From positions 248,001-312,000 of the forward strand of contig QOCQ01000003.1 of the NCBI GenBank assembly GCA_003574685.1: a stretch of DNA of 64,000 nt, written 5' to 3'. Shown here piece by piece: positions 1 to 64,000 of this stretch. A model generated the notes under the pieces. The model had not been told where the DNA came from. It made no database searches and saw only the letters and a program-made list of their open reading frames with translations. Position numbers and translations under genes: made by a program. Each line of letters opens with the position of its first letter. The stretch's first letter is position 1. The DNA comes from Rhodospirillaceae bacterium SYSU D60007. Its GTDB lineage: Bacteria > Pseudomonadota > Alphaproteobacteria > Reyranellales > Reyranellaceae.

Positions 1-543
1 ATGGAACTGCGATGACAGCCACCGATCCAACCCTTTGCGATCATCGTGCTCGAAACGGCCAAGCAGCCTGCCAATTGTCCCTGTCACCTTCGCTCGCTCG
101 GTATGCCCATCCTGAACGAAGCTGACACGATCGCGCCGAAACAGGACCGGCAATTCCGGATAGAGCGAACCGCGCAGACGCCGGCCGTCGATACAATAGT
201 CGAAGGCCACGCGATAGCCCCCGACGTCGTCGCCTGCTGCAAGCCCGCGGATCTCCTCAACAGTGGCCATGGGTACGATGTAGTCTGCATCCAGCCTGAG
301 TACCCAGGGCGTAGCGATGTTGGCTTCATGAACCGCGAAGGACCACTGCCTGGCGTGACTGTCAAACGGACGAACGATGAGGCGCGTGTTGGGAAAGGTT
401 GCCACCAGTGCCTGGGTTTGGTCCTGGCTGCCGCTGTCTACCACCACCACCTCACGCGCCCAGCGCAACCGTTCAAGGTTGCGGGCGATGTTCGGTGCTT
501 CGTTGTAGGTCAGTATGACCGGCGTGATTTCGTTCAGATCCAT
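1..543 (-). CDS. Glycosyltransferase family 2, partial (C-terminus outside window)
   Basis: Read on the minus strand from ATG at 543, this frame stays open to the window edge (181 codons). The N-terminus has the GT-A signature of family 2: VILTYNEAPNIARNL at residues 9-23, VVVVDSGSQD at 32-41 and LRLDADY at 82-88, where D84-A85-D86 is the DxD-type nucleotide-sugar and metal motif. Family members transfer a sugar from a nucleotide donor to a lipid-linked or LPS-core acceptor. WaaE/KdtX-like proteins share the opening pattern, but the acceptor cannot be told here. It is divergent from the WcaJ-like gene at 913 and probably belongs to the same surface-polysaccharide cluster. The missing C-terminus limits the call. 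Confidence 0.85.
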   Translation of the reverse strand, partial: MDLNEITPVILTYNEAPNIARNLERLRWAREVVVVDSGSQDQTQALVATFPNTRLIVRPFDSHARQWSFAVHEANIATPWVLRLDADYIVPMATVEEIRGLAAGDDVGGYRVAFDYCIDGRRLRGSLYPELPVLFRRDRVSFVQDGHTERAKVTGTIGRLLGRFEHDDRKGLDRWLSSQFH

Positions 544-912
544 TGCCTTCCGGTCTGTACGGGCTTCCGAGCCAGATGAGATGCGCATGCCAGTATTGAA
601 CAGCGCGCGTCATTCCGCTCTGGATGAAGGTGATGTGTTCCACATTACTGATCAAGCGTTCACGCCAAATTAGTCCCATTTTGGATTAGATTTTACCTTC
701 CTCAGAACATTAACAAACGCATATAATATATTGAAAATGCCCAATTTCTTATCGCCGCACGTGCTGCAATTTCATGGCGAGCGCATTGACTTTGGAGGTC
801 GTTCAGCTCTATAAGGCTGCAACGACCAATCCTTGCCAAATCCCCCTTGCGGTTCCGACCGGTTTTCAGCAGCCGGTCGGCAAGAAATGTTTGTGCTCTT
901 GCGGTATGAGTA
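544..912. other. Divergent intergenic region with AT-rich promoter-like stretch
   Basis: This gap separates the family-2 glycosyltransferase from the polysaccharide cluster reading right. Positions about 665-760 are clearly richer in A/T than the surroundings and contain a perfect TATAAT at 722-727 on the plus strand. I see no good -35 hexamer at 16-18 bp. It may be the promoter of the 913 gene, with a leader of almost 190 nt. I see no tRNA and no coding frame with a recognisable product. Confidence 0.4.
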
Positions 913-2331
913 ATGGACCAGTCCAAGGCCCTGTCCGAGAAGAAACTCCTGTGGGCTGTACGGTTGCTCGATATGGCGATTCCGGCCGTCGTGGCATGGG
1001 TCGCCATCGCCGCGTGGCTTCCCGAACACTTCGACAACTTCAATAGCCAGTATTTCCTGGCAATGGCAGCCAGCGCATTGCTGGTTGGTAACCTGTTCTC
1101 CGGGCTGGACCTCTACTCCATTCGCCGCCTGTCAAATGTACCTGCCCAGGCTGGCCGCGTAGTGATCGGATGGACCGGGGTTGTCGCAGTTTTGCTGTTG
1201 GCAGCCTTCGCCGCCAAGGTTTCATCGAACTTCCCGCGCGGCTGGGCCATTCTGTGGTACTTCTGGAGCCTCGGCCTGTTCATTGCGCTGCGCTTTGCAG
1301 TGTTCGGCGTTCTCAGCCGCTGGATTGCTGCGGGCAAGCTGACCCGCGACGTGGCTGTGGTTGGAGCCGGGCCGCACGGCCGGCGCTTGGTAGAGCATCT
1401 GCGCCAGCAGGGCGATGGAAGTTGTAACATCATTGGTGTCTGGGATGAGCGCGCTTCCCGGCCGCTCGAACCCATCCACGGCGTGCGTGTTCGCGGCACT
1501 GTCGATGACCTGATCGCCTATGCCCGCCAGAGGCCGGTGGATCAGATCGTCGTCGCCCTGCCCTGGGCGGCGGAAATGCGCGTCATGAGAGTGCTGAAGA
1601 AACTCTGGGAATTGCCGGTCGACATTCGTCTCGCCCCGGACATGATCGGGTTCCGCCTGGCCCATTGCTCCTACAGCCAGCTCGGCTCCGTTCCGGTTCT
1701 GAACGTCTTTGACCGGCCGCTGTCCGAGGAAAAGCTACTGCTGAAGCGGCTTGAAGACGTCGTCCTGGCGCTGCTGATGCTTGCCGTGTTCTCGCCGGTG
1801 ATGGTGCTTACCGCCCTTGCCATCAAGCTCGACAGCAAGGGACCCGTTCTGTTTCGCCAGACGCGCTACGGCTTCAACAACCAAAAGATCCACGTCTGGA
1901 AGTTCCGTAGCATGTATGTCGAGGATTGCAGCGACGTTGCCCCCGTGCAGGCACGGGCTGACGACCCGCGGGTGACGCGAGTCGGGCGCATCATCCGGCG
2001 CACCTCGATCGACGAGTTGCCCCAGATTTTCAATGTCCTCTCCGGCGTCATGTCGGTCGTCGGTCCCCGCCCTCACCCCATCGGCACGCGGGCCGAGAAT
2101 GTCCTCTTCGAAGAGGCGGTTGCCGAATACGCCGCCCGTCATCGCGTCAAGCCGGGCCTGACCGGCTGGGCCCAGGTGAATGGCTGGCGCGGCGAAACCG
2201 ATACCATTGAGAAGATCCGCCGGCGCGTCGACCACGATTTGTACTACATCGAGAACTGGTCGCTGTTCCTCGACATCAAGATCGTGCTCATGACCGTATT
2301 TGCGGTTCTCCGTGGCAAGAACGCGTACTGA
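913..2331 (+). CDS. Exopolysaccharide polyprenyl glycosylphosphotransferase (WcaJ-like)
   Basis: 472 residues. The first ~130 residues form about four hydrophobic segments. A CoA-binding-like nucleotide fold follows (VAVVGAGPHGRRL, about 150-162). The bacterial sugar transferase domain covers about residues 270-472: a long membrane re-entrant segment, GPVLFRQTRYG, VWKFRSM, then SIDELPQ with the catalytic Asp-Glu pair, VVGPRPH, and KPGLTGWAQVNG. Proteins of this architecture move a sugar-1-phosphate, often glucose-1-P, from UDP-sugar to undecaprenyl phosphate and so start repeat-unit synthesis at the inner membrane. The next glycosyltransferase starts 6 bp after its stop, so they are probably co-transcribed. 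The sugar transferred is inferred only from the family. The Shine-Dalgarno in front of 913 is weak. Confidence 0.9.
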   Translation: MDQSKALSEKKLLWAVRLLDMAIPAVVAWVAIAAWLPEHFDNFNSQYFLAMAASALLVGNLFSGLDLYSIRRLSNVPAQAGRVVIGWTGVVAVLLLAAFAAKVSSNFPRGWAILWYFWSLGLFIALRFAVFGVLSRWIAAGKLTRDVAVVGAGPHGRRLVEHLRQQGDGSCNIIGVWDERASRPLEPIHGVRVRGTVDDLIAYARQRPVDQIVVALPWAAEMRVMRVLKKLWELPVDIRLAPDMIGFRLAHCSYSQLGSVPVLNVFDRPLSEEKLLLKRLEDVVLALLMLAVFSPVMVLTALAIKLDSKGPVLFRQTRYGFNNQKIHVWKFRSMYVEDCSDVAPVQARADDPRVTRVGRIIRRTSIDELPQIFNVLSGVMSVVGPRPHPIGTRAENVLFEEAVAEYAARHRVKPGLTGWAQVNGWRGETDTIEKIRRRVDHDLYYIENWSLFLDIKIVLMTVFAVLRGKNAY

Positions 2332-2337
2332 CAGCGG

Positions 2338-3543
2338 ATGCGCATCCTGCTGCACGACAACTCGGGCCACCCCTTCCAGGTTCAGCTAGCACGCGAACTG
2401 GCCCGGCGCGGACATACCGTCCGACACCTCTATTCCGCCGTGTTCCAGACGCCACGAGGCAGTCTGACTCGCCGCCCGGGCGATCCGGATGGATTCCAGG
2501 TCGGCCCCATCGATCCCGGGCGGCCTTTCGCAAAGTACAGCTACTGGCAGCGATTTCTACAGGAACGCCACTACGGGGGGTTGCTGAGGCGAGAGATCGA
2601 GGCCTTTCGCCCGCACGTTGCCCTGATGAGCAATACGCCCCCGGATGCCCTGCTGGCACCTCAGGGTTGGTGCCGCACACACAAGGTCGGCTTTGTATTC
2701 TGGGTGCAGGATATTTACGCCGAGGCGGTTGCGCGCATCCTGGGCAACAGGCTGGGTCCCCTCAGCGCGCCGGTCGCCTGGCACTATCGCCGCCTGGAAG
2801 GCGGCTTGCTGCGCCGCAGCGACCAGGTCGTGGCCATCACAGACGATTTCCTGCCCTTGCTGCGTGCATGGGGCGTGGCGGAAGGCCGCCTCACCACCAT
2901 CGAAAACTGGTCGCCGCTCGATGAGTTGCCGCAGCAGCCCAAGGACAATCCTTTCTCTCGCGAACATCGCCTGCACAACAAGCTGGTGCTGCTCTACTCC
3001 GGCACTATGGGCCTGAAACACAACCCCGAGCTCCTGCTGGCCCTGGCAGAAGCCTTTCGCGGCGATCCTTCAATTGCCGTTGTCGTGGTTTCAGAAGGTC
3101 TGGGGGCCTCCTGGCTGGCTGAACGCAAGAGCGAACGCGGCCTTGCCAATCTCATCCTGTTGCCGTTCCAGCCGTTTGCGCGTGTTCCCGACATGCTGGG
3201 TGCTGCTGACGTGCTGATGGCCATTCTGGAGCAGGACGCAGGGATCTATTCGGTGCCCTCGAAGGTGCTGACCAATCTATGCGCGGGGAAAGCGCAACTG
3301 GTGTCGATGCCGCTTCAGAACCTTGCGGCTCGCACGATCAGCAGGGAAAACGCAGGGCTTGTCGTGGCGCCTGGCGATACCGGCGGATTTGTCGCCGCCG
3401 CCCGCAGCCTGGTGGCGGATCGCCAGCGCCGTATGGCCCTCGGTGCGGCCGCCCGGGCCTACGCGGAGCGAGCGTTTGACATCGCGCGCATAGGCGATCG
3501 TTTTGAGGCAGTGCTGAACGCAGCCTGTCCCGCGATGACCTGA
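2338..3543 (+). CDS. Glycosyltransferase family 4 (WcaI-like)
   Basis: 401 residues with the GT-B two-lobe layout. The N-terminal lobe starts MRILLHDNSGHPFQVQLARE and contains FVFWVQDIYAEAVA (about 117-130), typical of WcaI-like colanic-acid-type transferases. The C-terminal donor lobe has LLYSGTMGLKHNPELLL near 220 and the acidic donor-site stretch VPSKVLTNLCAGKA near 305. It probably adds the second or a later sugar to the lipid-linked primer made by the upstream sugar transferase, which ends 6 bp earlier. Donor and acceptor are unknown. A 105-bp gap separates it from the epimerase gene, so a second promoter there is possible. Confidence 0.85.
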   Translation: MRILLHDNSGHPFQVQLARELARRGHTVRHLYSAVFQTPRGSLTRRPGDPDGFQVGPIDPGRPFAKYSYWQRFLQERHYGGLLRREIEAFRPHVALMSNTPPDALLAPQGWCRTHKVGFVFWVQDIYAEAVARILGNRLGPLSAPVAWHYRRLEGGLLRRSDQVVAITDDFLPLLRAWGVAEGRLTTIENWSPLDELPQQPKDNPFSREHRLHNKLVLLYSGTMGLKHNPELLLALAEAFRGDPSIAVVVVSEGLGASWLAERKSERGLANLILLPFQPFARVPDMLGAADVLMAILEQDAGIYSVPSKVLTNLCAGKAQLVSMPLQNLAARTISRENAGLVVAPGDTGGFVAAARSLVADRQRRMALGAAARAYAERAFDIARIGDRFEAVLNAACPAMT

Positions 3544-3648
3544 CGGATCACTCCGAACTGGATGAAATAGATTTGCGACATGCTCGCAAATGTATGAAAA
3601 GACTACAGCTTCATCACGCCCAGCAGGCGCTCGCGAGAAGGTTCGGGT

Positions 3649-4674
3649 ATGCACAAGGATGACCTGGTTGTGGTAACCGGTGCCGGGGGCTTCATCGGCG
3701 GCCATCTTGTCGGCTACCTGCAGCGTACGCTGGGCCATGGCCGGCTACGCGCCGTGGACTGCAAGCCGCTCGACGAATGGTACCAGATCCATCCGGGCGT
3801 CGATTGCCTCTCGCTCGATCTGAGCCTGCGCGAGAACGCGTACCGGGCAAGCCGTAGCGCACGCGTAGTGTACAATCTCGCGGCGGACATGGGAGGCATG
3901 GGCTTTATCGAAACGCACAAGGCAGAGTGCATGCTGTCAGTGCTGATCAACACCCACATGCTGCTGGCTGCCAAGGATTGCGGAGTCGAGCGGTTCTTCT
4001 TCGCATCCTCTGCGTGTGTCTACGCCGCCGACAAGCAAACCGACGCCAATGTCACGGCTCTCCAGGAGGCGGATGCCTACCCCGCCATGCCTGAAGACGG
4101 GTACGGCTGGGAAAAGCTCTTCAGCGAACGCATGTGCCGGCATTTCCGGGAGGACTACGGACTGAAGACCCGGATCGGGCGGTACCACAATGTCTACGGT
4201 CCCCATGGCACCTATGACGGCGGGCGCGAAAAGGCACCGGCGGCAATGTGCCGGAAGGTCATCGAGGCGAAGCTCTCGGGGCGCAACGAGATCGAGATCT
4301 GGGGCGACGGTGAGCAGACGCGCTCTTTCATGTATATCGATGACTGCCTCGTCGGTACCACACGCCTCGCCAGCAGCGACATCAACGAGCCGCTCAACAT
4401 CGGCAGCGACGAGCTCGTGAGCATCAACCAGCTCGTCGATATCGTGGAGAAGATTGCGGGCGTGAAGCTTGTAAGGCGCTATAATCTCGGCGCGCCCAAG
4501 GGTGTGCGCGGCCGCAACAGCGACAATACGCTCATCCAGCAGGTGCTGGGATGGGCACCCTCGGTTCGTCTGCAGGACGGCATGGAGAAGACCTACCGCT
4601 GGATTTACGACGAGATCGTCTCGGGCCGCGAGTCGCGGGCCAATCGCGCGCCGCGGCTGGCGGCGGCGGGTTGA
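3649..4674 (+). CDS. NAD-dependent epimerase, GDP-mannose 3,5-epimerase-like
   Basis: 341 residues, extended SDR family. The Rossmann motif TGAGGFIGGHL sits at about 11-21. The stretch NLAADMGGMGFIE (about 75-87) is the hallmark of GDP-mannose 3,5-epimerases. SSACVYA supplies the Ser, and YGWEKL carries the Tyr-x3-Lys pair. The protein should act on a nucleotide sugar in the cytosol, most simply the GDP-mannose made by the ManC encoded 7 bp downstream. The combination predicts GDP-galactose- or gulose-type products, but other sugar-nucleotide epimerases share most motifs. The Shine-Dalgarno (gagaagg) precedes ATG 3649. Confidence 0.82.
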   Translation: MHKDDLVVVTGAGGFIGGHLVGYLQRTLGHGRLRAVDCKPLDEWYQIHPGVDCLSLDLSLRENAYRASRSARVVYNLAADMGGMGFIETHKAECMLSVLINTHMLLAAKDCGVERFFFASSACVYAADKQTDANVTALQEADAYPAMPEDGYGWEKLFSERMCRHFREDYGLKTRIGRYHNVYGPHGTYDGGREKAPAAMCRKVIEAKLSGRNEIEIWGDGEQTRSFMYIDDCLVGTTRLASSDINEPLNIGSDELVSINQLVDIVEKIAGVKLVRRYNLGAPKGVRGRNSDNTLIQQVLGWAPSVRLQDGMEKTYRWIYDEIVSGRESRANRAPRLAAAG

Positions 4675-4681
4675 GGCAGCG

Positions 4682-6124
4682 ATGACCGGGGCTACGGCGG
4701 GCGGGCTGATCCAGCCTGTCATCCTGTCGGGAGGCTCCGGAACCAGGCTGTGGCCTCTCTCGCGCGAGGCCTGGCCCAAGCAGTTCATCCAGCTCACGGC
4801 CGACAGGTCCCTCCTCCAGCTCACAGCAATGCGAGTGGCCGACCCTGGCCGCTTTCTGCCACCCATCGTGGTGTGCAATGCCGAGCATCGGTTCCTCGTC
4901 GCCGAGCAGTTGCGCCAGATCGGCATCGAACCGGCTGCGACCGTGCTGGAGCCTGTCGCACGGAACACCGCGCCAGCCGTGGCGGCAGGGGCGCTTCTGG
5001 CTGCATCGACCCAGCCGAAGCGGCTGATCCTGGTTCTGCCGTCGGACCATGCCATCAGGCAGCCCGATGAATTTCGTGCCGCCATCGACGCAGGTGTTGC
5101 CGCTGCGGCAGGCGGCCGCCTTGTCACCTTCGGCATCAAGCCGACCTCGCCGGAAACCGGATATGGCTACATAGAGATCGGCGAGGCGATCGATGATGTC
5201 CCCGGCGTACATGCCGTGGCGCGGTTCATTGAGAAGCCAGACGCGCACCGCGCCCGCCAGTTCGTAGACAGCGGACGACACTTCTGGAATGGCGGCATCT
5301 TCCTGATGCGCGCTGATACCTGGCTCGAAGAGCTGAAGCGGTTTGAGCCGGCCATAATGAAGCATTGCGCCGCGGCCGTGGCGACCGCGAGGCGCGATCT
5401 TGATTTTACACGATTGCACGACGATGCATTCGGCCAGTCTCCCGCGAAATCGATCGACTACGCCGTCATGGAGCATACAGCCCGCGCCGCCGTCGTACCT
5501 GTCGACATGGGTTGGAGTGACGTCGGCTCGTGGGAGGCGCTGCGCCTGCAAGGTGTCGCCGATGCCAACGGCAATGTTGCGGTCGGCGATGTTCTTTCCG
5601 AGGACACGCGCGGCTGCTATATGCGCGCCGACGCCGGTGTGATGGTGGCAACGCTTGGCATCGAGGACCTCATCATCGTCGCTACGGGCGATGCGGTGCT
5701 CGTGACACACCGCGACCGCAGCCAGGACGTCAAGCGCATCGTCGAGAAGCTGAAGGCGTCCGGGCGCAGTGAATCGACGACGCACCTCAGGGTATTCCGT
5801 CCCTGGGGGTACTACGAGACAATCGGAACCGGCGATCGCCACCAGGTGAAGCATATTTCCGTGCTGCCCGGGCGCTCGCTCAGCCTGCAGAAGCATCACA
5901 AGCGTGCGGAGCACTGGGTCGTCGTGCGCGGCGTTGCGCGCGTTACACGTGGCAACGACATGTTCGAACTGTACGAAAACCAGTCCACCTATATTCCTCT
6001 GGGCACCAAGCACCGCCTCGAGAACCCGGGGACAGAGCCGCTGCACCTGATCGAAGTGCAGTCCGGAAGCTACCTGGGCGAGGACGATATCGTCCGCTTC
6101 GAAGACAACTATGGCCGCAGCTAG
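4682..6124 (+). CDS. manC: Mannose-1-phosphate guanylyltransferase / mannose-6-phosphate isomerase
   Basis: 480 residues from ATG 4682. An upstream in-frame extension would overlap the epimerase and is rejected. The guanylyltransferase half has ILSGGSGTRLWPLSR (residues 13-27), the LVLPSDH loop, GYGYIEIG, FIEKPD and WNGGIFLMR. The C-terminal ~110 residues are the type II isomerase cupin: RPWGYYETIG, SLQKHHKRAEHW with metal-binding histidines, and a final HLIEVQSGSYLGEDDI. Together they convert fructose-6-P-derived mannose-6-P towards GDP-mannose (a separate phosphomannomutase is needed and is not in the window). It is the last gene of the rightward polysaccharide unit and is convergent with the GNAT gene. 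Confidence 0.95.
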   Translation: MTGATAGGLIQPVILSGGSGTRLWPLSREAWPKQFIQLTADRSLLQLTAMRVADPGRFLPPIVVCNAEHRFLVAEQLRQIGIEPAATVLEPVARNTAPAVAAGALLAASTQPKRLILVLPSDHAIRQPDEFRAAIDAGVAAAAGGRLVTFGIKPTSPETGYGYIEIGEAIDDVPGVHAVARFIEKPDAHRARQFVDSGRHFWNGGIFLMRADTWLEELKRFEPAIMKHCAAAVATARRDLDFTRLHDDAFGQSPAKSIDYAVMEHTARAAVVPVDMGWSDVGSWEALRLQGVADANGNVAVGDVLSEDTRGCYMRADAGVMVATLGIEDLIIVATGDAVLVTHRDRSQDVKRIVEKLKASGRSESTTHLRVFRPWGYYETIGTGDRHQVKHISVLPGRSLSLQKHHKRAEHWVVVRGVARVTRGNDMFELYENQSTYIPLGTKHRLENPGTEPLHLIEVQSGSYLGEDDIVRFEDNYGRS

Positions 6125-6130
6125 CGAGGC

Positions 6131-6577
6131 TCAAAGTCTCTTTCGCAGAAGCCTGGATGTCGCCACATGCACGTATCCAAGTGCCTCATAGAAGGCATGC
6201 GCGTCCTCCCGAGCGACATGCGAGCTGAGCGAAACTGACCGCAGATTGCGGGCTTGCGCCCAGCGCTCTGCCGCCATCATCATTGCCCTGCCGACTCCAC
6301 CCTGTCGGCACCCCGAATCCACAACAAGGGCCTGGACCACAGCCTCGAGCGGCTTCTCCAGGGCAGGCCGCACAAAAAGGTGTAGCAAGGCAACGATACG
6401 GCCGTCAGATTCGCCGACAAACACGGCGTGATCCGGCGCCATGCCGATGGCTGCCAGGCGCCGGCGAATTTCGTCGCAGGGCAGGTCGTAGCCGAGCTGG
6501 CTCAGCAAGGAACGCAGGGCCGGCAAGTCGCCGTCGCGGGCTGGCCGCAGCCCAATTGCCGGAACCTTGGCCGTCAT
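6131..6577 (-). CDS. GNAT family N-acetyltransferase
   Basis: 148 residues spanning one GNAT domain. The acetyl-CoA pyrophosphate loop is visible as CRQGGVGRAMM (about 89-99), preceded by the beta-4 strand VVQALVVDSG and followed by the C-terminal EDAHAFYEALGYV, which is typical of the Tyr general-acid region. It should transfer an acetyl group from acetyl-CoA to a small amine; the substrate cannot be predicted. It faces manC across 6 bp and is divergent from the FrnE-like gene at 6644. It looks like a single-gene transcription unit. Confidence 0.85.
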   Translation of the reverse strand: MTAKVPAIGLRPARDGDLPALRSLLSQLGYDLPCDEIRRRLAAIGMAPDHAVFVGESDGRIVALLHLFVRPALEKPLEAVVQALVVDSGCRQGGVGRAMMMAAERWAQARNLRSVSLSSHVAREDAHAFYEALGYVHVATSRLLRKRL

Positions 6578-6643
6578 TTCTTCACTTCCTTTCCGCAGAT
6601 ATGACGGGGTGACAGCGCCGGCACAGAAGCGTAGCCTCGGACC

Positions 6644-7312
6644 ATGCTTGTGGACATTGTCTCCGACACCATCTGCCCATGGTGTTACATCGGCAAGCGG
6701 CGCTTCGAAAAGGCCGTCGCCGAAAGCGGTCGCAGCGACATCATGGTCGCGTGGCGGCCCTTCCAGCTCAACCCGGACATGCCGGCATCAGGCATGTCGC
6801 GTCAGGACTATTTGCGCGCCAAGTTTGGTGGTGGCGACCGGCCGCGCCAGATCTATCGGGCCATTGCCGAGAGCGGTCGGGAGGAAGGCATCGAGTTCCA
6901 GTTCGACCGCATTGAACGCACACCCAACACAGTCAACTCGCACCGGCTCATCCACTGGTCTGGCCCGAAAGGCTTCCAGGACCAGGTCGTCGATTCGCTG
7001 TTCAAGGCCTACTTCGAGGAGGGCTGTGATGTCGGCAATCTCGATGTGCTTGCGCACTGTGCGGTGCGGGCCGGCATGGATGGGGATGAGGTCCGGGCCT
7101 TTCTCGCCAGTGACGAGATCCGCAATGAAGTCGTGCAGGCCGACATGTATGCGCGCCGGCTCGGCATTCACGGCGTGCCGTGCTTTATGGTCAACCGCAA
7201 GTATGCCATCTCCGGTGCCCAGCCGCCGGCCGCGTTCATCGAGGTGTTCAGCCTCGTTGCCAGGGAAGAGCAGCAAGGGACCACCCTCAGCGAGGCGGAA
7301 CCCGTCACCTAG
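6644..7312 (+). CDS. DsbA family oxidoreductase, FrnE-like
   Basis: 222 residues without a signal peptide, so cytosolic. The CPWC active site lies at residues 11-14 (SDTICPWCYIGKRRFE), and the cis-proline loop GIHGVPCFMVN is near 177-187. The sequence between them is the alpha-helical insertion of the FrnE/2-hydroxychromene-2-carboxylate isomerase group (MSRQDYLRAKFGG). FrnE proteins are thiol-disulfide isomerases, some linked to oxidative or cadmium stress. The fold is certain; the physiological partner is not. The cytochrome c gene begins 62 bp downstream on the same strand. Confidence 0.88.
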   Translation: MLVDIVSDTICPWCYIGKRRFEKAVAESGRSDIMVAWRPFQLNPDMPASGMSRQDYLRAKFGGGDRPRQIYRAIAESGREEGIEFQFDRIERTPNTVNSHRLIHWSGPKGFQDQVVDSLFKAYFEEGCDVGNLDVLAHCAVRAGMDGDEVRAFLASDEIRNEVVQADMYARRLGIHGVPCFMVNRKYAISGAQPPAAFIEVFSLVAREEQQGTTLSEAEPVT

Positions 7313-7374
7313 CTTGAAATCGCCGCTGAGACCCTTGTATGACACAAGCGAGCTTGCATCGCCGAGGGGAAGCC

Positions 7375-7758
7375 ATGGACTTGCGTGCTGCGTGGATGAC
7401 CGGCGTTCTTGCCGCGTCGGTCGCCGTGACATCTGGTACCGCCCTCGCCCAAGACGCTGCCGAAGGGGAGAAGGTATTCCGTCGCCAGTGCTTCATCTGC
7501 CACACGGTCGATCAGGGCGGCCCCAACAAACAGGGACCGAATCTCTTCGGCATCGTCGGGCGCAAGACCGGCTCGGTGGAAGGCTTTCGTTACACCAGCG
7601 CCAACAAGAACGCGGATATCGTCTGGACGCCGGAGACGCTTGACCCTTATCTGGTCAATCCGCGCAAGGTGATCCCGGGAACCAACATGGCTTTTGCCGG
7701 CCTGCGCAATGAGGCCGACCGGAAGAACCTCATCGCCTATCTGCAGACGCTCAAGTGA
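7375..7758 (+). CDS. Periplasmic class I cytochrome c
   Basis: 127 residues from ATG 7375, chosen because gagggga sits 7 bp upstream and the protein then opens with a clean signal peptide cleaved after GTALA (about residue 25). The haem-binding CFICH lies at 39-43, and the distal Met ligand is probably in PGTNMAFAGL near 107. The pattern and size match soluble cytochrome c2/c550-type electron carriers of alphaproteobacteria. It would shuttle electrons in the periplasm between the bc1 complex and an oxidase or another acceptor. It ends 2 bp before the mfd stop codon on the other strand. Confidence 0.93.
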   Translation: MDLRAAWMTGVLAASVAVTSGTALAQDAAEGEKVFRRQCFICHTVDQGGPNKQGPNLFGIVGRKTGSVEGFRYTSANKNADIVWTPETLDPYLVNPRKVIPGTNMAFAGLRNEADRKNLIAYLQTLK

Positions 7759-7760
7759 GA

Positions 7761-11305
<3,545 letters not shown>

Positions 11306-11306
<1 letters not shown>

Positions 11307-11581
11307 CAGAAGCGCACCTTGAATGCCAGCACCATGCGCAGCACGGCCGTGTCCTTCTCCGGCGGGATCGGGGCGCGGCCGGCAGCCCAATCGAAAATGT
11401 CGTTGTCGCTCTCTTCCAGCAGGGCCTCGTACTGCTCGAGCTGGGCGGCATCGAAACTCATTACATGCGCACGTGCGAATTGCCCCAGCAGGATGTCATT
11501 CTCCTTGTTGCCGCGATGCTCGCTGCGATAAAGCAGCCGCCGGCGGCGGACATCGAGCGGATCACCTGCTGCCAGCATCAT
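11306..11581 (-). CDS. sdhE: FAD assembly factor SdhE
   Basis: 91 residues from ATG 11581, which has gggg about 9 bp upstream. A GTG at 11620 would add 13 residues. The conserved RGNKENDILLGQFA stretch is the RGxxExD signature of the SdhE/Sdh5 (former DUF339) family, followed by the LLEESDNDIFDWAAG helix typical of the fold. SdhE helps covalent flavinylation of succinate dehydrogenase and fumarate reductase flavoproteins in the cytosol. It is encoded directly before mfd with a one-base overlap and divergently from recG, an arrangement common in alphaproteobacteria. Confidence 0.93.
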
Positions 11582-11746
11582 GCCATCCCCGGCCGAATCG
11601 CCCTCCTCCCGCCCCGCCACGGATATCCCCCGGGCCGGGCTGGGATCGTGCAGGGGCTGCGGTATAAAGGACCACCGGCACCCTGTCAGCAGGCAAAAAC
11701 GCCGGTGGTTTCAACGACCTCTGACAGCTCTGCCACCTCAGCACTG

Positions 11747-13828
11747 ATGCGCCCGCCCATCCTCAATCCACTGTTTGCGGCGCCAACGTCGTTACCGGGA
11801 ATTGGCGACAAGCTGGGTAAGCTGGTGGTCCGGTTGACCGGTCCGCACGTGGTGGATCTGCTGTGGCACCTGCCCTATGCCCTCATCGACCGCCGTCACA
11901 CGCCGACCATAGCCGAGGCCCAGCCCGGATCGATCGCCACCATCATGGTCACAGTCAGCGATCATGAACCGCCACGCAATCCGCGCCAGCCCTACCGCGT
12001 CTGGTGCGAGGACGGCACCGGTCGAATGTCGCTGGTGTTCTTCCAGGGCCGTGTTCCGTGGATTCAGGGGCTTCTGCCGATTGGCCAGCAGCGCGTGGTC
12101 AGTGGCCGGGTCGAACTTTATGGCGGCTTGCTGCAGATCACCCATCCCGACCATGTCGTGCCGCCCGCGGAACGGGACAAGCTCGCACGCGTCGAGCCGG
12201 TCTATGGCCTCACCGCAGGTCTCTCGCCGCGGCCGCTGGGAAAGGCCATCGAAGCCGCTCTGGAGCGCGCGCCGGCGCTGCCGGAGTGGCTCGATCCCGC
12301 CTGGCAACAGCAACAGGGATGGCCGGACTGGCTGACCGCCCTGAGGACAGCGCATCACCCCGAGTCCGAAAGTGATCTCGACAGGCTGGCGCCTCTGCGC
12401 CAGCGGTTGGCGTATGACGAGCTGCTGGCAAGCCAACTCGCAATCAGCCTGGTGCGCAACCACACCCGCGTCGCCGCCGGCCGCTCAGTACAAGGCGGGG
12501 GGCGATTGCGCGCCAAAGTGCTGGCCGGCCTGCCTTTCGCGGTGACGGGCAGCCAGCGAACCGCAGTGGAGGAAATCGTGGCCGATATGGCCGCGACCCG
12601 CCGCATGACCCGCCTGCTGCAGGGCGATGTCGGCAGCGGCAAGACCATCGTGGCGCTGTTGGCCATGCTCAATGCCGTCGAAGCCGGCAAGCAAGCGGCA
12701 CTCATGGCGCCCACGGAAATCCTGGCGCGCCAGCATCATGCGACGATGGAGCCTCTGGCGGCCCTGGCGGGCGTGCGGCTGGCCCTGCTAACCGGGGGCG
12801 GGCCCGCCCGGCGACGGCGCGAGATCCTTGCCGGCCTGGAGGACGGGCGGATCGACCTGGTGGTCGGCACGCATGCGCTGGTCCAGGATGATGTCCTGTT
12901 CAAGGATCTCGCCCTGACGATCATTGACGAACAACACCGGTTTGGCGTCGAGCAACGCCTTGCACTCACAGCCAAGGGTATCGGCGTCGACCTGTTGGCA
13001 ATGACGGCGACACCGATCCCGCGCACCCTGATGCTGGCTTTCTACGGCGATCTCGATACGTCGAAGCTCACGGAGAAGCCGGCCGGCCGCAAGCCTGTCG
13101 ACACGCGGACCATCGCCCTGGAACGCCTGGACGAGGTCATCGCCGGCCTTGGCCGCAGGCTTGCCACCGGTGCGCGCGCCTACTGGGTCTGTCCATTAAT
13201 CGAAGAGTCGGAGGTTAGCGATCTTGCCGCAGCCGAAGAGAGATATGCCGGCCTTTCGCAGCATTTTCCCGGCAAGGTGGCCCTGGTGCATGGCCAGATG
13301 AAGGCCAGCGAACGCGATGCCGCCATGCTGGCCTTTGCCGAGGGCCGCGTGCAGATTCTGGTCGCGACAACGGTGATCGAGGTTGGCGTCGATGTGCCCG
13401 CCGCGAGTGTGATCGTCATCGAGCATGCAGAGCGCTTCGGACTGTCGCAACTGCACCAGTTGCGTGGTCGCGTGGGACGTGGCACCGAAGCCTCCACCTG
13501 TCTCCTGCTTTACGCCACGCCGCTTGGAGAGACGGCCAGGGCGCGGCTGGCGATCATGCGCGAAACAGACGATGGATTCCGTATCGCCGAAGAGGACCTG
13601 CGGCTGCGCGGCGCGGGCGAACTGCTGGGCACGCGCCAGAGCGGCATGCCGGAAATGAAGCTGGCGGACCTTGCGGTGCATGCCGATCTGCTCCAGGCCG
13701 CGCGGGATGATGCCCGCCTGATCGTCGATCGGGACCCCGAACTGACCTCGCAACGTGGCGAGGCGCTGCGCATTCTGCTGTACCTGTTTGCGCGCGACGC
13801 GGCCGTCCGCACCTTGCGTTCGGGCTGA
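11747..13828 (+). CDS. recG: ATP-dependent DNA helicase RecG
   Basis: 693 residues from ATG 11747; upstream in-frame sequence would overlap sdhE. The N-terminal wedge/OB domain includes DLLWHLPYALIDRR and RMSLVFFQGR. The helicase core has LLQGDVGSGKTIVALLA (Walker A), LTIIDEQHRFGVEQR (DEQH box), TATPIPRTL, QILVATTVIEVGVDVP and QLRGRVGRG. RecG regresses stalled replication forks and branch-migrates recombination intermediates. The length is the usual one for the family. The 165-bp gap to sdhE must hold divergent promoters. Confidence 0.97.
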   Translation: MRPPILNPLFAAPTSLPGIGDKLGKLVVRLTGPHVVDLLWHLPYALIDRRHTPTIAEAQPGSIATIMVTVSDHEPPRNPRQPYRVWCEDGTGRMSLVFFQGRVPWIQGLLPIGQQRVVSGRVELYGGLLQITHPDHVVPPAERDKLARVEPVYGLTAGLSPRPLGKAIEAALERAPALPEWLDPAWQQQQGWPDWLTALRTAHHPESESDLDRLAPLRQRLAYDELLASQLAISLVRNHTRVAAGRSVQGGGRLRAKVLAGLPFAVTGSQRTAVEEIVADMAATRRMTRLLQGDVGSGKTIVALLAMLNAVEAGKQAALMAPTEILARQHHATMEPLAALAGVRLALLTGGGPARRRREILAGLEDGRIDLVVGTHALVQDDVLFKDLALTIIDEQHRFGVEQRLALTAKGIGVDLLAMTATPIPRTLMLAFYGDLDTSKLTEKPAGRKPVDTRTIALERLDEVIAGLGRRLATGARAYWVCPLIEESEVSDLAAAEERYAGLSQHFPGKVALVHGQMKASERDAAMLAFAEGRVQILVATTVIEVGVDVPAASVIVIEHAERFGLSQLHQLRGRVGRGTEASTCLLLYATPLGETARARLAIMRETDDGFRIAEEDLRLRGAGELLGTRQSGMPEMKLADLAVHADLLQAARDDARLIVDRDPELTSQRGEALRILLYLFARDAAVRTLRSG

Positions 13829-13848
13829 CAAACGGGCACAGGCGCGTC

Positions 13849-14841
13849 ATGTCCCTGCCCCACCTTTCAACCGGCGCAGCAAAGCCGATGATCGGCGTGC
13901 TGATCAACCGCAGAAGCGGCCGAAACCGGGCTGGGTTGAAGGAGCTGCGGAACCTGGTGCGGCAATCGCCGGAGGTCGTCGCGCGCGAAACCTCGAGCCG
14001 TGCCGAGGCCGCGGCGGTGATGCGTGAGTTCAGCACGCTTGGCGTCGGCATTCTTGCCGTGTCGGGCGGCGACGGAACGCTTCAGGACGTCTTCGGCCTG
14101 GTCTTCAACGACCACCTCTTCGCCAAGCCCCCTCTGCTCGGTATCTTGCCCGGGGGCACCACCAACATGATCGGCCACGATGTCGGCGTAGCACGCAAAC
14201 CCGCACGAGAGCTTGCGGCCCTGCTGCAACGGGTGCGCACGGGGCGCGTTGAGCAGGGACTGGTGCGGCGCCGGCTGATCGCCGTGCATCACCACAGCCG
14301 GCCCGGAGTGCAGTACGGGCTCTTCGGCGGCGGGGCCGGCATCCATCAGGGGACGATGATCAGCCGCCGGTCGGTGGACCGGCTGGGTATGCGTGATGCC
14401 GCCGGGCCGCTGGCCGGCCTGATGGGGCTGATTGGTCCCATGTTGATCGGGCACAACCCGATCAGGGCCGTAGCCGCCGAAATTCGCCATGATGGCCTTG
14501 TCGAGGAGCGCCGCGACTACCTCGCCATCATCGTCAGCACCATGGAGCGCCTGCTTCTTGGCTTGTTCCCGTTCTGGGGCTCAGGTCCCGGTCCCATCCG
14601 CCTGACAACCGTTGCAACAAAGCCGCGCCGCTTCTCGCGGGTTATCCTGCCCGTGCTCCGCGGCCGAATCCCTGCCGATGCGACACCGATGAACGGATAC
14701 CGCAGCGTCAACGCACGGCAGGTGGAGATCGACATGACGGGCGGCTTCGTGCTCGACGGGGAGATCTTCGAGGTCGAGGCCGGTAAGCCGCTGCGTCTGG
14801 ACGCCGGCCCGGAAGTAACCTTTGTAAGAGGTGGCGAGTAA
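13849..14841 (+). CDS. Diacylglycerol kinase-family lipid kinase
   Basis: 330 residues. The catalytic domain starts near residue 14 with IGVLINRRSGRNR, followed by LAVSGGDGTLQDV (glycine-rich nucleotide loop with the GGDGT motif, about 60-72) and LGILPGGTTNMIGHDVG. This is the DAGK catalytic pattern shared by YegS/BmrU-like lipid kinases and sphingosine-kinase-like proteins. The expected reaction is ATP-dependent phosphorylation of a lipid hydroxyl at the membrane surface; the exact lipid cannot be told. It follows recG by 20 bp on the same strand and may be co-transcribed with it. Confidence 0.88.
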   Translation: MSLPHLSTGAAKPMIGVLINRRSGRNRAGLKELRNLVRQSPEVVARETSSRAEAAAVMREFSTLGVGILAVSGGDGTLQDVFGLVFNDHLFAKPPLLGILPGGTTNMIGHDVGVARKPARELAALLQRVRTGRVEQGLVRRRLIAVHHHSRPGVQYGLFGGGAGIHQGTMISRRSVDRLGMRDAAGPLAGLMGLIGPMLIGHNPIRAVAAEIRHDGLVEERRDYLAIIVSTMERLLLGLFPFWGSGPGPIRLTTVATKPRRFSRVILPVLRGRIPADATPMNGYRSVNARQVEIDMTGGFVLDGEIFEVEAGKPLRLDAGPEVTFVRGGE

Positions 14842-14854
14842 CGCGGGGCCGCGG

Positions 14855-15625
14855 CTACTCCGCGCCCGAGCCGATCACGCCGCCATCGGCAATGATGACC
14901 TGCCCGCAGACGAAGGCAGCCGCCCTGGATGCAAGAAAGACGGCAACGCCGCCGATGTCATCCGGTTCGCCGATGCGCTTGAGCGCCGCCTTGTTTTCCT
15001 GCGCCGAGCGAATCTGCGGGTTCTCCCAGAGTGCCCGCGCGAAATCCGTCCTGATCAGGCCGGGCGCGATCGCATTGATGCGGATGTTGTGCTTGCCCCA
15101 TTCCATGGCCAGCGACTTCACCAGCGACAGGTCCGCCGCCTTCGACATGTTGTAGGCCGCGATATGTGCCGAACCGACCAGCGCGCCGATGGACGACACG
15201 ATGATCACGACGCCATCCCGGCGTTCGGCCATCTCGGGTCCGACTGCATTGACCAGCCAGAGATTGCTCAGCACGTTGTTCTGCATGATCTTGTGAAAGA
15301 CCTCGTCCTTCAGGCCAGACAACGGTCCAAAGTAGGGATTCGCCGCGGCATTGCAGACCAGAATGTCGATGCGGCCGTAGGCCTTGCGGGCTTGCGTGAT
15401 AAGATTTTCGAGCTGCGCCTTCTCCGAGATGTTGGCGGCGACGGCGATGGCTTCGCCCCCCTTCGCCTTGATGCCGGCCACAACCTCCTCGCAGGCGGGC
15501 AGCTTGCGGCTCGACACCACCACCCTGGCGCCATGCGCAGCAAGCTGCTCGCAGATGGAGCGTCCGATCCCGCGGCTTCCGCCCGTCACCACCGCTACCT
15601 TGCCCGTCAAATCGAACATCGACAT
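14855..15625 (-). CDS. SDR family oxidoreductase
   Basis: 256 residues from ATG 15625, chosen because ggagggcaggg directly precedes it and because the protein then starts right before the Rossmann fold (TGGSRGIGRSI, about 13-23). The NNAG-like loop appears as CNAAANPYFG, and the active site has SSIGAL and YNMSK (Tyr-x3-Lys). A closing GQVIIADGG is typical of classical SDRs. It should be an NAD(P)H-dependent alcohol/ketone oxidoreductase; many homologues are annotated as 3-oxoacyl reductase-like, but the substrate is unknown. It is convergent with the lipid kinase, 13 bp apart. Confidence 0.92.
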   Translation of the reverse strand: MSMFDLTGKVAVVTGGSRGIGRSICEQLAAHGARVVVSSRKLPACEEVVAGIKAKGGEAIAVAANISEKAQLENLITQARKAYGRIDILVCNAAANPYFGPLSGLKDEVFHKIMQNNVLSNLWLVNAVGPEMAERRDGVVIIVSSIGALVGSAHIAAYNMSKAADLSLVKSLAMEWGKHNIRINAIAPGLIRTDFARALWENPQIRSAQENKAALKRIGEPDDIGGVAVFLASRAAAFVCGQVIIADGGVIGSGAE

Positions 15626-15701
15626 CCCTGCCCTCCGCCGGATTGCGCTAATCGGGCGGACATTAGCGACAGACGTACGGCCTGACACGAGAAACCGTCA
15701 G

Positions 15702-16871
15702 CTAGCGGCGGAACAACGCGGCCAGTTCCACGTGTGCCGACCACAGGAACTGGTCCACCGGCATGAGCTGTTCCAGTCGATATCCGCCGTCGACCAGCCT
15801 TCGAGCATCGCGGGCGAAACTGCGGGGATTGCAGGAGACAGCAACGATGATCGGCAGCCGGCTTTGCGCCATCTCGGCGGCCTGGGCGGGAGCACCGGCC
15901 CGCGGCGGATCGAAGATCGCGGCGTCGAACGTATCAAGCTCGGCTGCGCGCAACGGATCGGACGCAAGATCGCGCAGGACTCCGCTGCCCGCCCCCTCGA
16001 AACCGGCTTTGCGCAGGCCAGCCTTGACGGCGTCTACCGCGGCGTGATCCCCCTCGATCAGGGTCACACGGCGCTGCGGCAGCAGTCCCAAAGACAGCGT
16101 GCCAATGCCGGCATAGAGGTCGACCACGCGGCTGGCGTCGGCCAGCCAGATGCGTGCGGCGGTACGCAGGGTTGCTTCGCTGGGAATCGTTGCCTGCAGG
16201 AAAGCGCCTGGTGGCGGTTCGACCTCGACCTCGCCCAGGCGCAGCCGCGGCACACGGCGTGCAACGACCGTTTCAGCCGACCTGCGCTGCCCCCACGACA
16301 GTCGGGCAACATCCGCCGCTTCCGCGAAGTCGGCCAACGCGGTGCGGCGATCAAGATCCAGCACCAGCCGCTCGCCCGGCACCAGCAGGACATCGACGCC
16401 AGTATCCGTCCAGTTCACGACAGCCTCGGCCGACCCGCCCTGCGGCAGCACGGTGGCGGCGAGCGCCCGCAGTCGCGGCATCAGTCGCACAAGCTCCGGC
16501 ATCAGTACCGGGCATTCCTTCAGATCGACGATCTCGTGGGAGCCACGGCGCGCGAAGCCTGCCAGCACGCCGCGCGCGCTATGCCGAAGCGTGAAATCCG
16601 CCCGTCGTCGTGCCCCCGGTTCCGTGCGTAGCATCGGCAGGATGCGGCCCGGCGTGACGCCCACCGCCTGCAGGGCCGCAACCGGTGCCTCGGCTTTCCA
16701 GGCCACGTAGGATTGTTCTGCCCAGTGCTGGACAGCGCAGCCGCCGCAGACACCGAAATGGCGACAGGCAGGCTCCCGGAGGCCGGGGGACGCCTCCGGC
16801 GGCTGCATCAGGTCGGCCCGCGATTGTGGTGCCAGCCGGCGTCGGCCTAGGCGGCGGCTGTGCCCAGCCAT
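15702..16871 (-). CDS. RNA (uracil-5-)methyltransferase, TrmA/RlmC/RlmD family
   Basis: 389 residues. The iron-sulfur cluster ligands are visible: CRHFGVCGGC near 36-45 and a fourth Cys in LKECPVLMPE. The SAM-binding motif VVDLYAGIGTLSLGL and the catalytic region FDPPRAGA followed by VSCNPRSFARD with the nucleophilic Cys complete the family signature. It methylates C5 of a uridine, most likely in 23S rRNA. The TRAM domain that normally precedes the cluster in RlmD is absent or reduced, as in RlmC. The start at 16871 overlaps the asparaginase end by 25 bp; ATG 16808 is an alternative that removes the overlap. Confidence 0.87.
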   Translation of the reverse strand: MAGHSRRLGRRRLAPQSRADLMQPPEASPGLREPACRHFGVCGGCAVQHWAEQSYVAWKAEAPVAALQAVGVTPGRILPMLRTEPGARRRADFTLRHSARGVLAGFARRGSHEIVDLKECPVLMPELVRLMPRLRALAATVLPQGGSAEAVVNWTDTGVDVLLVPGERLVLDLDRRTALADFAEAADVARLSWGQRRSAETVVARRVPRLRLGEVEVEPPPGAFLQATIPSEATLRTAARIWLADASRVVDLYAGIGTLSLGLLPQRRVTLIEGDHAAVDAVKAGLRKAGFEGAGSGVLRDLASDPLRAAELDTFDAAIFDPPRAGAPAQAAEMAQSRLPIIVAVSCNPRSFARDARRLVDGGYRLEQLMPVDQFLWSAHVELAALFRR

Positions 16872-17863
16872 GACGCGGCGGGCCGGATTGCGCCCACCTC
16901 CAGGCCGGCGACGTTGAACACCGGCGGTCTTGCAACGTTGTCGAACTGTGCCTCCGTCATCAGACCGAGGTGCCGCAGGATCGCCGCCACCGCCACTTCG
17001 GCCGCACGTGCCGTGCCGTCCCAGATCTTCAGCGCAACGCCCAGACGCAACGTCGGCAGGATCGCGCAGAACACGCCCTCGGCGCCGGTCTTCACCTGCG
17101 CGACGCCCTTGAGCGCACCGTTGACGCGGGTGCAGAAGCGGCCCGTACCTGCCGTGTAGAAGGGCTCGGCGTTCATGGCTTCACGAATACGATGGATCGC
17201 ATGGGCACGCGGTTCGGGCAGGTGCGCAGGGTCGGCCATGTTCGCCATGGCGCGCGCCATGTGACGCAGCGGCACGCCGACGGTCGGAATGCCGCAGCCG
17301 TCGGTCGCTGCAGGACTGCGGGACAGATCGAGTTGCGCGAGTTCTCCATACAGCTCAAGCAGCCGCCGCTGCACGGGATGGTCATGCCGGATATAGCCGC
17401 GCGTCGGCTCACCCTTGTGCACGGCTGTCGAGAGAAAACCGGTATGCTTGCCGGAGCAGTTGTTGAACGCGGGCGTGAGCCGCGCGCCCTCTCGTATGAA
17501 TGCCTCGAATACCGGCAACGACCTTGGTGCATGTGCGCCGCACTCGAGGTCATTCTCCGACAAACCTATGTTCGCCAGCCAGTTCCGTACTGCCTCGACA
17601 TGACGCGCTTCACCGCTGTGCGAAGCACATGCGAGGGCGATCTCGATCTGTCCCAAGCCGAAGCGGTCGGCAGCACCGCTCTCCACAAGCGAAATTGCCT
17701 GCAGCGGCTTGATCGCGGAACGCGCCATAACCGGTGTATCGATGTCGCCCCATGACGCAGCGATCGTTCCGTCTGCAGCAACGACAGCGGCAGCCCCGAG
17801 GTGACGGCTTTCCACGATCGCGCCGCGGGTCACCTCGATGACCACTGGCTTTTCGCCGTTCAC
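16847..17863 (-). CDS. L-asparaginase, rhizobial type (asparaginase II family)
   Basis: 338 residues. The protein shows the features of the rhizobial asparaginase family, which is unrelated to the E. coli enzymes: VTRGAIVESRHLGAA at the N-terminus, MARSAIKPLQAI (Ser-x-x-Lys, serine-hydrolase-like), CASHSGEARHV, and NNCSGKHTGFL. It hydrolyses asparagine to aspartate and ammonia, probably in the cytosol since no signal peptide is seen. It lies between the P450 gene (13-bp gap) and the RNA methyltransferase, all leftward, so the three probably share a transcript. Confidence 0.93.
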   Translation of the reverse strand: MNGEKPVVIEVTRGAIVESRHLGAAAVVAADGTIAASWGDIDTPVMARSAIKPLQAISLVESGAADRFGLGQIEIALACASHSGEARHVEAVRNWLANIGLSENDLECGAHAPRSLPVFEAFIREGARLTPAFNNCSGKHTGFLSTAVHKGEPTRGYIRHDHPVQRRLLELYGELAQLDLSRSPAATDGCGIPTVGVPLRHMARAMANMADPAHLPEPRAHAIHRIREAMNAEPFYTAGTGRFCTRVNGALKGVAQVKTGAEGVFCAILPTLRLGVALKIWDGTARAAEVAVAAILRHLGLMTEAQFDNVARPPVFNVAGLEVGAIRPAASWLGTAAA

Positions 17864-17876
17864 GCCAGGTGCTCCT

Positions 17877-19106
17877 TCAGTTCCATGCCGCCGGCAATGT
17901 CGTTAATCCGCGCAAGGTGAAATTGTTGCGCCATTGCGGCCGGTCGATATCGGGCAGGCGCAATCCGGGCAAGCGCGTGGCCAGCGCCCTGAACGCGAGT
18001 TCGCCTTCCAGCCGTGCAAGCTGGGCGCCCAGGCAATGGTGAATGCCGCCGCCAAAGGAGAGCGGACGAACGTTCTGGCGGGTGATGTCCAGGCGATCGG
18101 GATCCTCGTACGCCGCCGGGTCGCGATTGGCAGAACCCAGCAGGCAGACGATGTTTTCGCCCTTGGCGATCACCTTGCCGCCGATTTCGATATCCTCCTG
18201 TGCTGCGCGGCCTGTCATCTGGACGGATGAATCGTAACGCAGCAGTTCTTCGACGGCGCTCGCCGCCAGATCCGGATCCGCCGTGAGCCCTGTCCACTGA
18301 TCGGGGTTGCGGTGCAATGCCAGCAGGCCGTTGCCGATCAGATTTGACGTCGTCTCATGACCGGCGGCAAACAGCAGGCTGACATTGGCGCGCAATTCCT
18401 CCTGCGAGAGCCGGTCCCCCGCCTCTTCTGCCTGCACCAGCAGCGTCGTCAGATCGTCACCCGGTTCCCGCCGCCGCCGTTCAAACAGGTTGTCGAAGTA
18501 CTCGTCCGATTCCCGGTTGCGCTCGTTGGCCTCGTCGATCTCTGCGCGCGTCATCGGTACGGGGTCGATGATCCGGCCGTTGACGCTGGAGTGATCGAAG
18601 AATTGCTGCCGCTCCTCCTCGGGAATGCCCAGCATGTCGCAAATCACGATCACCGGCAGGCGGTGCGCGATATCCCAGATGACGTCCATGCGGCCCTGGT
18701 CGATGACGCGGTCGATCAGGGAATCGACCAGGGCGGCGATACGCGGGCGCATCTCCTCCACGCGGCGCGCTGTAAACGCCTTGGTGACGAGCGCCCGCAG
18801 GCGGGTGTGATCCGGCGGGTCGAGGACCAGCATGGTGCGGCCGAGGCTGGCAAAGGCGCGTTCCTGCATCGCGTCCAGTCCATAGCGGCGCACCAGGTTG
18901 CCTTCGAAGTTTTTGCCGAACCGCCTGTCGCGCAAAATCAGCGCCACGTCGGCATGCCGGCTCACCACCCACATGCCAAGGGGCAGCCGGAACACAGGCG
19001 CAGTTTCGCGCAGGTACCGGTAGGTCGGATACGGATCGGCGATGAAGGCCGGATCGAGCGGATTGAACACCGGCGCCTGGGACGCTGGGGTCACATTGTC
19101 GGGCAT
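17877..19106 (-). CDS. Cytochrome P450
   Basis: 409 residues, soluble bacterial class I type. The I-helix oxygen-binding motif is LLFAAGHETTSN (about 244-255). The K-helix ExxR region follows in the usual position, and the haem-thiolate loop is LSFGGGIHHCLGAQLAR (about 350), with the Cys ligand in the canonical place. It needs an external ferredoxin and reductase, neither encoded here. The substrate is unknown. It is divergent from the AMP-binding ligase at 19292, which hints at a fatty-acid or aromatic-acid substrate, but that is inference. Confidence 0.95.
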   Translation of the reverse strand: MPDNVTPASQAPVFNPLDPAFIADPYPTYRYLRETAPVFRLPLGMWVVSRHADVALILRDRRFGKNFEGNLVRRYGLDAMQERAFASLGRTMLVLDPPDHTRLRALVTKAFTARRVEEMRPRIAALVDSLIDRVIDQGRMDVIWDIAHRLPVIVICDMLGIPEEERQQFFDHSSVNGRIIDPVPMTRAEIDEANERNRESDEYFDNLFERRRREPGDDLTTLLVQAEEAGDRLSQEELRANVSLLFAAGHETTSNLIGNGLLALHRNPDQWTGLTADPDLAASAVEELLRYDSSVQMTGRAAQEDIEIGGKVIAKGENIVCLLGSANRDPAAYEDPDRLDITRQNVRPLSFGGGIHHCLGAQLARLEGELAFRALATRLPGLRLPDIDRPQWRNNFTLRGLTTLPAAWN

Positions 19107-19291
19107 ACCGGCCTCCGTTGAGCGATCAGGATGTTACCGCGATCGTGGAATTCAATACAGCAATGTATCCAGCCATGACTTGCAGCAGCGACCTTGCGCA
19201 TACCGCGTAGCAAATCGGCGCCGCACGGCCGTCTTGACGGTACCCGTCAAACATAACTCGATAGTTGCCAGGAAACGTCAAGGGATCACCG

Positions 19292-20848
19292 ATGTACCTG
19301 ACACAAGGGCTGCGCCGCGCGCAGCAGATCCGGCCGGCGGGTGGTTCGACCGTCTTTCGCACTCGTCGCCGGACGTGGACTGAGACCACCGAACGCGTCG
19401 CCCGGATTGCAGGCGGTTTGGCAGCCGCCGGTGTGCGTCGCGGCGATCGCATCGCCATTCTCGCTCTCAACAGCGACCACTACTACGAGCTGATGTACGC
19501 CATCCCCTGGCTGGGCGCGGCCATGGTCCCTGTAAACACGCGGCTGGCAGCGCCCGAGATCCAGTACATCCTGGAGGATGCTGGCGCCTGTGCCTTGTTC
19601 ATTGACGGCGCCATGAAAGGACATTTGCCGCTGCTCGCTGGTCGCATGCCGACGGTGAAAGCCGTGTTCTATCTCGACGACGATGAACCGCCCGAGGGCG
19701 TGAAACCTTTCGAGGAGCTGGTGTCCGCCCCCGCATTGGAAGACGCAGGTGCGGGAGGCGACACCCTCGCGGGGCTTTTCTACACAGGCGGCACCACGGG
19801 CAAGTCCAAGGGCGTGATGCTGAGCCACAACAATCTCGTCTGGAATGCGATGAACGCCATCGCCGGCATCTATTTCGACAGCGAAACCACCTACATCCAC
19901 TCCGGCCCCATGTTCCATCTGGCCGACGGCGCCTCTACCTTCGGCGTCACGGCCTGCGGCGGTGTTCACGTCTTCGTCCCCCGCTTTGATCCCGTTGATT
20001 GCCTGGAGATGATCCAGCGCGAGAAGGTCACCCACGGCCAGTACGTACCGACGATGATCAACATGCTGGCCAACCACCCGCGGGTGCGCGAATACGATGT
20101 GTCCAGCCTCAGGTACATCCTCTATGGCGCATCACCGATGCCCGAGGGCGTCCTGCGCAAGGCGCTGGAGATCTTTCCGGGCTGCCAGTTCATCCATGCC
20201 TATGGCATGACCGAGGCGGCACCGATCCTGACCCTCCTGCCGCCACGCTATACGACGCTGGATGGCCCCTATGCCGGCCGCATCAAGTCGTGCGGGCTTG
20301 CAGCACACACGGCCGAGCTGAAAATCGTGGACGAGAATCGCAGGGAAGTGCCGCGCGGCACGACCGGCGAAGTTGCCGCCAGGGGACCGATGATGATGCT
20401 GGGGTACTGGAACAAGCCCGGCGAGACGGCAGCCGTACTTGAGAACGGCTGGTACTACAGCGGCGATGCGGCCTACATGGATGAAGAGGGTTTCGTCTTC
20501 ATCGTCGACCGGTTGAAGGACATGATCATTTCCGGCGGTGAGAATGTCTACTCGGCCGAAGTCGAGAACGCGATCTCGCTGATGCCAGGCGTTGCCGAAG
20601 TCGCTGTAATCGGCATCCCCGACGCGAGATGGGGTGAAACGATCCATGCCGTCATCGTGCCGCGCCAGGGGGCCAGCCTGACGGCCGAAGGCGTCATCGC
20701 GCATTGCCGAAGCCAGATCGCCGGCTACAAATGTCCGCGTTCGGTTGAATTTCGCGATTCGCCGCTACCGCTTTCGGGCGCCGGCAAGGTGCTGAAGCGG
20801 GAACTGCGCGAACCCTTCTGGAAGGGCTACGACAAGCGCGTCAACTGA
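19292..20848 (+). CDS. AMP-binding acyl-CoA ligase (FadD-like)
   Basis: 518 residues from ATG 19292, preceded by aggg. All adenylate-forming motifs are present: YTGGTTGKSKGVMLSH (P-loop, about 167-182), HAYGMTEAAP, YYSGDAAYMDEEGF, VDRLKDMIISGGENVYS, and the C-terminal catalytic Lys in LSGAGKVLKREL. It activates a carboxylic acid to the acyl-AMP and then the CoA thioester. The closest general group is long- or medium-chain fatty acid CoA ligases; an aryl acid substrate is not excluded. It stands alone, divergent from the P450. Confidence 0.93.
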   Translation: MYLTQGLRRAQQIRPAGGSTVFRTRRRTWTETTERVARIAGGLAAAGVRRGDRIAILALNSDHYYELMYAIPWLGAAMVPVNTRLAAPEIQYILEDAGACALFIDGAMKGHLPLLAGRMPTVKAVFYLDDDEPPEGVKPFEELVSAPALEDAGAGGDTLAGLFYTGGTTGKSKGVMLSHNNLVWNAMNAIAGIYFDSETTYIHSGPMFHLADGASTFGVTACGGVHVFVPRFDPVDCLEMIQREKVTHGQYVPTMINMLANHPRVREYDVSSLRYILYGASPMPEGVLRKALEIFPGCQFIHAYGMTEAAPILTLLPPRYTTLDGPYAGRIKSCGLAAHTAELKIVDENRREVPRGTTGEVAARGPMMMLGYWNKPGETAAVLENGWYYSGDAAYMDEEGFVFIVDRLKDMIISGGENVYSAEVENAISLMPGVAEVAVIGIPDARWGETIHAVIVPRQGASLTAEGVIAHCRSQIAGYKCPRSVEFRDSPLPLSGAGKVLKRELREPFWKGYDKRVN

Positions 20849-20863
20849 TACTGATACCCGGCG

Positions 20864-21085
20864 TCACGTGCTGCGTCGCGCCATGAAGATGCAGGCAAGC
20901 CCGGCGACAACGGAAGCAATCCCGGCGATCGACGGAATCGGTATCACCCTTTCTTCCTTGGCCTCAATGCTCAGCGGTCCGAGATCGACGACTTCCTTTG
21001 TATCTGACACCACGATGTACGGCACCACGAGCGCCGCTATTCCCGCGATAACGAGCACGATACCGAGCACGAACAGCACACGCAT
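20864..21085 (-). CDS. Small two-helix membrane protein of unknown function
   Basis: 73 residues from ATG 21085; an in-frame start at 21127 is possible. Two hydrophobic segments are clear: VLFVLGIVLVIAGIAALVVP at about 3-22 and IAGIASVVAGLACIFMA near the end. A charged stretch between them (LGPLSIEAKEERVIPIP) is probably periplasmic. The layout resembles small DUF3185-type inner-membrane proteins, without clear family assignment. It lies between the ligase (convergent) and the glucosidase gene, and could be co-transcribed downstream of nothing else. No function is proposed. Confidence 0.7.
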   Translation of the reverse strand: MRVLFVLGIVLVIAGIAALVVPYIVVSDTKEVVDLGPLSIEAKEERVIPIPSIAGIASVVAGLACIFMARRST

Positions 21086-21159
21086 GGGAACCCCTGCAGT
21101 TTGCGAGTTCCATGCGAAACGCCGCATCCGGATGAAAGTTCCCCTGGCTGCACCGACCG

Positions 21160-23331
21160 TCAGATGTGGTGCAGGATGCGTACCGCACCTTCGCCACCGC
21201 CCGTGCTGAAGGCCACTACCCGCTCACCGACCCTCTGAAACACCAGATCAAACCGCACGTTGCCCAGGGCAAGGCCCTGCAGTGCGATGCGATCTATGCC
21301 AAGCGGCAGCGCCGGACGCTCGATATGGATCTCGCGGTTCCAGCCGTCGATCCGCAACCCCAGGCACGCTTGCAGGATCATGAACAGCGCACCTGATGAC
21401 CACGCCTGCGGCAGGCATGCGACGGGATAGGCAATCGGCGATTCCCCGGGCGCGCGCCGGAAGCCGCAGAACAGCTCCGGCAGCCGCATGTCGAATTCGA
21501 CAGCCGCTTCGAATGCCTCGCTCAGCAACTGCACCACCCTTCTGCGATGGCCATAGCGCGCCATGCCGGCAGCGCAGAGTCCCGTATCGTGCGGCCATAC
21601 AGAACCATTGTGGTACGACATGGGATTAAATCGTGCTTCGCCGCGCGCGAGCGTGCGGATGCCCCATCCGGAATTGAAGCTCGCCGACAGCAAATGATCC
21701 GCGATCAACGCCGCGCGCCGGCGTGCCGGCAAGCCGACATACAGCAGGTGCCCGGCATTGGAGGCGCGTACCTGGCAAAGCTGCCCGCGTCCATCCATGG
21801 CCAGACCATAGAAGCCGAGGTCGGATATCCAGAAGTGCTCTTCCACGGCCTCGCGCATCGTGTGCGCCCGCGCCAGCCAGCGGGCGGCAGCCTCCAGGTC
21901 GTGGCGCTGGTGGGCCAGGGCCGCCATGGCGCGGAGCGCGCCATAGACATAGCCTTGCACTTCCACGAGCGCGATCGGTCCTTCAGGCGTGCTGCCGTCC
22001 GCATGGAAAATCGAATCCTGGCTATCCTTCCAGCCCTGGTTGGCCAGTCCGCTCTCCGCACCCCGCGCGTAGTCGAGGAAGCCATGAGGGTTGGAGGCGC
22101 TCTGCTCCTCGATCCAGCCCATTGCCGCTTCCAGGCTCGGCCAGAGCTCCTCGATGAAATCGAGATCGGCAGTGCGCGCCCCGAAGGCTCCAGCAAGAAT
22201 GACGAACAGCGGCGTGGTATCGACGCCGCCATAGTACTTCCGGAACGGCAACTCCCCCATGGCCGTCATCTCGCCCTTGCGGGTCTCGTGCATGATCTTG
22301 CCGGGCGCCGCATCCTGAAACCGGGAGGTCTCGTACGCCTGGTTTCGCGACAGGTAGGTCAGCACGCCACGTGCCAGCGTCGGATCCAGCCACAAGGTCT
22401 GAAGGGCGGTGACAATTGCATCCCGGCCGAAGGGCGTTGAGAACCAGGGGATGCCGGCGTACGGGTAAGGTCCGGTCGGCAGATCGGTGGTCAACAGCGC
22501 GAGGTCGGCGCGCGACTTGTCGATCCATTGATTGAAAAGCCGGCCTGAACTGTAGAGACGGGCCCCCCGCCGGCGTTGCCGGCGCATGCAGATCCGGGCC
22601 CGCGCCGCGGCAGCACGAAAGCGGCCGCGATCCGGCCGCGCCGCGAGATCCGGTCCCACTTCAATGTAGAGTTCGGCCGAGCCGTGGCGGGGCACGAACA
22701 GCGTAAAATCCGCGGTGTCGGCCGTCAGGCGCTGCGGGGTCAGCGAAAAGGCTACGGCAGACGAACGCACCAGCTCATCGAGGCCCTCGTAACGCAACAG
22801 GACCGCGTTCTGGCCCACCTGCGGTGGCACAAACTGGCCCCGCATCGGCCGGGATTCCCCCCTGACCTCGAACATGTCCCGGAAATCGGCGGCAAATCCA
22901 ATGGCGAGCGGAATCGTGGTGTCGAAATCGCTATAGTTGCTGAGGGTCAGCCGTTCATACAACCGCTCTTCCCACAGGAAGCGGGCCCGCTCGGCATGGA
23001 TAACGCCTTCCGGGATGGATTGTCCGCCAAGCGGCGGCAAGGGCCTGTTGGTGACGTGCGAGGTGAAAAAGACGTTGTCCTCGCTCATCGATGCGCCGAG
23101 CAGCGACGGCAACTGGCCGCCCAGCAGAAGATCGAAGCGCGACAACACGCGGGTGTCGTCGCGGAACATGCCGTCGCCCGTGCCCCGTATATTCCCGAAC
23201 GCATCATTCACGAGGAATGTATCGGCGTGCTTCAGCGCATAGTGCTGTGCCGCGCCGCGAGCGACCGGCGCGGTTTCGATCGGCGGCAAGGCTTCGCCGG
23301 CGGCGCTGGCCGGTTGGGAAGCCTGATCCAT
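21160..23331 (-). CDS. Amylo-alpha-1,6-glucosidase / glycogen debranching-like protein
   Basis: 723 residues from ATG 23331, 5 bp past the stop of the upstream glycosyltransferase. The N-terminal beta-rich domain has GDGMFRDDTRVLSRFDLLLGG, typical of the debranching N-terminal domain. The C-terminal (alpha/alpha)6 barrel has PWFSTPFGRDAIVTALQTLW near residue 295, then MSYHNGSVWPHDTGL with candidate catalytic acids. The family hydrolyses alpha-1,6-linked glucose branches or related glucosides. There is no signal peptide. The pairing with a family-4 glycosyltransferase recurs in alphaproteobacteria and suggests a role in alpha-glucan or glucosylglycerate-type metabolism, which remains inference. 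Confidence 0.88.
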   Translation of the reverse strand: MDQASQPASAAGEALPPIETAPVARGAAQHYALKHADTFLVNDAFGNIRGTGDGMFRDDTRVLSRFDLLLGGQLPSLLGASMSEDNVFFTSHVTNRPLPPLGGQSIPEGVIHAERARFLWEERLYERLTLSNYSDFDTTIPLAIGFAADFRDMFEVRGESRPMRGQFVPPQVGQNAVLLRYEGLDELVRSSAVAFSLTPQRLTADTADFTLFVPRHGSAELYIEVGPDLAARPDRGRFRAAAARARICMRRQRRRGARLYSSGRLFNQWIDKSRADLALLTTDLPTGPYPYAGIPWFSTPFGRDAIVTALQTLWLDPTLARGVLTYLSRNQAYETSRFQDAAPGKIMHETRKGEMTAMGELPFRKYYGGVDTTPLFVILAGAFGARTADLDFIEELWPSLEAAMGWIEEQSASNPHGFLDYARGAESGLANQGWKDSQDSIFHADGSTPEGPIALVEVQGYVYGALRAMAALAHQRHDLEAAARWLARAHTMREAVEEHFWISDLGFYGLAMDGRGQLCQVRASNAGHLLYVGLPARRRAALIADHLLSASFNSGWGIRTLARGEARFNPMSYHNGSVWPHDTGLCAAGMARYGHRRRVVQLLSEAFEAAVEFDMRLPELFCGFRRAPGESPIAYPVACLPQAWSSGALFMILQACLGLRIDGWNREIHIERPALPLGIDRIALQGLALGNVRFDLVFQRVGERVVAFSTGGGEGAVRILHHI

Positions 23332-23336
23332 GCTGC

Positions 23337-24401
23337 TCAAGCTGCCTTCATCGCGACAGGCTCCGGCAGTTCGGCACCCCGCAATTGCCTATACAACGCA
23401 ACATAGTTGCTGGCCATGGCATGGGACGAAAAACGGCGCTCGAACTCATGGCGGATCCGGGCGCGATGCAGCGCATGCACCTGCGCGACAGCGTCCACGG
23501 CTTCGACCTCCGATTGCACCACAAAGCCGGTGACGCCGTGCTCGATGATCTCGTTCACCGCCCCGCCCTGCCAGGCGATGACCGGCGTTCCGCACGCCAT
23601 CGCTTCGATCATCACCAGGCCGAAGGGTTCCGGCCAGTCTATGGGAAAGAGCAAGGCGCGCGCGTTGCCGAGAAAACCGGATTTCTCCTGCTGGCCAATC
23701 TCGCCGATGAATTCCACACCGGGGCCTGCCAGCATCGGCTCGATGTTTTCGCGGAAGTACGTCACATCAGCCGCATCGACCTTGGCCGCAATCCTGAGCA
23801 GCAAACCGGCGCGACGCGCGATACTGATCGCGCGGTCCGGCCGCTTCTCCGGCGAGATGCGGCCGAGAAAGGCAAGATACTCTCCTTTCGGTTCCGGCAC
23901 CGGTCGGCAAAGATCAAGCGGCAACCCGTGGTGAACGGTGCCGACCCAGTTCGCCAGCGGCAATGGCCGGCGCTGCAGCTTCGAAATCGAAACAAGGGGA
24001 TACTCCGACCAGCGCTGGTAAACATCCGGCAGGTCCTTCAGATCAAGCCGGCCATGCAGCGTGGTGACCGTGCGCGAGGCCAAGTGCTCGAAGAACGGAA
24101 AATGCAGCAGGTCGAGATGAAAATGCAGGATGTCGAAATTATCGGCCCGATTGCGGACGTCGTGCAGCATCGCGAGGTGAGCTGCCATGTCCGACTTCAG
24201 CGGAGCAGGGTCCAGCCGGATCGCGCGATCACGGACCGCTACCAGCTCGGCCCGCGTACGCGCATCGCCACTGGCGAACAGGGTGACATCGTGGCCCAGA
24301 TCGACCAAGGCATCGGCCAGATAAGCGACGATTCTCTCCGTTCCACCGTACAGAGCCGGCGGTACAGCTTCATACAAGGGAGCAATCTGCGCGATCCTCA
24401 T
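23337..24401 (-). CDS. Glycosyltransferase family 4
   Basis: 354 residues, GT-B fold. The N-terminus MRIAQIAPLYEAVPPALYGG and TERIVAYLADALVDLGHDV is typical of GT4 enzymes that bind the acceptor there. The donor lobe has YLAFLGRISPEKRPDRAI (about 173-190) and the EPFGLVMIEAMACGTPVIA block (about 256-274), which carries the two Glu of the EX7E motif. It transfers a sugar from a nucleotide donor with retention. The glucosidase gene begins 5 bp downstream, so the two are one operon. A 134-bp gap with no visible gene separates it from the GNAT gene. Confidence 0.9.
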   Translation of the reverse strand: MRIAQIAPLYEAVPPALYGGTERIVAYLADALVDLGHDVTLFASGDARTRAELVAVRDRAIRLDPAPLKSDMAAHLAMLHDVRNRADNFDILHFHLDLLHFPFFEHLASRTVTTLHGRLDLKDLPDVYQRWSEYPLVSISKLQRRPLPLANWVGTVHHGLPLDLCRPVPEPKGEYLAFLGRISPEKRPDRAISIARRAGLLLRIAAKVDAADVTYFRENIEPMLAGPGVEFIGEIGQQEKSGFLGNARALLFPIDWPEPFGLVMIEAMACGTPVIAWQGGAVNEIIEHGVTGFVVQSEVEAVDAVAQVHALHRARIRHEFERRFSSHAMASNYVALYRQLRGAELPEPVAMKAA

Positions 24402-24535
24402 GGCTGATGTCCCGGGCCTGGGCCGTCAAAACGCAATCGTCGTTCGGGAATCGATCAAGAGACCGTAGCCCACCGCCCCCGGCGCCGGACCCCGGCAGTC
24501 AAAATCTGGTAGCGACAGCGGCTGTTTCAAGATGG

Positions 24536-25039
24536 CTAGACAGCCAGCACCATGCCTTGCTGGAAACCGGAAAAGCCGAAAGCCGTGTAGAAGCGTGCAA
24601 CTTCCGAATCAGGATCGAGAGCGCCTACCTCCACACGCGTGGCGCGCCGCTGGCGGGCCCACTCTACCACAGCGGCAAGCAGGCGCCGCCCGACGCGCCG
24701 GCCGCGGCAGTCCCCCCGAACCAGGAAATCGCGAATGGCGACAACTCGCTGCGGGGCGGCGCCTTCAAGGCCGGACGGAGACCGGGTCAGCAATACCGCC
24801 ATCGCCGCAAGGCCACCTTTCGTGGATGCAACGAGGATGGTCGCCTGACTGTCGCACAGGAGTGCTGCAACCTGCTCGCGCAGGCCGGATTCCGTGCCGC
24901 TATCCCCCTCGTTCACGGCGTCCATCTCCTCGAAAAGCGTGCAAAGCGCCTCATAATCGCGCACGGACGCTCCGCGAATCCGGATGTCCAGTGCGGCCGG
25001 CGGCCATGCTTCGATTGTACGTTCCGCGGAACTCAACAT
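24536..25039 (-). CDS. GNAT family N-acetyltransferase behind an attenuator
   Basis: 167 residues, start ATG 25039 with a strong gaggagg. One GNAT domain: IRIRGASVRDYEALCTLFEE at the N-terminus, VVAIRDFLVRGDCRGRRVGR with the acetyl-CoA loop (RGRRVGRRLL, about 118-127), and a C-terminal VARFYTAFGFSGFQQG. The substrate is unknown. Upstream on the same strand is a complete promoter, a 16-codon leader peptide rich in aromatic residues and a terminator hairpin (25091-25237). Expression therefore probably responds to charged aromatic or histidine tRNA levels, and the substrate may be related to those amino acids. Confidence 0.87.
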   Translation of the reverse strand: MLSSAERTIEAWPPAALDIRIRGASVRDYEALCTLFEEMDAVNEGDSGTESGLREQVAALLCDSQATILVASTKGGLAAMAVLLTRSPSGLEGAAPQRVVAIRDFLVRGDCRGRRVGRRLLAAVVEWARQRRATRVEVGALDPDSEVARFYTAFGFSGFQQGMVLAV

Positions 25040-25090
25040 CGGGTCCTCCTCGTGCGGCTTCCTGTCCTGCCGCGGGCCGGAGGCCCTTCA

Positions 25091-25124
25091 TCAAAACGAA
25101 AATGCCGCCGGTCTGCGGCGGCAT
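25091..25124 (-). terminator. Rho-independent terminator of the GNAT leader
   Basis: On the minus strand a perfect 8-bp stem (25124-25117 with 25109-25102, loop of 7) is followed directly by a T-rich tract interrupted by CG. It lies about 60 nt upstream of the GNAT start and downstream of the leader peptide stop. The 5' arm (GCCGCC) can instead pair with GGCGGC just after the leader stop codon at 25152-25147. That is the competing antiterminator expected of an attenuator. Confidence 0.8.
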
Positions 25125-25151
25125 CGTGTGGTCATGACCAGTCAGCGCCGC

Positions 25152-25202
25152 CTATGGGAGCGACGTAAAATACCAGCCGAAGTGGTGGCGGCGTCCGGTC
25201 AT
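25152..25202 (-). CDS. Putative attenuator leader peptide, 16 residues
   Basis: ATG at 25202, TAG at 25154-25152; product MTGRRHHFGWYFTSLP. The start codon lies 6 bp after the -10 hexamer, so the message would begin at or next to the A of ATG (leaderless), as reported for rhizobial trpL. The run HHFGWYF puts two His, two Phe, one Trp and one Tyr codon in seven positions. The codons for residues 4-6 (CGCCGCC, 25193-25187) can pair over 7 bp with GGCGGCG (25152-25146). A ribosome halted on the aromatic codons would cover that segment and free the second one for antitermination. Translation is predicted, not shown. Confidence 0.65.
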   Translation of the reverse strand: MTGRRHHFGWYFTSLP

Positions 25203-25208
25203 GGTCTT

Positions 25209-25237
25209 TGTATAGTGCTGCTGGTGCGGTCCGTCAA
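25209..25237 (-). promoter_or_regulatory. Sigma-70-type promoter of the leader-GNAT unit
   Basis: Minus strand: TTGACG at 25237-25232, a 17-bp spacer, and TATACA at 25214-25209. Each hexamer differs from consensus at only one position. The predicted start point is about 25202, coinciding with the leader ATG. No protein gene on this strand lies upstream that could use it other than the leader-GNAT unit. Confidence 0.75.
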
Positions 25238-25273
25238 TCGGAACCACAGACTCGGCATCACGTTTGGGTGGGC

Positions 25274-25615
25274 ATGCCCAACGCATCGGCAATGCGCGCA
25301 ACCATTGTCCGTATCTGGCGTGGCCGCACGCGGCCCGAACGAGCGGACGAATACGAGGCCTACAACTACGAGGTCGGCATCAAACCGCTGATCGAAAAGG
25401 CGCTGGGCGTCCAGACCTGGCGCGAGGACCGACCCGACTGCACCGAATTCGTCACTGTGTCTTATTGGGAGACCGTCGAGTCGATGGCGGTCTTTACGGG
25501 CGGCGACCCGACACAGATCCACCATCTGCCGCGCGATGCCGAGTTCCTGATCGAACTGCCGACCGCCGTGCAGATCCTCCGGATCCGCACGAGCCACGGC
25601 CGCACGCCGGTGTAA
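25274..25615 (+). CDS. Small dimeric alpha/beta-barrel-like protein (ABM-type)
   Basis: 113 residues from ATG 25274; ATG 25292 is a possible alternative. The sequence RATIVRIWRGRTRPERADEYEAYNYEVGIKPL followed by GVQTWREDRPD, TEFVTVSYWETVESMAVFTG and DAEFLIELPTAVQILRI has the spacing of antibiotic-biosynthesis-monooxygenase-like ferredoxin folds, in which a helix follows the first strand. Such proteins are cofactor-free monooxygenases, haem-degrading enzymes or plain sensors; no function can be assigned. Its promoter region overlaps that of the leftward leader-GNAT unit. It is convergent with the DapA-family gene, 8 bp apart. Confidence 0.7.
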   Translation: MPNASAMRATIVRIWRGRTRPERADEYEAYNYEVGIKPLIEKALGVQTWREDRPDCTEFVTVSYWETVESMAVFTGGDPTQIHHLPRDAEFLIELPTAVQILRIRTSHGRTPV

Positions 25616-25623
25616 GGCTCCCC

Positions 25624-26565
25624 CTACTCCGCCGCCTGGGCCATCGCCTGGCGCAGGCCTGGCATGGTGAAGCCCAGGCCCTCAAGCTTTTCCACCGCCG
25701 CGCGACCCTGGACGTCGGTAACCTCGACCAGCGGCGGACGCACGCGGTTCCAGGCGGAGTCGGCGCCATAGTGGGCAATGACGTATTTCATGGCGGGGAT
25801 CATCACGTATCCCTGCATCACGCCGCGGACGTCGTTGATCTTCTTCTGCAGCGCCTCCGCCTCGGTCGTCGCCACCTTGCGGAAGGTTTCGGCGATCGCG
25901 CCGGGATTGATATTGGCCGTCGCGCTGATGCAGCCTGCACCGCCTGCCTTCACGTTGTCGACCAGCGGCTTTTCGTTACCCGAGAAGACGTCAAATCCAT
26001 CCTTCGCGAAGGCATCGATCATGCTTTTGGTGTGGGGCCAGTCGTCAGAACTGTCCTTCATCCCTGCGATCTGCTGCGGGTAGGCCTTCAGCAGCCGCTC
26101 GACCAGCGCATGGGTGATCGGTACCTGGGCAACGGGCGGAATGTGATACAGGTAGATGCGCAGGCGCGAATCACCGACACGCTGCACGACTTCGGAGAAA
26201 TGCCGAAACAAGCCCTCATCGCTTACGCCCTTGTAGTAGAAAGGCGGCAGCATCAGCACGCCCGAGACGCCCAGCTTCGTGGCATGCGACGTGACCGTGA
26301 CGGCTTCCGTCAGCGAGCAGGCACCGGTGCCGGGCATCATGCGTGCCGGTTCGACACCCGCGGCCACCAGCGCCTCGAGCAGCGCCATGCGCTCCCCGGC
26401 CGACATCGAGTTCGCCTCGCTGTTGGTGCCGAACACCGCCAGGCCGCAATCCTTGCTCACCAGCCATTTGCAGTGGGCGATGAATCGGCGGGTATCGGGG
26501 CTGAGATCGGCCCGGAACGGCGTGACGACGGGGGAAAGCACACCCTTGATGCGAGGCTGGGCCAT
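25624..26565 (-). CDS. Dihydrodipicolinate synthase/N-acetylneuraminate lyase family protein
   Basis: 313 residues from ATG 26565; the longer open frame upstream overlaps the divergent gene and is rejected. The class I aldolase barrel shows GVLSPVVTPFRADLSPD at the N-terminus, VFGTNSEANSMSAGER, the Tyr in RIYLYHIPPVAQ, and the Schiff-base Lys in IAGMKDSSDDWP (about 165). Family members cleave or form C-C bonds with pyruvate. Because it is divergent from a fumarylacetoacetate hydrolase-family gene only 91 bp away, a 2-keto-3-deoxy-sugar-acid or related degradative aldolase/dehydratase is more likely than lysine biosynthesis. That choice is inference. Confidence 0.88.
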   Translation of the reverse strand: MAQPRIKGVLSPVVTPFRADLSPDTRRFIAHCKWLVSKDCGLAVFGTNSEANSMSAGERMALLEALVAAGVEPARMMPGTGACSLTEAVTVTSHATKLGVSGVLMLPPFYYKGVSDEGLFRHFSEVVQRVGDSRLRIYLYHIPPVAQVPITHALVERLLKAYPQQIAGMKDSSDDWPHTKSMIDAFAKDGFDVFSGNEKPLVDNVKAGGAGCISATANINPGAIAETFRKVATTEAEALQKKINDVRGVMQGYVMIPAMKYVIAHYGADSAWNRVRPPLVEVTDVQGRAAVEKLEGLGFTMPGLRQAMAQAAE

Positions 26566-26656
26566 GGGGAGAACTCCTGCGGATTCCGCCGCGTGATGCC
26601 ACGTTACGGTCTGCTCCGTCCAGTGTATGTACTGTGCTGCGGCCAGGGAGGAACGC

Positions 26657-27859
26657 ATGCCGGACGCCGATCTTTGGCGCCAATACCCAATCCTGCCGAA
26701 CGACGGAGTGGCGGGCACGCTGATCGGACGCGTGTGGCGGCCGGCTGCCGCGGGCCAGCCCGGCGGTCCCAGCCTCGTGGCGATCCGCGCAGACGGCGTG
26801 TTCGACATCACGCGGGCCGCGCCGACCTCCTCGGTGCTGCTGAATGCAGCCGATCCGGTGGCGCTGGTGCGCGGCACGCCGGGCGAGCGGCTGGGCACGC
26901 TTGAGGAAATTGTCGCCCACACTGTCGCCAATCCGCCTGACGAGTCGAAGCCCCGCCTCCTGGCGCCTGTCGATCTGCAGGCAGTAAAGGCAGCGGGCGT
27001 CACGTTCGCTGTCAGCCTACTGGAGCGGCTGATCGAAGAGCAGGCCAAGGGCGACCCCGCCCGCGCCGAAAGCGTGCGTCAGGAGCTGAGCGCCGCGGTC
27101 GGTGCCGACATTGCGCGCGTGAAACCCGGCTCACCGCAAGCCGAGCAGCTCAAGCAGGCCCTGGTCAAGAAAGGCCTGTGGTCACCGTACCTGGAGGTCG
27201 GTATCGGTCCCCATGCCGAGATCTTCACCAAGGCGCCACCGATGGCTTCGGTCGGCTACGGCGTCGAGATCGGCATCCGTGTCGACTCCGACTGGAATAA
27301 CCCCGAACCGGAGGTGGTACTGGCCGTGAATGCGCGGGGCGACATTGTCGGCGCGACGCTTGGCAACGATGTGAACCTTCGCGACATGGAGGGGCGCTCT
27401 GCGCTGTTGCTGGGCAAGGCAAAGGACAACAACGCCTCCTCCGCAATCGGGCCGTTCATCCGGCTGTTCGATGAAACCTTCTCGCTCGACGACGTACGCA
27501 AGGCCGAGGTGTCCCTTGAGGTGCTGGGGCTCGACCAGTTCCATCTCAGGGGCAAGAGCGATCTCAGTCAGATCAGCCGCGATCCCGCCGAGCTGGTGCG
27601 ACAGGCGATGGGACAGCATCACCAGTATCCCGACGGCATGGTGCTCTATACCGGCACGCTGTTCGCGCCGACCCAGCCGCGCACTGCCGGCGGCGCCGGA
27701 TTCACGCATGCGATTGGCGATCTCGTGGTTATCCGCTCGCCCAGGCTCGGCACGCTGATGAACCGTGTCAACCGCTGCGACGCCATTGCCCCCTGGACGT
27801 TCGGCGCCGGCGCCCTGATGCAGAACCTGGCAGCGCGCAGCCTGCTGGGTAGGCAATGA
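26657..27859 (+). CDS. Fumarylacetoacetate hydrolase family protein
   Basis: 400 residues from ATG 26657 with gggagga upstream. The FAH-type domain covers about 120-400: PAEIFTKAPPMASVGYG-like start (HAEIFTKAPPMASVG), then EIGIRVDSDWNNPEPEVVLAVN with the metal-binding Glu residues, GATLGNDVNLRDMEG and GRSALLLGKAKDNN. The family hydrolyses C-C bonds of beta-diketo acids or dehydrates/decarboxylates keto-acids such as 2-keto-3-deoxy-sugar acids. The length with an N-terminal ~110-residue extension matches sugar-acid members. Pairing with the DapA-family gene supports such a pathway, but substrates are not proven. Confidence 0.87.
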   Translation: MPDADLWRQYPILPNDGVAGTLIGRVWRPAAAGQPGGPSLVAIRADGVFDITRAAPTSSVLLNAADPVALVRGTPGERLGTLEEIVAHTVANPPDESKPRLLAPVDLQAVKAAGVTFAVSLLERLIEEQAKGDPARAESVRQELSAAVGADIARVKPGSPQAEQLKQALVKKGLWSPYLEVGIGPHAEIFTKAPPMASVGYGVEIGIRVDSDWNNPEPEVVLAVNARGDIVGATLGNDVNLRDMEGRSALLLGKAKDNNASSAIGPFIRLFDETFSLDDVRKAEVSLEVLGLDQFHLRGKSDLSQISRDPAELVRQAMGQHHQYPDGMVLYTGTLFAPTQPRTAGGAGFTHAIGDLVVIRSPRLGTLMNRVNRCDAIAPWTFGAGALMQNLAARSLLGRQ

Positions 27860-27979
27860 CGGCAGCGCTTGGCAGGTTTTGTAGGTCTCCGGCGTTTATT
27901 GAGAAGCGATACCAGCCCCCCGTCGGTCAATAATATTTGACTCGAGCGCTACTGGGCTATCTGGCGCGCGCGCCAAAGG

Positions 27980-28660
27980 TTAGGACCGCGCGGGCGGGCG
28001 CCGGCGTGACTTCGAGCGAGCCTTCTTCGGCGAGGCGGTGACGGGCGCTTCAGGGGATACCATCGGTTCTGGCTCGACCACGGCTGGCGAGGGATCGGCG
28101 TCGGGTGCGACATGCGTCACCGCCGGTTCGATCGCGGCCGATGCTGGTGCTGTTTGATCGGTGACGTTGAGCGGTTTGGCGATGGCGGGCGTTTGCCGCG
28201 ATGCATCGCTTACCGCGGCCGGGCTTGCCGCCGCAAACAGTGCCTTGAACTCGTCGAAGGCTTCGGCAATGCGGGCATTAATAATGTCGACAGCCGCCAG
28301 GTTGGTCTGCACCGCAATGTCGGAAAGTTCGCGGACGCGGGCAACGGCCGAAGTGTAGATCTGTCGTGCGGCGTCAGTCTGCCGCGTGGCCTTCTCTTCA
28401 AGCGAGGTCGCGGCCAGGAGGACGTCGCTGGTCGTCTTGCCGCACTCGTCGACCGTACTCCTGATCAGATCGCTGTGGCGTTCGGCGAGCCTCGTCAAGC
28501 CATCGCAGGCGATCTGGTTGGCGGCCGTCAGGGCCACGGCATTTTTCCGCTGCGCCTCCAGGAGCGCCGTGACGTTGAGGGGCGGAAGCTTGATACCAAC
28601 CCAGACCCTGGTGATATCTGTGCCGGCAAAGGGGAACCCGGCAGCCTGGAATGAAGTCAT
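27980..28660 (-). CDS. Phasin family protein (PHB granule-associated)
   Basis: 226 residues from ATG 28660. The phasin domain covers about residues 20-135: amphipathic helices such as VTALLEAQRKNAVALTAANQ, then TTSDVLLAATSLEEKATRQ and FDEFKALFAAA. A long Ala/Pro/Glu-rich tail follows (about 140-205), ending in a basic KKARSKSRRRPPARS. Phasins coat polyhydroxybutyrate granules. The basic tail resembles histone-H1-like extensions that can bind DNA or negatively charged surfaces. A CTGC/GCAG-rich stretch upstream (about 28735-28760) faintly recalls PhaR sites in other alphaproteobacteria, but this is weak. Downstream is a 120-bp gap with only a GC palindrome. Confidence 0.85.
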   Translation of the reverse strand: MTSFQAAGFPFAGTDITRVWVGIKLPPLNVTALLEAQRKNAVALTAANQIACDGLTRLAERHSDLIRSTVDECGKTTSDVLLAATSLEEKATRQTDAARQIYTSAVARVRELSDIAVQTNLAAVDIINARIAEAFDEFKALFAAASPAAVSDASRQTPAIAKPLNVTDQTAPASAAIEPAVTHVAPDADPSPAVVEPEPMVSPEAPVTASPKKARSKSRRRPPARS

Positions 28661-28881
28661 GACTGATCTCTCCGTCTGGTTTGGGCGGCGCGCGACTATG
28701 GAGGGTCCACCACCTCGGATGGTGCAACGCAGCATCAACCCGCATTGGATGCTGCGCCGCAAAAAGTCAAGGACGTTCGGAACCAGGCGGCAATCCAGCA
28801 CAACGACGCAGGTGGTCGCGATTCGCTTGCACGACGGTTCAATGACAGGAAGTCTCGTACATCGTGACGGAATCACACGCC

Positions 28882-30303
28882 ATGACCGAACTCTGGCAGC
28901 TCTCGGCCGACACACTGCGCGGCAGGTTCGCACGCAAGGAAGTTTCGCCCGTTGACGTGACGCGCGCCGTGCTGGCGCGCGCCGAGCGGCTGCAACCGAA
29001 ACTGAATGCCTTCATCACCATCTGCCATGACGAGGCGCTGGCAGCGGCGCGCCAAGCCGAGGACGCCGTGATGAAGGGCGAGGCGCAGGGCCTGCTGCAT
29101 GGTGTGCCCTACGCTGTGAAAGATCTGGTGAATACGGCGGGCGTGCGCACGACCTTCGGCTCCCTGCTCTACCAGGACAATGTGCCGGCCGAAGATGCCG
29201 TTGCGGCGGCGCGCATGAAGGCGGCGGGCGGCATCCTGATCGGCAAGACCACCACCCCGGAGTTCGGCCACAAGGCGCTGACGGATGCGCCCCTGTTCGG
29301 CCGCTCCTGCAATGCCTGGCACCAGAGCCGCACATGCGGCGGTTCAAGCGGCGGAGCGGCGGCGGCGATTGCAGCAGGCATAGGGCCCGTCGGCATCGCT
29401 ACAGACGGCGGTGGCTCGACCCGCATCCCGGCGGCCTGCAATGGCGTCGTGGGCATCAAGCCGACGCTGGGCACCATCCCGCACAGCCAGGTGCAGGATG
29501 CGTTCGGCAACTACACCTATGTGACACCGATCTCGCGCACGGTGATGGACACCGCCCTTCAGATGCAGGCCATGGCCGGGCCGCATCCGAGCGATCCGTG
29601 GTCGATCGGCGTGCCGGTGCAGGATTATGTCGCGGCCGCGCAGCCGCAAGGTGATCTGAAGGGCAAGCGTATCCTCTGGTCGCAGACGCTGGGCAACACC
29701 ACGGTAGCCCGTGACGTGCGGACGGCGTTCGAGGCAGCCCTGAACCGGCTGCGCGCGCTGGGCGCCGAGCTGGTCGAGCTGCGTGAAGAACTGCCGGCCA
29801 TGGAGCCGGTGTGGCGGGTGATCAACCACGGCACGTGGCGGGCACGCTTCAGCGACATGATTGCCCGCAGTGGCAACCGGATGACGCCATCGCTGGTGCG
29901 GCAGCTGCAGATGGCCGCCGACTGGAGCGCGGTCGACTACCAGAAGGCGATGTTCGCCCGGGCCGAGATCTTCCGGCGCATCCAGGGCTGGTTCGAAACC
30001 TACGACTGGTTCGTGACCCCGACCCTGACGCGCACGGCTTTGTCCATCGACCAGGATCTGTTCGAACCCATCGAGATCGACGGCCAGGTCGTAGGCGAAC
30101 TGCGCAGCAATCTCTTCCCCTACACCATGCCCTTCAACATCACCGGCCACCCTGCCATCAGCCTGTGCTGCGGCTTCGGCAGCGATGGCCTGCCGATCGG
30201 CCTGCATATCGTCGGCCGCTTCCGCGACGACGCCTCGGTGATCCGCCTCGCAGCGTTGTATGAAGCGAGCGAACGCTGGATGGAGCGCTGGCCGCCGCTG
30301 TGA
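28882..30303 (+). CDS. Amidase (amidase signature family)
   Basis: 473 residues from ATG 28882; GTG 28864 would add six residues. The catalytic triad regions are clear: the Lys in GVPYAVKDLVNTAG (about 76), the cis-Ser in CGGSSGGAAAAIA, and the nucleophilic Ser in DGGGSTRIPAACNG (about 174). The C-terminal PFNITGHPAISLCCGF is typical. The enzyme hydrolyses a C-N amide bond in the cytosol. The substrate cannot be read from sequence, and GatA of tRNA amidation is excluded by the absence of gatB/gatC context. It converges with the dioxygenase gene, 2 bp apart. Confidence 0.92.
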   Translation: MTELWQLSADTLRGRFARKEVSPVDVTRAVLARAERLQPKLNAFITICHDEALAAARQAEDAVMKGEAQGLLHGVPYAVKDLVNTAGVRTTFGSLLYQDNVPAEDAVAAARMKAAGGILIGKTTTPEFGHKALTDAPLFGRSCNAWHQSRTCGGSSGGAAAAIAAGIGPVGIATDGGGSTRIPAACNGVVGIKPTLGTIPHSQVQDAFGNYTYVTPISRTVMDTALQMQAMAGPHPSDPWSIGVPVQDYVAAAQPQGDLKGKRILWSQTLGNTTVARDVRTAFEAALNRLRALGAELVELREELPAMEPVWRVINHGTWRARFSDMIARSGNRMTPSLVRQLQMAADWSAVDYQKAMFARAEIFRRIQGWFETYDWFVTPTLTRTALSIDQDLFEPIEIDGQVVGELRSNLFPYTMPFNITGHPAISLCCGFGSDGLPIGLHIVGRFRDDASVIRLAALYEASERWMERWPPL

Positions 30304-30305
30304 GC

Positions 30306-31157
30306 TCAGGCCGGACGGTCGCCGGCGAGCGTAATGCGGTGCAGCACGCGACGGTAGCCGTGATAGTCGTTGAGGGGATTGTGCAGGGTGCAGCGGTTGT
30401 CCCACAGCGCCAGCGAGCCCACCTGCCAGCGGAAGCGGCAGGTAAACTCCGGCCGCACCTGGTGCTGGAACAGGAATTCGAGCAGCGGCTGGCTTTCGCG
30501 CTCGGTCCAGCCCCTGAAGCCGGTTGTGTGTCCGACATTCACATAGAGCGACTTGCGGCCCGTTTCGGGGTGTGTGCGCACCACCGGATGCTCGGCGATC
30601 AGAGTCTTCTGTTCCTCGCCCGCTGCCTTCAGCCGGTCCTCCCGGGTGCGCGAGGCCTCGGCCTTGAGCGATGAACTGATGCCTGTCAGCCCGTCCAGCA
30701 TTGCGCGCATGCCGGCCGACAGCATCTCGTAGGCCAGGTACTGATTGGCAAATTCCGTGTCGCCGCCATAGGGCGGAATCTCCTGCGCATAGAGCATGCT
30801 CGCCATCGGCGGACGCTCCAGGTAGGTCGTATCGGAGTGCCAGATGCCGCCGAAGTTCGTGCGTTCGTGTTCCAGCTTCACCACGGGCGTGATCAGCGGG
30901 AAATCGGGCAATCCCTTGAGCTGCGGGTATTCCATCGGCTGCCCCAGCCACCGCGCGAAGGCGAGCTGTTGTGCCGGGCTCAGTTGCTGGTCGCGGAAGA
31001 ACACCACGAGATGATCGAGCCACGCCTGGCGGATCTCGGTCATCACGTCGTCATCGGGCTCGCGCGCCAGATTGACGCCATGCAGCTCCGCGCCCAGCGC
31101 GCCGGCAATCGGCCGCACCTCGATGTGGCGATAATTGCGCAGCACCCGCTGGGTCAT
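30306..31157 (-). CDS. TauD/TfdA-family Fe(II)/2-oxoglutarate dioxygenase
   Basis: 283 residues. The iron-binding facial triad is visible: His and Asp in GGIWHSDTTYLERPP (about 97-111) and the distal His in WDNRCTLHNPLNDY or, in the family position, that same WDN...H block. The Arg that binds 2-oxoglutarate follows in YRRVLHRITLAGDRP. The N-terminal RPIAGALGAELHGVNL is the usual TauD opening. It hydroxylates a sulfonate, ether or similar substrate, consuming 2-oxoglutarate and O2. Its ATG overlaps the enoyl-CoA hydratase stop by 4 bp, so the two are co-translated. Confidence 0.92.
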   Translation of the reverse strand: MTQRVLRNYRHIEVRPIAGALGAELHGVNLAREPDDDVMTEIRQAWLDHLVVFFRDQQLSPAQQLAFARWLGQPMEYPQLKGLPDFPLITPVVKLEHERTNFGGIWHSDTTYLERPPMASMLYAQEIPPYGGDTEFANQYLAYEMLSAGMRAMLDGLTGISSSLKAEASRTREDRLKAAGEEQKTLIAEHPVVRTHPETGRKSLYVNVGHTTGFRGWTERESQPLLEFLFQHQVRPEFTCRFRWQVGSLALWDNRCTLHNPLNDYHGYRRVLHRITLAGDRPA

Positions 31158-32002
31158 GCTTCCCTCTCACCGTCGGCCTGATCGCTGCTGTGCGCCGCCG
31201 CCCAGGGCGGCGTCTTCTTGTCGAGAAACGCCTTCATGCCCGCCTGGGTGTCGGGCCGCCGCAGCAGACCGACCAGCGCTGCCGCGGCGTCGTCCAGTAC
31301 CTGGCCGTCGTCCTGCCGGATGCTGGCCAGAACCAGACGCTTCACGGCCGCCAGCGCCGCCGGCGCGTTCCGCCGGATATCGGCGATCGCCACATGCAGC
31401 ACCACGTTGGCCTGATCGTGGGTTTCGCAGAGGTGCCGGCCGATTCCCAGGGCCATTGCTTCCTGGGCGCCAATGACGCGGCCTGTCACCGCCAGTTCGC
31501 GCAGCGGCCCCTCGCCGATCCGTCGGGCTATAAAGGGCAGGACCTGCGATGCGATGAAGCCGCTGCGTGGCTCGGGGATGCCGAACCGCGCGCTTTGCAT
31601 CAGGATCACGATATCGGCGCAGCAGGCGATGCCGAAGCCGCCGCCCACGGCTGGGCCCTCGACGATGGCGATCACCGGGATCGGCAGATTGTTCAGCGCC
31701 GTCAGCACGTCGCCGAAGACGCGGTATGGCGCCACCAGCGGGTCCGGTTGGCCGGTGGGGGCAGCGGGCGGCATATCCGCCATGGCACCAATATCGCCGC
31801 CGGCACAGAACGAACCGCCACTGCCGCGCAGTACCAGCACGCGGATGGACTCGTCGGCCTGCACCCGGGCGATGGCGTCGCCGATTTCCAGCATCATGGC
31901 GTGGGTCAGCGCATTGCGCCGGTGCGGCCGGTTGAAGGTCAGGCGCGCCACATCCGCCGTGCGGGCCAGCAGGATGGTCTCATAGGAGGGAAACTCCGAC
32001 AT
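31154..32002 (-). CDS. Enoyl-CoA hydratase/isomerase family protein
   Basis: 282 residues, crotonase fold. The first oxyanion-hole strand is LRGSGGSFCAGGDIGAMAD (about 59-77), and the second is EGPAVGGGFGIACCADIVI (about 115-133). RFGIPEPRSGF follows with a Glu at the position often catalytic. The family hydrates, isomerises or hydrolyses acyl-CoA thioesters. It is the first gene of a two-gene leftward unit with the TauD-family dioxygenase, an unusual pair. Divergent mepA begins 78 bp away. Confidence 0.92.
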   Translation of the reverse strand: MSEFPSYETILLARTADVARLTFNRPHRRNALTHAMMLEIGDAIARVQADESIRVLVLRGSGGSFCAGGDIGAMADMPPAAPTGQPDPLVAPYRVFGDVLTALNNLPIPVIAIVEGPAVGGGFGIACCADIVILMQSARFGIPEPRSGFIASQVLPFIARRIGEGPLRELAVTGRVIGAQEAMALGIGRHLCETHDQANVVLHVAIADIRRNAPAALAAVKRLVLASIRQDDGQVLDDAAAALVGLLRRPDTQAGMKAFLDKKTPPWAAAHSSDQADGEREA

Positions 32003-32080
32003 GGCTGGAGTCTAGTCGAGGCGCTATACTGGTGAAAGGTCGCAACGGCATGGCCCGCATGCCGGCTCTCGAGGTGACCC

Positions 32081-32935
32081 ATGATGTCGCGTACAGTTCG
32101 GGTAGTTCTCGCCGCGCTTCTTCTCCTCCTGCCCGCCGGCGCCCTGGCCCAGGGCGACCTGACGTTCGCGTCGCTCAACACGCCGAGCAACGGCCCGGGG
32201 CGCGTGATCGGCGGCTATGCCGGCGGTTGCATCAGCGGCGCCGTGCCGCTGCCCCTGGAAGGGGCCGGCTACGAGGTGATCCGGGTCAGCCGCAACCGCT
32301 ACTGGGGGCACGTCAGCACGATCCGCTTCGTGCAGGAGTTCGGGCGGCAGGTACGCGCCAGCCGGCTGCCGAATGTCTACATCGGCGACCTCTCGCAGCC
32401 GCGCGGTGGGCGCATGGGCTTCGGCCATGCCAGCCACCAGACAGGCCTGGACGTCGATATTTGGTTCGAGCTGTCGCCCAAGCCGCGCCTGCCGGCCGAG
32501 GCGCGGGAGGAGCCGGTGCTGCGCTCTCTCGTCCTGCCGCACGAGGTTGGCATTGATCCCACGGTCTGGCAGGCCGGCCACGCCCTGCTGCTGCGCATGG
32601 CAGCGGAATATCCCGGCGTCGAGCGCATCTTCGTCAACAAGTGGATCAAGCGGCACCTGTGCCTGACAACCCGGGGCGATCGGAGCTGGCTGCACAAGAT
32701 CGTGCCGTGGTTCGGGCACGACGCGCATTTCCACGTGCGCCTGGCTTGCCCGGCCGACAGCCCGGAATGCGTGCGCCAGACGCCCGTGCCGGGGGGCGAT
32801 GGCTGCGGCAAGGCGCTCGACGACTGGTTCCGTCCCCCACCGCCGCAGCCGGACCGCGTGATCCCCACGCCCCCGGTCCGCCCCCGCCCGCCCCGCTATC
32901 CCGCGGCCTGCCAGTCCGTCCTCAACGCGCCGTAA
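32081..32935 (+). CDS. mepA: Penicillin-insensitive murein endopeptidase MepA
   Basis: 284 residues, Shine-Dalgarno gaggtg. A signal peptide (VVLAALLLLLPAGALAQ) is cleaved near residue 24, so the enzyme is periplasmic. The LAS-type zinc site is present: GHASHQTGLDVDIWF (about 112-126) with His and Asp ligands, and WFGHDAHFHVRLACP (about 206-220) with the H-x-H. MepA cleaves the D-alanyl-meso-diaminopimelate cross-links of peptidoglycan. The C-terminal ~40 residues are Pro/Arg-rich (PPPQPDRVIPTPPVRPRPP) and look disordered; such tails vary within the family. An inverted repeat follows in the convergent gap. Confidence 0.93.
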   Translation: MMSRTVRVVLAALLLLLPAGALAQGDLTFASLNTPSNGPGRVIGGYAGGCISGAVPLPLEGAGYEVIRVSRNRYWGHVSTIRFVQEFGRQVRASRLPNVYIGDLSQPRGGRMGFGHASHQTGLDVDIWFELSPKPRLPAEAREEPVLRSLVLPHEVGIDPTVWQAGHALLLRMAAEYPGVERIFVNKWIKRHLCLTTRGDRSWLHKIVPWFGHDAHFHVRLACPADSPECVRQTPVPGGDGCGKALDDWFRPPPPQPDRVIPTPPVRPRPPRYPAACQSVLNAP

Positions 32936-32957
32936 CGAGGCACGACGTCGAAAAAGC

Positions 32958-33042
32958 CTTCATGGTGAGCCTGTCGAACCATGAAGGCGTCACACGGCTG
33001 CCGGTGCGAGCCGCTTCATGGTTCGACAAGCTCACCATGAAG
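32958..33042. repeat. Inverted pair of a 29-bp element in a convergent gap
   Basis: Two 29-bp units lie at 32958-32986 and 33014-33042 in opposite orientation and differ at one base. Each unit also has its own 8-bp inverted ends (CTTCATGG and CCATGAAG) around a GTGAGC-TGTCGAA core. The pair fills the gap between the mepA stop and the ABC permease stop and could fold into one long hairpin on either strand. I recall similar dispersed elements in several proteobacterial genomes, but copy number here cannot be tested. Confidence 0.85.
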
Positions 33043-33047
33043 CGGTG

Positions 33048-33866
33048 TCATTCGCCCTGGGTGGCGAGCAGGCCCTTGCGGCGGGCGCCGTTGAAGAGCC
33101 AGAGGAAGATGCCGAAGCCGATGGCGAGGTACACCAGGCTCAGCGCCACAGCGCCAGCCAGCAGGTCCACCCTGACCGCTTCCCGCGCCAGCACGTCGCG
33201 CATCCCTTCGAACACGTAGGCGGGCGGCAGCGCCCACGCGACGACCTGCAGCCATTCGGGCAGCACGTTGACGGGGTAGTAGACGCCGCTGACGGGCAGC
33301 AAGATGAAGACCGCCGCCCAGGCGAAGGTTTCGGCGCCCAGCCCCTTGCGCAGCACCATGCCCGAAATTGCAAGCCCGACTCCCCAGCCGAACATTTGTA
33401 GCGTGAAGAAGAAGGCCAGCAGCGGCCATCCCAGCGAGTAGATAGAGAAGCCGAAGAACGCGATGGCAAGCAGCGTCACCGGCACCATGCCGACGATGGT
33501 GCGGATCAGGCTCATCGTGACGATCCCGGCCGCGAACTCGATCGGCCGCAGCGGGCTTGCGAACAGGTGGCCCAGATTGCGCGACCACATCTCCTCAAGG
33601 AAGGAGATCGACAGGCCAAGCTGCCCGCGCACCAGCACGTCCCACAGCAGCATGCCGGCGATCAGCACGCCGAATGCCTGCGCCACGTAGTTCGCCTGCT
33701 TCGACAGGAACTCGCTGAGGAAGCCCCACATCACCATCTGCACGGCCGGCCAGTAGGCAAGCTCGAGGATGCGCAGCCACGAGCCGCGCAGGATGTACCA
33801 GTGGCGCAGCACCAGCGCCGCCACGCGGCTGAACGGCGATCCGTGCGATACGGCAGCTTGCATCAT
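33048..33866 (-). CDS. ABC-2 type transporter permease
   Basis: 272 residues with about six hydrophobic segments in the ABC-2 layout. The cytosolic N-terminus VLRHWYILRGSWLRI leads into the first helix (LAYWPAVQMVMWGFL), and GHLFASPLRPIEF is a coupling-helix-like loop. The final residues are basic. It should pair with the ATPase encoded immediately upstream, whose stop overlaps its start by 4 bp. NodJ/YadH-like exporters have this form; the cargo (lipid-linked sugar, polysaccharide, drug) is unknown. Confidence 0.88.
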   Translation of the reverse strand: MMQAAVSHGSPFSRVAALVLRHWYILRGSWLRILELAYWPAVQMVMWGFLSEFLSKQANYVAQAFGVLIAGMLLWDVLVRGQLGLSISFLEEMWSRNLGHLFASPLRPIEFAAGIVTMSLIRTIVGMVPVTLLAIAFFGFSIYSLGWPLLAFFFTLQMFGWGVGLAISGMVLRKGLGAETFAWAAVFILLPVSGVYYPVNVLPEWLQVVAWALPPAYVFEGMRDVLAREAVRVDLLAGAVALSLVYLAIGFGIFLWLFNGARRKGLLATQGE

Positions 33867-34630
33867 CGCACCGGCTCCATCTTGCGCAGTTCCTCCACGC
33901 TGCGCTTGCGCCCGCGGGCCATGTCCAGGAAGACCTCCTCCATCGTGTCACGTCCGAAGCGCGCGATCAGGTCGGCCGGCGAGCCCCGGTCGAAAACCTT
34001 GCCGGTCTGCATCAGGATCACGTCATCACACAGCCGCTCGACCTCCAGCATGTTGTGCGACGCCAGCAGGATGGTGGCGCCGGTCTTGCGCTGGTAGTCC
34101 TTCAGGAAGGTACGCACCCAATCGGCCGTGTCGGGGTCGAGCGAAGCGGTCGGCTCGTCGAGCAGCAGCACCGCCGGGCTGTTGACCAGGGCTTTTGCCA
34201 GCGTCACCCGCGTCTTCTGTCCCGACGAGAGGTGGCCGAAAGGCCGGTCGAGGTGCTCGGCCAGATCGAGTTGGTCCGCCAGTTCGGCAATGCGCCGTGG
34301 CAGGTTTTCCACGCCGTACAGGCGGCCATACACGGCGAGATTCTGGCGCGCCGTCAGACGGTGCGGCAGATCCACGTAGGGCGACGACAGGTTCATGCGC
34401 GGCAATGCCCGGAAGCGGTGGCGCAGCATGTCCTCGCCCAGGATTCTGACCTGTCCCGAAGTCGGCACCAGCAAGCCCAACAGCATGGAGATCGTCGTTG
34501 TCTTGCCGGCGCCATTACCGCCCAGCAGGCCAAGAACCGCGCCGCCCGACACCGCAAAGGTCAGGTCATCGACGGCAACGATCTTGCCGTACTCCTTGCG
34601 CAGATGGAGTACATCGATGGCGGCGTACAT
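33863..34630 (-). CDS. ABC transporter ATP-binding protein
   Basis: 255 residues with all nucleotide-binding motifs: LLGGNGAGKTTTISMLLG (Walker A, about 34-51), HLSSGQKTRVTLAKAL (signature, about 133-148), LLLDEPTASLDPD (Walker B, about 153-165), and LLASHNMLEVERL (switch His). It energises the ABC-2 permease encoded 4 bp into its end. The aminotransferase gene ends 9 bp upstream of its ATG, so three leftward genes form one probable operon. Exporter subfamilies related to NodI and YhaQ-like systems fit best. Confidence 0.93.
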   Translation of the reverse strand: MYAAIDVLHLRKEYGKIVAVDDLTFAVSGGAVLGLLGGNGAGKTTTISMLLGLLVPTSGQVRILGEDMLRHRFRALPRMNLSSPYVDLPHRLTARQNLAVYGRLYGVENLPRRIAELADQLDLAEHLDRPFGHLSSGQKTRVTLAKALVNSPAVLLLDEPTASLDPDTADWVRTFLKDYQRKTGATILLASHNMLEVERLCDDVILMQTGKVFDRGSPADLIARFGRDTMEEVFLDMARGRKRSVEELRKMEPVR

Positions 34631-34639
34631 GGTGCGAAC

Positions 34640-35857
34640 TCAGGCGGCGCGGCCGGTACCATTGACGGTGGCGCGAATGCCAGCCTCGATCCTGTCCATG
34701 GCGGTGCTCAGCCGTTCGGTGCCTGCGGCAAAGCACAGGCGGAAATTGCCCTCACCGCCGGGTCCAAACGCCACGCCGGGCGCGATGCCGACGCGATAGT
34801 CGGTCACCAGCTTCTTGGCGAACGCGAGACTATCGTCGATGCCGTCGACCGAGAAGAAGGCATAGAACGCCGCCTCGGGCCGCGCGACCTTCACCTGCGG
34901 CAACGCCGACAGGCGCTGGAACACCAGCTCGCCCCCTGCCCGGCAGCGATCGACCATCGTCTTCACGAACGCATCGCCCTGCTCGATGGCCGCGACCGCG
35001 CCGCGCTGCAGGAAGGCCGGCGAGCCGCTGAGGTTGAACTGAAGCAGTTTGGCGATCTCCTCGCCGAAGCTGTTCGGTGAGGTCATCCAGCCCAGCCGCC
35101 AGCCGGTCATCGCCCAGGGCTTCGAGAAGCTCTGCAGCACGATCAGCGGATCGTCCGCCGTGGCATGCTCCAGGAAGGAAGGCGCATGCGGCGCGTTGTA
35201 GACAATGCGCGCATAGACTTCATCGGCCATCACCCAGATGCCGCGCTTGCGGGCAAAGTCGAGGATCGCTCTCTGCTGCGCCGAAGGCATCGTCCAGCCC
35301 GTGGGATTGCTGGGCGAGTTCACGAAGATGGCCCTGGTTCGCTCGTCGACCGCGCCGAACAGCTGGTCGAGATCCAGCGCCCAGTTCACGCCGTCCTTGC
35401 GCTCCAGCAACACGGGCTTGCTGACGCCGCGCACGATGCTGAGCGCCGAGACGATGTTGGGCCACACCGGCGAGATGATCACGATGTTGTCGCCCGGATC
35501 GATCAGAGCCTGGCAGGTCAGGATGATCGCCTGCATGCCCGACCCGGTTACAGTGATCCGGTCCGCCGCGCAGTCGATCCTGTAGAGCGAGGCCGTGTAA
35601 CGCGCGATGGCCTCGCGCAGCTCGGGGATGCCGCGCTGCCAGGTGTAGAACGTTTCGCCCGCATGCATCGCGCGTTCGGCCGCATCGCAGATGAAGCGTG
35701 GCGTCGGCAGATCGCCTTCGCCGAACCACAGCGCAATCACATCGGGATCGCCGCGGCCCACCGCGGCAACGTCGCCGATCCGCGAGGTCGGGATATCGGC
35801 GATGTAGCCGCTGATCGGCGCCTTCGTGCCAGGCAGGACGGTACGGGCGGGCAGCAT
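34640..35857 (-). CDS. PLP-dependent class I/II aminotransferase
   Basis: 405 residues from ATG 35857, which has gagcgag upstream; a TTG seven codons earlier is less likely. Fold-type I motifs are present: FGEGDLPTPRFICDAAERAM, TVTGSGMQAIIL for phosphate binding, VNSPSNPTGWTM, the Asp in GIWVMADEVYARIVY, and the Schiff-base Lys in LQSFSKPWAMTGWRLGW (about 239). It transfers an amino group to a 2-oxo acid; the aspartate/aromatic/alanine-type choice is open. It precedes the ABC exporter genes and is divergent from the deacetylase pair. Confidence 0.93.
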   Translation of the reverse strand: MLPARTVLPGTKAPISGYIADIPTSRIGDVAAVGRGDPDVIALWFGEGDLPTPRFICDAAERAMHAGETFYTWQRGIPELREAIARYTASLYRIDCAADRITVTGSGMQAIILTCQALIDPGDNIVIISPVWPNIVSALSIVRGVSKPVLLERKDGVNWALDLDQLFGAVDERTRAIFVNSPSNPTGWTMPSAQQRAILDFARKRGIWVMADEVYARIVYNAPHAPSFLEHATADDPLIVLQSFSKPWAMTGWRLGWMTSPNSFGEEIAKLLQFNLSGSPAFLQRGAVAAIEQGDAFVKTMVDRCRAGGELVFQRLSALPQVKVARPEAAFYAFFSVDGIDDSLAFAKKLVTDYRVGIAPGVAFGPGGEGNFRLCFAAGTERLSTAMDRIEAGIRATVNGTGRAA

Positions 35858-36022
35858 CAAAAAATCTCGCTCTATCAAATACTTGGCGTAAGTCTCGCCG
35901 GGTCGAAGGGGCGCACTATGTCAGGGCCCGCAGCCGACCTCAAGGCCGCTCCCCGGCATGTATCGAACTGGTGTGCACGTGCTTACGTGCTAGCCTTCGC
36001 GCGCCATGCATCGAGAAAGCCC

Positions 36023-36928
36023 GTGATCGATCCCGAACAGCGCTTCTCTTACTCACCCATCGTCGAGCGCCCAAGGTGGACGTGGCCTGATGAGGCGCGC
36101 GTTGCCGTCTGGGTGGTGCCCAACATCGAGCATTACGAATACCTGCCGGCGGAGGTGCGCGTGCGCAATCCTTGGCCGCGCCAGCCGCATCCCGACATCC
36201 TCGGCTATGGCGGCCGGGACTACGGCAACCGCGTCGGCCTGTGGCGCATGTTCGAGGTTCTGGACAAGCACGACATCCGCTGCACGGTGTCGCTGTCGCT
36301 GTCCGTGATCGAGATGTATCCGGAGATCCTCGAAGCGATGGAGGCGCGCAACTGGGAATACATGTCCCATGGCCTCTACAACACGCGCTACCACTGGAAC
36401 TACAGCGAGGAAGAGGAGCGCGCGGCCATCGCGCAATGCTGCCAGATCCATGAGCGGCTGACCGGCCGCCGGCTGCGCGGCTGGTTCTCGCCGGCGGTGT
36501 CGTTCACCGCCAACACACCCGACCTCGTCGCCGAAGCCGGCATCACCTACTACTGCGACTTCTATCACGACGACCAGCCCACCCCGATCCGCGTGCGCAG
36601 CGGCAGCCTGGTTACCATCCCCTACTCCATGGATATCAACGACGCGATGATCTATCGCCAGCCCTTCGAGGCGCCCGAGTTCGCGCAGATGATCATCGAC
36701 CATTTCGATGTCGTTTACCGCGAAGGCGCCCACCAGCCGCGCGTGATGTGCATTGCGCTGCACCCCTACATGATGGGCGCGCCGCACCGGCTGAAGCACC
36801 TCGACCGCGCGCTGGCGTATATCCGCAGCCACGGCGATGCGTGGATCACCACCGGCGCGGAGATCGCCGACTGGTATATCGCGCACGGGCTTGCCGGGTA
36901 TAGGGAACACCTGGGGGCCGAAGCGTGA
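36023..36928 (+). CDS. Polysaccharide deacetylase-family protein (PuuE-like), first of a pair
   Basis: About 301 residues from GTG 36023 (gagaaag upstream, product begins MIDPEQRFSYSPIVERP). ATG 35918 would add 35 residues of doubtful sequence. The NodB-type barrel includes VAVWVVPNIEHYEYLP near the N-terminus, YGNRVGLWRMFEVLDKHDIR, and YMSHGLYNTRYHWN with possible metal-binding histidines. This layout is that of allantoinase PuuE-like cytosolic deacetylases acting on small C-N substrates rather than secreted chitin deacetylases. There is no signal peptide. Its TGA shares one base with the ATG of the second copy, so they are translated together. Confidence 0.85.
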   Translation: MIDPEQRFSYSPIVERPRWTWPDEARVAVWVVPNIEHYEYLPAEVRVRNPWPRQPHPDILGYGGRDYGNRVGLWRMFEVLDKHDIRCTVSLSLSVIEMYPEILEAMEARNWEYMSHGLYNTRYHWNYSEEEERAAIAQCCQIHERLTGRRLRGWFSPAVSFTANTPDLVAEAGITYYCDFYHDDQPTPIRVRSGSLVTIPYSMDINDAMIYRQPFEAPEFAQMIIDHFDVVYREGAHQPRVMCIALHPYMMGAPHRLKHLDRALAYIRSHGDAWITTGAEIADWYIAHGLAGYREHLGAEA

Positions 36929-37800
36929 TGGACAACCCCTACTACGCGTTCGCGCCGATCGACCGGCGGCCGCCGCTGGCATGGCCGCAGGGGCATCGCA
37001 TCGCCTTCTGGGTCATGCTGGCGATCGAATACTGGGAATTGAAGGCGCCGCCGGGCTCACACAAGGATCCGCGGTTCGTCGGCGAATACGGCAGCTATGA
37101 CCCGGATTACCGGACATGGACCCAGCGGGAGTATGGCAACCGGGTCGGCATCTTCCGCGTGTTCGAGGTGCTCGACCGCTACGGCATCAGAGCCACCGTT
37201 GCGCTCAACAGCGCCGCGGCCCGGCGTTATCCCGGACTTGTCGAGGAGTGCCGCCAGCGCGGCTACGAGTTCATCGGCCATGGCAGCCATGCCACACGCA
37301 TGCTGACCAGCAAGATGAGCGAGGACGAGGAACGCGCCGCCATCCGCGACGCCCTCGATACGCTGGGGCGTACCACGGGCAAGCGGCCGCGGGGCTGGCA
37401 CAGCCAGGATTTCGGCGAGTCCGATCGCACGCCGCGCCTGCTCGCCGAAGCCGGCCTCGATTTCGTCGCCGACTGGCCCAATGACGACCAGCCCTACCGC
37501 ATGCTGCTGAACCGTCCCTTCGTCTCGCTGCCGACGCAGCCCGAATGGGACGACGTGCAGCTCCTGTGGCTGCGGCGCGCCGCCATGCCCCGCTACCCGG
37601 CGATTGTCGGAGAAGCCTTCGACACGCTCTACGACGAAGGCGGCCGGGTGTTCTGCCTGGCGCTGCATCCGTGGCTGATCGGCATGGCCCACCGCATCCG
37701 CTACCTCGATGAAGCGCTGCAGCGCATCACCCGCAAGCCCGGCATCTGGCAAGCCACGGCAAGCGAAATCGTCGACGCTTTCAACGAGACCCAGGCCTAG
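36928..37800 (+). CDS. Polysaccharide deacetylase-family protein (PuuE-like), second of a pair
   Basis: 290 residues from ATG 36928 (TGATG overlap with the first copy). It aligns by eye with its neighbour: IAFWVMLAIEYWELK matches VAVWVVPNIEHYEYL, YGNRVGIFRVFEVLDRYGIR is nearly identical, FIGHGSHATRMLT carries the histidine block, and RPRGWHSQDFGESDRTP replaces RLRGWFSPAVSFTANTP. The last ~40 residues (FCLALHPWLIGMAHRIRYL) also correspond. A tandem duplication with divergence is the simple reading, possibly giving a heteromer. The substrate is unknown; PuuE relatives open ureide rings. Confidence 0.85.
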   Translation: MDNPYYAFAPIDRRPPLAWPQGHRIAFWVMLAIEYWELKAPPGSHKDPRFVGEYGSYDPDYRTWTQREYGNRVGIFRVFEVLDRYGIRATVALNSAAARRYPGLVEECRQRGYEFIGHGSHATRMLTSKMSEDEERAAIRDALDTLGRTTGKRPRGWHSQDFGESDRTPRLLAEAGLDFVADWPNDDQPYRMLLNRPFVSLPTQPEWDDVQLLWLRRAAMPRYPAIVGEAFDTLYDEGGRVFCLALHPWLIGMAHRIRYLDEALQRITRKPGIWQATASEIVDAFNETQA

Positions 37801-37805
37801 CCGAT

Positions 37806-37947
37806 TCCCTGCCGGGGGCGCGCCACTCCAGTGGCGCATCGCCCGCAGCGAAGCGGAGGGCGACCAGCGGCGTGTATGCAAGACAACATGATGGCGGCGT
37901 TGCCACGCCGCCGGCGCCAGTGGACTGGCGCGCTCCCGGCAAGGGAG
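37806..37947 (-). repeat. Multi-hairpin dispersed repeat, copy A (inverted)
   Basis: About 140 bp with imperfect terminal inverted repeats (TCCCTGCCGGG at the left, CCCGGCAAGGGA at the right) and internal hairpins, including GGCGGCG/CGCCGCC around a 4-base loop. Its reverse complement matches copies B (42546) and C (51463) over nearly the whole length. It fills the gap between the convergent stops of the deacetylase and DctM genes. A function as a two-way terminator is possible. Confidence 0.9.
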
Positions 37948-39270
37948 CTACTTCGCCACACCGAAGAACAGATTTGGGAAGTACAGGGCAATCTCGGGGA
38001 ACACGATCAGGATCAGCACGCCGACGAAGGTCACCAGCACGTAGGGAATGACCGACAGATAGATGTCGCGCATCGTCACTTCGGGAGGCGCCACGGCCTT
38101 GAGGTAGAACAGGTTGAAGCCGAACGGCGGGGTCATGTAGCCGATTTCCATCATGATGATGAAGATCACGCCGAACCAGATCGGATCCCACCCGTAAGCC
38201 TGCACCACCGGCAGGAACACCGGCAGCGTGATCAGCATGATCCCCACCGGATCGAGCACCATGCCGAGCAGCAGCAGCACAAGGATCATGAACGCAAGGG
38301 CGCCCCACTGACCGCCGGGGATCAGCGTCATCAGATGGTTCATCAGGTCGTTTGCGCCCAACGTCGTATAGGCCGTCGAGAAGGCGTGGGCTGCGAACAG
38401 GATCCACATGATCAGCGCGGTCAGCTTCAGCGTCTGCATCGCGGCATCGCTGAGGACCGCGAACGAAAGCTTGCGATGGACGGCCGACGACACCAGCGCG
38501 CCGAACACGCCGAGTGCGGCCGCCTCGGTCGGCGTCGCGAAGCCGCCGAAGATGGCACCCAGCACAAGCACGACGATGAAGAGCGGCAGGAACACCGCCC
38601 TGAGCGACTTGAACTTCAGGTTCCAGTCGCCGCGCTCCTCGACCGGCAGGGCAGGCGCCAGCGAGGGCTGCAGCCAGGCGCGTATGCCGATATAGAGCGA
38701 CACCAGCACAAACAGCAGGATGCCCGGGCCGATGCCGGATGCGAACAGCCGCCCCACTGAAACCTCGGTCAGCAGCGCATACAGGACCATCAGGATCGAG
38801 GGCGGAATCAGAATACCCCAGCCGCCGCCGCAATTGATCGCCCCCACCGCAAGCTGCTTGTCGTAGCCGCGTTCAAGCATGCGCGGCAGCGCGATGGTCC
38901 CCATTGTCACCACTGCCGCGCCGCTGATGCCGCTCATCGCGGCGAAGATCGCACAGATCGCGACGGTGCCGATCGCCAGCCCGCCGCGGATCGCGCCGAA
39001 CCAGACGTGCATCATCCGGTAGAGATCCTGCGCCACGCCGGACTTCTCGAGCAGCATCGCCATGTAGACGTACATGGGAATGGCGATGAGGGTGAAGCTC
39101 ATCATCGAGTCCCAGAACTTGGACGCGACGATGTAGAACCCCACGGGCCCCATCGTGAAGAACAGGAAGATGACGGAAATGCCCCCGAGCGTAAAAGTGA
39201 GCGGGGTGCCGATGAACAGGAAGAAGATGAGGGAGCCGAAGAAGAGAAGCGTGATGAGTTCGACAGACAC
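37948..39270 (-). CDS. dctM: TRAP transporter large permease (DctM-type)
   Basis: 440 residues, starting at GTG 39270 (MSVELITLLFFGSLIFFLF). About twelve to fourteen hydrophobic segments cover the length, with the family-typical GTPLTFTLGG near the start, GISGAAVVTMGTIALPRM (about 120-137) and ALNCGGG-type AINCGGGWGILIPPSI. It is the Na+- or H+-driven transmembrane subunit of a tripartite ATP-independent periplasmic carrier. It starts 15 bp after dctQ and is last in the dctP-dctQ-dctM order. Confidence 0.95.
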   Translation of the reverse strand: MSVELITLLFFGSLIFFLFIGTPLTFTLGGISVIFLFFTMGPVGFYIVASKFWDSMMSFTLIAIPMYVYMAMLLEKSGVAQDLYRMMHVWFGAIRGGLAIGTVAICAIFAAMSGISGAAVVTMGTIALPRMLERGYDKQLAVGAINCGGGWGILIPPSILMVLYALLTEVSVGRLFASGIGPGILLFVLVSLYIGIRAWLQPSLAPALPVEERGDWNLKFKSLRAVFLPLFIVVLVLGAIFGGFATPTEAAALGVFGALVSSAVHRKLSFAVLSDAAMQTLKLTALIMWILFAAHAFSTAYTTLGANDLMNHLMTLIPGGQWGALAFMILVLLLLGMVLDPVGIMLITLPVFLPVVQAYGWDPIWFGVIFIIMMEIGYMTPPFGFNLFYLKAVAPPEVTMRDIYLSVIPYVLVTFVGVLILIVFPEIALYFPNLFFGVAK

Positions 39271-39285
39271 GATCAGTCTTTCCGT

Positions 39286-39828
39286 TCAATGAGAGGGCTC
39301 ATCGCTGGCCTGTTTGCCGAACACATCCGGATCGTTCTCGATGCCCATCACCGTGCGGATATCCGAGGCGACGCGCACGAAGGCCTGGAGCAACAACAGG
39401 GCGCCGGCAACCGGGATCGCGACCTTGACCGGCCAGATCTGCGGATCCCAGATGCTGGAGGATGTCTCGAGCTTGGCGGCAGACTCCCAGGCCATGTCAG
39501 TGCCCTGCCAGATCAGCACCCCAAGGAACAGAAAGAGCAGGAACGACGTGGCCAGGTCGACCTGCGCTTTCCGCACGGCGCTGTATCGGCCATAGATGAT
39601 ATCGACGTTGACGTGCCCCCGTTCGACCAGCAGATAGCCGCCGGCGATGACCGCATAGACTCCGAAAATGAGCTGGGCCAGCTCGGCAGTCCAGATCGCC
39701 GCGCTGCCGACCACATAACGCATGATGACCTCGGCCATCAGCAGGGCAAACATCGGCAGGATCAGCCATGCGGCAATTCGGGCGCACCATCTGTTGATGG
39801 CGGTGATCGTCCTGGCAAGCTTCAGCAT
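39286..39828 (-). CDS. dctQ: TRAP transporter small permease (DctQ-type)
   Basis: 180 residues with four hydrophobic segments: AWLILPMFALLMAEVIMRYV, AELAQLIFGVYAVIAGGYLL, a segment near 95-115 (LATSFLLFLFLGVLIW) and VKVAIPVAGALLLLQAFVRV. The pattern EVIMRYVVGSAAIWTAEL is typical of DctQ subunits. It forms the membrane complex with DctM. The C-terminal 30 residues are charged and cytosolic. Confidence 0.93.
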   Translation of the reverse strand: MLKLARTITAINRWCARIAAWLILPMFALLMAEVIMRYVVGSAAIWTAELAQLIFGVYAVIAGGYLLVERGHVNVDIIYGRYSAVRKAQVDLATSFLLFLFLGVLIWQGTDMAWESAAKLETSSSIWDPQIWPVKVAIPVAGALLLLQAFVRVASDIRTVMGIENDPDVFGKQASDEPSH

Positions 39829-39948
39829 CCGGCCCCCCGTCCCTGCTTGACCGACCCTCCACCGGGCACGGATTTCTCACATCCAGCCAGCGGAACAGCG
39901 GTTCGAGTCGATGGCCCCGGCCAGCGCATTCGGCCGGGGCCGAGGCTG

Positions 39949-40989
39949 TCAGACGTAGCCGAGATCCGACATCAACCCGGTCAGCGCCTTGGCGCCCTTG
40001 GCTGCGATGTCTCCCTTGGCTTCTTCCTTCTTCAGGATCGCCTGGGAGGCATCGGCAAACTTCTTGAGGACCTCATCGGGGAACCGAATCACCTCGACGT
40101 CCATCTTCGCCTTGCCGGTAGTCAGGGCTTGCGCTTCCTGATGGAGGTACTCGACCGAGCGGAGGAAGTAGCGCTCCTCGACGAGCGACGTGAATTGCAG
40201 CTTCAGATCCGCAGGAAGCTTGTCTAGCGCGGCGACGTTCACGATGTAGGCATCGTTGGCGAAGCCCAACGCCGGCTTCATGTGATACTTGGCGACTTCC
40301 CAGAGCTTCATCGACAACGCGCCGATCGCAGCACCCCAATGCGCGCCGTCGACCACGCCGGTGGAGATCGCCTGGTAGATCTCGGGTCCCGCAACCTGCT
40401 GCGGCGATGCACCGGCCGCGGCGAGATACTGCAGCATGGTGCCTGTGGAACGAACCTTCAGCGCGCTGAACTCCGCCAGCGACGTGATTTTCTTCTTCAG
40501 GACGAGTTCGGTCGGATAGGATTTGTCGCCCATGATGACGACGCCCTTGGGCTTCAACTCGTCGTTCACCATCTTCTCGATGCCGAGATTCTTGGTCAGA
40601 TGCATCATCTCCCACGACTCGCGCAGCGTTCCCGGCGTGCCGTAGTACAGCCCCATCGCCTGCGCTTCGCCGAGAATATAGCCGGGAGAGATCGTTCCCA
40701 TAGGGACGGCACCGCGGCGCACGATGTTGTAGATCTCGCGATCCTTGGCAATCTCGCCGGCGCCGTACATTTCGAGCTTGAAGCGGCCGCCGGTGCGTTC
40801 TTCCAGCTGCTTCGCCAGAACGCCCAGACTGTCGTTGAATGAGCCGGACGCCTTGGGCCAGTGCGATTGCACCTTCCAAGTCACCTTCGCTTCCGCCCGC
40901 GCGCTGCTGATGACGGCCGGCGCCGCCGCAACCGCAAGCGAAGCCTTGAGAACGTTACGCCGCACCACTGCCTTCGTCGTTTCAGACAT
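39949..40989 (-). CDS. dctP: TRAP transporter substrate-binding protein (DctP-type)
   Basis: 346 residues from ATG 40989 (upstream ggtgg); a longer open frame through the divergent MFS promoter is rejected. The N-terminus has a twin-arginine-like VRRNVLKASLAVAAAPAV before ARA, suggesting Tat or Sec export to the periplasm. The DctP domain has TWKVQSHWPKASGSFND, ERTGGRFKLEMYGAGEI, and LKVRSTGTMLQYLAAAGASP with the conserved Arg that binds the carboxylate. Related proteins bind 2-oxo or aromatic carboxylates; HWPKA resembles those for monocarboxylate 2-oxoacids, but the ligand is unknown. A 120-bp gap precedes dctQ. Confidence 0.93.
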   Translation of the reverse strand: MSETTKAVVRRNVLKASLAVAAAPAVISSARAEAKVTWKVQSHWPKASGSFNDSLGVLAKQLEERTGGRFKLEMYGAGEIAKDREIYNIVRRGAVPMGTISPGYILGEAQAMGLYYGTPGTLRESWEMMHLTKNLGIEKMVNDELKPKGVVIMGDKSYPTELVLKKKITSLAEFSALKVRSTGTMLQYLAAAGASPQQVAGPEIYQAISTGVVDGAHWGAAIGALSMKLWEVAKYHMKPALGFANDAYIVNVAALDKLPADLKLQFTSLVEERYFLRSVEYLHQEAQALTTGKAKMDVEVIRFPDEVLKKFADASQAILKKEEAKGDIAAKGAKALTGLMSDLGYV

Positions 40990-41155
40990 CCTGTCCACCC
41001 CTGGCCTGTTTTTCAGCGTATGACCGATCATGAAACATTCGGCATAGGGAAACAACCTGACCACGTGCGACTCTTGCGACCCGCTTCGTCTGCCGGAACG
41101 GCTGACGAAGTTTGCTCTGTGAAATTCGGGCTCGTGCAGCACGACTTCCCGGGGC

Positions 41156-42541
41156 ATGACGCAAGAGGTAATTGCCGCCATTCCCGGTGTCCGGTATCGC
41201 GTCGTTGAAGTTCCGGGAGCATGGAGGGCGCAAGTGCGTCTGCCGTTCTTCTTTGGCTGGGTGATTGTGGCCGTGGTGTTCGTCACCATGGGCATTGGCG
41301 TCAATGCGCGAACCGCGTTCTCCCTGCTTTTCCCGCCGATCCTGGGCGAGTTCGGCTGGGAACGCGGCGTCGTTGCCGGGGCGTTCTCCTTCGGCTTCCT
41401 GGTCACGGCGGGACTGAGCCCCGTGATCGGCTGGCTCATGGACAAGCGTGGGCCCAGGCTGGTCATGGAGCTGGGCGTCGTGATGATGGGCGCCGGCTTG
41501 CTGCTGGCCAGCCGCATCAGCGAGCCCTGGCATCTCTACGCGACGCTGGGAGTCCTCGTCGGCGGCGGCAGCGTCTGCCTCGGCTACACCGGACAGTCGC
41601 TGTTCCTGCCCAACTGGTTCGTGCGCAAGCGCGGACTGGCGATGAGCATCGCTTTCGCCGGCGTGGGCATCGGCTCAATCGTGCTGATGCCCTGGATGCA
41701 AACCCTGATCGACAGCGCCGACTGGCGCGCCTCCTGCTGGACGCTGGGCCTCGTGGTACTGCTGGTTCTGGCGCCGCTGAACCTGCTGCTGTGGCGGCGC
41801 CCGGAGGATATCGGTCTGCAGCCTGACGGCGACGCGCAGGCGGCAAGCCAGGCAGGCGCGGGTTCGGCAAGCAATATCGTCGATGCCAAATGGGCGGCCA
41901 TCGACTGGACGCTGGGCCGTGCCGTGCGGACGGCGCGCTTCTGGTGGATCGCGATCGGCTACATCTGCGCCATGTACGCCTGGTACGCCGTGCAGGTTCA
42001 CCAGACCAAATATCTTGTCGAGATCGGCTTCACGGCTGGCGATGCCGCCTGGGCCCTGGGGGCGGTCAGCCTCGTGGCGGTCCCCGGGCAGATTGCGCTG
42101 GGGCACATCTCCGACCGCATGGGCCGCGAGTGGGTCTGGTCGGCCGCCTGCCTGGGCTTCGTCATCTGCTACGTCGCCCTGATCGCGTTGCGGCAATCTC
42201 CGTCGTTCGTGCTGCTCTACGTGATGGTGGTGGCGCAGGGCGCGCTGGGCTACGGTTATACATCGGTGATGGGCGGCATCGTCGCCGAGATCTTCCAGGG
42301 CCGCCACTTCGGCTCGATCTTCGGCATCATCATGCTGCTGATGATCGGCGGCGGCGCCGTCGGTCCGTGGCTGACGGGCGTCATCTACGATACGCAGGCA
42401 AGCTACGCGCTGGGCTTCTGGATCGCGGCCGGGCTTGCGGCCCTGTCCGCGGTGGCAATCTGGCTGGCCGCACCGCGCAAGGTGCGCCTCGTCGCCGGCC
42501 AGGCCGAGCGCCTGGCCCGGGCCAAGGCCGGCGCGGACTAG
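41156..42541 (+). CDS. MFS transporter (OxlT/monocarboxylate-type)
   Basis: 461 residues with two sets of about six hydrophobic segments. The first cytosolic loop has the MFS signature in GWLMDKRGPRLVMELG (about 97-112). A central cytosolic region is near 215-250 (Gly/Ala/Gln-rich), and the second half repeats the motif as GHISDRMGREWVW. Segments such as GVNARTAFSLLFPPILGEFGWERG fit oxalate/formate and monocarboxylate carriers. It is divergent from dctP, so uptake of small carboxylates is a shared theme, though the substrate is not shown. It ends 4 bp before repeat copy B. Confidence 0.9.
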   Translation: MTQEVIAAIPGVRYRVVEVPGAWRAQVRLPFFFGWVIVAVVFVTMGIGVNARTAFSLLFPPILGEFGWERGVVAGAFSFGFLVTAGLSPVIGWLMDKRGPRLVMELGVVMMGAGLLLASRISEPWHLYATLGVLVGGGSVCLGYTGQSLFLPNWFVRKRGLAMSIAFAGVGIGSIVLMPWMQTLIDSADWRASCWTLGLVVLLVLAPLNLLLWRRPEDIGLQPDGDAQAASQAGAGSASNIVDAKWAAIDWTLGRAVRTARFWWIAIGYICAMYAWYAVQVHQTKYLVEIGFTAGDAAWALGAVSLVAVPGQIALGHISDRMGREWVWSAACLGFVICYVALIALRQSPSFVLLYVMVVAQGALGYGYTSVMGGIVAEIFQGRHFGSIFGIIMLLMIGGGAVGPWLTGVIYDTQASYALGFWIAAGLAALSAVAIWLAAPRKVRLVAGQAERLARAKAGAD

Positions 42542-42545
42542 TCTT

Positions 42546-42680
42546 CCCCTGCCGGGAGCGCGCCACTCCAGTGGCGCCGGCGGCGTGCAAACGCCGCCAT
42601 CATGCAGTCTTGCGCGCTCGACGTTGTTCGCCCGCCGCTTCGCTGCGGGCGATGCGCCACCGGAGTGGCACGCTCCCGGC
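42546..42680 (+). repeat. Multi-hairpin dispersed repeat, copy B
   Basis: About 135 bp, same orientation as copy C and opposite to copy A. It shows the palindrome CGCCACTCCAGTGGCG, the hairpin GGCGGCGT-GCAA-ACGCCGCC, a CCGCTTCGCTGCGGG hairpin and a closing GCGCCACCGGAGTGGC-type hairpin. It lies between the convergent stops of the MFS and MetE-like genes. Open frames through it on both strands are products of the repeat, not genes. Confidence 0.9.
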
Positions 42681-42695
42681 CACGAATGATGCCCG

Positions 42696-43865
42696 CTAGC
42701 AGCCCTGCCCCCACAGGCGCTTGCTGGCGATACGGGCGCCTTCTGTCGCGGCGGCGAGCTTGGCCCAGACGACGTCGGAGGCCACGTACTCGTAGCCGGC
42801 GAAGGTGCCGAAACCGCAATCCGTGCTGGCGATCACCCGTGTGCGGTCGCCGACGGCAGCGACAGCCTCGCAGATGCGGTTGGCCACGACTTCCGGATGT
42901 TCGACATAGTTGATCGTCGAATCGAGCACGCCCGGGAGCAGCACCATCTCGTCGGGCAGGCGATGCTCGCGCAGCGCGGCGTACTCGTGCTGGTGGCGGG
43001 GATTGGCGAACTCCAGGCTCAGGCCGCCCATCCGGGCGCGGTACAGCAGGGGCAGGATCTCGCGCATCGGCACGTCATGCACGTGCGGACCTTCCCAGTT
43101 GCCCCAGCAGCAATGCAGGCGCACGCGATCGCGCGGAATGTTCTCCAGCGCAACATTGATGGCCGCGACATGCAGCTCGACCACCGCGAGGAACTCTGAC
43201 AGCGGCTTGTCCTGGAACAGCACCACGCGCTCCATCGCCAGATCGGGCGCATCGAGCTGCAGCACGTAGCCGCGCGCGACGATCAGCTCGTATTCCTTCT
43301 TCATCTCGCGCGCCAGGGCGAGGACGTAGTTCTCATGGCTGTCGTAGTGTGCGTTCAGCATCGTGGTGGCGATGATGCCGGGCGACGCCGCCGTCATGAA
43401 CCGCTCCACGTACTTGCCGGCATGCGCCGCCGAGGCAGCCTCGAACAGGGCACACTCCTGCTCGGCAGCCGACAGGTCTTCGTACCTTACCTCTGCCACC
43501 GCCTGGGGTGCGTCACGGACCTTGGAGCGTCTCGGGAAGCGGTTCGCCATCGCCTTCGCAAAGGCCGGAAACGCGCGATAGTCGATGGGAAAAGGCCGGC
43601 TGGAGGCGCCACCAAACCCCTTCATCCGCTGCGGCACGTAGGTCTGGAAGCCGCCGCGCGGCTGTTCGCCGTCATTGATGATGTCGACACCGGCTTCGAT
43701 CTGCCGGCGTACGACCTCCGCCACGGCATCCTGCGTCTCGCGCGCCAGCAACTGCATGTCGATCGCCTCGTCGCGCTCCTGGCGGATCAGCAGGTCGGTC
43801 AAGACCGGCGATCGCGGCAGGCTGCCGACATGCGTGGTCAGAATCCGATCGACGCTTCGTTGCAT
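42696..43865 (-). CDS. Cobalamin-independent methionine synthase-like protein
   Basis: 389 residues, corresponding to the C-terminal half of MetE only. The zinc site candidates are His and Cys in VRLHCCWGNWEGPHVHD (about 220-236), a Glu in the following segment, and the Cys in VIASTDCGFGTFAG near the C-terminus. The N-terminal TTHVGSLPRSPVLTD and GVDIINDGEQPRGGF also match. Stand-alone proteins of this type include methyl- and alkyl-thiol transferases besides true methionine synthases, so the acceptor is uncertain. It is divergent from the gene at 43972 across 106 bp that contain an AraC-type box. Confidence 0.85.
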   Translation of the reverse strand: MQRSVDRILTTHVGSLPRSPVLTDLLIRQERDEAIDMQLLARETQDAVAEVVRRQIEAGVDIINDGEQPRGGFQTYVPQRMKGFGGASSRPFPIDYRAFPAFAKAMANRFPRRSKVRDAPQAVAEVRYEDLSAAEQECALFEAASAAHAGKYVERFMTAASPGIIATTMLNAHYDSHENYVLALAREMKKEYELIVARGYVLQLDAPDLAMERVVLFQDKPLSEFLAVVELHVAAINVALENIPRDRVRLHCCWGNWEGPHVHDVPMREILPLLYRARMGGLSLEFANPRHQHEYAALREHRLPDEMVLLPGVLDSTINYVEHPEVVANRICEAVAAVGDRTRVIASTDCGFGTFAGYEYVASDVVWAKLAAATEGARIASKRLWGQGC

Positions 43866-43883
43866 GGTACCCCTCTTCGTCGA

Positions 43884-43926
43884 TGTCGCATTTCTACAAT
43901 CGGCTCGTGCCGGTCTCCCCTATAAA
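43884..43926 (+). promoter_or_regulatory. AraC-type box 1 with -10 hexamer
   Basis: TGTCGCATTTCTACAATC at 43884-43901 is followed after 19 bp by TATAAA (43921-43926). The same box with one change and the same 19-bp spacing to TACAAT occurs at 45540. The box therefore sits where the -35 region would be, as expected for activation by a bound regulator. It also fits TGTCGC-N8-AA, the half-site pattern I recall for ArgR-type AraC regulators of Pseudomonas. It drives the gene at 43972, or leftward the MetE-like gene. Confidence 0.65.
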
Positions 43927-43971
43927 GATTATTAGTGAGTATTTGCTGATATCTTTCTTGCGAGGCCGATC

Positions 43972-44562
43972 ATGCCAGACAACCGGTCGATGATGCCTTC
44001 ATTCGCGTGCATGGTTGGGGCTGACGCCTACGGAACGACTGTGAGGCGCCGGCCGAGCCTGTTCGTCGATCAACTCATGCCCGACGCAACCCTTCACGGC
44101 GCCTTCACCAGGCTGAAGCAAATCTCCAGTCCGCTGAAACCCTTGAATGCGCTGTTTTTGGTCGCCCACGTCCTGTTCGATGACGTGGCCGTCCGCGAGC
44201 GGAACTGCAACCTCAAGAGCCCGATCGGCATCGGGCTGGGGTTCGAAGGGATGTTCCATCATAATGTCTGGCTCTGGAAGGCCATCGAGGGTCGCACCAG
44301 GGTCATTGTCGTGTATTCGTGCATGGCCGCGAGAACGTCACCCGTTATGAGGGGGACGTTCGGCGATATGAAATACCTGATGGGCAGTCTGGCGATCCAC
44401 ACGCGTGCGCATGTCTATGCGGCGGATGAACCTCAAGCAGCGAACGTGCAGACGCAGGATGTCGATTTCGGGCCCTGGGAGGGCACCTTGTTTGAGTTTC
44501 CTCCCAGCGGCGCGCCGCCGCGACCCGTCCCGGAAGCGCCCTACAACCTGTCGGAGGCGTGA
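43972..44562 (+). CDS. Unrecognised protein with caspase-clan-like His/Cys pattern
   Basis: 196 residues, no signal peptide and no membrane segment. The core alternates strands and possible catalytic ends: ALFLVAHVLFDD (His66), GIGLGFEGMFHHNVWLWKAI, VIVVYSCMAARTSP (Cys117), then GDMKYLMGSLAIHTRAHVYA and FGPWEGTLFEFPPSG. Hydrophobic strand-His followed ~50 residues later by strand-x-Cys is the layout of clan CD cysteine peptidases (CHAT, gingipain, clostripain). The usual His-Gly is His-Val here, so the assignment is speculative. The C-terminal ~20 residues are Pro-rich. The gene has the same box as 45607 and is convergent with the AraC gene, 5 bp apart. Confidence 0.75.
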   Translation: MPDNRSMMPSFACMVGADAYGTTVRRRPSLFVDQLMPDATLHGAFTRLKQISSPLKPLNALFLVAHVLFDDVAVRERNCNLKSPIGIGLGFEGMFHHNVWLWKAIEGRTRVIVVYSCMAARTSPVMRGTFGDMKYLMGSLAIHTRAHVYAADEPQAANVQTQDVDFGPWEGTLFEFPPSGAPPRPVPEAPYNLSEA

Positions 44563-44567
44563 GCCTT

Positions 44568-45500
44568 TCAGCGACGTTCTGACGACAGCTCCGGCTTGGC
44601 CGGTCTCGTCTGCGCGCGGACCGCGCCGCCAGCGGTCTTGCTGGCCGGGGCGGGCGCGTGCAGTCCCTGCACCGGCGAGCCCAGCAGCGCCTTTCGCCGG
44701 TCGCCGGCCTGACGCATGAAGGGTTGAGGACGCGCGAAGTAGGCGCTGGGCGACATGCCGATAAAATAGTGGAAGTCGCGAATGAAGTGCGGCTGGTCGA
44801 CATAATGCGCGTCGATCAATCCGCTCCATGCACCCGGCTCCACATCGCGCATGGCCGCCAGCGTTCGCAGGAAGCGCTGGCGGCGCAGGAGGCGTTTGGG
44901 TCGCAGCCCGAAGTATCGCAGGCATAGTCGTTCGAGCTGGCGCGTCGAGAGGCCCAGTGCTGCTGCCCATGTCTCGACCGAACGGGTTTCTATGTCGATC
45001 AGGGCGGCATGGGCGTCGCGTACGATGGGCGGTGCTGGCGGCCGGCCTGCGAGCTGGCTGGTGAAGTATTGGTCAAGTGTGTCGCAAGCCTCGCCGTCAG
45101 ATGGCGCGGCTCGTACTGCGGCCAGCAGACTTTCGCCGCCCGGCCCGAATGCATCGGATAACGGCCGTACCCGGTTCGCAAATCCAACTGCGGGCTGGCG
45201 GACCAGCCGCGCCCAGCCATCCGGCAGAATGCCCGCCCCGACCATGACGCCCGGTGCACCCCAGACCATGACCCCCCGCTCCAGCGTGCCGGAGATCGCA
45301 GCGTCCGGTACTGGCTCGACGGCCTGCTGAGGAAATTTCGTTCGCCATGACCCGGACAGGATCAGCCGGACGTTTGCCCATTCGGGATGGATGATGTCCT
45401 CGACTTCATCAGCACCGCCTATCCGCAGGAAGTAATAGGTGGAGATCGCATGCCGCAGCGGTTCTGACGGCAAATAAAAGCTGACGGACGCCAGGGACAT
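44568..45500 (-). CDS. AraC family transcriptional regulator
   Basis: 310 residues from ATG 45500; an in-frame start at 45566 would run through the box at 45540. The N-terminal ~160 residues are a sensing domain opening with FYLPSEPLRHAISTYYFLRI. The helix-turn-helix pair is at about 170-265: SVETWAAALGLSTRQLERLCLRYFGLRPKRLLR, then LIDAHYVDQPHFIRDFHYFIGMSPSAYF, the canonical second helix of AraC proteins. The last ~40 residues are Ala/Pro/Lys-rich. It is flanked by two unrecognised genes that share an 18-bp upstream box, and is the obvious candidate to bind it. Confidence 0.92.
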   Translation of the reverse strand: MSLASVSFYLPSEPLRHAISTYYFLRIGGADEVEDIIHPEWANVRLILSGSWRTKFPQQAVEPVPDAAISGTLERGVMVWGAPGVMVGAGILPDGWARLVRQPAVGFANRVRPLSDAFGPGGESLLAAVRAAPSDGEACDTLDQYFTSQLAGRPPAPPIVRDAHAALIDIETRSVETWAAALGLSTRQLERLCLRYFGLRPKRLLRRQRFLRTLAAMRDVEPGAWSGLIDAHYVDQPHFIRDFHYFIGMSPSAYFARPQPFMRQAGDRRKALLGSPVQGLHAPAPASKTAGGAVRAQTRPAKPELSSERR

Positions 45501-45539
45501 GATCGTCCTCCGACATTCGGCCGGTGCGAGCTGTGCTGG

Positions 45540-45582
45540 TGTCGCATTTGTACAATCCCGCCGCATCGCCGTTTATTACAAT
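45540..45582 (+). promoter_or_regulatory. AraC-type box 2 with -10 hexamer
   Basis: TGTCGCATTTGTACAATC at 45540-45557 differs from box 1 at a single position. After exactly 19 bp comes TACAAT (45577-45582), a -10-like hexamer, 24 bp before ATG 45607. It lies in the gap between the AraC gene (leftward, start 45500) and the unknown gene (rightward), so it may also serve autoregulation. Confidence 0.65.
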
Positions 45583-45606
45583 AACCGCTCACTCAATTCC
45601 TGGGGT

Positions 45607-46452
45607 ATGCAAATGCGGGTGGAGGACTCGACGATCCGTCTGACGCTGGCGCAACGACCCGGGAACTTCCGGGCAAGTTACGTTGCCGGCGCCGTCCGAC
45701 CCAAAGCCAGTCCTATCCAGGTGGACGCAGCCTGCACCATCAAGGACGACGGCAAGGGCACACCGAACAGCGCCAATCCCCGCCTTGCCTCGTGGAAGCT
45801 CGGCTTCATGCAAGCGCGCGTGCTTGAGACCAACTGGGCCTACTACCGCGGCGCGAGCCCGTCCGACGGATGCCAGCTTCACGACAAGGTTGCCCGACAG
45901 GCCGTGCCCATCTGCCGTGACTACGACCCTGCCTTGAACCACGTCTGGTATGAAGTCAGCAGGAACACGGCCGACGCCTATGGCGTGCCTGATCCGGCCG
46001 TAAAACCGCCGTGGCCTGTCACCTTCCACTTCGGAGACGAGCCTCAGCAGGACATGCCTGAACGGGTTGCCAATCCCGCCACCGGCCAGGCGAACTTTCT
46101 TGATGAGGCTCGCGTTTCCATGGCCTTCGTCACCACCCTGACGGAACTGGCTGGGCCTGGACGCTTTGTGCATCACCGGCATTTCTTCTGGTCCGTCATC
46201 TGGCATTTCAAGGCAGTCGGAGGGCCTGCCGCCAAAGGACAGGGGCCGTTCACGCTGCTGCCCGGCAGCGGGTTCTGGATCTCGGCCTTCAGGCATGGCG
46301 CGCCGGTCAATTCCCGCTACCGTGCCGTGCTTGATGACGCAAACCTCACGCCGTCCTGCAATGACGTCAGTCAGGGTGTATCACCGGTTCAGCACACAGC
46401 CACGGATTGGCGACGCTTTCCCCTTATGGACAAGAAGGACGAGATCTTCTGA
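45607..46452 (+). CDS. Unrecognised protein under AraC-type box 2
   Basis: 281 residues from ATG 45607, chosen because it lies downstream of the box and -10 hexamer; a start at 45499 would overlap both and the AraC gene. No signal peptide or membrane segment is seen. Several Trp/His-rich strands stand out: SWKLGFMQARVLETNWAYYR, LNHVWYEVSRNTADAYGV, PWPVTFHFGDEPQQDMP, RFVHHRHFFWSVIWHFKAV and LPGSGFWISAFRHGAPV. Six or so Cys are scattered. I recognise no family; the composition suggests a compact beta-rich globular protein. The context with the AraC regulator and the clan-CD-like gene is its main clue. Confidence 0.75.
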   Translation: MQMRVEDSTIRLTLAQRPGNFRASYVAGAVRPKASPIQVDAACTIKDDGKGTPNSANPRLASWKLGFMQARVLETNWAYYRGASPSDGCQLHDKVARQAVPICRDYDPALNHVWYEVSRNTADAYGVPDPAVKPPWPVTFHFGDEPQQDMPERVANPATGQANFLDEARVSMAFVTTLTELAGPGRFVHHRHFFWSVIWHFKAVGGPAAKGQGPFTLLPGSGFWISAFRHGAPVNSRYRAVLDDANLTPSCNDVSQGVSPVQHTATDWRRFPLMDKKDEIF

Positions 46453-46528
46453 CCTCTTTCCCGGCCCTACAGTCTTGAGTGCCCCTGCCCGGTATGCTTC
46501 GCTGCCAGCAAGCTCTTATGGGGGTGTC

Positions 46529-47395
46529 ATGCTCAGACTTACCAGCCGTGCCTCAAAGACTGCATTGGCCGCCGGCCTTGCTGCTTTACTTGTCGCTTCC
46601 CCGGTGGCGGCGCAGGCCGACAAGCCGATCAACGTTGGACTCGACGGCACCTTCGCGCCGCACGCCATGCCCAAGGTCGGGGGCAAGCCGGGCGAGGTCG
46701 AGGGTTTCAACGTCGATCTCGCCAACGAGATCGCGCAGCGGCTCAAAAGGCCGATCAATATCGTCGCGCAGGAGTTCTCTGGCCTCATTCCCGCGCTCAA
46801 TGCCGGCCGCTTCGACTGGCTGGCGGCGCCGACCACGGTCACGCCGGAGCGCTCCAAAAACCTGCTGTTCACGGAAGGCTATCTCAACACCTACTATCAG
46901 CTCGTGCTCAAGAAGAGCGCGCCGGATATCGCGAAGCTTGAAGACCTGAAGGGCAAGAAGATCACGGTCAACAAGGGCTCCGCCTATGACAAGTGGGCGG
47001 ACCAGAACAAGGAGAAGTACGGCTTCGAGGTGCTGGCCTTTCCCACGCAAACCGATGGCGTGCAGGCTGTCCTGGCGGGCCGCGCCGACGCCAATCTCGG
47101 CGGCAATACCGTCGTCGCCTGGGCGGCCAAGCAGAATCCCACGCTGAAGCTGGGGGCGAAAATCGACCAGGGTCTGGTGTGGGCGGCGCCCTTCCGCAAG
47201 GACGATGTAGCCGGCCGCAACCAGGTCGAGAACGCGATCGAGTGCATGAAGCTCGACGGCACGATCGCCAAGCTGCACGAGAAGTGGTTCGGCACCAAAC
47301 CCGAGCCGGGTGCCGCCGCGGTGACCGTCTACAAGGGCTACGGCGTGCCCGACACCGAAAGCCACGATCCCACCGAGCACAAGCCGCAATGCTAG
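46529..47395 (+). CDS. Amino-acid ABC transporter substrate-binding protein (family 3)
   Basis: 288 residues from ATG 46529 (gggggtg upstream); the in-frame extension into the preceding gene is rejected. A signal peptide ends after ASPVAAQA (about residue 29). The family-3 fold shows INVGLDGTFAPHAMPKVGG, VEGFNVDLANEIAQRL, FDWLAAPTTVTPERSKNLLF and LKGKKITVNKGSAYDKWA. It binds a polar amino acid or an amino-acid-like compound in the periplasm. It is first in a four-gene transporter operon; the next ATG overlaps its stop. The nearby hydantoin genes suggest hydantoins, N-carbamoyl amino acids or amino acids as ligands, which is inference. Confidence 0.93.
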   Translation: MLRLTSRASKTALAAGLAALLVASPVAAQADKPINVGLDGTFAPHAMPKVGGKPGEVEGFNVDLANEIAQRLKRPINIVAQEFSGLIPALNAGRFDWLAAPTTVTPERSKNLLFTEGYLNTYYQLVLKKSAPDIAKLEDLKGKKITVNKGSAYDKWADQNKEKYGFEVLAFPTQTDGVQAVLAGRADANLGGNTVVAWAAKQNPTLKLGAKIDQGLVWAAPFRKDDVAGRNQVENAIECMKLDGTIAKLHEKWFGTKPEPGAAAVTVYKGYGVPDTESHDPTEHKPQC

Positions 47396-48159
47396 CGGCC
47401 TCCGGGATGACGACGGAGAGCCGGCCCATCCTTGACGTGCGCGGGTTGCGCAAGAGCTTCGGCTCGACCGAGGTGCTGAAGGGAATCGATTTCAGGCTCG
47501 CCCCGCGCGAGCTGGCCTTCATCATCGGTCCCAGCGGCTCGGGAAAGAGCACGTTCCTGCGCTGCTGCAACCGGCTGGAGGAGCCCAGCGGTGGCTCGAT
47601 CCATGTCGATGGCACTGACATCATGGCGCCTGGCGTGGATATCAACGCCGTGCGCCGGCACATCGGCATGGTGTTCCAGTCCTTCAACCTCTACCCGCAC
47701 ATGACCGCGCTGGGCAACGTCACCCTGGCATTGCGGCTGGCGGCGCACATACCCAGGGCGGAGGCCGTGGACCTCGGCCGTACTGCGCTCGCGCGCGTTG
47801 GACTGGCTGACAAGGAGCGTGCCTATCCGGGCGAGCTCAGCGGTGGACAGCAGCAGCGGGTCGCCATCGCCCGCGCGCTGGCACTTGAGCCCCGCATCGT
47901 GCTGTTCGACGAGCCGACCAGCGCGCTTGATCCCGAGCTGGTCGGATCGGTCTTGCAGGTGATGCGCGACCTGCGTGAAGCCGGCATGACCATGCTGGTG
48001 GTGAGCCACGAGCTTCAGTTCGCCCGTGCCGCGGCCGACCGCGTCGTGTTCATGGAAGGTGGTGTGATCGTCGAAGAGGGGCCGCCCGCGCAAATCTTTG
48101 GCGATCCGCAGCACGCGCGGACGCGCGAGTTCGTTGCCCGCATCGACGGCCATCACTGA
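47389..48159 (+). CDS. Amino-acid ABC transporter ATP-binding protein
   Basis: 256 residues from ATG 47389, which overlaps the preceding stop by 7 bp; ATG 47407 is an alternative. Motifs: IIGPSGSGKSTFLRCCNRLE (Walker A, about 44-60), ELSGGQQQRVAIARAL (signature), IVLFDEPTSALDPELV (Walker B), and MLVVSHELQFARAAADRVVF. The CNRLE and SALDPELV sequences are typical of GlnQ/HisP-type polar amino-acid importers. It works with the two permeases encoded just downstream. Confidence 0.95.
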   Translation: MLAASGMTTESRPILDVRGLRKSFGSTEVLKGIDFRLAPRELAFIIGPSGSGKSTFLRCCNRLEEPSGGSIHVDGTDIMAPGVDINAVRRHIGMVFQSFNLYPHMTALGNVTLALRLAAHIPRAEAVDLGRTALARVGLADKERAYPGELSGGQQQRVAIARALALEPRIVLFDEPTSALDPELVGSVLQVMRDLREAGMTMLVVSHELQFARAAADRVVFMEGGVIVEEGPPAQIFGDPQHARTREFVARIDGHH

Positions 48160-48188
48160 CCGACCGCCGCTCACGACCGCGCGCCACG

Positions 48189-48893
48189 ATGGACCGCTTC
48201 CTCTTCACGTTCTTCAACGCCGAGGTCATGGCGGAGTACCTGCCCAACATTCTCTCGGGCATGTGGGTTACCACTTACCTCGCGGCCTTCGTCATCGTGA
48301 CCGGCCTGTCGTTGGGCCTGGTGCTGGCCGTGCTGCGATCGGCGTTGTCGCAGAAGATGCCGGCGCCGCTTTCGTGGCTGACCGGCGCGCTGCGCCTGTC
48401 CCTGATCTTCTATGTCGACCTGATGCGCTCGGTGCCGCCGCTGGTCCTGATCGTGCTGTTCTACTACGGATTGCCGGCGCTGGGCCTCGACATCGCCGGG
48501 CTGGGCGCGACATGGCTCGCCTTGTCGCTGGTGCTGTCGGCCTTCGCCGAGGAGATCTACTGGGCCGGCCTGATTTCCGTCGCGCGCGGTCAGTGGGAGG
48601 CTGCCCGGTCGACCGGGCTCAGTTTCCTTCAGACGCTGATCTACGTGATCCTGCCGCAGGCGGTGCGGCTGGCCATCCCGCCGCTCACGAACCGGACCAT
48701 CGCCATCACCAAGGGGACCGCGCTGGGTCAGGTCGTGGCTGTCCAGGAGATCCTGTACCAGGCCTATAGCGGCCTCTCCTTCTCCTACAACCCTTCGCCC
48801 CTGACGCTGGGGGCGCTGGCCTACCTCGCGCTGTTCCTGCCGATCGTCATTGTCGGCCGCTGGATCGAAACCCGCTTCGCGTGGCGGCGCTAA
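48189..48893 (+). CDS. Amino-acid ABC transporter permease, first subunit
   Basis: 234 residues, His/Glu/Gln/Arg/opine permease family. A hydrophobic first segment (NILSGMWVTTYLAAFVIVTG) is followed by YVDLMRSVPPLVLIVLFYYG and the EAA loop QWEAARSTGLSFLQTLIYVILPQAVR (in two parts about 135-160), which docks on the ATPase. It starts 29 bp after the ATPase gene and ends 4 bp before the second permease. Confidence 0.93.
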   Translation: MDRFLFTFFNAEVMAEYLPNILSGMWVTTYLAAFVIVTGLSLGLVLAVLRSALSQKMPAPLSWLTGALRLSLIFYVDLMRSVPPLVLIVLFYYGLPALGLDIAGLGATWLALSLVLSAFAEEIYWAGLISVARGQWEAARSTGLSFLQTLIYVILPQAVRLAIPPLTNRTIAITKGTALGQVVAVQEILYQAYSGLSFSYNPSPLTLGALAYLALFLPIVIVGRWIETRFAWRR

Positions 48894-48897
48894 AGAC

Positions 48898-49575
<678 letters not shown>

Positions 49576-49594
49576 CTGTCCTGAGGTCATTGCC

Positions 49595-50260
49595 ATGTCC
49601 GAGCGCATTCTGGTGATCAACCCGAACTCGACCGAGGCCTGCACGCTGGGCATCGACGAGGCGATGCAGCCGCTGCGCATGGCGGGCGGTCCGCAGATCG
49701 AGTGCATGACCCTGAAGGAGGGTCCGCCCGGCGTGCAGAGCCAGGCCGACGTGGAGAGCGTGGTGCGGCCGCTGGCGCGTACCGTGGCCGCCCGCGACAA
49801 CGACTGCGATGCCTTCGTGATCGCCTGCTTCAGCGATCCCGGCCTGCATGCCTGCCGCGAGGCCACCCGCAAGCCGGTGCTGGGCATTGCCGAATGCGGC
49901 ATGCTCACGGCCCTGACCATGGGCCAGCGCTTCGGCGTGATTTCGATCCTGAAGACCTCCATTCCGCGCCATTTGCGCTATGTCGGCCAGATGGGCGTGC
50001 AGGCGCGCTTCGCCGGCGATCGGGCCGTGGGCCTCGGGGTTGTCGAGCTGACCGACGAGGCGCGGACCCTCTCCCGGATGATCGATGCCGGCACCGAACT
50101 GCGCGACCAGGACGGCGCCGACGTGCTGGTCATGGGCTGCGCCGGCATGGCCCGCTACCGCGACCGGCTGCAGCAGGCCGTGGGCGTGCCGGTGGTCGAG
50201 CCGACGCAGGCTGCCGTGGCCATGGCGATCGGCCAGGCACGCCTCAAATGGGCGGCCTGA
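49595..50260 (+). CDS. Aspartate/glutamate racemase family protein, hydantoin racemase-like
   Basis: 221 residues. The two catalytic cysteines expected for the family are C78 in DAFVIACFSDPG and C182 in VLVMGCAGMA. The N-terminus ERILVINPNSTEACTLGID is the Asp/Glu/hydantoin racemase opening, and GPPGVQSQADVESVV is typical of the hydantoin branch. It would racemise 5-substituted hydantoins so that both enantiomers reach the D-specific hydantoinase encoded at 53192. It lies directly behind the ABC transporter. Allantoin racemase is a close alternative. Confidence 0.88.
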   Translation: MSERILVINPNSTEACTLGIDEAMQPLRMAGGPQIECMTLKEGPPGVQSQADVESVVRPLARTVAARDNDCDAFVIACFSDPGLHACREATRKPVLGIAECGMLTALTMGQRFGVISILKTSIPRHLRYVGQMGVQARFAGDRAVGLGVVELTDEARTLSRMIDAGTELRDQDGADVLVMGCAGMARYRDRLQQAVGVPVVEPTQAAVAMAIGQARLKWAA

Positions 50261-51462
50261 GGCTGCCGCGGCGCAAGGCCCTGATCGCGGCAGGTGCCGG
50301 CGGGCTGGTGATGGCAGCCAACAGCGCGGGCCGGACCCAGCCAAGCATCGGCGCGGCGCTTTACGAGCTGGTCACGGGCTACAGCCAGTGGCCGCACCAC
50401 CGCACCGGCACCACCGAGGGACGTGCTACGGTGGACTGGTTCGAGGCGCAGCTTCAGGCACGCGGCGCAACGACCAGCCGCGGGTCCTACGCCTATGATC
50501 GCTATGACTGGCGTGCTTCCGTAACGGCCAACGGCCAGCCCGTCGACACGCTGCCGCTCTACTACGAGGGCGTGGGCGAGCTGGCGACGGATGCTCCCTT
50601 TGTACGGCCGGTGACACTCGCCAACAACTTCGACAAGTCGGATCTTGAGCAGGCGCTCTCGGAAGCCGCCGGCAGTGGCCTGCGGCTTTCCGTGTTCCTG
50701 ACCTTCGGCCGTTTCGGCAACCTGCCGCAGCGGCCGGCCCTCATCGGCGTCAACGTCGATCCCGACACGCCCAAATCGGGCCTGCCGACCTTGCTGGTGT
50801 CGGGGGTACATCTCGATGCCATGGCCGGTGGCTCGGTGACGGCCGCCATCAGTGCCACACGCACGGCGGACCGGGCCGAGAATGTGACCGGGCGGTTCGG
50901 GACGGGTGACGGCGCGCCGCTGCTCATCACGACGCCGCTCACGGGCTGGTTCACCTGCGCCGGCGAGCGCGGCACGGGCATCGCCGTCGCGCTGGAGCTT
51001 GCGCGCCTGTTCGGGGCCGACATGCCGGTTGTCGTGCTGGGCACGACTGGCCACGAGCTTGAGAATTTCGGCATCCGCGAGCAGCTCAAGGCCGGGCTGG
51101 GCTTTGCGCCGCGCGCTGTAATCCACATCGGCGCCTCTCTGGCCGCGGGCTGGTTTGTGCCCGGCCGGGGCACGATGCAGCTTTTCCCCGGACGGCTGGC
51201 CTCCGCCAACCGGCTGCTGGAAGACGGCACCCCGTTGACCGCGGCAATGAAGGCCGGCGCCTTTCAGCCCGTGCCGCGCTTCTTCGGCGAGGCGCAGGAA
51301 TGGGCGAAACACCTGCCCGACTCCATCCCCTTGCTGTCCTTCGCCGGCACCTTTCCCCTCTTCCACACGCCGCAGGACACGCCCGAGGCCGCGACCTCGC
51401 CGGCGCTGTTGCAAACGGCCTTCGCTGCCGTGCGCGATGCCGTGAGGGCACTCCTGGCCTAG
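50248..51462 (+). CDS. Exported M28-peptidase-like protein, metal site degenerate
   Basis: 404 residues from ATG 50248, overlapping the racemase end by 13 bp. The N-terminus has RLPRRKALIAAGAGGLVMA, a Tat/Sec-like export signal. A PA-like insert at about 100-200 is followed by the M28 core: NVTGRFGTGDGAPLLITTPL, TCAGERGTGIAVALELARLF and VVLGTTGHELENFGI. Against the usual pattern the first ligand pair H-x-D is TPL, the second Asp is Glu240, and the Glu-Glu pair is His269-Glu270. It is therefore probably a binding or scaffold protein, or uses other ligands. It is the last gene of the transporter-racemase unit. Confidence 0.72.
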   Translation: MGGLRLPRRKALIAAGAGGLVMAANSAGRTQPSIGAALYELVTGYSQWPHHRTGTTEGRATVDWFEAQLQARGATTSRGSYAYDRYDWRASVTANGQPVDTLPLYYEGVGELATDAPFVRPVTLANNFDKSDLEQALSEAAGSGLRLSVFLTFGRFGNLPQRPALIGVNVDPDTPKSGLPTLLVSGVHLDAMAGGSVTAAISATRTADRAENVTGRFGTGDGAPLLITTPLTGWFTCAGERGTGIAVALELARLFGADMPVVVLGTTGHELENFGIREQLKAGLGFAPRAVIHIGASLAAGWFVPGRGTMQLFPGRLASANRLLEDGTPLTAAMKAGAFQPVPRFFGEAQEWAKHLPDSIPLLSFAGTFPLFHTPQDTPEAATSPALLQTAFAAVRDAVRALLA

Positions 51463-51590
51463 CCGGGAGCGCGCCACTCCAGTGGCGCCGGCGGCGTGCC
51501 AACGCCGCCATCATCCGGTCTTGCGTACACGCCGCTGCTCGCCCTCCGCTTCGCTGCGGGCGATGCGCCACGGGAGTGGCGCGCCCCCAG
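51463..51590 (+). repeat. Multi-hairpin dispersed repeat, copy C
   Basis: About 128 bp starting at the base after the upstream stop codon. It carries the same ordered hairpins as copy B: CGCCACTCCAGTGGCG, GGCGGCGT-GCCA-ACGCCGCC, CCGCTTCGCTGCGGG and GCGCCACGGGAGTGGCGC. The loops carry base changes, while most stem positions are kept. It lies between the convergent stops of the M28-like and flavin reductase genes. Confidence 0.9.
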
Positions 51591-51597
51591 CAGCCGC

Positions 51598-52218
51598 CTA
51601 GTCGGCGGCCTTCAGGCCTTCGGCGGGGGGAAAGATGATGCGATCGTCGGTACGGCAGTAGCGGTCGGCAAACATGCGGCCCACTGGATGGTACTTCTCG
51701 GTGTAGACCCGCATGGCCTTGGGATCCCAGAGCTCGTCGCGGATATGGAAGCGCAGCCCCTCGCCGATCACGAGCTGGCGGTCGTCCTTGACGTTGATCA
51801 CCCGCCACGTCCGGCACTCCAGCGCCCACGGTGCTTGCGCGAGACGCGGTGGGGCCACATCCACCGACGGTGCGAGGCTCAGCCCGAGATAGTTCGGCTC
51901 GCCGATCTCGGGCGGAAAGTCGCCGCTGGATTCGTGCATCTTCTGCGCCAGCGGCTCGTCGGTGAGGTTCACGACGAACTGGCCGGTGCGCTCGATGTTA
52001 ACCCATGTATCCTTGATGCGCCCGTCCGGCCGCCGGTTGATGGCAAACATGATCAGCGGCGGGTCTTCAGCGAAGGCATTGAAGAAGCTGAACGGCGCCG
52101 CGTTCACGATGCCCGCCGGGCCAAGCGTCGTTACCCAGGCGATCGGCCGCGGCAGGATGAAGGAGACGAGGAGCTTGTAGCGCTCATGGGCGCTGACGTC
52201 GGATGCTGCGTACTGCAT
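51598..52218 (-). CDS. Flavin reductase family protein (FMN-binding)
   Basis: 206 residues from ATG 52218, 5 bp after the carbamoylase stop. The split-barrel FMN-binding fold is recognised from LLVSFILPRPIAWVTTLG, VNAAPFSFFNAFAEDPPLIM and DTWVNIERTGQFVVNL, then AECRTWR-like ALECRTWRVI. Such proteins bind FMN and reduce it for a partner monooxygenase, or act alone on small substrates. It is last in a four-gene leftward unit with the hydantoin enzymes; its role there is not obvious. Confidence 0.9.
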   Translation of the reverse strand: MQYAASDVSAHERYKLLVSFILPRPIAWVTTLGPAGIVNAAPFSFFNAFAEDPPLIMFAINRRPDGRIKDTWVNIERTGQFVVNLTDEPLAQKMHESSGDFPPEIGEPNYLGLSLAPSVDVAPPRLAQAPWALECRTWRVINVKDDRQLVIGEGLRFHIRDELWDPKAMRVYTEKYHPVGRMFADRYCRTDDRIIFPPAEGLKAAD

Positions 52219-52223
52219 GGCCG

Positions 52224-53177
52224 CTACGTCCGCGACGGCGGCGGCGGGACGGCGCCAGTGCGCTCGGTGATCAGCCGGTAGTGCTCCGGCCGGCGGTGTT
52301 TGGCGAAGTTGAAGACGTTCTGGCGGATGCTCTCGCCGAGCGACAGATCGCAATCGAACATGATCACTTCATCGTCCTCGCTCATGGCCTGGGCGGCAAT
52401 CTCGCCGGTCGGGGCCACGATCACCGAGGCGCCGTACATGCCGAAACCATCCTCCTTGCCCGCCTTGGCGGTGGCCACGATCCAGGTGCCGTTCTGGTAG
52501 GCATTGGCCTGCACCGACAGCAGGTGATGAAAGACGCGCCGGTAGGGTGGCTCATGAAAGTAGATGTTCTCGGTGGGCGTATTGTAGCCCAGCGCCACCA
52601 TCTCGACGCCTTGCAGGCCCATCACCCTGAACGTCTCGGGCCAGCGGCGATCGTTGCAGATGCACTGGCCCGTCACGACGTCCTCATCGAACATACGCCA
52701 GACATTGAAGCCAAGATTGCCGACCTCGAAATAACGCTTCTCCAGATGCTGGAACGGCGCCTGCGGCAGGTGCTCGCTGTGGCCGGGCAGGTGAACCTTG
52801 CGGTACTTGCCGATGATGCGGCCGTCGGGCCCAACCAGGATGGAGGTGTTGAACCGCCGGACCCTGCCCTCCTCCTCCGTCAGCTCGGCATAGCCGAGGT
52901 AGAAGCCGACCTTCTTGTCGCGCGCCAGCTCGAACAGCGGCATGGTCTCCGGGCTGGGCATCTGCGCCTCGAAGAAGCGGTCGATTTCGGCCTGGTCTTC
53001 CATCCACCAGCGCGGAAAGAAGGTGGTCAGTGCCAGCTCCGGGAAGACAACGAAGCGGCAGCCCGCGTCCGCGGCTTCGCGCAGCATGGCCATCATGCGC
53101 TTCACAGCCGAGGCCTTGCTGTCGGCAAGATGGATCGCCCCCATCTGGGCGGCGGCGACCTTCAGGCGGCGTGACAT
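52224..53177 (-). CDS. hyuC: N-carbamoyl-D-amino-acid amidohydrolase
   Basis: 317 residues from ATG 53177 with gaggag upstream. The nitrilase catalytic triad sits in the carbamoylase-specific contexts: Glu47 in VFPELALTTFFPRW, Lys127 in GKYRKVHLPGH and Cys174 in CICNDRRWPETFRVMGL. PFQHLEKRYFE and FHHLLSVQANAYQNG are also nearly diagnostic of D-carbamoylases such as the Agrobacterium enzyme. It releases a free D-amino acid, CO2 and ammonia from the N-carbamoyl-D-amino acid made by the adjacent hydantoinase. The gene starts 14 bp after the hydantoinase stop. Confidence 0.93.
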   Translation of the reverse strand: MSRRLKVAAAQMGAIHLADSKASAVKRMMAMLREAADAGCRFVVFPELALTTFFPRWWMEDQAEIDRFFEAQMPSPETMPLFELARDKKVGFYLGYAELTEEEGRVRRFNTSILVGPDGRIIGKYRKVHLPGHSEHLPQAPFQHLEKRYFEVGNLGFNVWRMFDEDVVTGQCICNDRRWPETFRVMGLQGVEMVALGYNTPTENIYFHEPPYRRVFHHLLSVQANAYQNGTWIVATAKAGKEDGFGMYGASVIVAPTGEIAAQAMSEDDEVIMFDCDLSLGESIRQNVFNFAKHRRPEHYRLITERTGAVPPPPSRT

Positions 53178-53191
53178 GTAGAAAGCTCCTC

Positions 53192-54658
53192 TCAAAACAG
53201 CGGTCGGTCGCCGAAGCCGGTCATCTTCATCATCTCCGGCGCGGGCTTGCCCAGGGGCCGCGAGGCATCGGGCGACTCGCAGCGCAGGAACTGACCGCTG
53301 CCCTTGTCGGCGTTGAACTGGCCGTTCTCGACCACGACGCGCCCGCGGCTGATGACAGTGACCGGCCAGCCGGTGAGTTGCCGGCCTTCATAGGGCGAGT
53401 AGCCGACATTGTCGTGAAGATCGGCCCAGCGCACGGTGACCTGCCGGTCGGGATCCCAGATCGCAAGATCGGCGTCGCTGCCCACCGCGATCGTGCCCTT
53501 GCGCGGATAGAGGCCGTAGAGCCGCGCGTGGTTGGTCGAGGCCAGCGCCACGAAGCGGTGCATGTCGATGCGCCCCTTCTGCACGCCCTCGGAAAAGAGC
53601 AGCGGCAGGCGCAACTCCAGCCCGGGTACGCCATTGGCCATTTCCTTGAACGTCGTCTTCAGGCCGCGCGGAATCTTGCCGCCCTCGTTGAACTGGTAGG
53701 GCGCGTGGTCCGATGAGAAGACGTCGAACGTCCCGTCCTTCAGCCCGGCCCAGACCGCCTCCTGCGCCGCCGAGTCGCGCGGCGGCGGGCTGCAGCACCA
53801 CATCGCCCCCTGCACGTCAGGTTTGTCCAGATCATCGGCGGTCAGCGCGATGTATTGCGGGCACGTCTCGGCGAAGATCTTGAGCCCTCGGTCACGCGCC
53901 TGCCGCACCGTCTCGATCGCCTCGACTTCAGACATGTGCACGATCAGCATCGGGGCATCGACCAGCCGCGCGAGAGAAATGGCCCGGTTGGTGGCCTCGG
54001 CCTCGGCGACGCGGGCATGCGCGATGGCGTGGTAGCGCGGCGCGACGTGCCCCTGCTCGACCAGATGATGCGCCAGCCACTGGATCATGTCGTGGTTCTC
54101 GGCGTGCACCATCACGAGCGCGCCTTCACGGCGCGCCAGCGCCAGAATGTCGAGCATCTGGTAGTCGCTGACCCGCAGTGCCTCGTAGGTCATGTAGATC
54201 TTGAACGAGGTGTAGCCATCGCGGATCAGCGCCGGCAGCTCCTGGCCCAGCACCTGTTCGGTCGGATCGGAGACGATAAGGTGAAACGCATAGTCAATCA
54301 CCGCCTTCGGCGTGGCGGCCGCGTGATAGTCCTGCACCACCTTGCGCAGCGACATGCCGCGATGCTGGGCGGCGAAGGGAATGATGGTCGTCGTGCCGCC
54401 GAACGCCGCCGACACCGTGCCGCTGTAGAAATCGTCGGCGCACATGATGCCCATGCCCGACCGCTGCTCGACATGCACATGGCTGTCGACGCCGCCGGGC
54501 AGGACGAACTTGCCCGCCGCGTCGATCTCGCGCGTACCGTCGCCGGCGACCTTGCCCACAGCGGCGATCGTGCCGCCCTTGACGGCGATGTCGCCTTCAA
54601 GGGCGTTCTCGGCATTGACGATGCGCGCGTTGCGGATCACCAGATCGAAAGCAGCCAC
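53192..54658 (-). CDS. Dihydropyrimidinase / D-hydantoinase
   Basis: 488 residues, starting at GTG 54658 with ggagcg upstream. The amidohydrolase metal site is visible: PGGVDSHVHVEQRSG (about 54-68), the carboxylated Lys in YTSFKIYMTYEAL (about 150), His in VMVHAENHDMI and IVHMSEVEA, and Asp in DVFSSDHAPY. The family opens dihydropyrimidine or 5-substituted hydantoin rings. With a D-carbamoylase next door and a hydantoin racemase at 49595, the D-hydantoinase role is the most likely. It is second in the unit after the DapA-family gene. Confidence 0.94.
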   Translation of the reverse strand: MAAFDLVIRNARIVNAENALEGDIAVKGGTIAAVGKVAGDGTREIDAAGKFVLPGGVDSHVHVEQRSGMGIMCADDFYSGTVSAAFGGTTTIIPFAAQHRGMSLRKVVQDYHAAATPKAVIDYAFHLIVSDPTEQVLGQELPALIRDGYTSFKIYMTYEALRVSDYQMLDILALARREGALVMVHAENHDMIQWLAHHLVEQGHVAPRYHAIAHARVAEAEATNRAISLARLVDAPMLIVHMSEVEAIETVRQARDRGLKIFAETCPQYIALTADDLDKPDVQGAMWCCSPPPRDSAAQEAVWAGLKDGTFDVFSSDHAPYQFNEGGKIPRGLKTTFKEMANGVPGLELRLPLLFSEGVQKGRIDMHRFVALASTNHARLYGLYPRKGTIAVGSDADLAIWDPDRQVTVRWADLHDNVGYSPYEGRQLTGWPVTVISRGRVVVENGQFNADKGSGQFLRCESPDASRPLGKPAPEMMKMTGFGDRPLF

Positions 54659-54667
54659 GGTGCGCTC

Positions 54668-55627
54668 CTACTCTGCCGCCAGCGGCGATGCGCGGCCGGC
54701 CGCGGCCAGCCGCCGTTCGAGCCTGCGGATCAGATTGTCCAGCTCGGCAAGGTCTGTCGCGCCGAGCGATGATCCGGGTGCGCGCTGCCGGGCGCTGCGG
54801 ATGGCGCCGCGCCGGCGCAGCACCTCCTTGCGCAGCGCGAGCCCCATGCCCGGCTGTTGCTCGTGGCGGACCAGCGGCAGATAGATGTCGTACAGGTCCT
54901 CCGCCTCCTCCGTCCTTCCGGCCGCAAAGAGGGCATGGACCTGCACCAGCATCTCCGGCCACGCGAAGCCGGTCATGGCGCCATCGGCACCCCGCCGCAG
55001 CTCCTGCACGTAGTAGAGCCCGCCATTGCCGACCAGGATCGAGACGCGCCGGCGGCCCGGCCGCTTCTCCTCCTCGCGTATCCGCGTGATCTTGCTGAGC
55101 CCCGGACAGTCCTCATGCTTCAGCATCACGACCTGGCGGAAATCATCGACCAGCCGGCCAAACACGGGCACGGGCAAAAAGACCGAAGTGGCCTGCGGAT
55201 AGTCCTGGTAGACGACCGGCACCTGCGGCCCCAGCGCCGCGAACACCTGGGCGTAGTAATTGTACAGACCGTCATCGCCCTTCAGGCCCGGTGTGGGCGC
55301 CACCATCACGCCGGCGGCGCCGGCGCTCATCGACTCGTGTGCCAGCCGCCGGACGTTGTCGATGCCCGCGTGGCTGACACCGACGATCACCCGCCGGTCG
55401 CCGGCACGGGCGATCACCCGCCGCACGACGGCCAGCGATTCCTCGGCGGAGAGCTTGTGGGCCTCGCCCATCATGCCCAGCAGCGTAAAGCCATGGACGC
55501 CGCTGCGGATGTAGAAATCGGTCAGGCTGTCGATGCTGTCGTAGTCCAGCGCGCCAGTGTCGGTAAACGGCGTGGCGGCGATAATGAACACGCCGGCGGC
55601 AGACTCATCGAGGTGCTTTGCGGCCAT
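54668..55627 (-). CDS. Dihydrodipicolinate synthase family protein
   Basis: 319 residues, start ATG 55627 with gaggag. The class I aldolase barrel has GVFIIAATPFTDTGALDYDS at the N-terminus, FTLLGMMGEAHKLSAEE, the Tyr in VVYQDYPQATS, and the Schiff-base Lys in QVVMLKHEDCPG (about 168). A C-terminal ~40-residue extension (DLAELDNLIRRLERRL) forms a charged helix absent from DapA. A pyruvate-linked lyase acting on a degradation product is more likely than lysine biosynthesis. It is first in the leftward hydantoin unit, 9 bp before the hydantoinase, and divergent from the amidohydrolase at 55767. Confidence 0.88.
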   Translation of the reverse strand: MAAKHLDESAAGVFIIAATPFTDTGALDYDSIDSLTDFYIRSGVHGFTLLGMMGEAHKLSAEESLAVVRRVIARAGDRRVIVGVSHAGIDNVRRLAHESMSAGAAGVMVAPTPGLKGDDGLYNYYAQVFAALGPQVPVVYQDYPQATSVFLPVPVFGRLVDDFRQVVMLKHEDCPGLSKITRIREEEKRPGRRRVSILVGNGGLYYVQELRRGADGAMTGFAWPEMLVQVHALFAAGRTEEAEDLYDIYLPLVRHEQQPGMGLALRKEVLRRRGAIRSARQRAPGSSLGATDLAELDNLIRRLERRLAAAGRASPLAAE

Positions 55628-55766
55628 GGCGGCGAACTCCTCACTGCTCGCGCGATCATGCCACCACCATCCGCCCGGGTGAAGCGAGCCGGGTGCGGAA
55701 TGTGTTGCTTCCTGCGCGCATGACGGGTCAGATCATCGCTCATATCTGGATCGTCCCGGAGGCCAC

Positions 55767-57233
55767 ATGAGCACGACAACGCACATCCGCGATCTGGGCG
55801 TCATTGTCGCCTGGGACGAGGCCGAGCGACGCCACGTGTACTTGCAGCACGCCGATCTTGTCTTCCGGGGCAACGAGATCGTTCATGTCGGCCCGGGCTA
55901 TGCCCAGCCGGCCGATACTGTGATTGAGGGCCGCGGCCTCATGGCCATGCCGGGCCTGGTCAACGTGCATAGCCACCCCTTCTCCGAGCCCGGCAACAAG
56001 GGGCTGACCGAGGAGGTCGGCAGCGACAGGCTGGGGCAAAGCTCGCTCTACGAGTTCCTGCCGGTGTTCGGCATGGAAGCGGATGCCGCTGGCGCCTCCT
56101 CGAAATTCGCCATGGCCGAGCTGCTGAAGAGCGGCGTGACCACCATCACCGACCTGTCGATCAACCGCGAGGGCTGGCTCGACGACCTCGCCTCGACCGG
56201 CATCCGCGCCGTCGTGTGCCCGATGTATCGCTCCGGTTACTGGTATACGCGCAATGGCCACTCGGTGGAGTACGCGTGGGACGAAAAGGCAGGCGAAAAG
56301 GCCTTTGCCGAGGCGCTGCAAACCATCGACCGCGCCGCGCAGCACCCCAGCGGCCGGCTGTCCGGCATGGTCGGACCGGCGCAGATCGATACCTGCACAG
56401 AGGGCCTGTTCCGCGACAGCCTCGCCGAAGCGAAACGGCGTGGCATTCCGATGCAGACCCATGCCTGCCAGGCGATTGTCGAGTTCAACGAGATGATCCG
56501 CCGGCACGGCAAGACGCCCATCGAATGGCTGGACAAGATCGGCGTGCTCGGGCCCGATCTGGTTATTGGCCACGGCATCTTCCTGAACGACCATCCCCAG
56601 CTTCACTGGCCGCACAGCGATGACTTCGCGCGCCTGCGGGCCTCCGGTGCGGCGGTGGCGCACTGCCCGACCGTCTTCGCGCGCCGCGGCATCGCGCTCA
56701 ACACCATCGGCCGCTATATGGACAGCGGCATTCCTGTTGGCATCGGCACCGACACCTTCCCCCACAACATGATCGATGAGATGCGGCTGGCCTGTTACGC
56801 CGCGCGCATTCTCACGGGCAACTACAAGCAGGGGCTTGCCCGCCATGCGCTGGAGGCCGCCACGGTGGGCGGCGCCGCCATCCTGCGCCGGCCCGACCTC
56901 GGCCGCCTGCTGCCCGGCTGCAAGGCGGATTTTTCGCTGGTCGATCTGGGCCATCCCTATATGCAGCCGCCGCTGGAGCCGGTGCGCAGCCTGATCTTCT
57001 CGGCCAGCGAGCGCGCCATTCGCGACGTCTATGTTGACGGCCAGCAGGTCGTGCGCGACGGCAAGGTGCTGACCATCGACATCGATGCCGCTGTAGAAAC
57101 CATGAACGATGGCCAGCGACGGCGCCTGTCAACCGTGCCGCAACGCGACTGGGCCGGCCGCACCGCCGAAGAGCTGGCGCCGCGGGTGCTGCCTCGCCGC
57201 GAGCGGCTGCCGCAGAGCCGGCCGGTGCAGTGA
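55767..57233 (+). CDS. Amidohydrolase family protein (TRZ/ATZ deaminase type)
   Basis: 488 residues. The single-metal deaminase pattern is present: AMPGLVNVHSHPFSEPGN (about 64-81) with H-x-H, a His in PMQTHACQAIVEF, the His in LVIGHGIFLNDHPQ, and Asp in VGIGTDTFPHNM (about 330). VAHCPTVFARRG is the usual block between them. Family members deaminate or dechlorinate N-heterocycles such as guanine, cytosine or triazines. The substrate is probably another cyclic nitrogen compound given the neighbours, which is inference. Its start is 139 bp from the divergent DapA-family gene. Confidence 0.9.
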   Translation: MSTTTHIRDLGVIVAWDEAERRHVYLQHADLVFRGNEIVHVGPGYAQPADTVIEGRGLMAMPGLVNVHSHPFSEPGNKGLTEEVGSDRLGQSSLYEFLPVFGMEADAAGASSKFAMAELLKSGVTTITDLSINREGWLDDLASTGIRAVVCPMYRSGYWYTRNGHSVEYAWDEKAGEKAFAEALQTIDRAAQHPSGRLSGMVGPAQIDTCTEGLFRDSLAEAKRRGIPMQTHACQAIVEFNEMIRRHGKTPIEWLDKIGVLGPDLVIGHGIFLNDHPQLHWPHSDDFARLRASGAAVAHCPTVFARRGIALNTIGRYMDSGIPVGIGTDTFPHNMIDEMRLACYAARILTGNYKQGLARHALEAATVGGAAILRRPDLGRLLPGCKADFSLVDLGHPYMQPPLEPVRSLIFSASERAIRDVYVDGQQVVRDGKVLTIDIDAAVETMNDGQRRRLSTVPQRDWAGRTAEELAPRVLPRRERLPQSRPVQ

Positions 57234-57267
57234 TCGCCGCCGGCCCGGGCGGTGCTCGCGGCGGCCG

Positions 57268-57407
57268 GGAGACAGTCGGAGACAGATAAAGCGTGTGACG
57301 CCGGCTCCGTCTCCGCTTCGGCGCGGGAGACACTTGGAGACAGATAGAACGGGCGAGCAACGAGACAGGGAGACACTTGGAGACAGTTTGGAGACAGTTG
57401 GAGACAG
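57268..57407 (+). repeat. Short tandem GGAGACA repeats in three clusters
   Basis: Eight copies of GGAGACA(G/C) start at 57268, 57278, 57326, 57336, 57369, 57379, 57390 and 57400, so the period inside clusters is 10-11 bp. Each cluster ends in GGAGACAGA followed by an A-rich tail with AAAG or AGAAC. The unit GGGAGACACTTGGAGACAG occurs twice. It is non-coding, directly follows the amidohydrolase, and has no spacers of CRISPR length. Confidence 0.88.
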
Positions 57408-57658
57408 AAAGAACGGGATGTCGTCTGTCGCTTCTCCACCGACCCACCCGCATGGCAGTGCCCCTCGTGCAAGCTCCATTCAGTTAAAGCATATATCCAG
57501 CCTTATGGGAACTCAACTAATCTGCGATCGCCCGGCGGCCCGGTCGGCCCGATCAATTCGAGGGCAGCGCCGTCCAATTGTTGTGCAGTGCAGCGGACCG
57601 TGCCGCCTTAGATCGGAGCAATGTCCTTCAAAGCACTGAACTCCAAAGCTTCCCGACG
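57408..57658. other. Intergenic stretch upstream of the nirB promoter
   Basis: No gene is recognisable in this stretch. The segments 57534-57545 and 57596-57607 are inverted complements (12 positions, one mismatch) around a 50-bp centre that contains GTGCAGTGCAG. It could be a distant activator site (NtrC-like proteins bind far upstream of sigma-54 promoters), or the end of the amidohydrolase transcript. I do not see a convincing NtrC consensus dyad. Confidence 0.35.
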
Positions 57659-57675
57659 TTGGCGCGCCTCTTGCT
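57659..57675 (+). promoter_or_regulatory. Sigma-54 (RpoN) promoter of the nir-nas operon
   Basis: TTGGCGCG at 57659-57666, four bases, then TTGCT at 57671-57675. The invariant GG (57661-57662) and GC (57673-57674) are separated by exactly 10 bp. Only one base of the extended consensus TTGGCACG-N4-TTGCT differs. The start point would be near 57686, about 70 bp before nirB. Control by RpoN and NtrC fits nitrate assimilation genes. Confidence 0.75.
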
Positions 57676-57756
57676 GGCCCCTCCCCGTGGCACCGGCTGG
57701 TCAGTCCGGTGGATGCGTAGAGGCGTGCTTGGGAGGCGGCCGCGGCCGCACGGCGC

Positions 57757-60207
57757 ATGAAGCAGAAGCTGGTTGTGATCGGCAACGGGATGGCGCCGGG
57801 TCGCGCGCTCGAAAGGTTGTTCGAGACTGCGCCCGATGCCTATGAGGTCACGATTTTCAATGCCGAGCCCCGGGTCAACTACGATCGCATCATGCTCTCG
57901 CCGGTGCTCTCCGGCGAGAAGACCTTCGAACAGATCGTGATCCATGGCGACGGCTGGTACATCAAGCACGGCATCACGCTCTACAAGGGCGCCACGATCA
58001 CAGCGATCGACCGCGAAGCGAAGACGGTCACGTCGGCGCGCGGCCTGACAGCAGCCTATGACAAGCTGCTGATCGCGACAGGCTCCCAGCCGATCATTCT
58101 GCCGGTGCCCGGCCATCGGCTGGCCGGGGTCCTCACCTACCGCGACCTCGACGATGTCGAGGCGATGCTTCTGGCGGCAACCCACCGCGGCGATGCTGTG
58201 GTGATCGGTGGCGGATTGCTGGGACTTGAGGCGGCGGCCGGCCTCAAGGAGCGCGGCATGAATGTCACCGTGCTCCACCTGATGCCGACGCTGATGGAAC
58301 GCCAGCTCGATCCCGCCGCCGGCCACCTGCTGCAGCGTGCCGTCGAGGCGCGCGGTATCCGGGTGATCACCGGGGCCAACACAAAGGCAATCCTGGGCGA
58401 AAAGAAAGTCGAGGCGGTCCTGCTGGAGGACGGCACACGCATCCCCGCCGACCTCGTCGTGATGGCCGTCGGCATCCGCCCCAATGCGCAGATCGCGAAG
58501 GACGCCGGCTTGAAGGTCAACCGCGGCATCGTGGTGGATGCCACGATGCACACCAGCGATCCTGATATTCTGGCGGTCGGCGAGTGCGCCGAGGCCGAGG
58601 GCCAGGTGTTCGGGCTGGTCGCCCCGCTCTACGAGATGGCGAACGTGGTGGCCGCCCGGCTCTCGGGCGACAGGAATGCGAAATTCGCGTCCAGCGCCGT
58701 CGCCACCAAGCTCAAGGTGACGGGCATCAACCTGTTCTCGGCCGGCGATTTCGCCGACGGCGCCGACCGGGAAGAGATCGTGCTGCGCGACGCCGCCCGC
58801 GGCGTCTACCGAAGGCTTGTGCTGAAGGACAATCGCATCGTCGGCACCGTGATGTACGGCGAGACATCGGACAGCGCCTGGTTCTTCGATCTTTTGCGCA
58901 AGGGCGAAGACGTCACCGCGATGCGCGAGACGCTGATCTTCGGCCCGAGTTTTGCGGGAGGTGCCCCGCTGGACCCTACGGCGGCCGTTGCAGCCTTGGC
59001 GGATGAGTCGGAGATCTGCGGCTGCAACGGCGTTTGCAAGGGCAGGATTACATGGGCCATTGCCAGCCTCGGCCTGAAGACGCTCGATGAGGTGCGGGCG
59101 CAGACCAAGGCCTCGGCGTCCTGCGGGTCCTGCACCGGTCTGGTCGAACAATTGCTGCGGCTCACGCTAGGCGAGGCCTACAACCCGGCCGCTGTGCAAC
59201 CGATGTGCGGTTGCTCGCATCTGGGCCACGACGACGTGCGGCGCCTGATCGTCGCGCAAGGCCTCAAGACCATCCCCGACCTGATGCAGGCGCTGGAATG
59301 GAAGACCTCCTGCGGCTGCGCCAGGTGCCGGCCGGCGCTCAACTACTACCTGCTGGCCACCTGGCCCGGCGAGTACAGGGATGACAGCCAGTCGCGCTTC
59401 ATCAACGAACGCGTGCACGCCAACATCCAGAAAGACGGCACCTACTCCGTCGTGCCGCGCATGTGGGGCGGCGTGACCAGCGCGCGGGAATTGCGGGCGA
59501 TCGCCGATGTGGTCGACAAATTCGCCATTCCCACTGTCAAGGTCACGGGCGGCCAGCGCATCGACATGCTGGGTGTGCGCAAGGAGGACCTGCCCGCCGT
59601 CTGGGCGGACCTCAACGCCGCAGGCCTCGTCTCCGGCCATGCCTACGGCAAGGCCTTGCGAACCGTGAAGACCTGCGTCGGCACCGAGTGGTGCCGTTTC
59701 GGCACGCAGGACTCCACCGGGCTGGGCGTCAAAATCGAGAAGTTCATGTGGGGGTCGTGGACGCCCGCCAAGATCAAGATGGCGGTGTCGGGCTGCCCGC
59801 GCAATTGCGCCGAGGCCACCTGCAAGGACGTAGGCGTGATCTGTATCGAGAGCGGCTACGACATTCACTTCGCGGGTGCCGCCGGGCTGGACGTGAAGCA
59901 GACGGACCTGCTGGGTCATGTCGACACCGAGGAAGAGGCCATCGAAGTCATCGCCGCGCTCGTCCAGCTCTACCGTGAACAGGGGCGCTATCTCGAGCGC
60001 ATCTACAAGTGGGCGCGCCGCGTCGGTGGCGACACCATCCGCGCGCAGGTGCTGGAGGACAAGCAGCGGCGCAAGGCGCTCCACGACCGCTTCGTCTACG
60101 CGCAGGGTTTCGCGCAGACCGATCCCTGGGCCGAGCGCGCCGGCGGCAAGGACGCACACGAGTTCCGTCCGCTCGCGGATCTCTCCATGAGGGTGGCGGC
60201 GGAATGA
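57757..60207 (+). CDS. nirB: Assimilatory nitrite reductase [NAD(P)H], large subunit
   Basis: 816 residues, start ATG 57757 with gggagg about 20 bp upstream. Domain order is the NirB one: FAD and NAD(P) Rossmann folds (LVVIGNGMAPGRALE at 4-18 and AVVIGGGLLGLEAAAGL near 147), then two BFD-type [2Fe-2S] regions (EICGCNGVCKG with ASCGSCTG, and PMCGCSHLG with SCGCARCR). The sulfite/nitrite reductase half has KTCVGTEWCRFG and SGCPRNCAEATCKD, which bind siroheme and [4Fe-4S]. It reduces nitrite to ammonium in the cytosol. Its TGA overlaps the nirD ATG. Confidence 0.97.
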   Translation: MKQKLVVIGNGMAPGRALERLFETAPDAYEVTIFNAEPRVNYDRIMLSPVLSGEKTFEQIVIHGDGWYIKHGITLYKGATITAIDREAKTVTSARGLTAAYDKLLIATGSQPIILPVPGHRLAGVLTYRDLDDVEAMLLAATHRGDAVVIGGGLLGLEAAAGLKERGMNVTVLHLMPTLMERQLDPAAGHLLQRAVEARGIRVITGANTKAILGEKKVEAVLLEDGTRIPADLVVMAVGIRPNAQIAKDAGLKVNRGIVVDATMHTSDPDILAVGECAEAEGQVFGLVAPLYEMANVVAARLSGDRNAKFASSAVATKLKVTGINLFSAGDFADGADREEIVLRDAARGVYRRLVLKDNRIVGTVMYGETSDSAWFFDLLRKGEDVTAMRETLIFGPSFAGGAPLDPTAAVAALADESEICGCNGVCKGRITWAIASLGLKTLDEVRAQTKASASCGSCTGLVEQLLRLTLGEAYNPAAVQPMCGCSHLGHDDVRRLIVAQGLKTIPDLMQALEWKTSCGCARCRPALNYYLLATWPGEYRDDSQSRFINERVHANIQKDGTYSVVPRMWGGVTSARELRAIADVVDKFAIPTVKVTGGQRIDMLGVRKEDLPAVWADLNAAGLVSGHAYGKALRTVKTCVGTEWCRFGTQDSTGLGVKIEKFMWGSWTPAKIKMAVSGCPRNCAEATCKDVGVICIESGYDIHFAGAAGLDVKQTDLLGHVDTEEEAIEVIAALVQLYREQGRYLERIYKWARRVGGDTIRAQVLEDKQRRKALHDRFVYAQGFAQTDPWAERAGGKDAHEFRPLADLSMRVAAE

Positions 60208-60566
60208 GCGAAGTTGCGGCGCCGGCGGCCGCCGGTCAATGGATCGACATCGGTTCCCTCGACGTCATCCCCATCCGTGGCGCGCGTGTCGTGAAGACAG
60301 CGGCCGGATGCATCGCCATCTTCCGCACCGCCCAGGATGAGGCCTTCGCGATCGATGACCGCTGCCCGCACAAGGGTGGTCCCCTGAGCCAGGGCATCGT
60401 GCACGGCAGGTCCGTGACCTGCCCGCTCCACAACTGGGTGATCAGCCTGGATACCGGCGCGGCACAGGGCGCCGATGTCGGGCAGGTGCAGACGATCCCC
60501 TTGCGGGTCGCAAACGGACGGCTGTTGCTCGACGCGAGCGCGTTGGCTTCCAGGCAGGCCGCATGA
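60204..60566 (+). CDS. nirD: Nitrite reductase small subunit (Rieske-type)
   Basis: 120 residues from ATG 60204 (ATGA overlap with nirB). The Rieske-like pattern CPHKGGPLSQG (about 53-63) and CPLHNWVISLDTG (about 73-85) keeps both Cys-x-His pairs, so a [2Fe-2S] cluster is expected; E. coli NirD has lost it. It completes the NAD(P)H-dependent nitrite reductase. Its TGA overlaps the nasA ATG by four bases. Confidence 0.94.
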   Translation: MSEVAAPAAAGQWIDIGSLDVIPIRGARVVKTAAGCIAIFRTAQDEAFAIDDRCPHKGGPLSQGIVHGRSVTCPLHNWVISLDTGAAQGADVGQVQTIPLRVANGRLLLDASALASRQAA

Positions 60567-63247
60567 CAGCGGAAGCGGCCGCAACCGTTCGGACCACCTG
60601 TCCGTATTGCGGCGTCGGTTGCGGTGTTCTTGCCAGCCGTGCCGCCGACGGGACGGTTTCGGTCGCTGGCGATCCCGATCACCCCGCCAATGCGGGGCGT
60701 CTGTGCTCGAAGGGCGCGGCGCTGGCCGAAACGCTGTCGCTGGAGGGAAGGCTTCTCCATCCGCTGATCGAGGGTCGGCGTACCGGATGGGATGATGCAC
60801 TCGATCTGGTGGCCAGGCGCTTTGGTGAACTCATTGCGGTGCATGGTCCGGATTCGGTGGCCTTCTATGTCTCGGGCCAACTCCTGACCGAGGATTACTA
60901 CGTTGCCAACAAGCTGATGAAGGGATTCATCGGCAGCGCCAATATCGACACCAATTCGCGGCTGTGCATGGCCTCGTCCGTTGCCGGCCACCGGCGGGCC
61001 TTCGGCAGCGACACGGTTCCTGGCTGCTACGAAGACCTGGAGCTGGCCGATCTGGTGGTCCTTGTCGGCTCCAATCTCGCGTGGTGCCATCCCGTCCTGT
61101 TCCAGCGTCTCTCGGCGGCACGCGCGGCGCGCGGGACAAAGGTCGTCGTCGTCGATCCGCGCGCGACGGCAACCTGCGAGATCGCCGATCTTCATTTGCC
61201 GCTGGTGTCAGGATCGGACGTCGCGCTCTTCAATGGTCTGCTGGCGCACCTGCATGCGCGAGACGCAATCGATCATGCCTGGATCGAGGCGCACGCGTCA
61301 GGATACCAGGCCGCGCTCGATACAGCGCAATCCATGCCGCTGGCGGACATCGCGCGGATCACCGGCCTCGGCGAGGCAGACATCCTGCGCTTCTACGAGC
61401 TCTTCGCCGCAACAGCGAAGACCGTCACGGTGTATAGCCAGGGCGTGAACCAGTCGAGCGCCGGCACCGATAAGGTCAGCGCTATCATCAACTGCCATCT
61501 GGCCACCGGCCGCATCGGCAAGCCCGGTGCCGGGCCGTTTTCGGTCACCGGCCAGCCCAATGCCATGGGCGGGCGCGAGGTCGGCGGCCTCGCCAACATG
61601 CTGGCCGCCCACATGGATATCGAGAACGCCAGCCATCGCCATATCGTCCAGTCGTTCTGGCAATCGCCGGGCATTGCCGCGAGGCCGGGGCTCAAGGCCA
61701 TCGACATGTTCCGCGCGGTGGCGGACGGCCGGATCAAGGCGATCTGGATCATGGCCACCAACCCGGTGGACAGCCTGCCGGAGGCTGACCTCGTGCGCGC
61801 GGCCTTGCGGCAATGCCCCTTCGTCGTCGTCTCGGACATCGAGCGCCACACGGATACGACGGCATTGGCGCATGTGCTGCTGCCGTCGCTCGCCTGGGGC
61901 GAAAAGGACGGCACCGTCACCAACTCCGAGCGCTGCATTTCACGGCAGCGGCCTTTCCTTCCCGCGCCCGGCGAAGCGCGTGCGGACTGGTGGCAGCTTG
62001 CCGAGGTGGCGCGCCGCATGGGCTTCGGCAGCCACTTCAGGTACTCCGGGCCGGCAGCGATCTTCGCCGAACACGCGCGGCTGTCATACATCGCCAATGC
62101 GGGCACGCGGGATTTCGATATCGGCGCGTACGCCGATGCAGACGGCGCGGCGTACGATGCGCTCGAACCTTTCCACTGGCCGCGCTCGCTGGAGGACTAC
62201 ACGGCATCGCGACAACGGCGCTTCTTCGCCGATGGCAGATTCTATACCCCGGACCGCCGTGGCCGCTTCGTGCCGACGCCCTGGCGGCAACCGGCCACCG
62301 CCGTCTCCGCCGCATGGCCGCTGATCCTGAACACCGGCCGCATTCGCGATCAGTGGCACACGATGACGCGCAGCGCGAAGAGTGCGCGCCTGATGCGGCA
62401 TCTGGCCGAACCTTTTGTCGAAATCCATCCCGACGACGCCACGCGTCTTGGCCTTGCCTCCGCGCATCTGGCGGAGATCACCAGCGCGCATGGCTCTGTT
62501 GTCGCTCGCCTCCTCCTCACCACGCGCCAGCTTCCCGGCCGCGTATTCGTCCCCATGCACTGGACCGACCATTTCGCGAGCCGGGCGCGCGTGGACTCAC
62601 TCGTCGGCGCCCATCTCGATCCGGTTTCGGGCCAGCCGGAGCTTAAGCACACGCCCGTCCAGATCCGGCCCTTCCCCGCTGCATGGTATGGCTTTGCGCT
62701 CTGCTGCAGGCGTCCGGTGTTCCGGTCGGAATACTGGGCGGTTGCGAAAGCAAAGGGCGGTTGGCGCGCCGAGCTTGCGGGCCTGCGGGCGCCGGCGGAC
62801 TGGACCGAAACGGCGCATGCGCTGCTGGCAGGCAACGGGAAACAGGACGGCCTTGACGTCCTCGCCTACTTCGACCGCTCGACGGGCCAGCATCGCTTCG
62901 CGGCGTTCGAAGATGACCGGCTGACAGGTGCCCTGTTTGTTTCGCCTGAACCGGTGGCTGTCGCGCGCGACTTCATCGCCGACCAGCTTGACGCAACATT
63001 TTCGGCACACACCGAGCGGTTTCGTCTGCTGGCCGGACGTGCCCCTGCGGGACGGCCCGATGCCGGACCGATCGTCTGCGCCTGCTTCGAGGTGGGACGC
63101 ACCCGCATCCTCGAAGCCATCCGCGGGGGCGGCGGCGCCAGTGTGGAGGCAGTCGGCGCCGCCACAAGCGCCGGCACCAATTGCGGCTCATGCCGCGCCG
63201 AGATCGGAGAGCTCATCCATGCGGCTTGCCTCGCGAAAGCCGGCTGA
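60563..63247 (+). CDS. nasA: Assimilatory nitrate reductase catalytic subunit
   Basis: 894 residues. The [4Fe-4S] site CPYCGVGCGV (residues 13-22) with the distal Cys in GRLCSKGAALAE opens the protein. The molybdopterin guanine dinucleotide-binding domains follow (NIDTNSRLCMASSVAGH with the family Cys near 141, and GKPGAGPFSVTGQPNAMGGREVGG in the middle region). A C-terminal BFD-like [2Fe-2S] domain ends it: IVCACFEVGRTRILEAI and NCGSCRAEIGELIH. No signal peptide, so it is the cytosolic assimilatory type. Nitrate is reduced to nitrite for NirBD. No separate NasB/NasC electron-transfer flavoprotein is encoded in the window. Confidence 0.96.
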   Translation: MTAEAAATVRTTCPYCGVGCGVLASRAADGTVSVAGDPDHPANAGRLCSKGAALAETLSLEGRLLHPLIEGRRTGWDDALDLVARRFGELIAVHGPDSVAFYVSGQLLTEDYYVANKLMKGFIGSANIDTNSRLCMASSVAGHRRAFGSDTVPGCYEDLELADLVVLVGSNLAWCHPVLFQRLSAARAARGTKVVVVDPRATATCEIADLHLPLVSGSDVALFNGLLAHLHARDAIDHAWIEAHASGYQAALDTAQSMPLADIARITGLGEADILRFYELFAATAKTVTVYSQGVNQSSAGTDKVSAIINCHLATGRIGKPGAGPFSVTGQPNAMGGREVGGLANMLAAHMDIENASHRHIVQSFWQSPGIAARPGLKAIDMFRAVADGRIKAIWIMATNPVDSLPEADLVRAALRQCPFVVVSDIERHTDTTALAHVLLPSLAWGEKDGTVTNSERCISRQRPFLPAPGEARADWWQLAEVARRMGFGSHFRYSGPAAIFAEHARLSYIANAGTRDFDIGAYADADGAAYDALEPFHWPRSLEDYTASRQRRFFADGRFYTPDRRGRFVPTPWRQPATAVSAAWPLILNTGRIRDQWHTMTRSAKSARLMRHLAEPFVEIHPDDATRLGLASAHLAEITSAHGSVVARLLLTTRQLPGRVFVPMHWTDHFASRARVDSLVGAHLDPVSGQPELKHTPVQIRPFPAAWYGFALCCRRPVFRSEYWAVAKAKGGWRAELAGLRAPADWTETAHALLAGNGKQDGLDVLAYFDRSTGQHRFAAFEDDRLTGALFVSPEPVAVARDFIADQLDATFSAHTERFRLLAGRAPAGRPDAGPIVCACFEVGRTRILEAIRGGGGASVEAVGAATSAGTNCGSCRAEIGELIHAACLAKAG

Positions 63248-64000
63248 AGCGCCGCCCCCGCGCATGCGGCCGCTGGCGAAATTGCCGGTGTTCCTCGACG
63301 TCGCGGGACAACGGGCCGTGGTCGCCGGCGGCTCGGCGCGCGCAGCGTGGAAGGCGGAGCTGCTGCTGGCCGCCGGCGCACGGGTCGAGGTCTGGGCGGA
63401 GACGATCGAGCCGGAAACGGCCAGCCTGATCAGCGCCAGGACGGACGGGTCGATCGAGCATTATCCGCAGCGCTGGCAAGCAGACACATTCTCCGGCGCG
63501 GCAGTGGCCTTTGCCGATATTGACGACGCGTCAGAGGCCAGGGCTTTCGCCGCTGCCGCGCGTGCGGCCGGCGTGCCGGTGAACGTGATCGACAAGCCGG
63601 CGCTCTGCCAGTTCCAGGTCGGGGCGATCGTCAACCGTTCGCCGATTGTTATTGGCATCTCGACCAGCGGTGCTGCGCCTGTACTGGGGCAGGCCATCCG
63701 CCAGCGGATCGAGGCGCTGCTGCCACCCTGGCTGTCAGCCTGGGGCGAACTTGCCCGCCGCATTCGGGAGCTAACGACAAGCAAGCTTCCGGACGCCCTG
63801 CAGCGGCGGCAATTCTGGGAGTGCTTCGCGAAACGGGCATTCGCTGCGCCGCCGTCCGGCAACGACAAGGACCTTATGCGCTTTGCCGCTGCACCACCTG
63901 CGGGTCGGGTGACGCTGGTGGGCGCCGGTCCGGGGGACGCGGAGCTTCTGACGGTGAGGGCGATCCGTGCCCTGCAATCGGCTGACGTCATCCTGTTCGA
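63219..64000 (+). CDS. cysG: Siroheme synthase, partial (C-terminus outside window)
   Basis: The open frame runs from ATG 63219 (29-bp overlap with nasA; ATG 63264 is an alternative) to the window edge, 260 codons. The N-terminal precorrin-2 dehydrogenase/ferrochelatase domain has LPVFLDVAGQRAVVAGGSAR, VNVIDKPALCQFQVGAIVNR and VIGISTSGAAPVLGQ. The uroporphyrinogen III methyltransferase domain begins with GRVTLVGAGPGDAELLTVRA near 230. The fusion makes siroheme, the cofactor of NirB, so its place at the end of this operon is functional. Confidence 0.93.
   Translation, partial: MRLASRKPAEAPPPRMRPLAKLPVFLDVAGQRAVVAGGSARAAWKAELLLAAGARVEVWAETIEPETASLISARTDGSIEHYPQRWQADTFSGAAVAFADIDDASEARAFAAAARAAGVPVNVIDKPALCQFQVGAIVNRSPIVIGISTSGAAPVLGQAIRQRIEALLPPWLSAWGELARRIRELTTSKLPDALQRRQFWECFAKRAFAAPPSGNDKDLMRFAAAPPAGRVTLVGAGPGDAELLTVRAIRALQSADVILF

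Follow-up and report, generated by a model that had tools for sequence, protein, structure and literature searches.

Leader-peptide attenuation is a classical form of control, known from trp, phe and his of E. coli and from trpE and ilvBN of Alphaproteobacteria. In S. meliloti, trpL is a leaderless leader frame of 14 amino acids, and its attenuator yields the small RNA rnTrpL (PMC10117765, PMC7298713). A leader has also been described before trpS of Caulobacter (PMC4117421), and the Rhodobacterales uORF attenuator uORFC-8-2, with tandem control codons, lies before cysS (PMC8632094). In Acholeplasma, uORFC-13-1 precedes aroF and carries an aromatic control codon with a terminator downstream (PMC8632094). 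MccE and RimL-type GNATs acetylate aminoacyl-nucleotide inhibitors of aminoacyl-tRNA synthetases (PMC4964394). We analysed a window of 64,000 nucleotides from Rhodospirillaceae bacterium SYSU D60007, for which a preliminary description had claimed that a GNAT gene is preceded by an attenuator with four pairing segments and aromatic control codons. Conservation now backs this claim, as do the alternative pairings in 39 leaders and the occurrence of the same architecture before tyrS, tyrA and DAHP synthase genes. We consider it highly probable that the leader is a ribosome-mediated transcription attenuator and that the GNAT is switched on when aromatic amino acids, tyrosine above all, are limiting or when tRNA-Tyr charging is blocked.

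The element lies on the minus strand. Its promoter consists of a -35 box, TTGACG (25232..25237), and a -10 box, TATACA (25209..25214), with a 17-nt spacer; TTGAC was invariant in 30 aligned relatives, and the -10 box and its distance to the ATG were kept in relatives. The leader ATG at 25202 is the 7th base past the -10 box (6 nt between); we therefore predict a leaderless transcript that starts at the A of the ATG. The leader ORF MTGRRHHFGWYFTSLP (25152..25202) has 16 codons followed by TAG at 25154-25152, and its control codons, Trp10-Tyr11-Phe12, occupy 25175-25167. The Phe codon used, TTT, is the minor one in this region (20 TTT vs 60 TTC). Segment 2, GGCGGCG (25146..25152), overlaps the stop codon and pairs with segment 3, the 5' arm of the terminator (25116..25125). 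Between them lies the palindrome TGGTCATGACCA (25129..25140), assigned by folding and co-variation to the inner stem of the antiterminator, and its GGTCAT is complementary to the start ATGACC. Segment 4 (25093..25110) comprises the 3' arm of the terminator (25110-25101) and a T-rich tract. The terminator, GATGCCGCCG-CAGAC-CGGCGGCATT (25125-25101), is a 10-bp hairpin followed by the T-rich tail TTCGTTTT. The promoter, the leaderless frame, the GGCGGCG at the stop codon and the terminator were thus all found where the preliminary description had placed them. The fold of the leader RNA beat 200 of 200 dinucleotide shuffles (z -3.9). In Rfam 15, no family reached its gathering score for the leader element, the best being RcsR1 on the leader strand (14.5 bits vs 60). 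The regulated gene, GNAT-A (24536..25039, minus strand, ATG at 25039), encodes a GNAT-family N-acetyltransferase of 167 aa according to Pfam, AlphaFold2 and Foldseek. A divergent ORF on the plus strand (25208-25615), whose start region overlaps the leader promoter region, encodes a predicted protein without a Pfam match.

The element was present in 37 of 37 genomes of the same family, Reyranellaceae, the source genome included, in a DNA search of that genome and 60 relatives (E 1e-122 to 3e-7), and an RNA model search found it in 70 of the 76 genomes of the order. The GNAT gene stood downstream of the leader wherever this was checked in the family, in the same direction and with approximately 100-115 nt between the leader stop and the gene; the same gene occurs in named records of Reyranella, Vineibacter terrae and Enhydrobacter aerosaccus ATCC 27094. 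In the relatives that were read, the frame has 16 codons (15 in one of the first 30 genomes and in two overall) and begins 6-7 nt past the -10 box. Codons 2-9 are variable, and Trp10, Tyr11, Phe12 and Thr13 (WYFT) are invariant in Reyranellaceae. The preliminary description had named Phe-Gly-Trp-Tyr-Phe as the stall codons and histidine or aromatic supply as the signal. Tyr11 and Phe12 are fixed, whereas Phe8 is not conserved; the aromatic part of the proposed signal was supported, and histidine was rejected because His6 and His7 vary. Within the family, Tyr is encoded by TAT or TAC and Leu15 by all four CTN codons; the constraint is therefore partly on the amino acid. The TTT of Phe12 and the ACG of Thr13 never change there, and the RNA may thus be constrained in part as well. 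Segments 2-4 are nearly uniform within Reyranellaceae, so that covariation there is weak; support for the pairings is provided by other families. In one genome, the leader RNA occurs twice at a distance of 1.1 kb (G070:C325:20847-20957 and 21960-22070), which suggests a tandem duplication of the leader and possibly of the GNAT.

The class was searched with the RNA model of the family and then with a broader model, and downstream genes were typed by Pfam. The same architecture, i.e., a TTGAC-type promoter, a leaderless 16-codon frame, a G+C-rich segment at the stop codon and a terminator, was found elsewhere. Such leaders precede genes for tyrosyl-tRNA synthetase (tyrS; MTEMMHITAVYFARLP, MIKTALTAAFYYATFR, MTRALIQSCVFYTSSP) and prephenate dehydrogenase (tyrA; MTTSPILSGLYYAPLP, MTTSLHHSGLYYAPLP, MNKAPVSTRSYYAPLI). 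Longer leaders precede class I and II DAHP synthase genes (MITVATSYFWYFS..., ...RFYDRWYIPAA), and those before class II genes contain several aromatic codons (also ...LYFARYFTRWYGPAA). Stand-alone S4-domain proteins follow leaders such as MIANATFRPWYFTLHT and MENTKIHINAYFTSSK, and one of these proteins also matches the TyrRS C-terminal domain. The same GNAT-A follows leaders in a second family (MIVPARATRWYFSATS, MTTAAALHRWYFSPTT), and GNAT-B, which belongs to another GNAT subfamily, follows leaders in a large family (MIKNAPIAATYFWLFL and others). Of 38 leaders with sixteen codons, 37 have Tyr at codon 11, and all 38 have an aromatic residue at both codon 11 and codon 12. None of 20,000 within-leader shuffles reached this pattern, a count in which leaders of the same family are related and the trials are thus not independent. 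In GNAT leaders of 15 and 17 codons as well, counting back from the stop puts Tyr at the sixth residue.

The presence of TATTTT in the RNA models favours Tyr-Phe; searches with proteins only were therefore run as a control for ascertainment. The GNAT-B protein search found orthologues in 14 of the 71 genomes of its family (E below 1e-20), and an aromatic leader stood before each of the 14. With the GNAT-A profile in 387 genomes, the leader was found before 7 of 7 close orthologues and before 0 of 5 distant relatives. GNAT leaders were also present in plasmid records of S. meliloti Ak57 (MIKNAPISSVYFWLFR), Sinorhizobium sp. K101 and Shinella sp. PSBB067 (MIKSTHIAATYFWLFR), and a more distant plasmid case is pCP157_04 of Paracoccus marcusii (MCMNAASIVNYYRRLN), in which the GNAT-B relative with its NYY leader adjoins pedF and a rhodanese-like gene. 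Together, the leaders indicate that tyrosine attenuation in Alphaproteobacteria is a wider set of one design, comprising tyrS, tyrA, DAHP synthase, S4-domain proteins and GNATs.

No such leader was found before the ordinary tyrS and tyrA genes of Reyranellaceae, including those of the source genome; therefore, the GNAT is the only member of the set seen in this organism. A genome of the same genus has an extra tyrS copy with its own attenuator (G003:C78:23288-24700; MIKTALTAAFYYATFR), whereas the ordinary tyrS of the family lacks one; the extra copy is perhaps an inducible, inhibitor-resistant TyrRS. The stand-alone S4-domain proteins are approximately 80-95 aa long, some match the TyrRS C-terminal domain, and Tyr-rich leaders lie upstream of them (MIHAANYYYWFISSHT..., MHSRAVFNYWYFTLLT); a role as a separate TyrRS-related regulator or component is possible.

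A MAFFT alignment of the region after the stop codon across families split the hairpin arms; therefore, pairings were examined in each sequence, and all folds are equilibrium predictions on short pieces. Pairing of segment 2 with the 5' arm of the terminator (2:3) was predicted in 39 of 39 leaders (mean fold z -2.2). In ribosome-free folds, segment 2 paired with the region upstream of the stop codon (1:2) in 38 of 39, and the terminator was wholly or mostly kept, again in 38 of 39. In the freed RNA of the window, GGCGGCG pairs with CGCCGCC and an inner UGGU/ACCA stem is added; the conserved palindrome is therefore accounted for by this inner stem of the antiterminator. The original segment 1, CGCCGCC in codons 4-6 (25187..25193; folding and alignment), is used in the source species to pair with segment 2 when no ribosome is on the RNA; it is present only in close relatives and is not conserved. 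The widespread pairings of segment 1 involve the start-codon region (ATGACC:GGTCAT and variants) and codons 13-15, where the conserved segment 1', ACGTCGCT (25159..25166; RNAalifold consensus and folding), pairs with GGCGGCG. The palindrome can also hide the start codon, as ATGACC/GGTCAT, ATGATC/GATCAT, ATGACA/TGTCAT or ATGACG/CGTCAT. The full six-base pairing with the start codon was present in 22 of 39 cognate combinations compared with 14.1 when leaders were swapped (p 0.0004). Comparison with relatives, which the preliminary description had proposed as a check, strengthened its claim: the aromatic codons are conserved, and the start-codon pairing co-varies across the leaders.

The geometry of the stalled ribosome was modelled with its 3' edge assumed at +14 to +16 nt from the first base of the P-site codon. 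In this footprint model, only codons 11, 12 and 13 in the A site cover segment 1 (nt 37-44) and leave segment 2 (nt 51-57) free, and the conserved aromatic codons fall in this range. With Trp10 in the A site, segment 1 is covered only partly; with codon 14 there, the ribosome starts to reach into segment 2, and at the stop codon it blocks that segment. The earlier proposal that stalling covers segment 1 and frees 2:3 agrees with the model for codons 11-13.

From the sequence anatomy, conservation, complementarity, geometry and gene context described above, we infer a transcription start, stalling, termination and induction that would proceed as follows. RNA polymerase would start at the A of the leader AUG, as judged from the promoter spacing. 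When charged tRNA-Tyr (and also tRNA-Trp and tRNA-Phe) is ample, the ribosome would reach the stop codon and cover segment 2, and the 3:4 terminator would form. When the leader is not translated, the start-codon region and codons 13-15 would pair with segment 2 (1:2), and 3:4 would again terminate transcription. When Tyr11 or Phe12 occupies the A site of a stalled ribosome, segment 1 would be covered and segment 2 free, such that 2:3 forms and transcription reads through into the GNAT gene. That is, the GNAT is very probably turned on when charged tyrosine (aromatic) tRNA runs short, and anything that blocks tRNA-Tyr charging should induce it as well. As read from the leader peptides, tyrosine would be the signal common to the whole set, with Tyr11 and Phe12 as the fixed codons; any aromatic shortage might act as an inducer, given Phe12 and Trp10. 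For the leaders before tyrS, tyrA and DAHP synthase genes, the gene that follows does serve the metabolism of tyrosine, the amino acid that would be sensed.

The same RNA switch could be operated by another signal. The erm, cml and tna leaders are of the arrest-peptide type, and many resistance enzymes are found among GNATs; an antibiotic or small molecule might thus stall the ribosome at WYFTSLP, and the GNAT would be an inducible resistance enzyme with no part for tRNA charging. The strong constancy of WYFT[SP]L[PT] in Reyranellaceae, with Thr13 always ACG, would suit such a peptide, as would the weak profile matches of the GNAT, which include AAC(3)-XI and streptothricin acetyltransferases. 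However, the NCBIfam resistance models were all far from their cut-offs for the GNAT. Across the leaders, moreover, only the two aromatic codons are fixed and the residues that follow them differ (TSLP, WLFR, ARLP, ATFR, TLHT, SATS), and the same leaders stand before tyrS, tyrA and DAHP synthase genes, which fits tyrosine charging. Because of these differing flanking residues and these downstream genes, we regard an arrest peptide as unlikely.

It is more improbable still that the 110-nt RNA is mainly a trans-acting small RNA or a small-protein gene, with the terminator as its 3' end and no switch. Promoter, leaderless frame and terminator do form a complete short transcription unit, and the attenuator-derived rnTrpL and peTrpL act in trans in S. 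meliloti (PMC10117765, PMC7298713). However, the element lies approximately 100-115 nt upstream of a co-directional GNAT throughout the family, two distinct GNAT subfamilies carry it, and the mutually exclusive 2:3 and 3:4 pairings are conserved, which would be purposeless in a constitutive small RNA. The leader RNA may have a role in trans in addition to the switch. The palindrome TGGTCATGACCA could also be read as the operator of a repressor, with the leader frame and hairpins incidental, since its 12 bp form a perfect palindrome that the family has strongly conserved. We give this reading almost no credence: the palindrome co-varies with the start-codon region and forms the inner stem of the antiterminator, a pattern of RNA complementarity. 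Attenuation in response to tyrosine charging is the preferred reading.

A second hairpin (25045-25090 and homologous sites) lies between the terminator and the gene and buries the GNAT Shine-Dalgarno sequence, GGAGG (25045..25049, minus strand), which is predicted to be paired. Its anti-Shine-Dalgarno arm is GGGCCTCC (25079..25086, minus strand). The Shine-Dalgarno sequence was predicted to be paired in nearly all leaders, with a mean unpaired probability of 0.16 compared with 0.40 when the upstream stretch was shuffled; burial reached p 0.1 or less in 25 of 38 leaders. The 5' arm of this hairpin, around GGGCCTCC, is complementary to the apex of the terminator. Cognate pairs of apex and arm beat reassigned ones overall and within GNAT-B, where 0 of 10,000 permutations were as good; within GNAT-A, where the sequences are too alike, p was 0.17. 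A chain is possible, and the complementarity suggests that the loop and segment 4, freed once 2:3 forms, open the Shine-Dalgarno sequence. A simple thermodynamic coupling of the Shine-Dalgarno sequence to the switch was unsupported in equilibrium folding (mean unpaired 0.20 with 2:3 forced vs 0.19 with 3:4 forced). We regard the second hairpin itself as real.

GNAT-A matches PF00583 (E 7.6e-13), its AlphaFold2 model has a normal GNAT fold (pLDDT 84.8) with GNATs as Foldseek matches, and its acetyl-CoA loop has a conserved R-x-R-R-V-G near residues 112-117. Its nearest matches are BH1408, PaiA, the polyamine acetyltransferase DpA and AAC(3)-XI; those of GNAT-B are thialysine/spermidine acetyltransferases and the plant NATA enzymes. 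Assignment of a substrate from structure was dropped, as the matches span many GNATs with differing substrates. For either GNAT, MccE was absent from the best 50 fold matches in Foldseek, and no MccE sequence match was found. Because this control is common to both GNAT subfamilies, it is plausible that the reaction is linked to tyrosine or to tRNA-Tyr charging. By analogy, it is plausible that the GNAT removes a tyrosine analogue, or a TyrRS inhibitor as MccE does for an AspRS inhibitor. It is possible that the control codons could reveal the GNAT substrate, as the preliminary description hinted.

On a broader and more tentative reading, which we think possible though doubtful as a whole, Alphaproteobacteria would have a tyrosine-charging regulon of leaderless attenuators, into which GNATs were recruited at least twice against an amino-acid analogue or TyrRS inhibitor; in a coupled second stage, the terminator apex would pair with the 5' arm of the hairpin that hides the Shine-Dalgarno sequence, such that one pairing chain gates both transcription and translation. 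If this is true, the switch would sense the damage (uncharged tRNA-Tyr), and the GNAT would remove its cause. An uncharacterised acetyltransferase tied to tyrosine or aromatic tRNA charging gains a concrete handle on its substrate, and the link spans a bacterial family and, with the second subfamily, rhizobia including S. meliloti.

In the open-access full texts that we searched, no leader peptide had been reported upstream of a GNAT gene. The tyrosine leader set (tyrS, tyrA, DAHP synthase, S4 and GNAT) was found neither in Rfam nor in the open-access full texts searched. The attenuation mechanism itself is known; a GNAT is an unexpected target for it, and a second stage is possible. S. meliloti trpL/rnTrpL is likewise alphaproteobacterial with a leaderless frame; however, it has Trp codons before trpE and no GNAT. 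uORFC-8-2 is likewise an alphaproteobacterial uORF attenuator with tandem control codons and lies before an aminoacyl-tRNA synthetase gene; it differs in concerning cysteine and cysS, and the elements described here match no Rfam family. uORFC-13-1 likewise places an aromatic control codon upstream of a DAHP synthase gene, with a terminator downstream, and differs in belonging to another phylum, in having an RBS, in using Phe only and in lacking a GNAT. The likeness to MccE, a GNAT with a functional link to an aminoacyl-tRNA synthetase, is a lead only; the inhibitors on which MccE acts are those of AspRS, and it carries an additional substrate domain at its N terminus. With the attenuators of amino-acid operons, the present element shares a short leader ORF with control codons, four pairing segments and the alternative of terminator and antiterminator; it differs from them in that its target is a GNAT instead of a biosynthetic operon, its Trp-Tyr-Phe is fixed, its frame is leaderless and the Shine-Dalgarno sequence of its target lies in a second hairpin.
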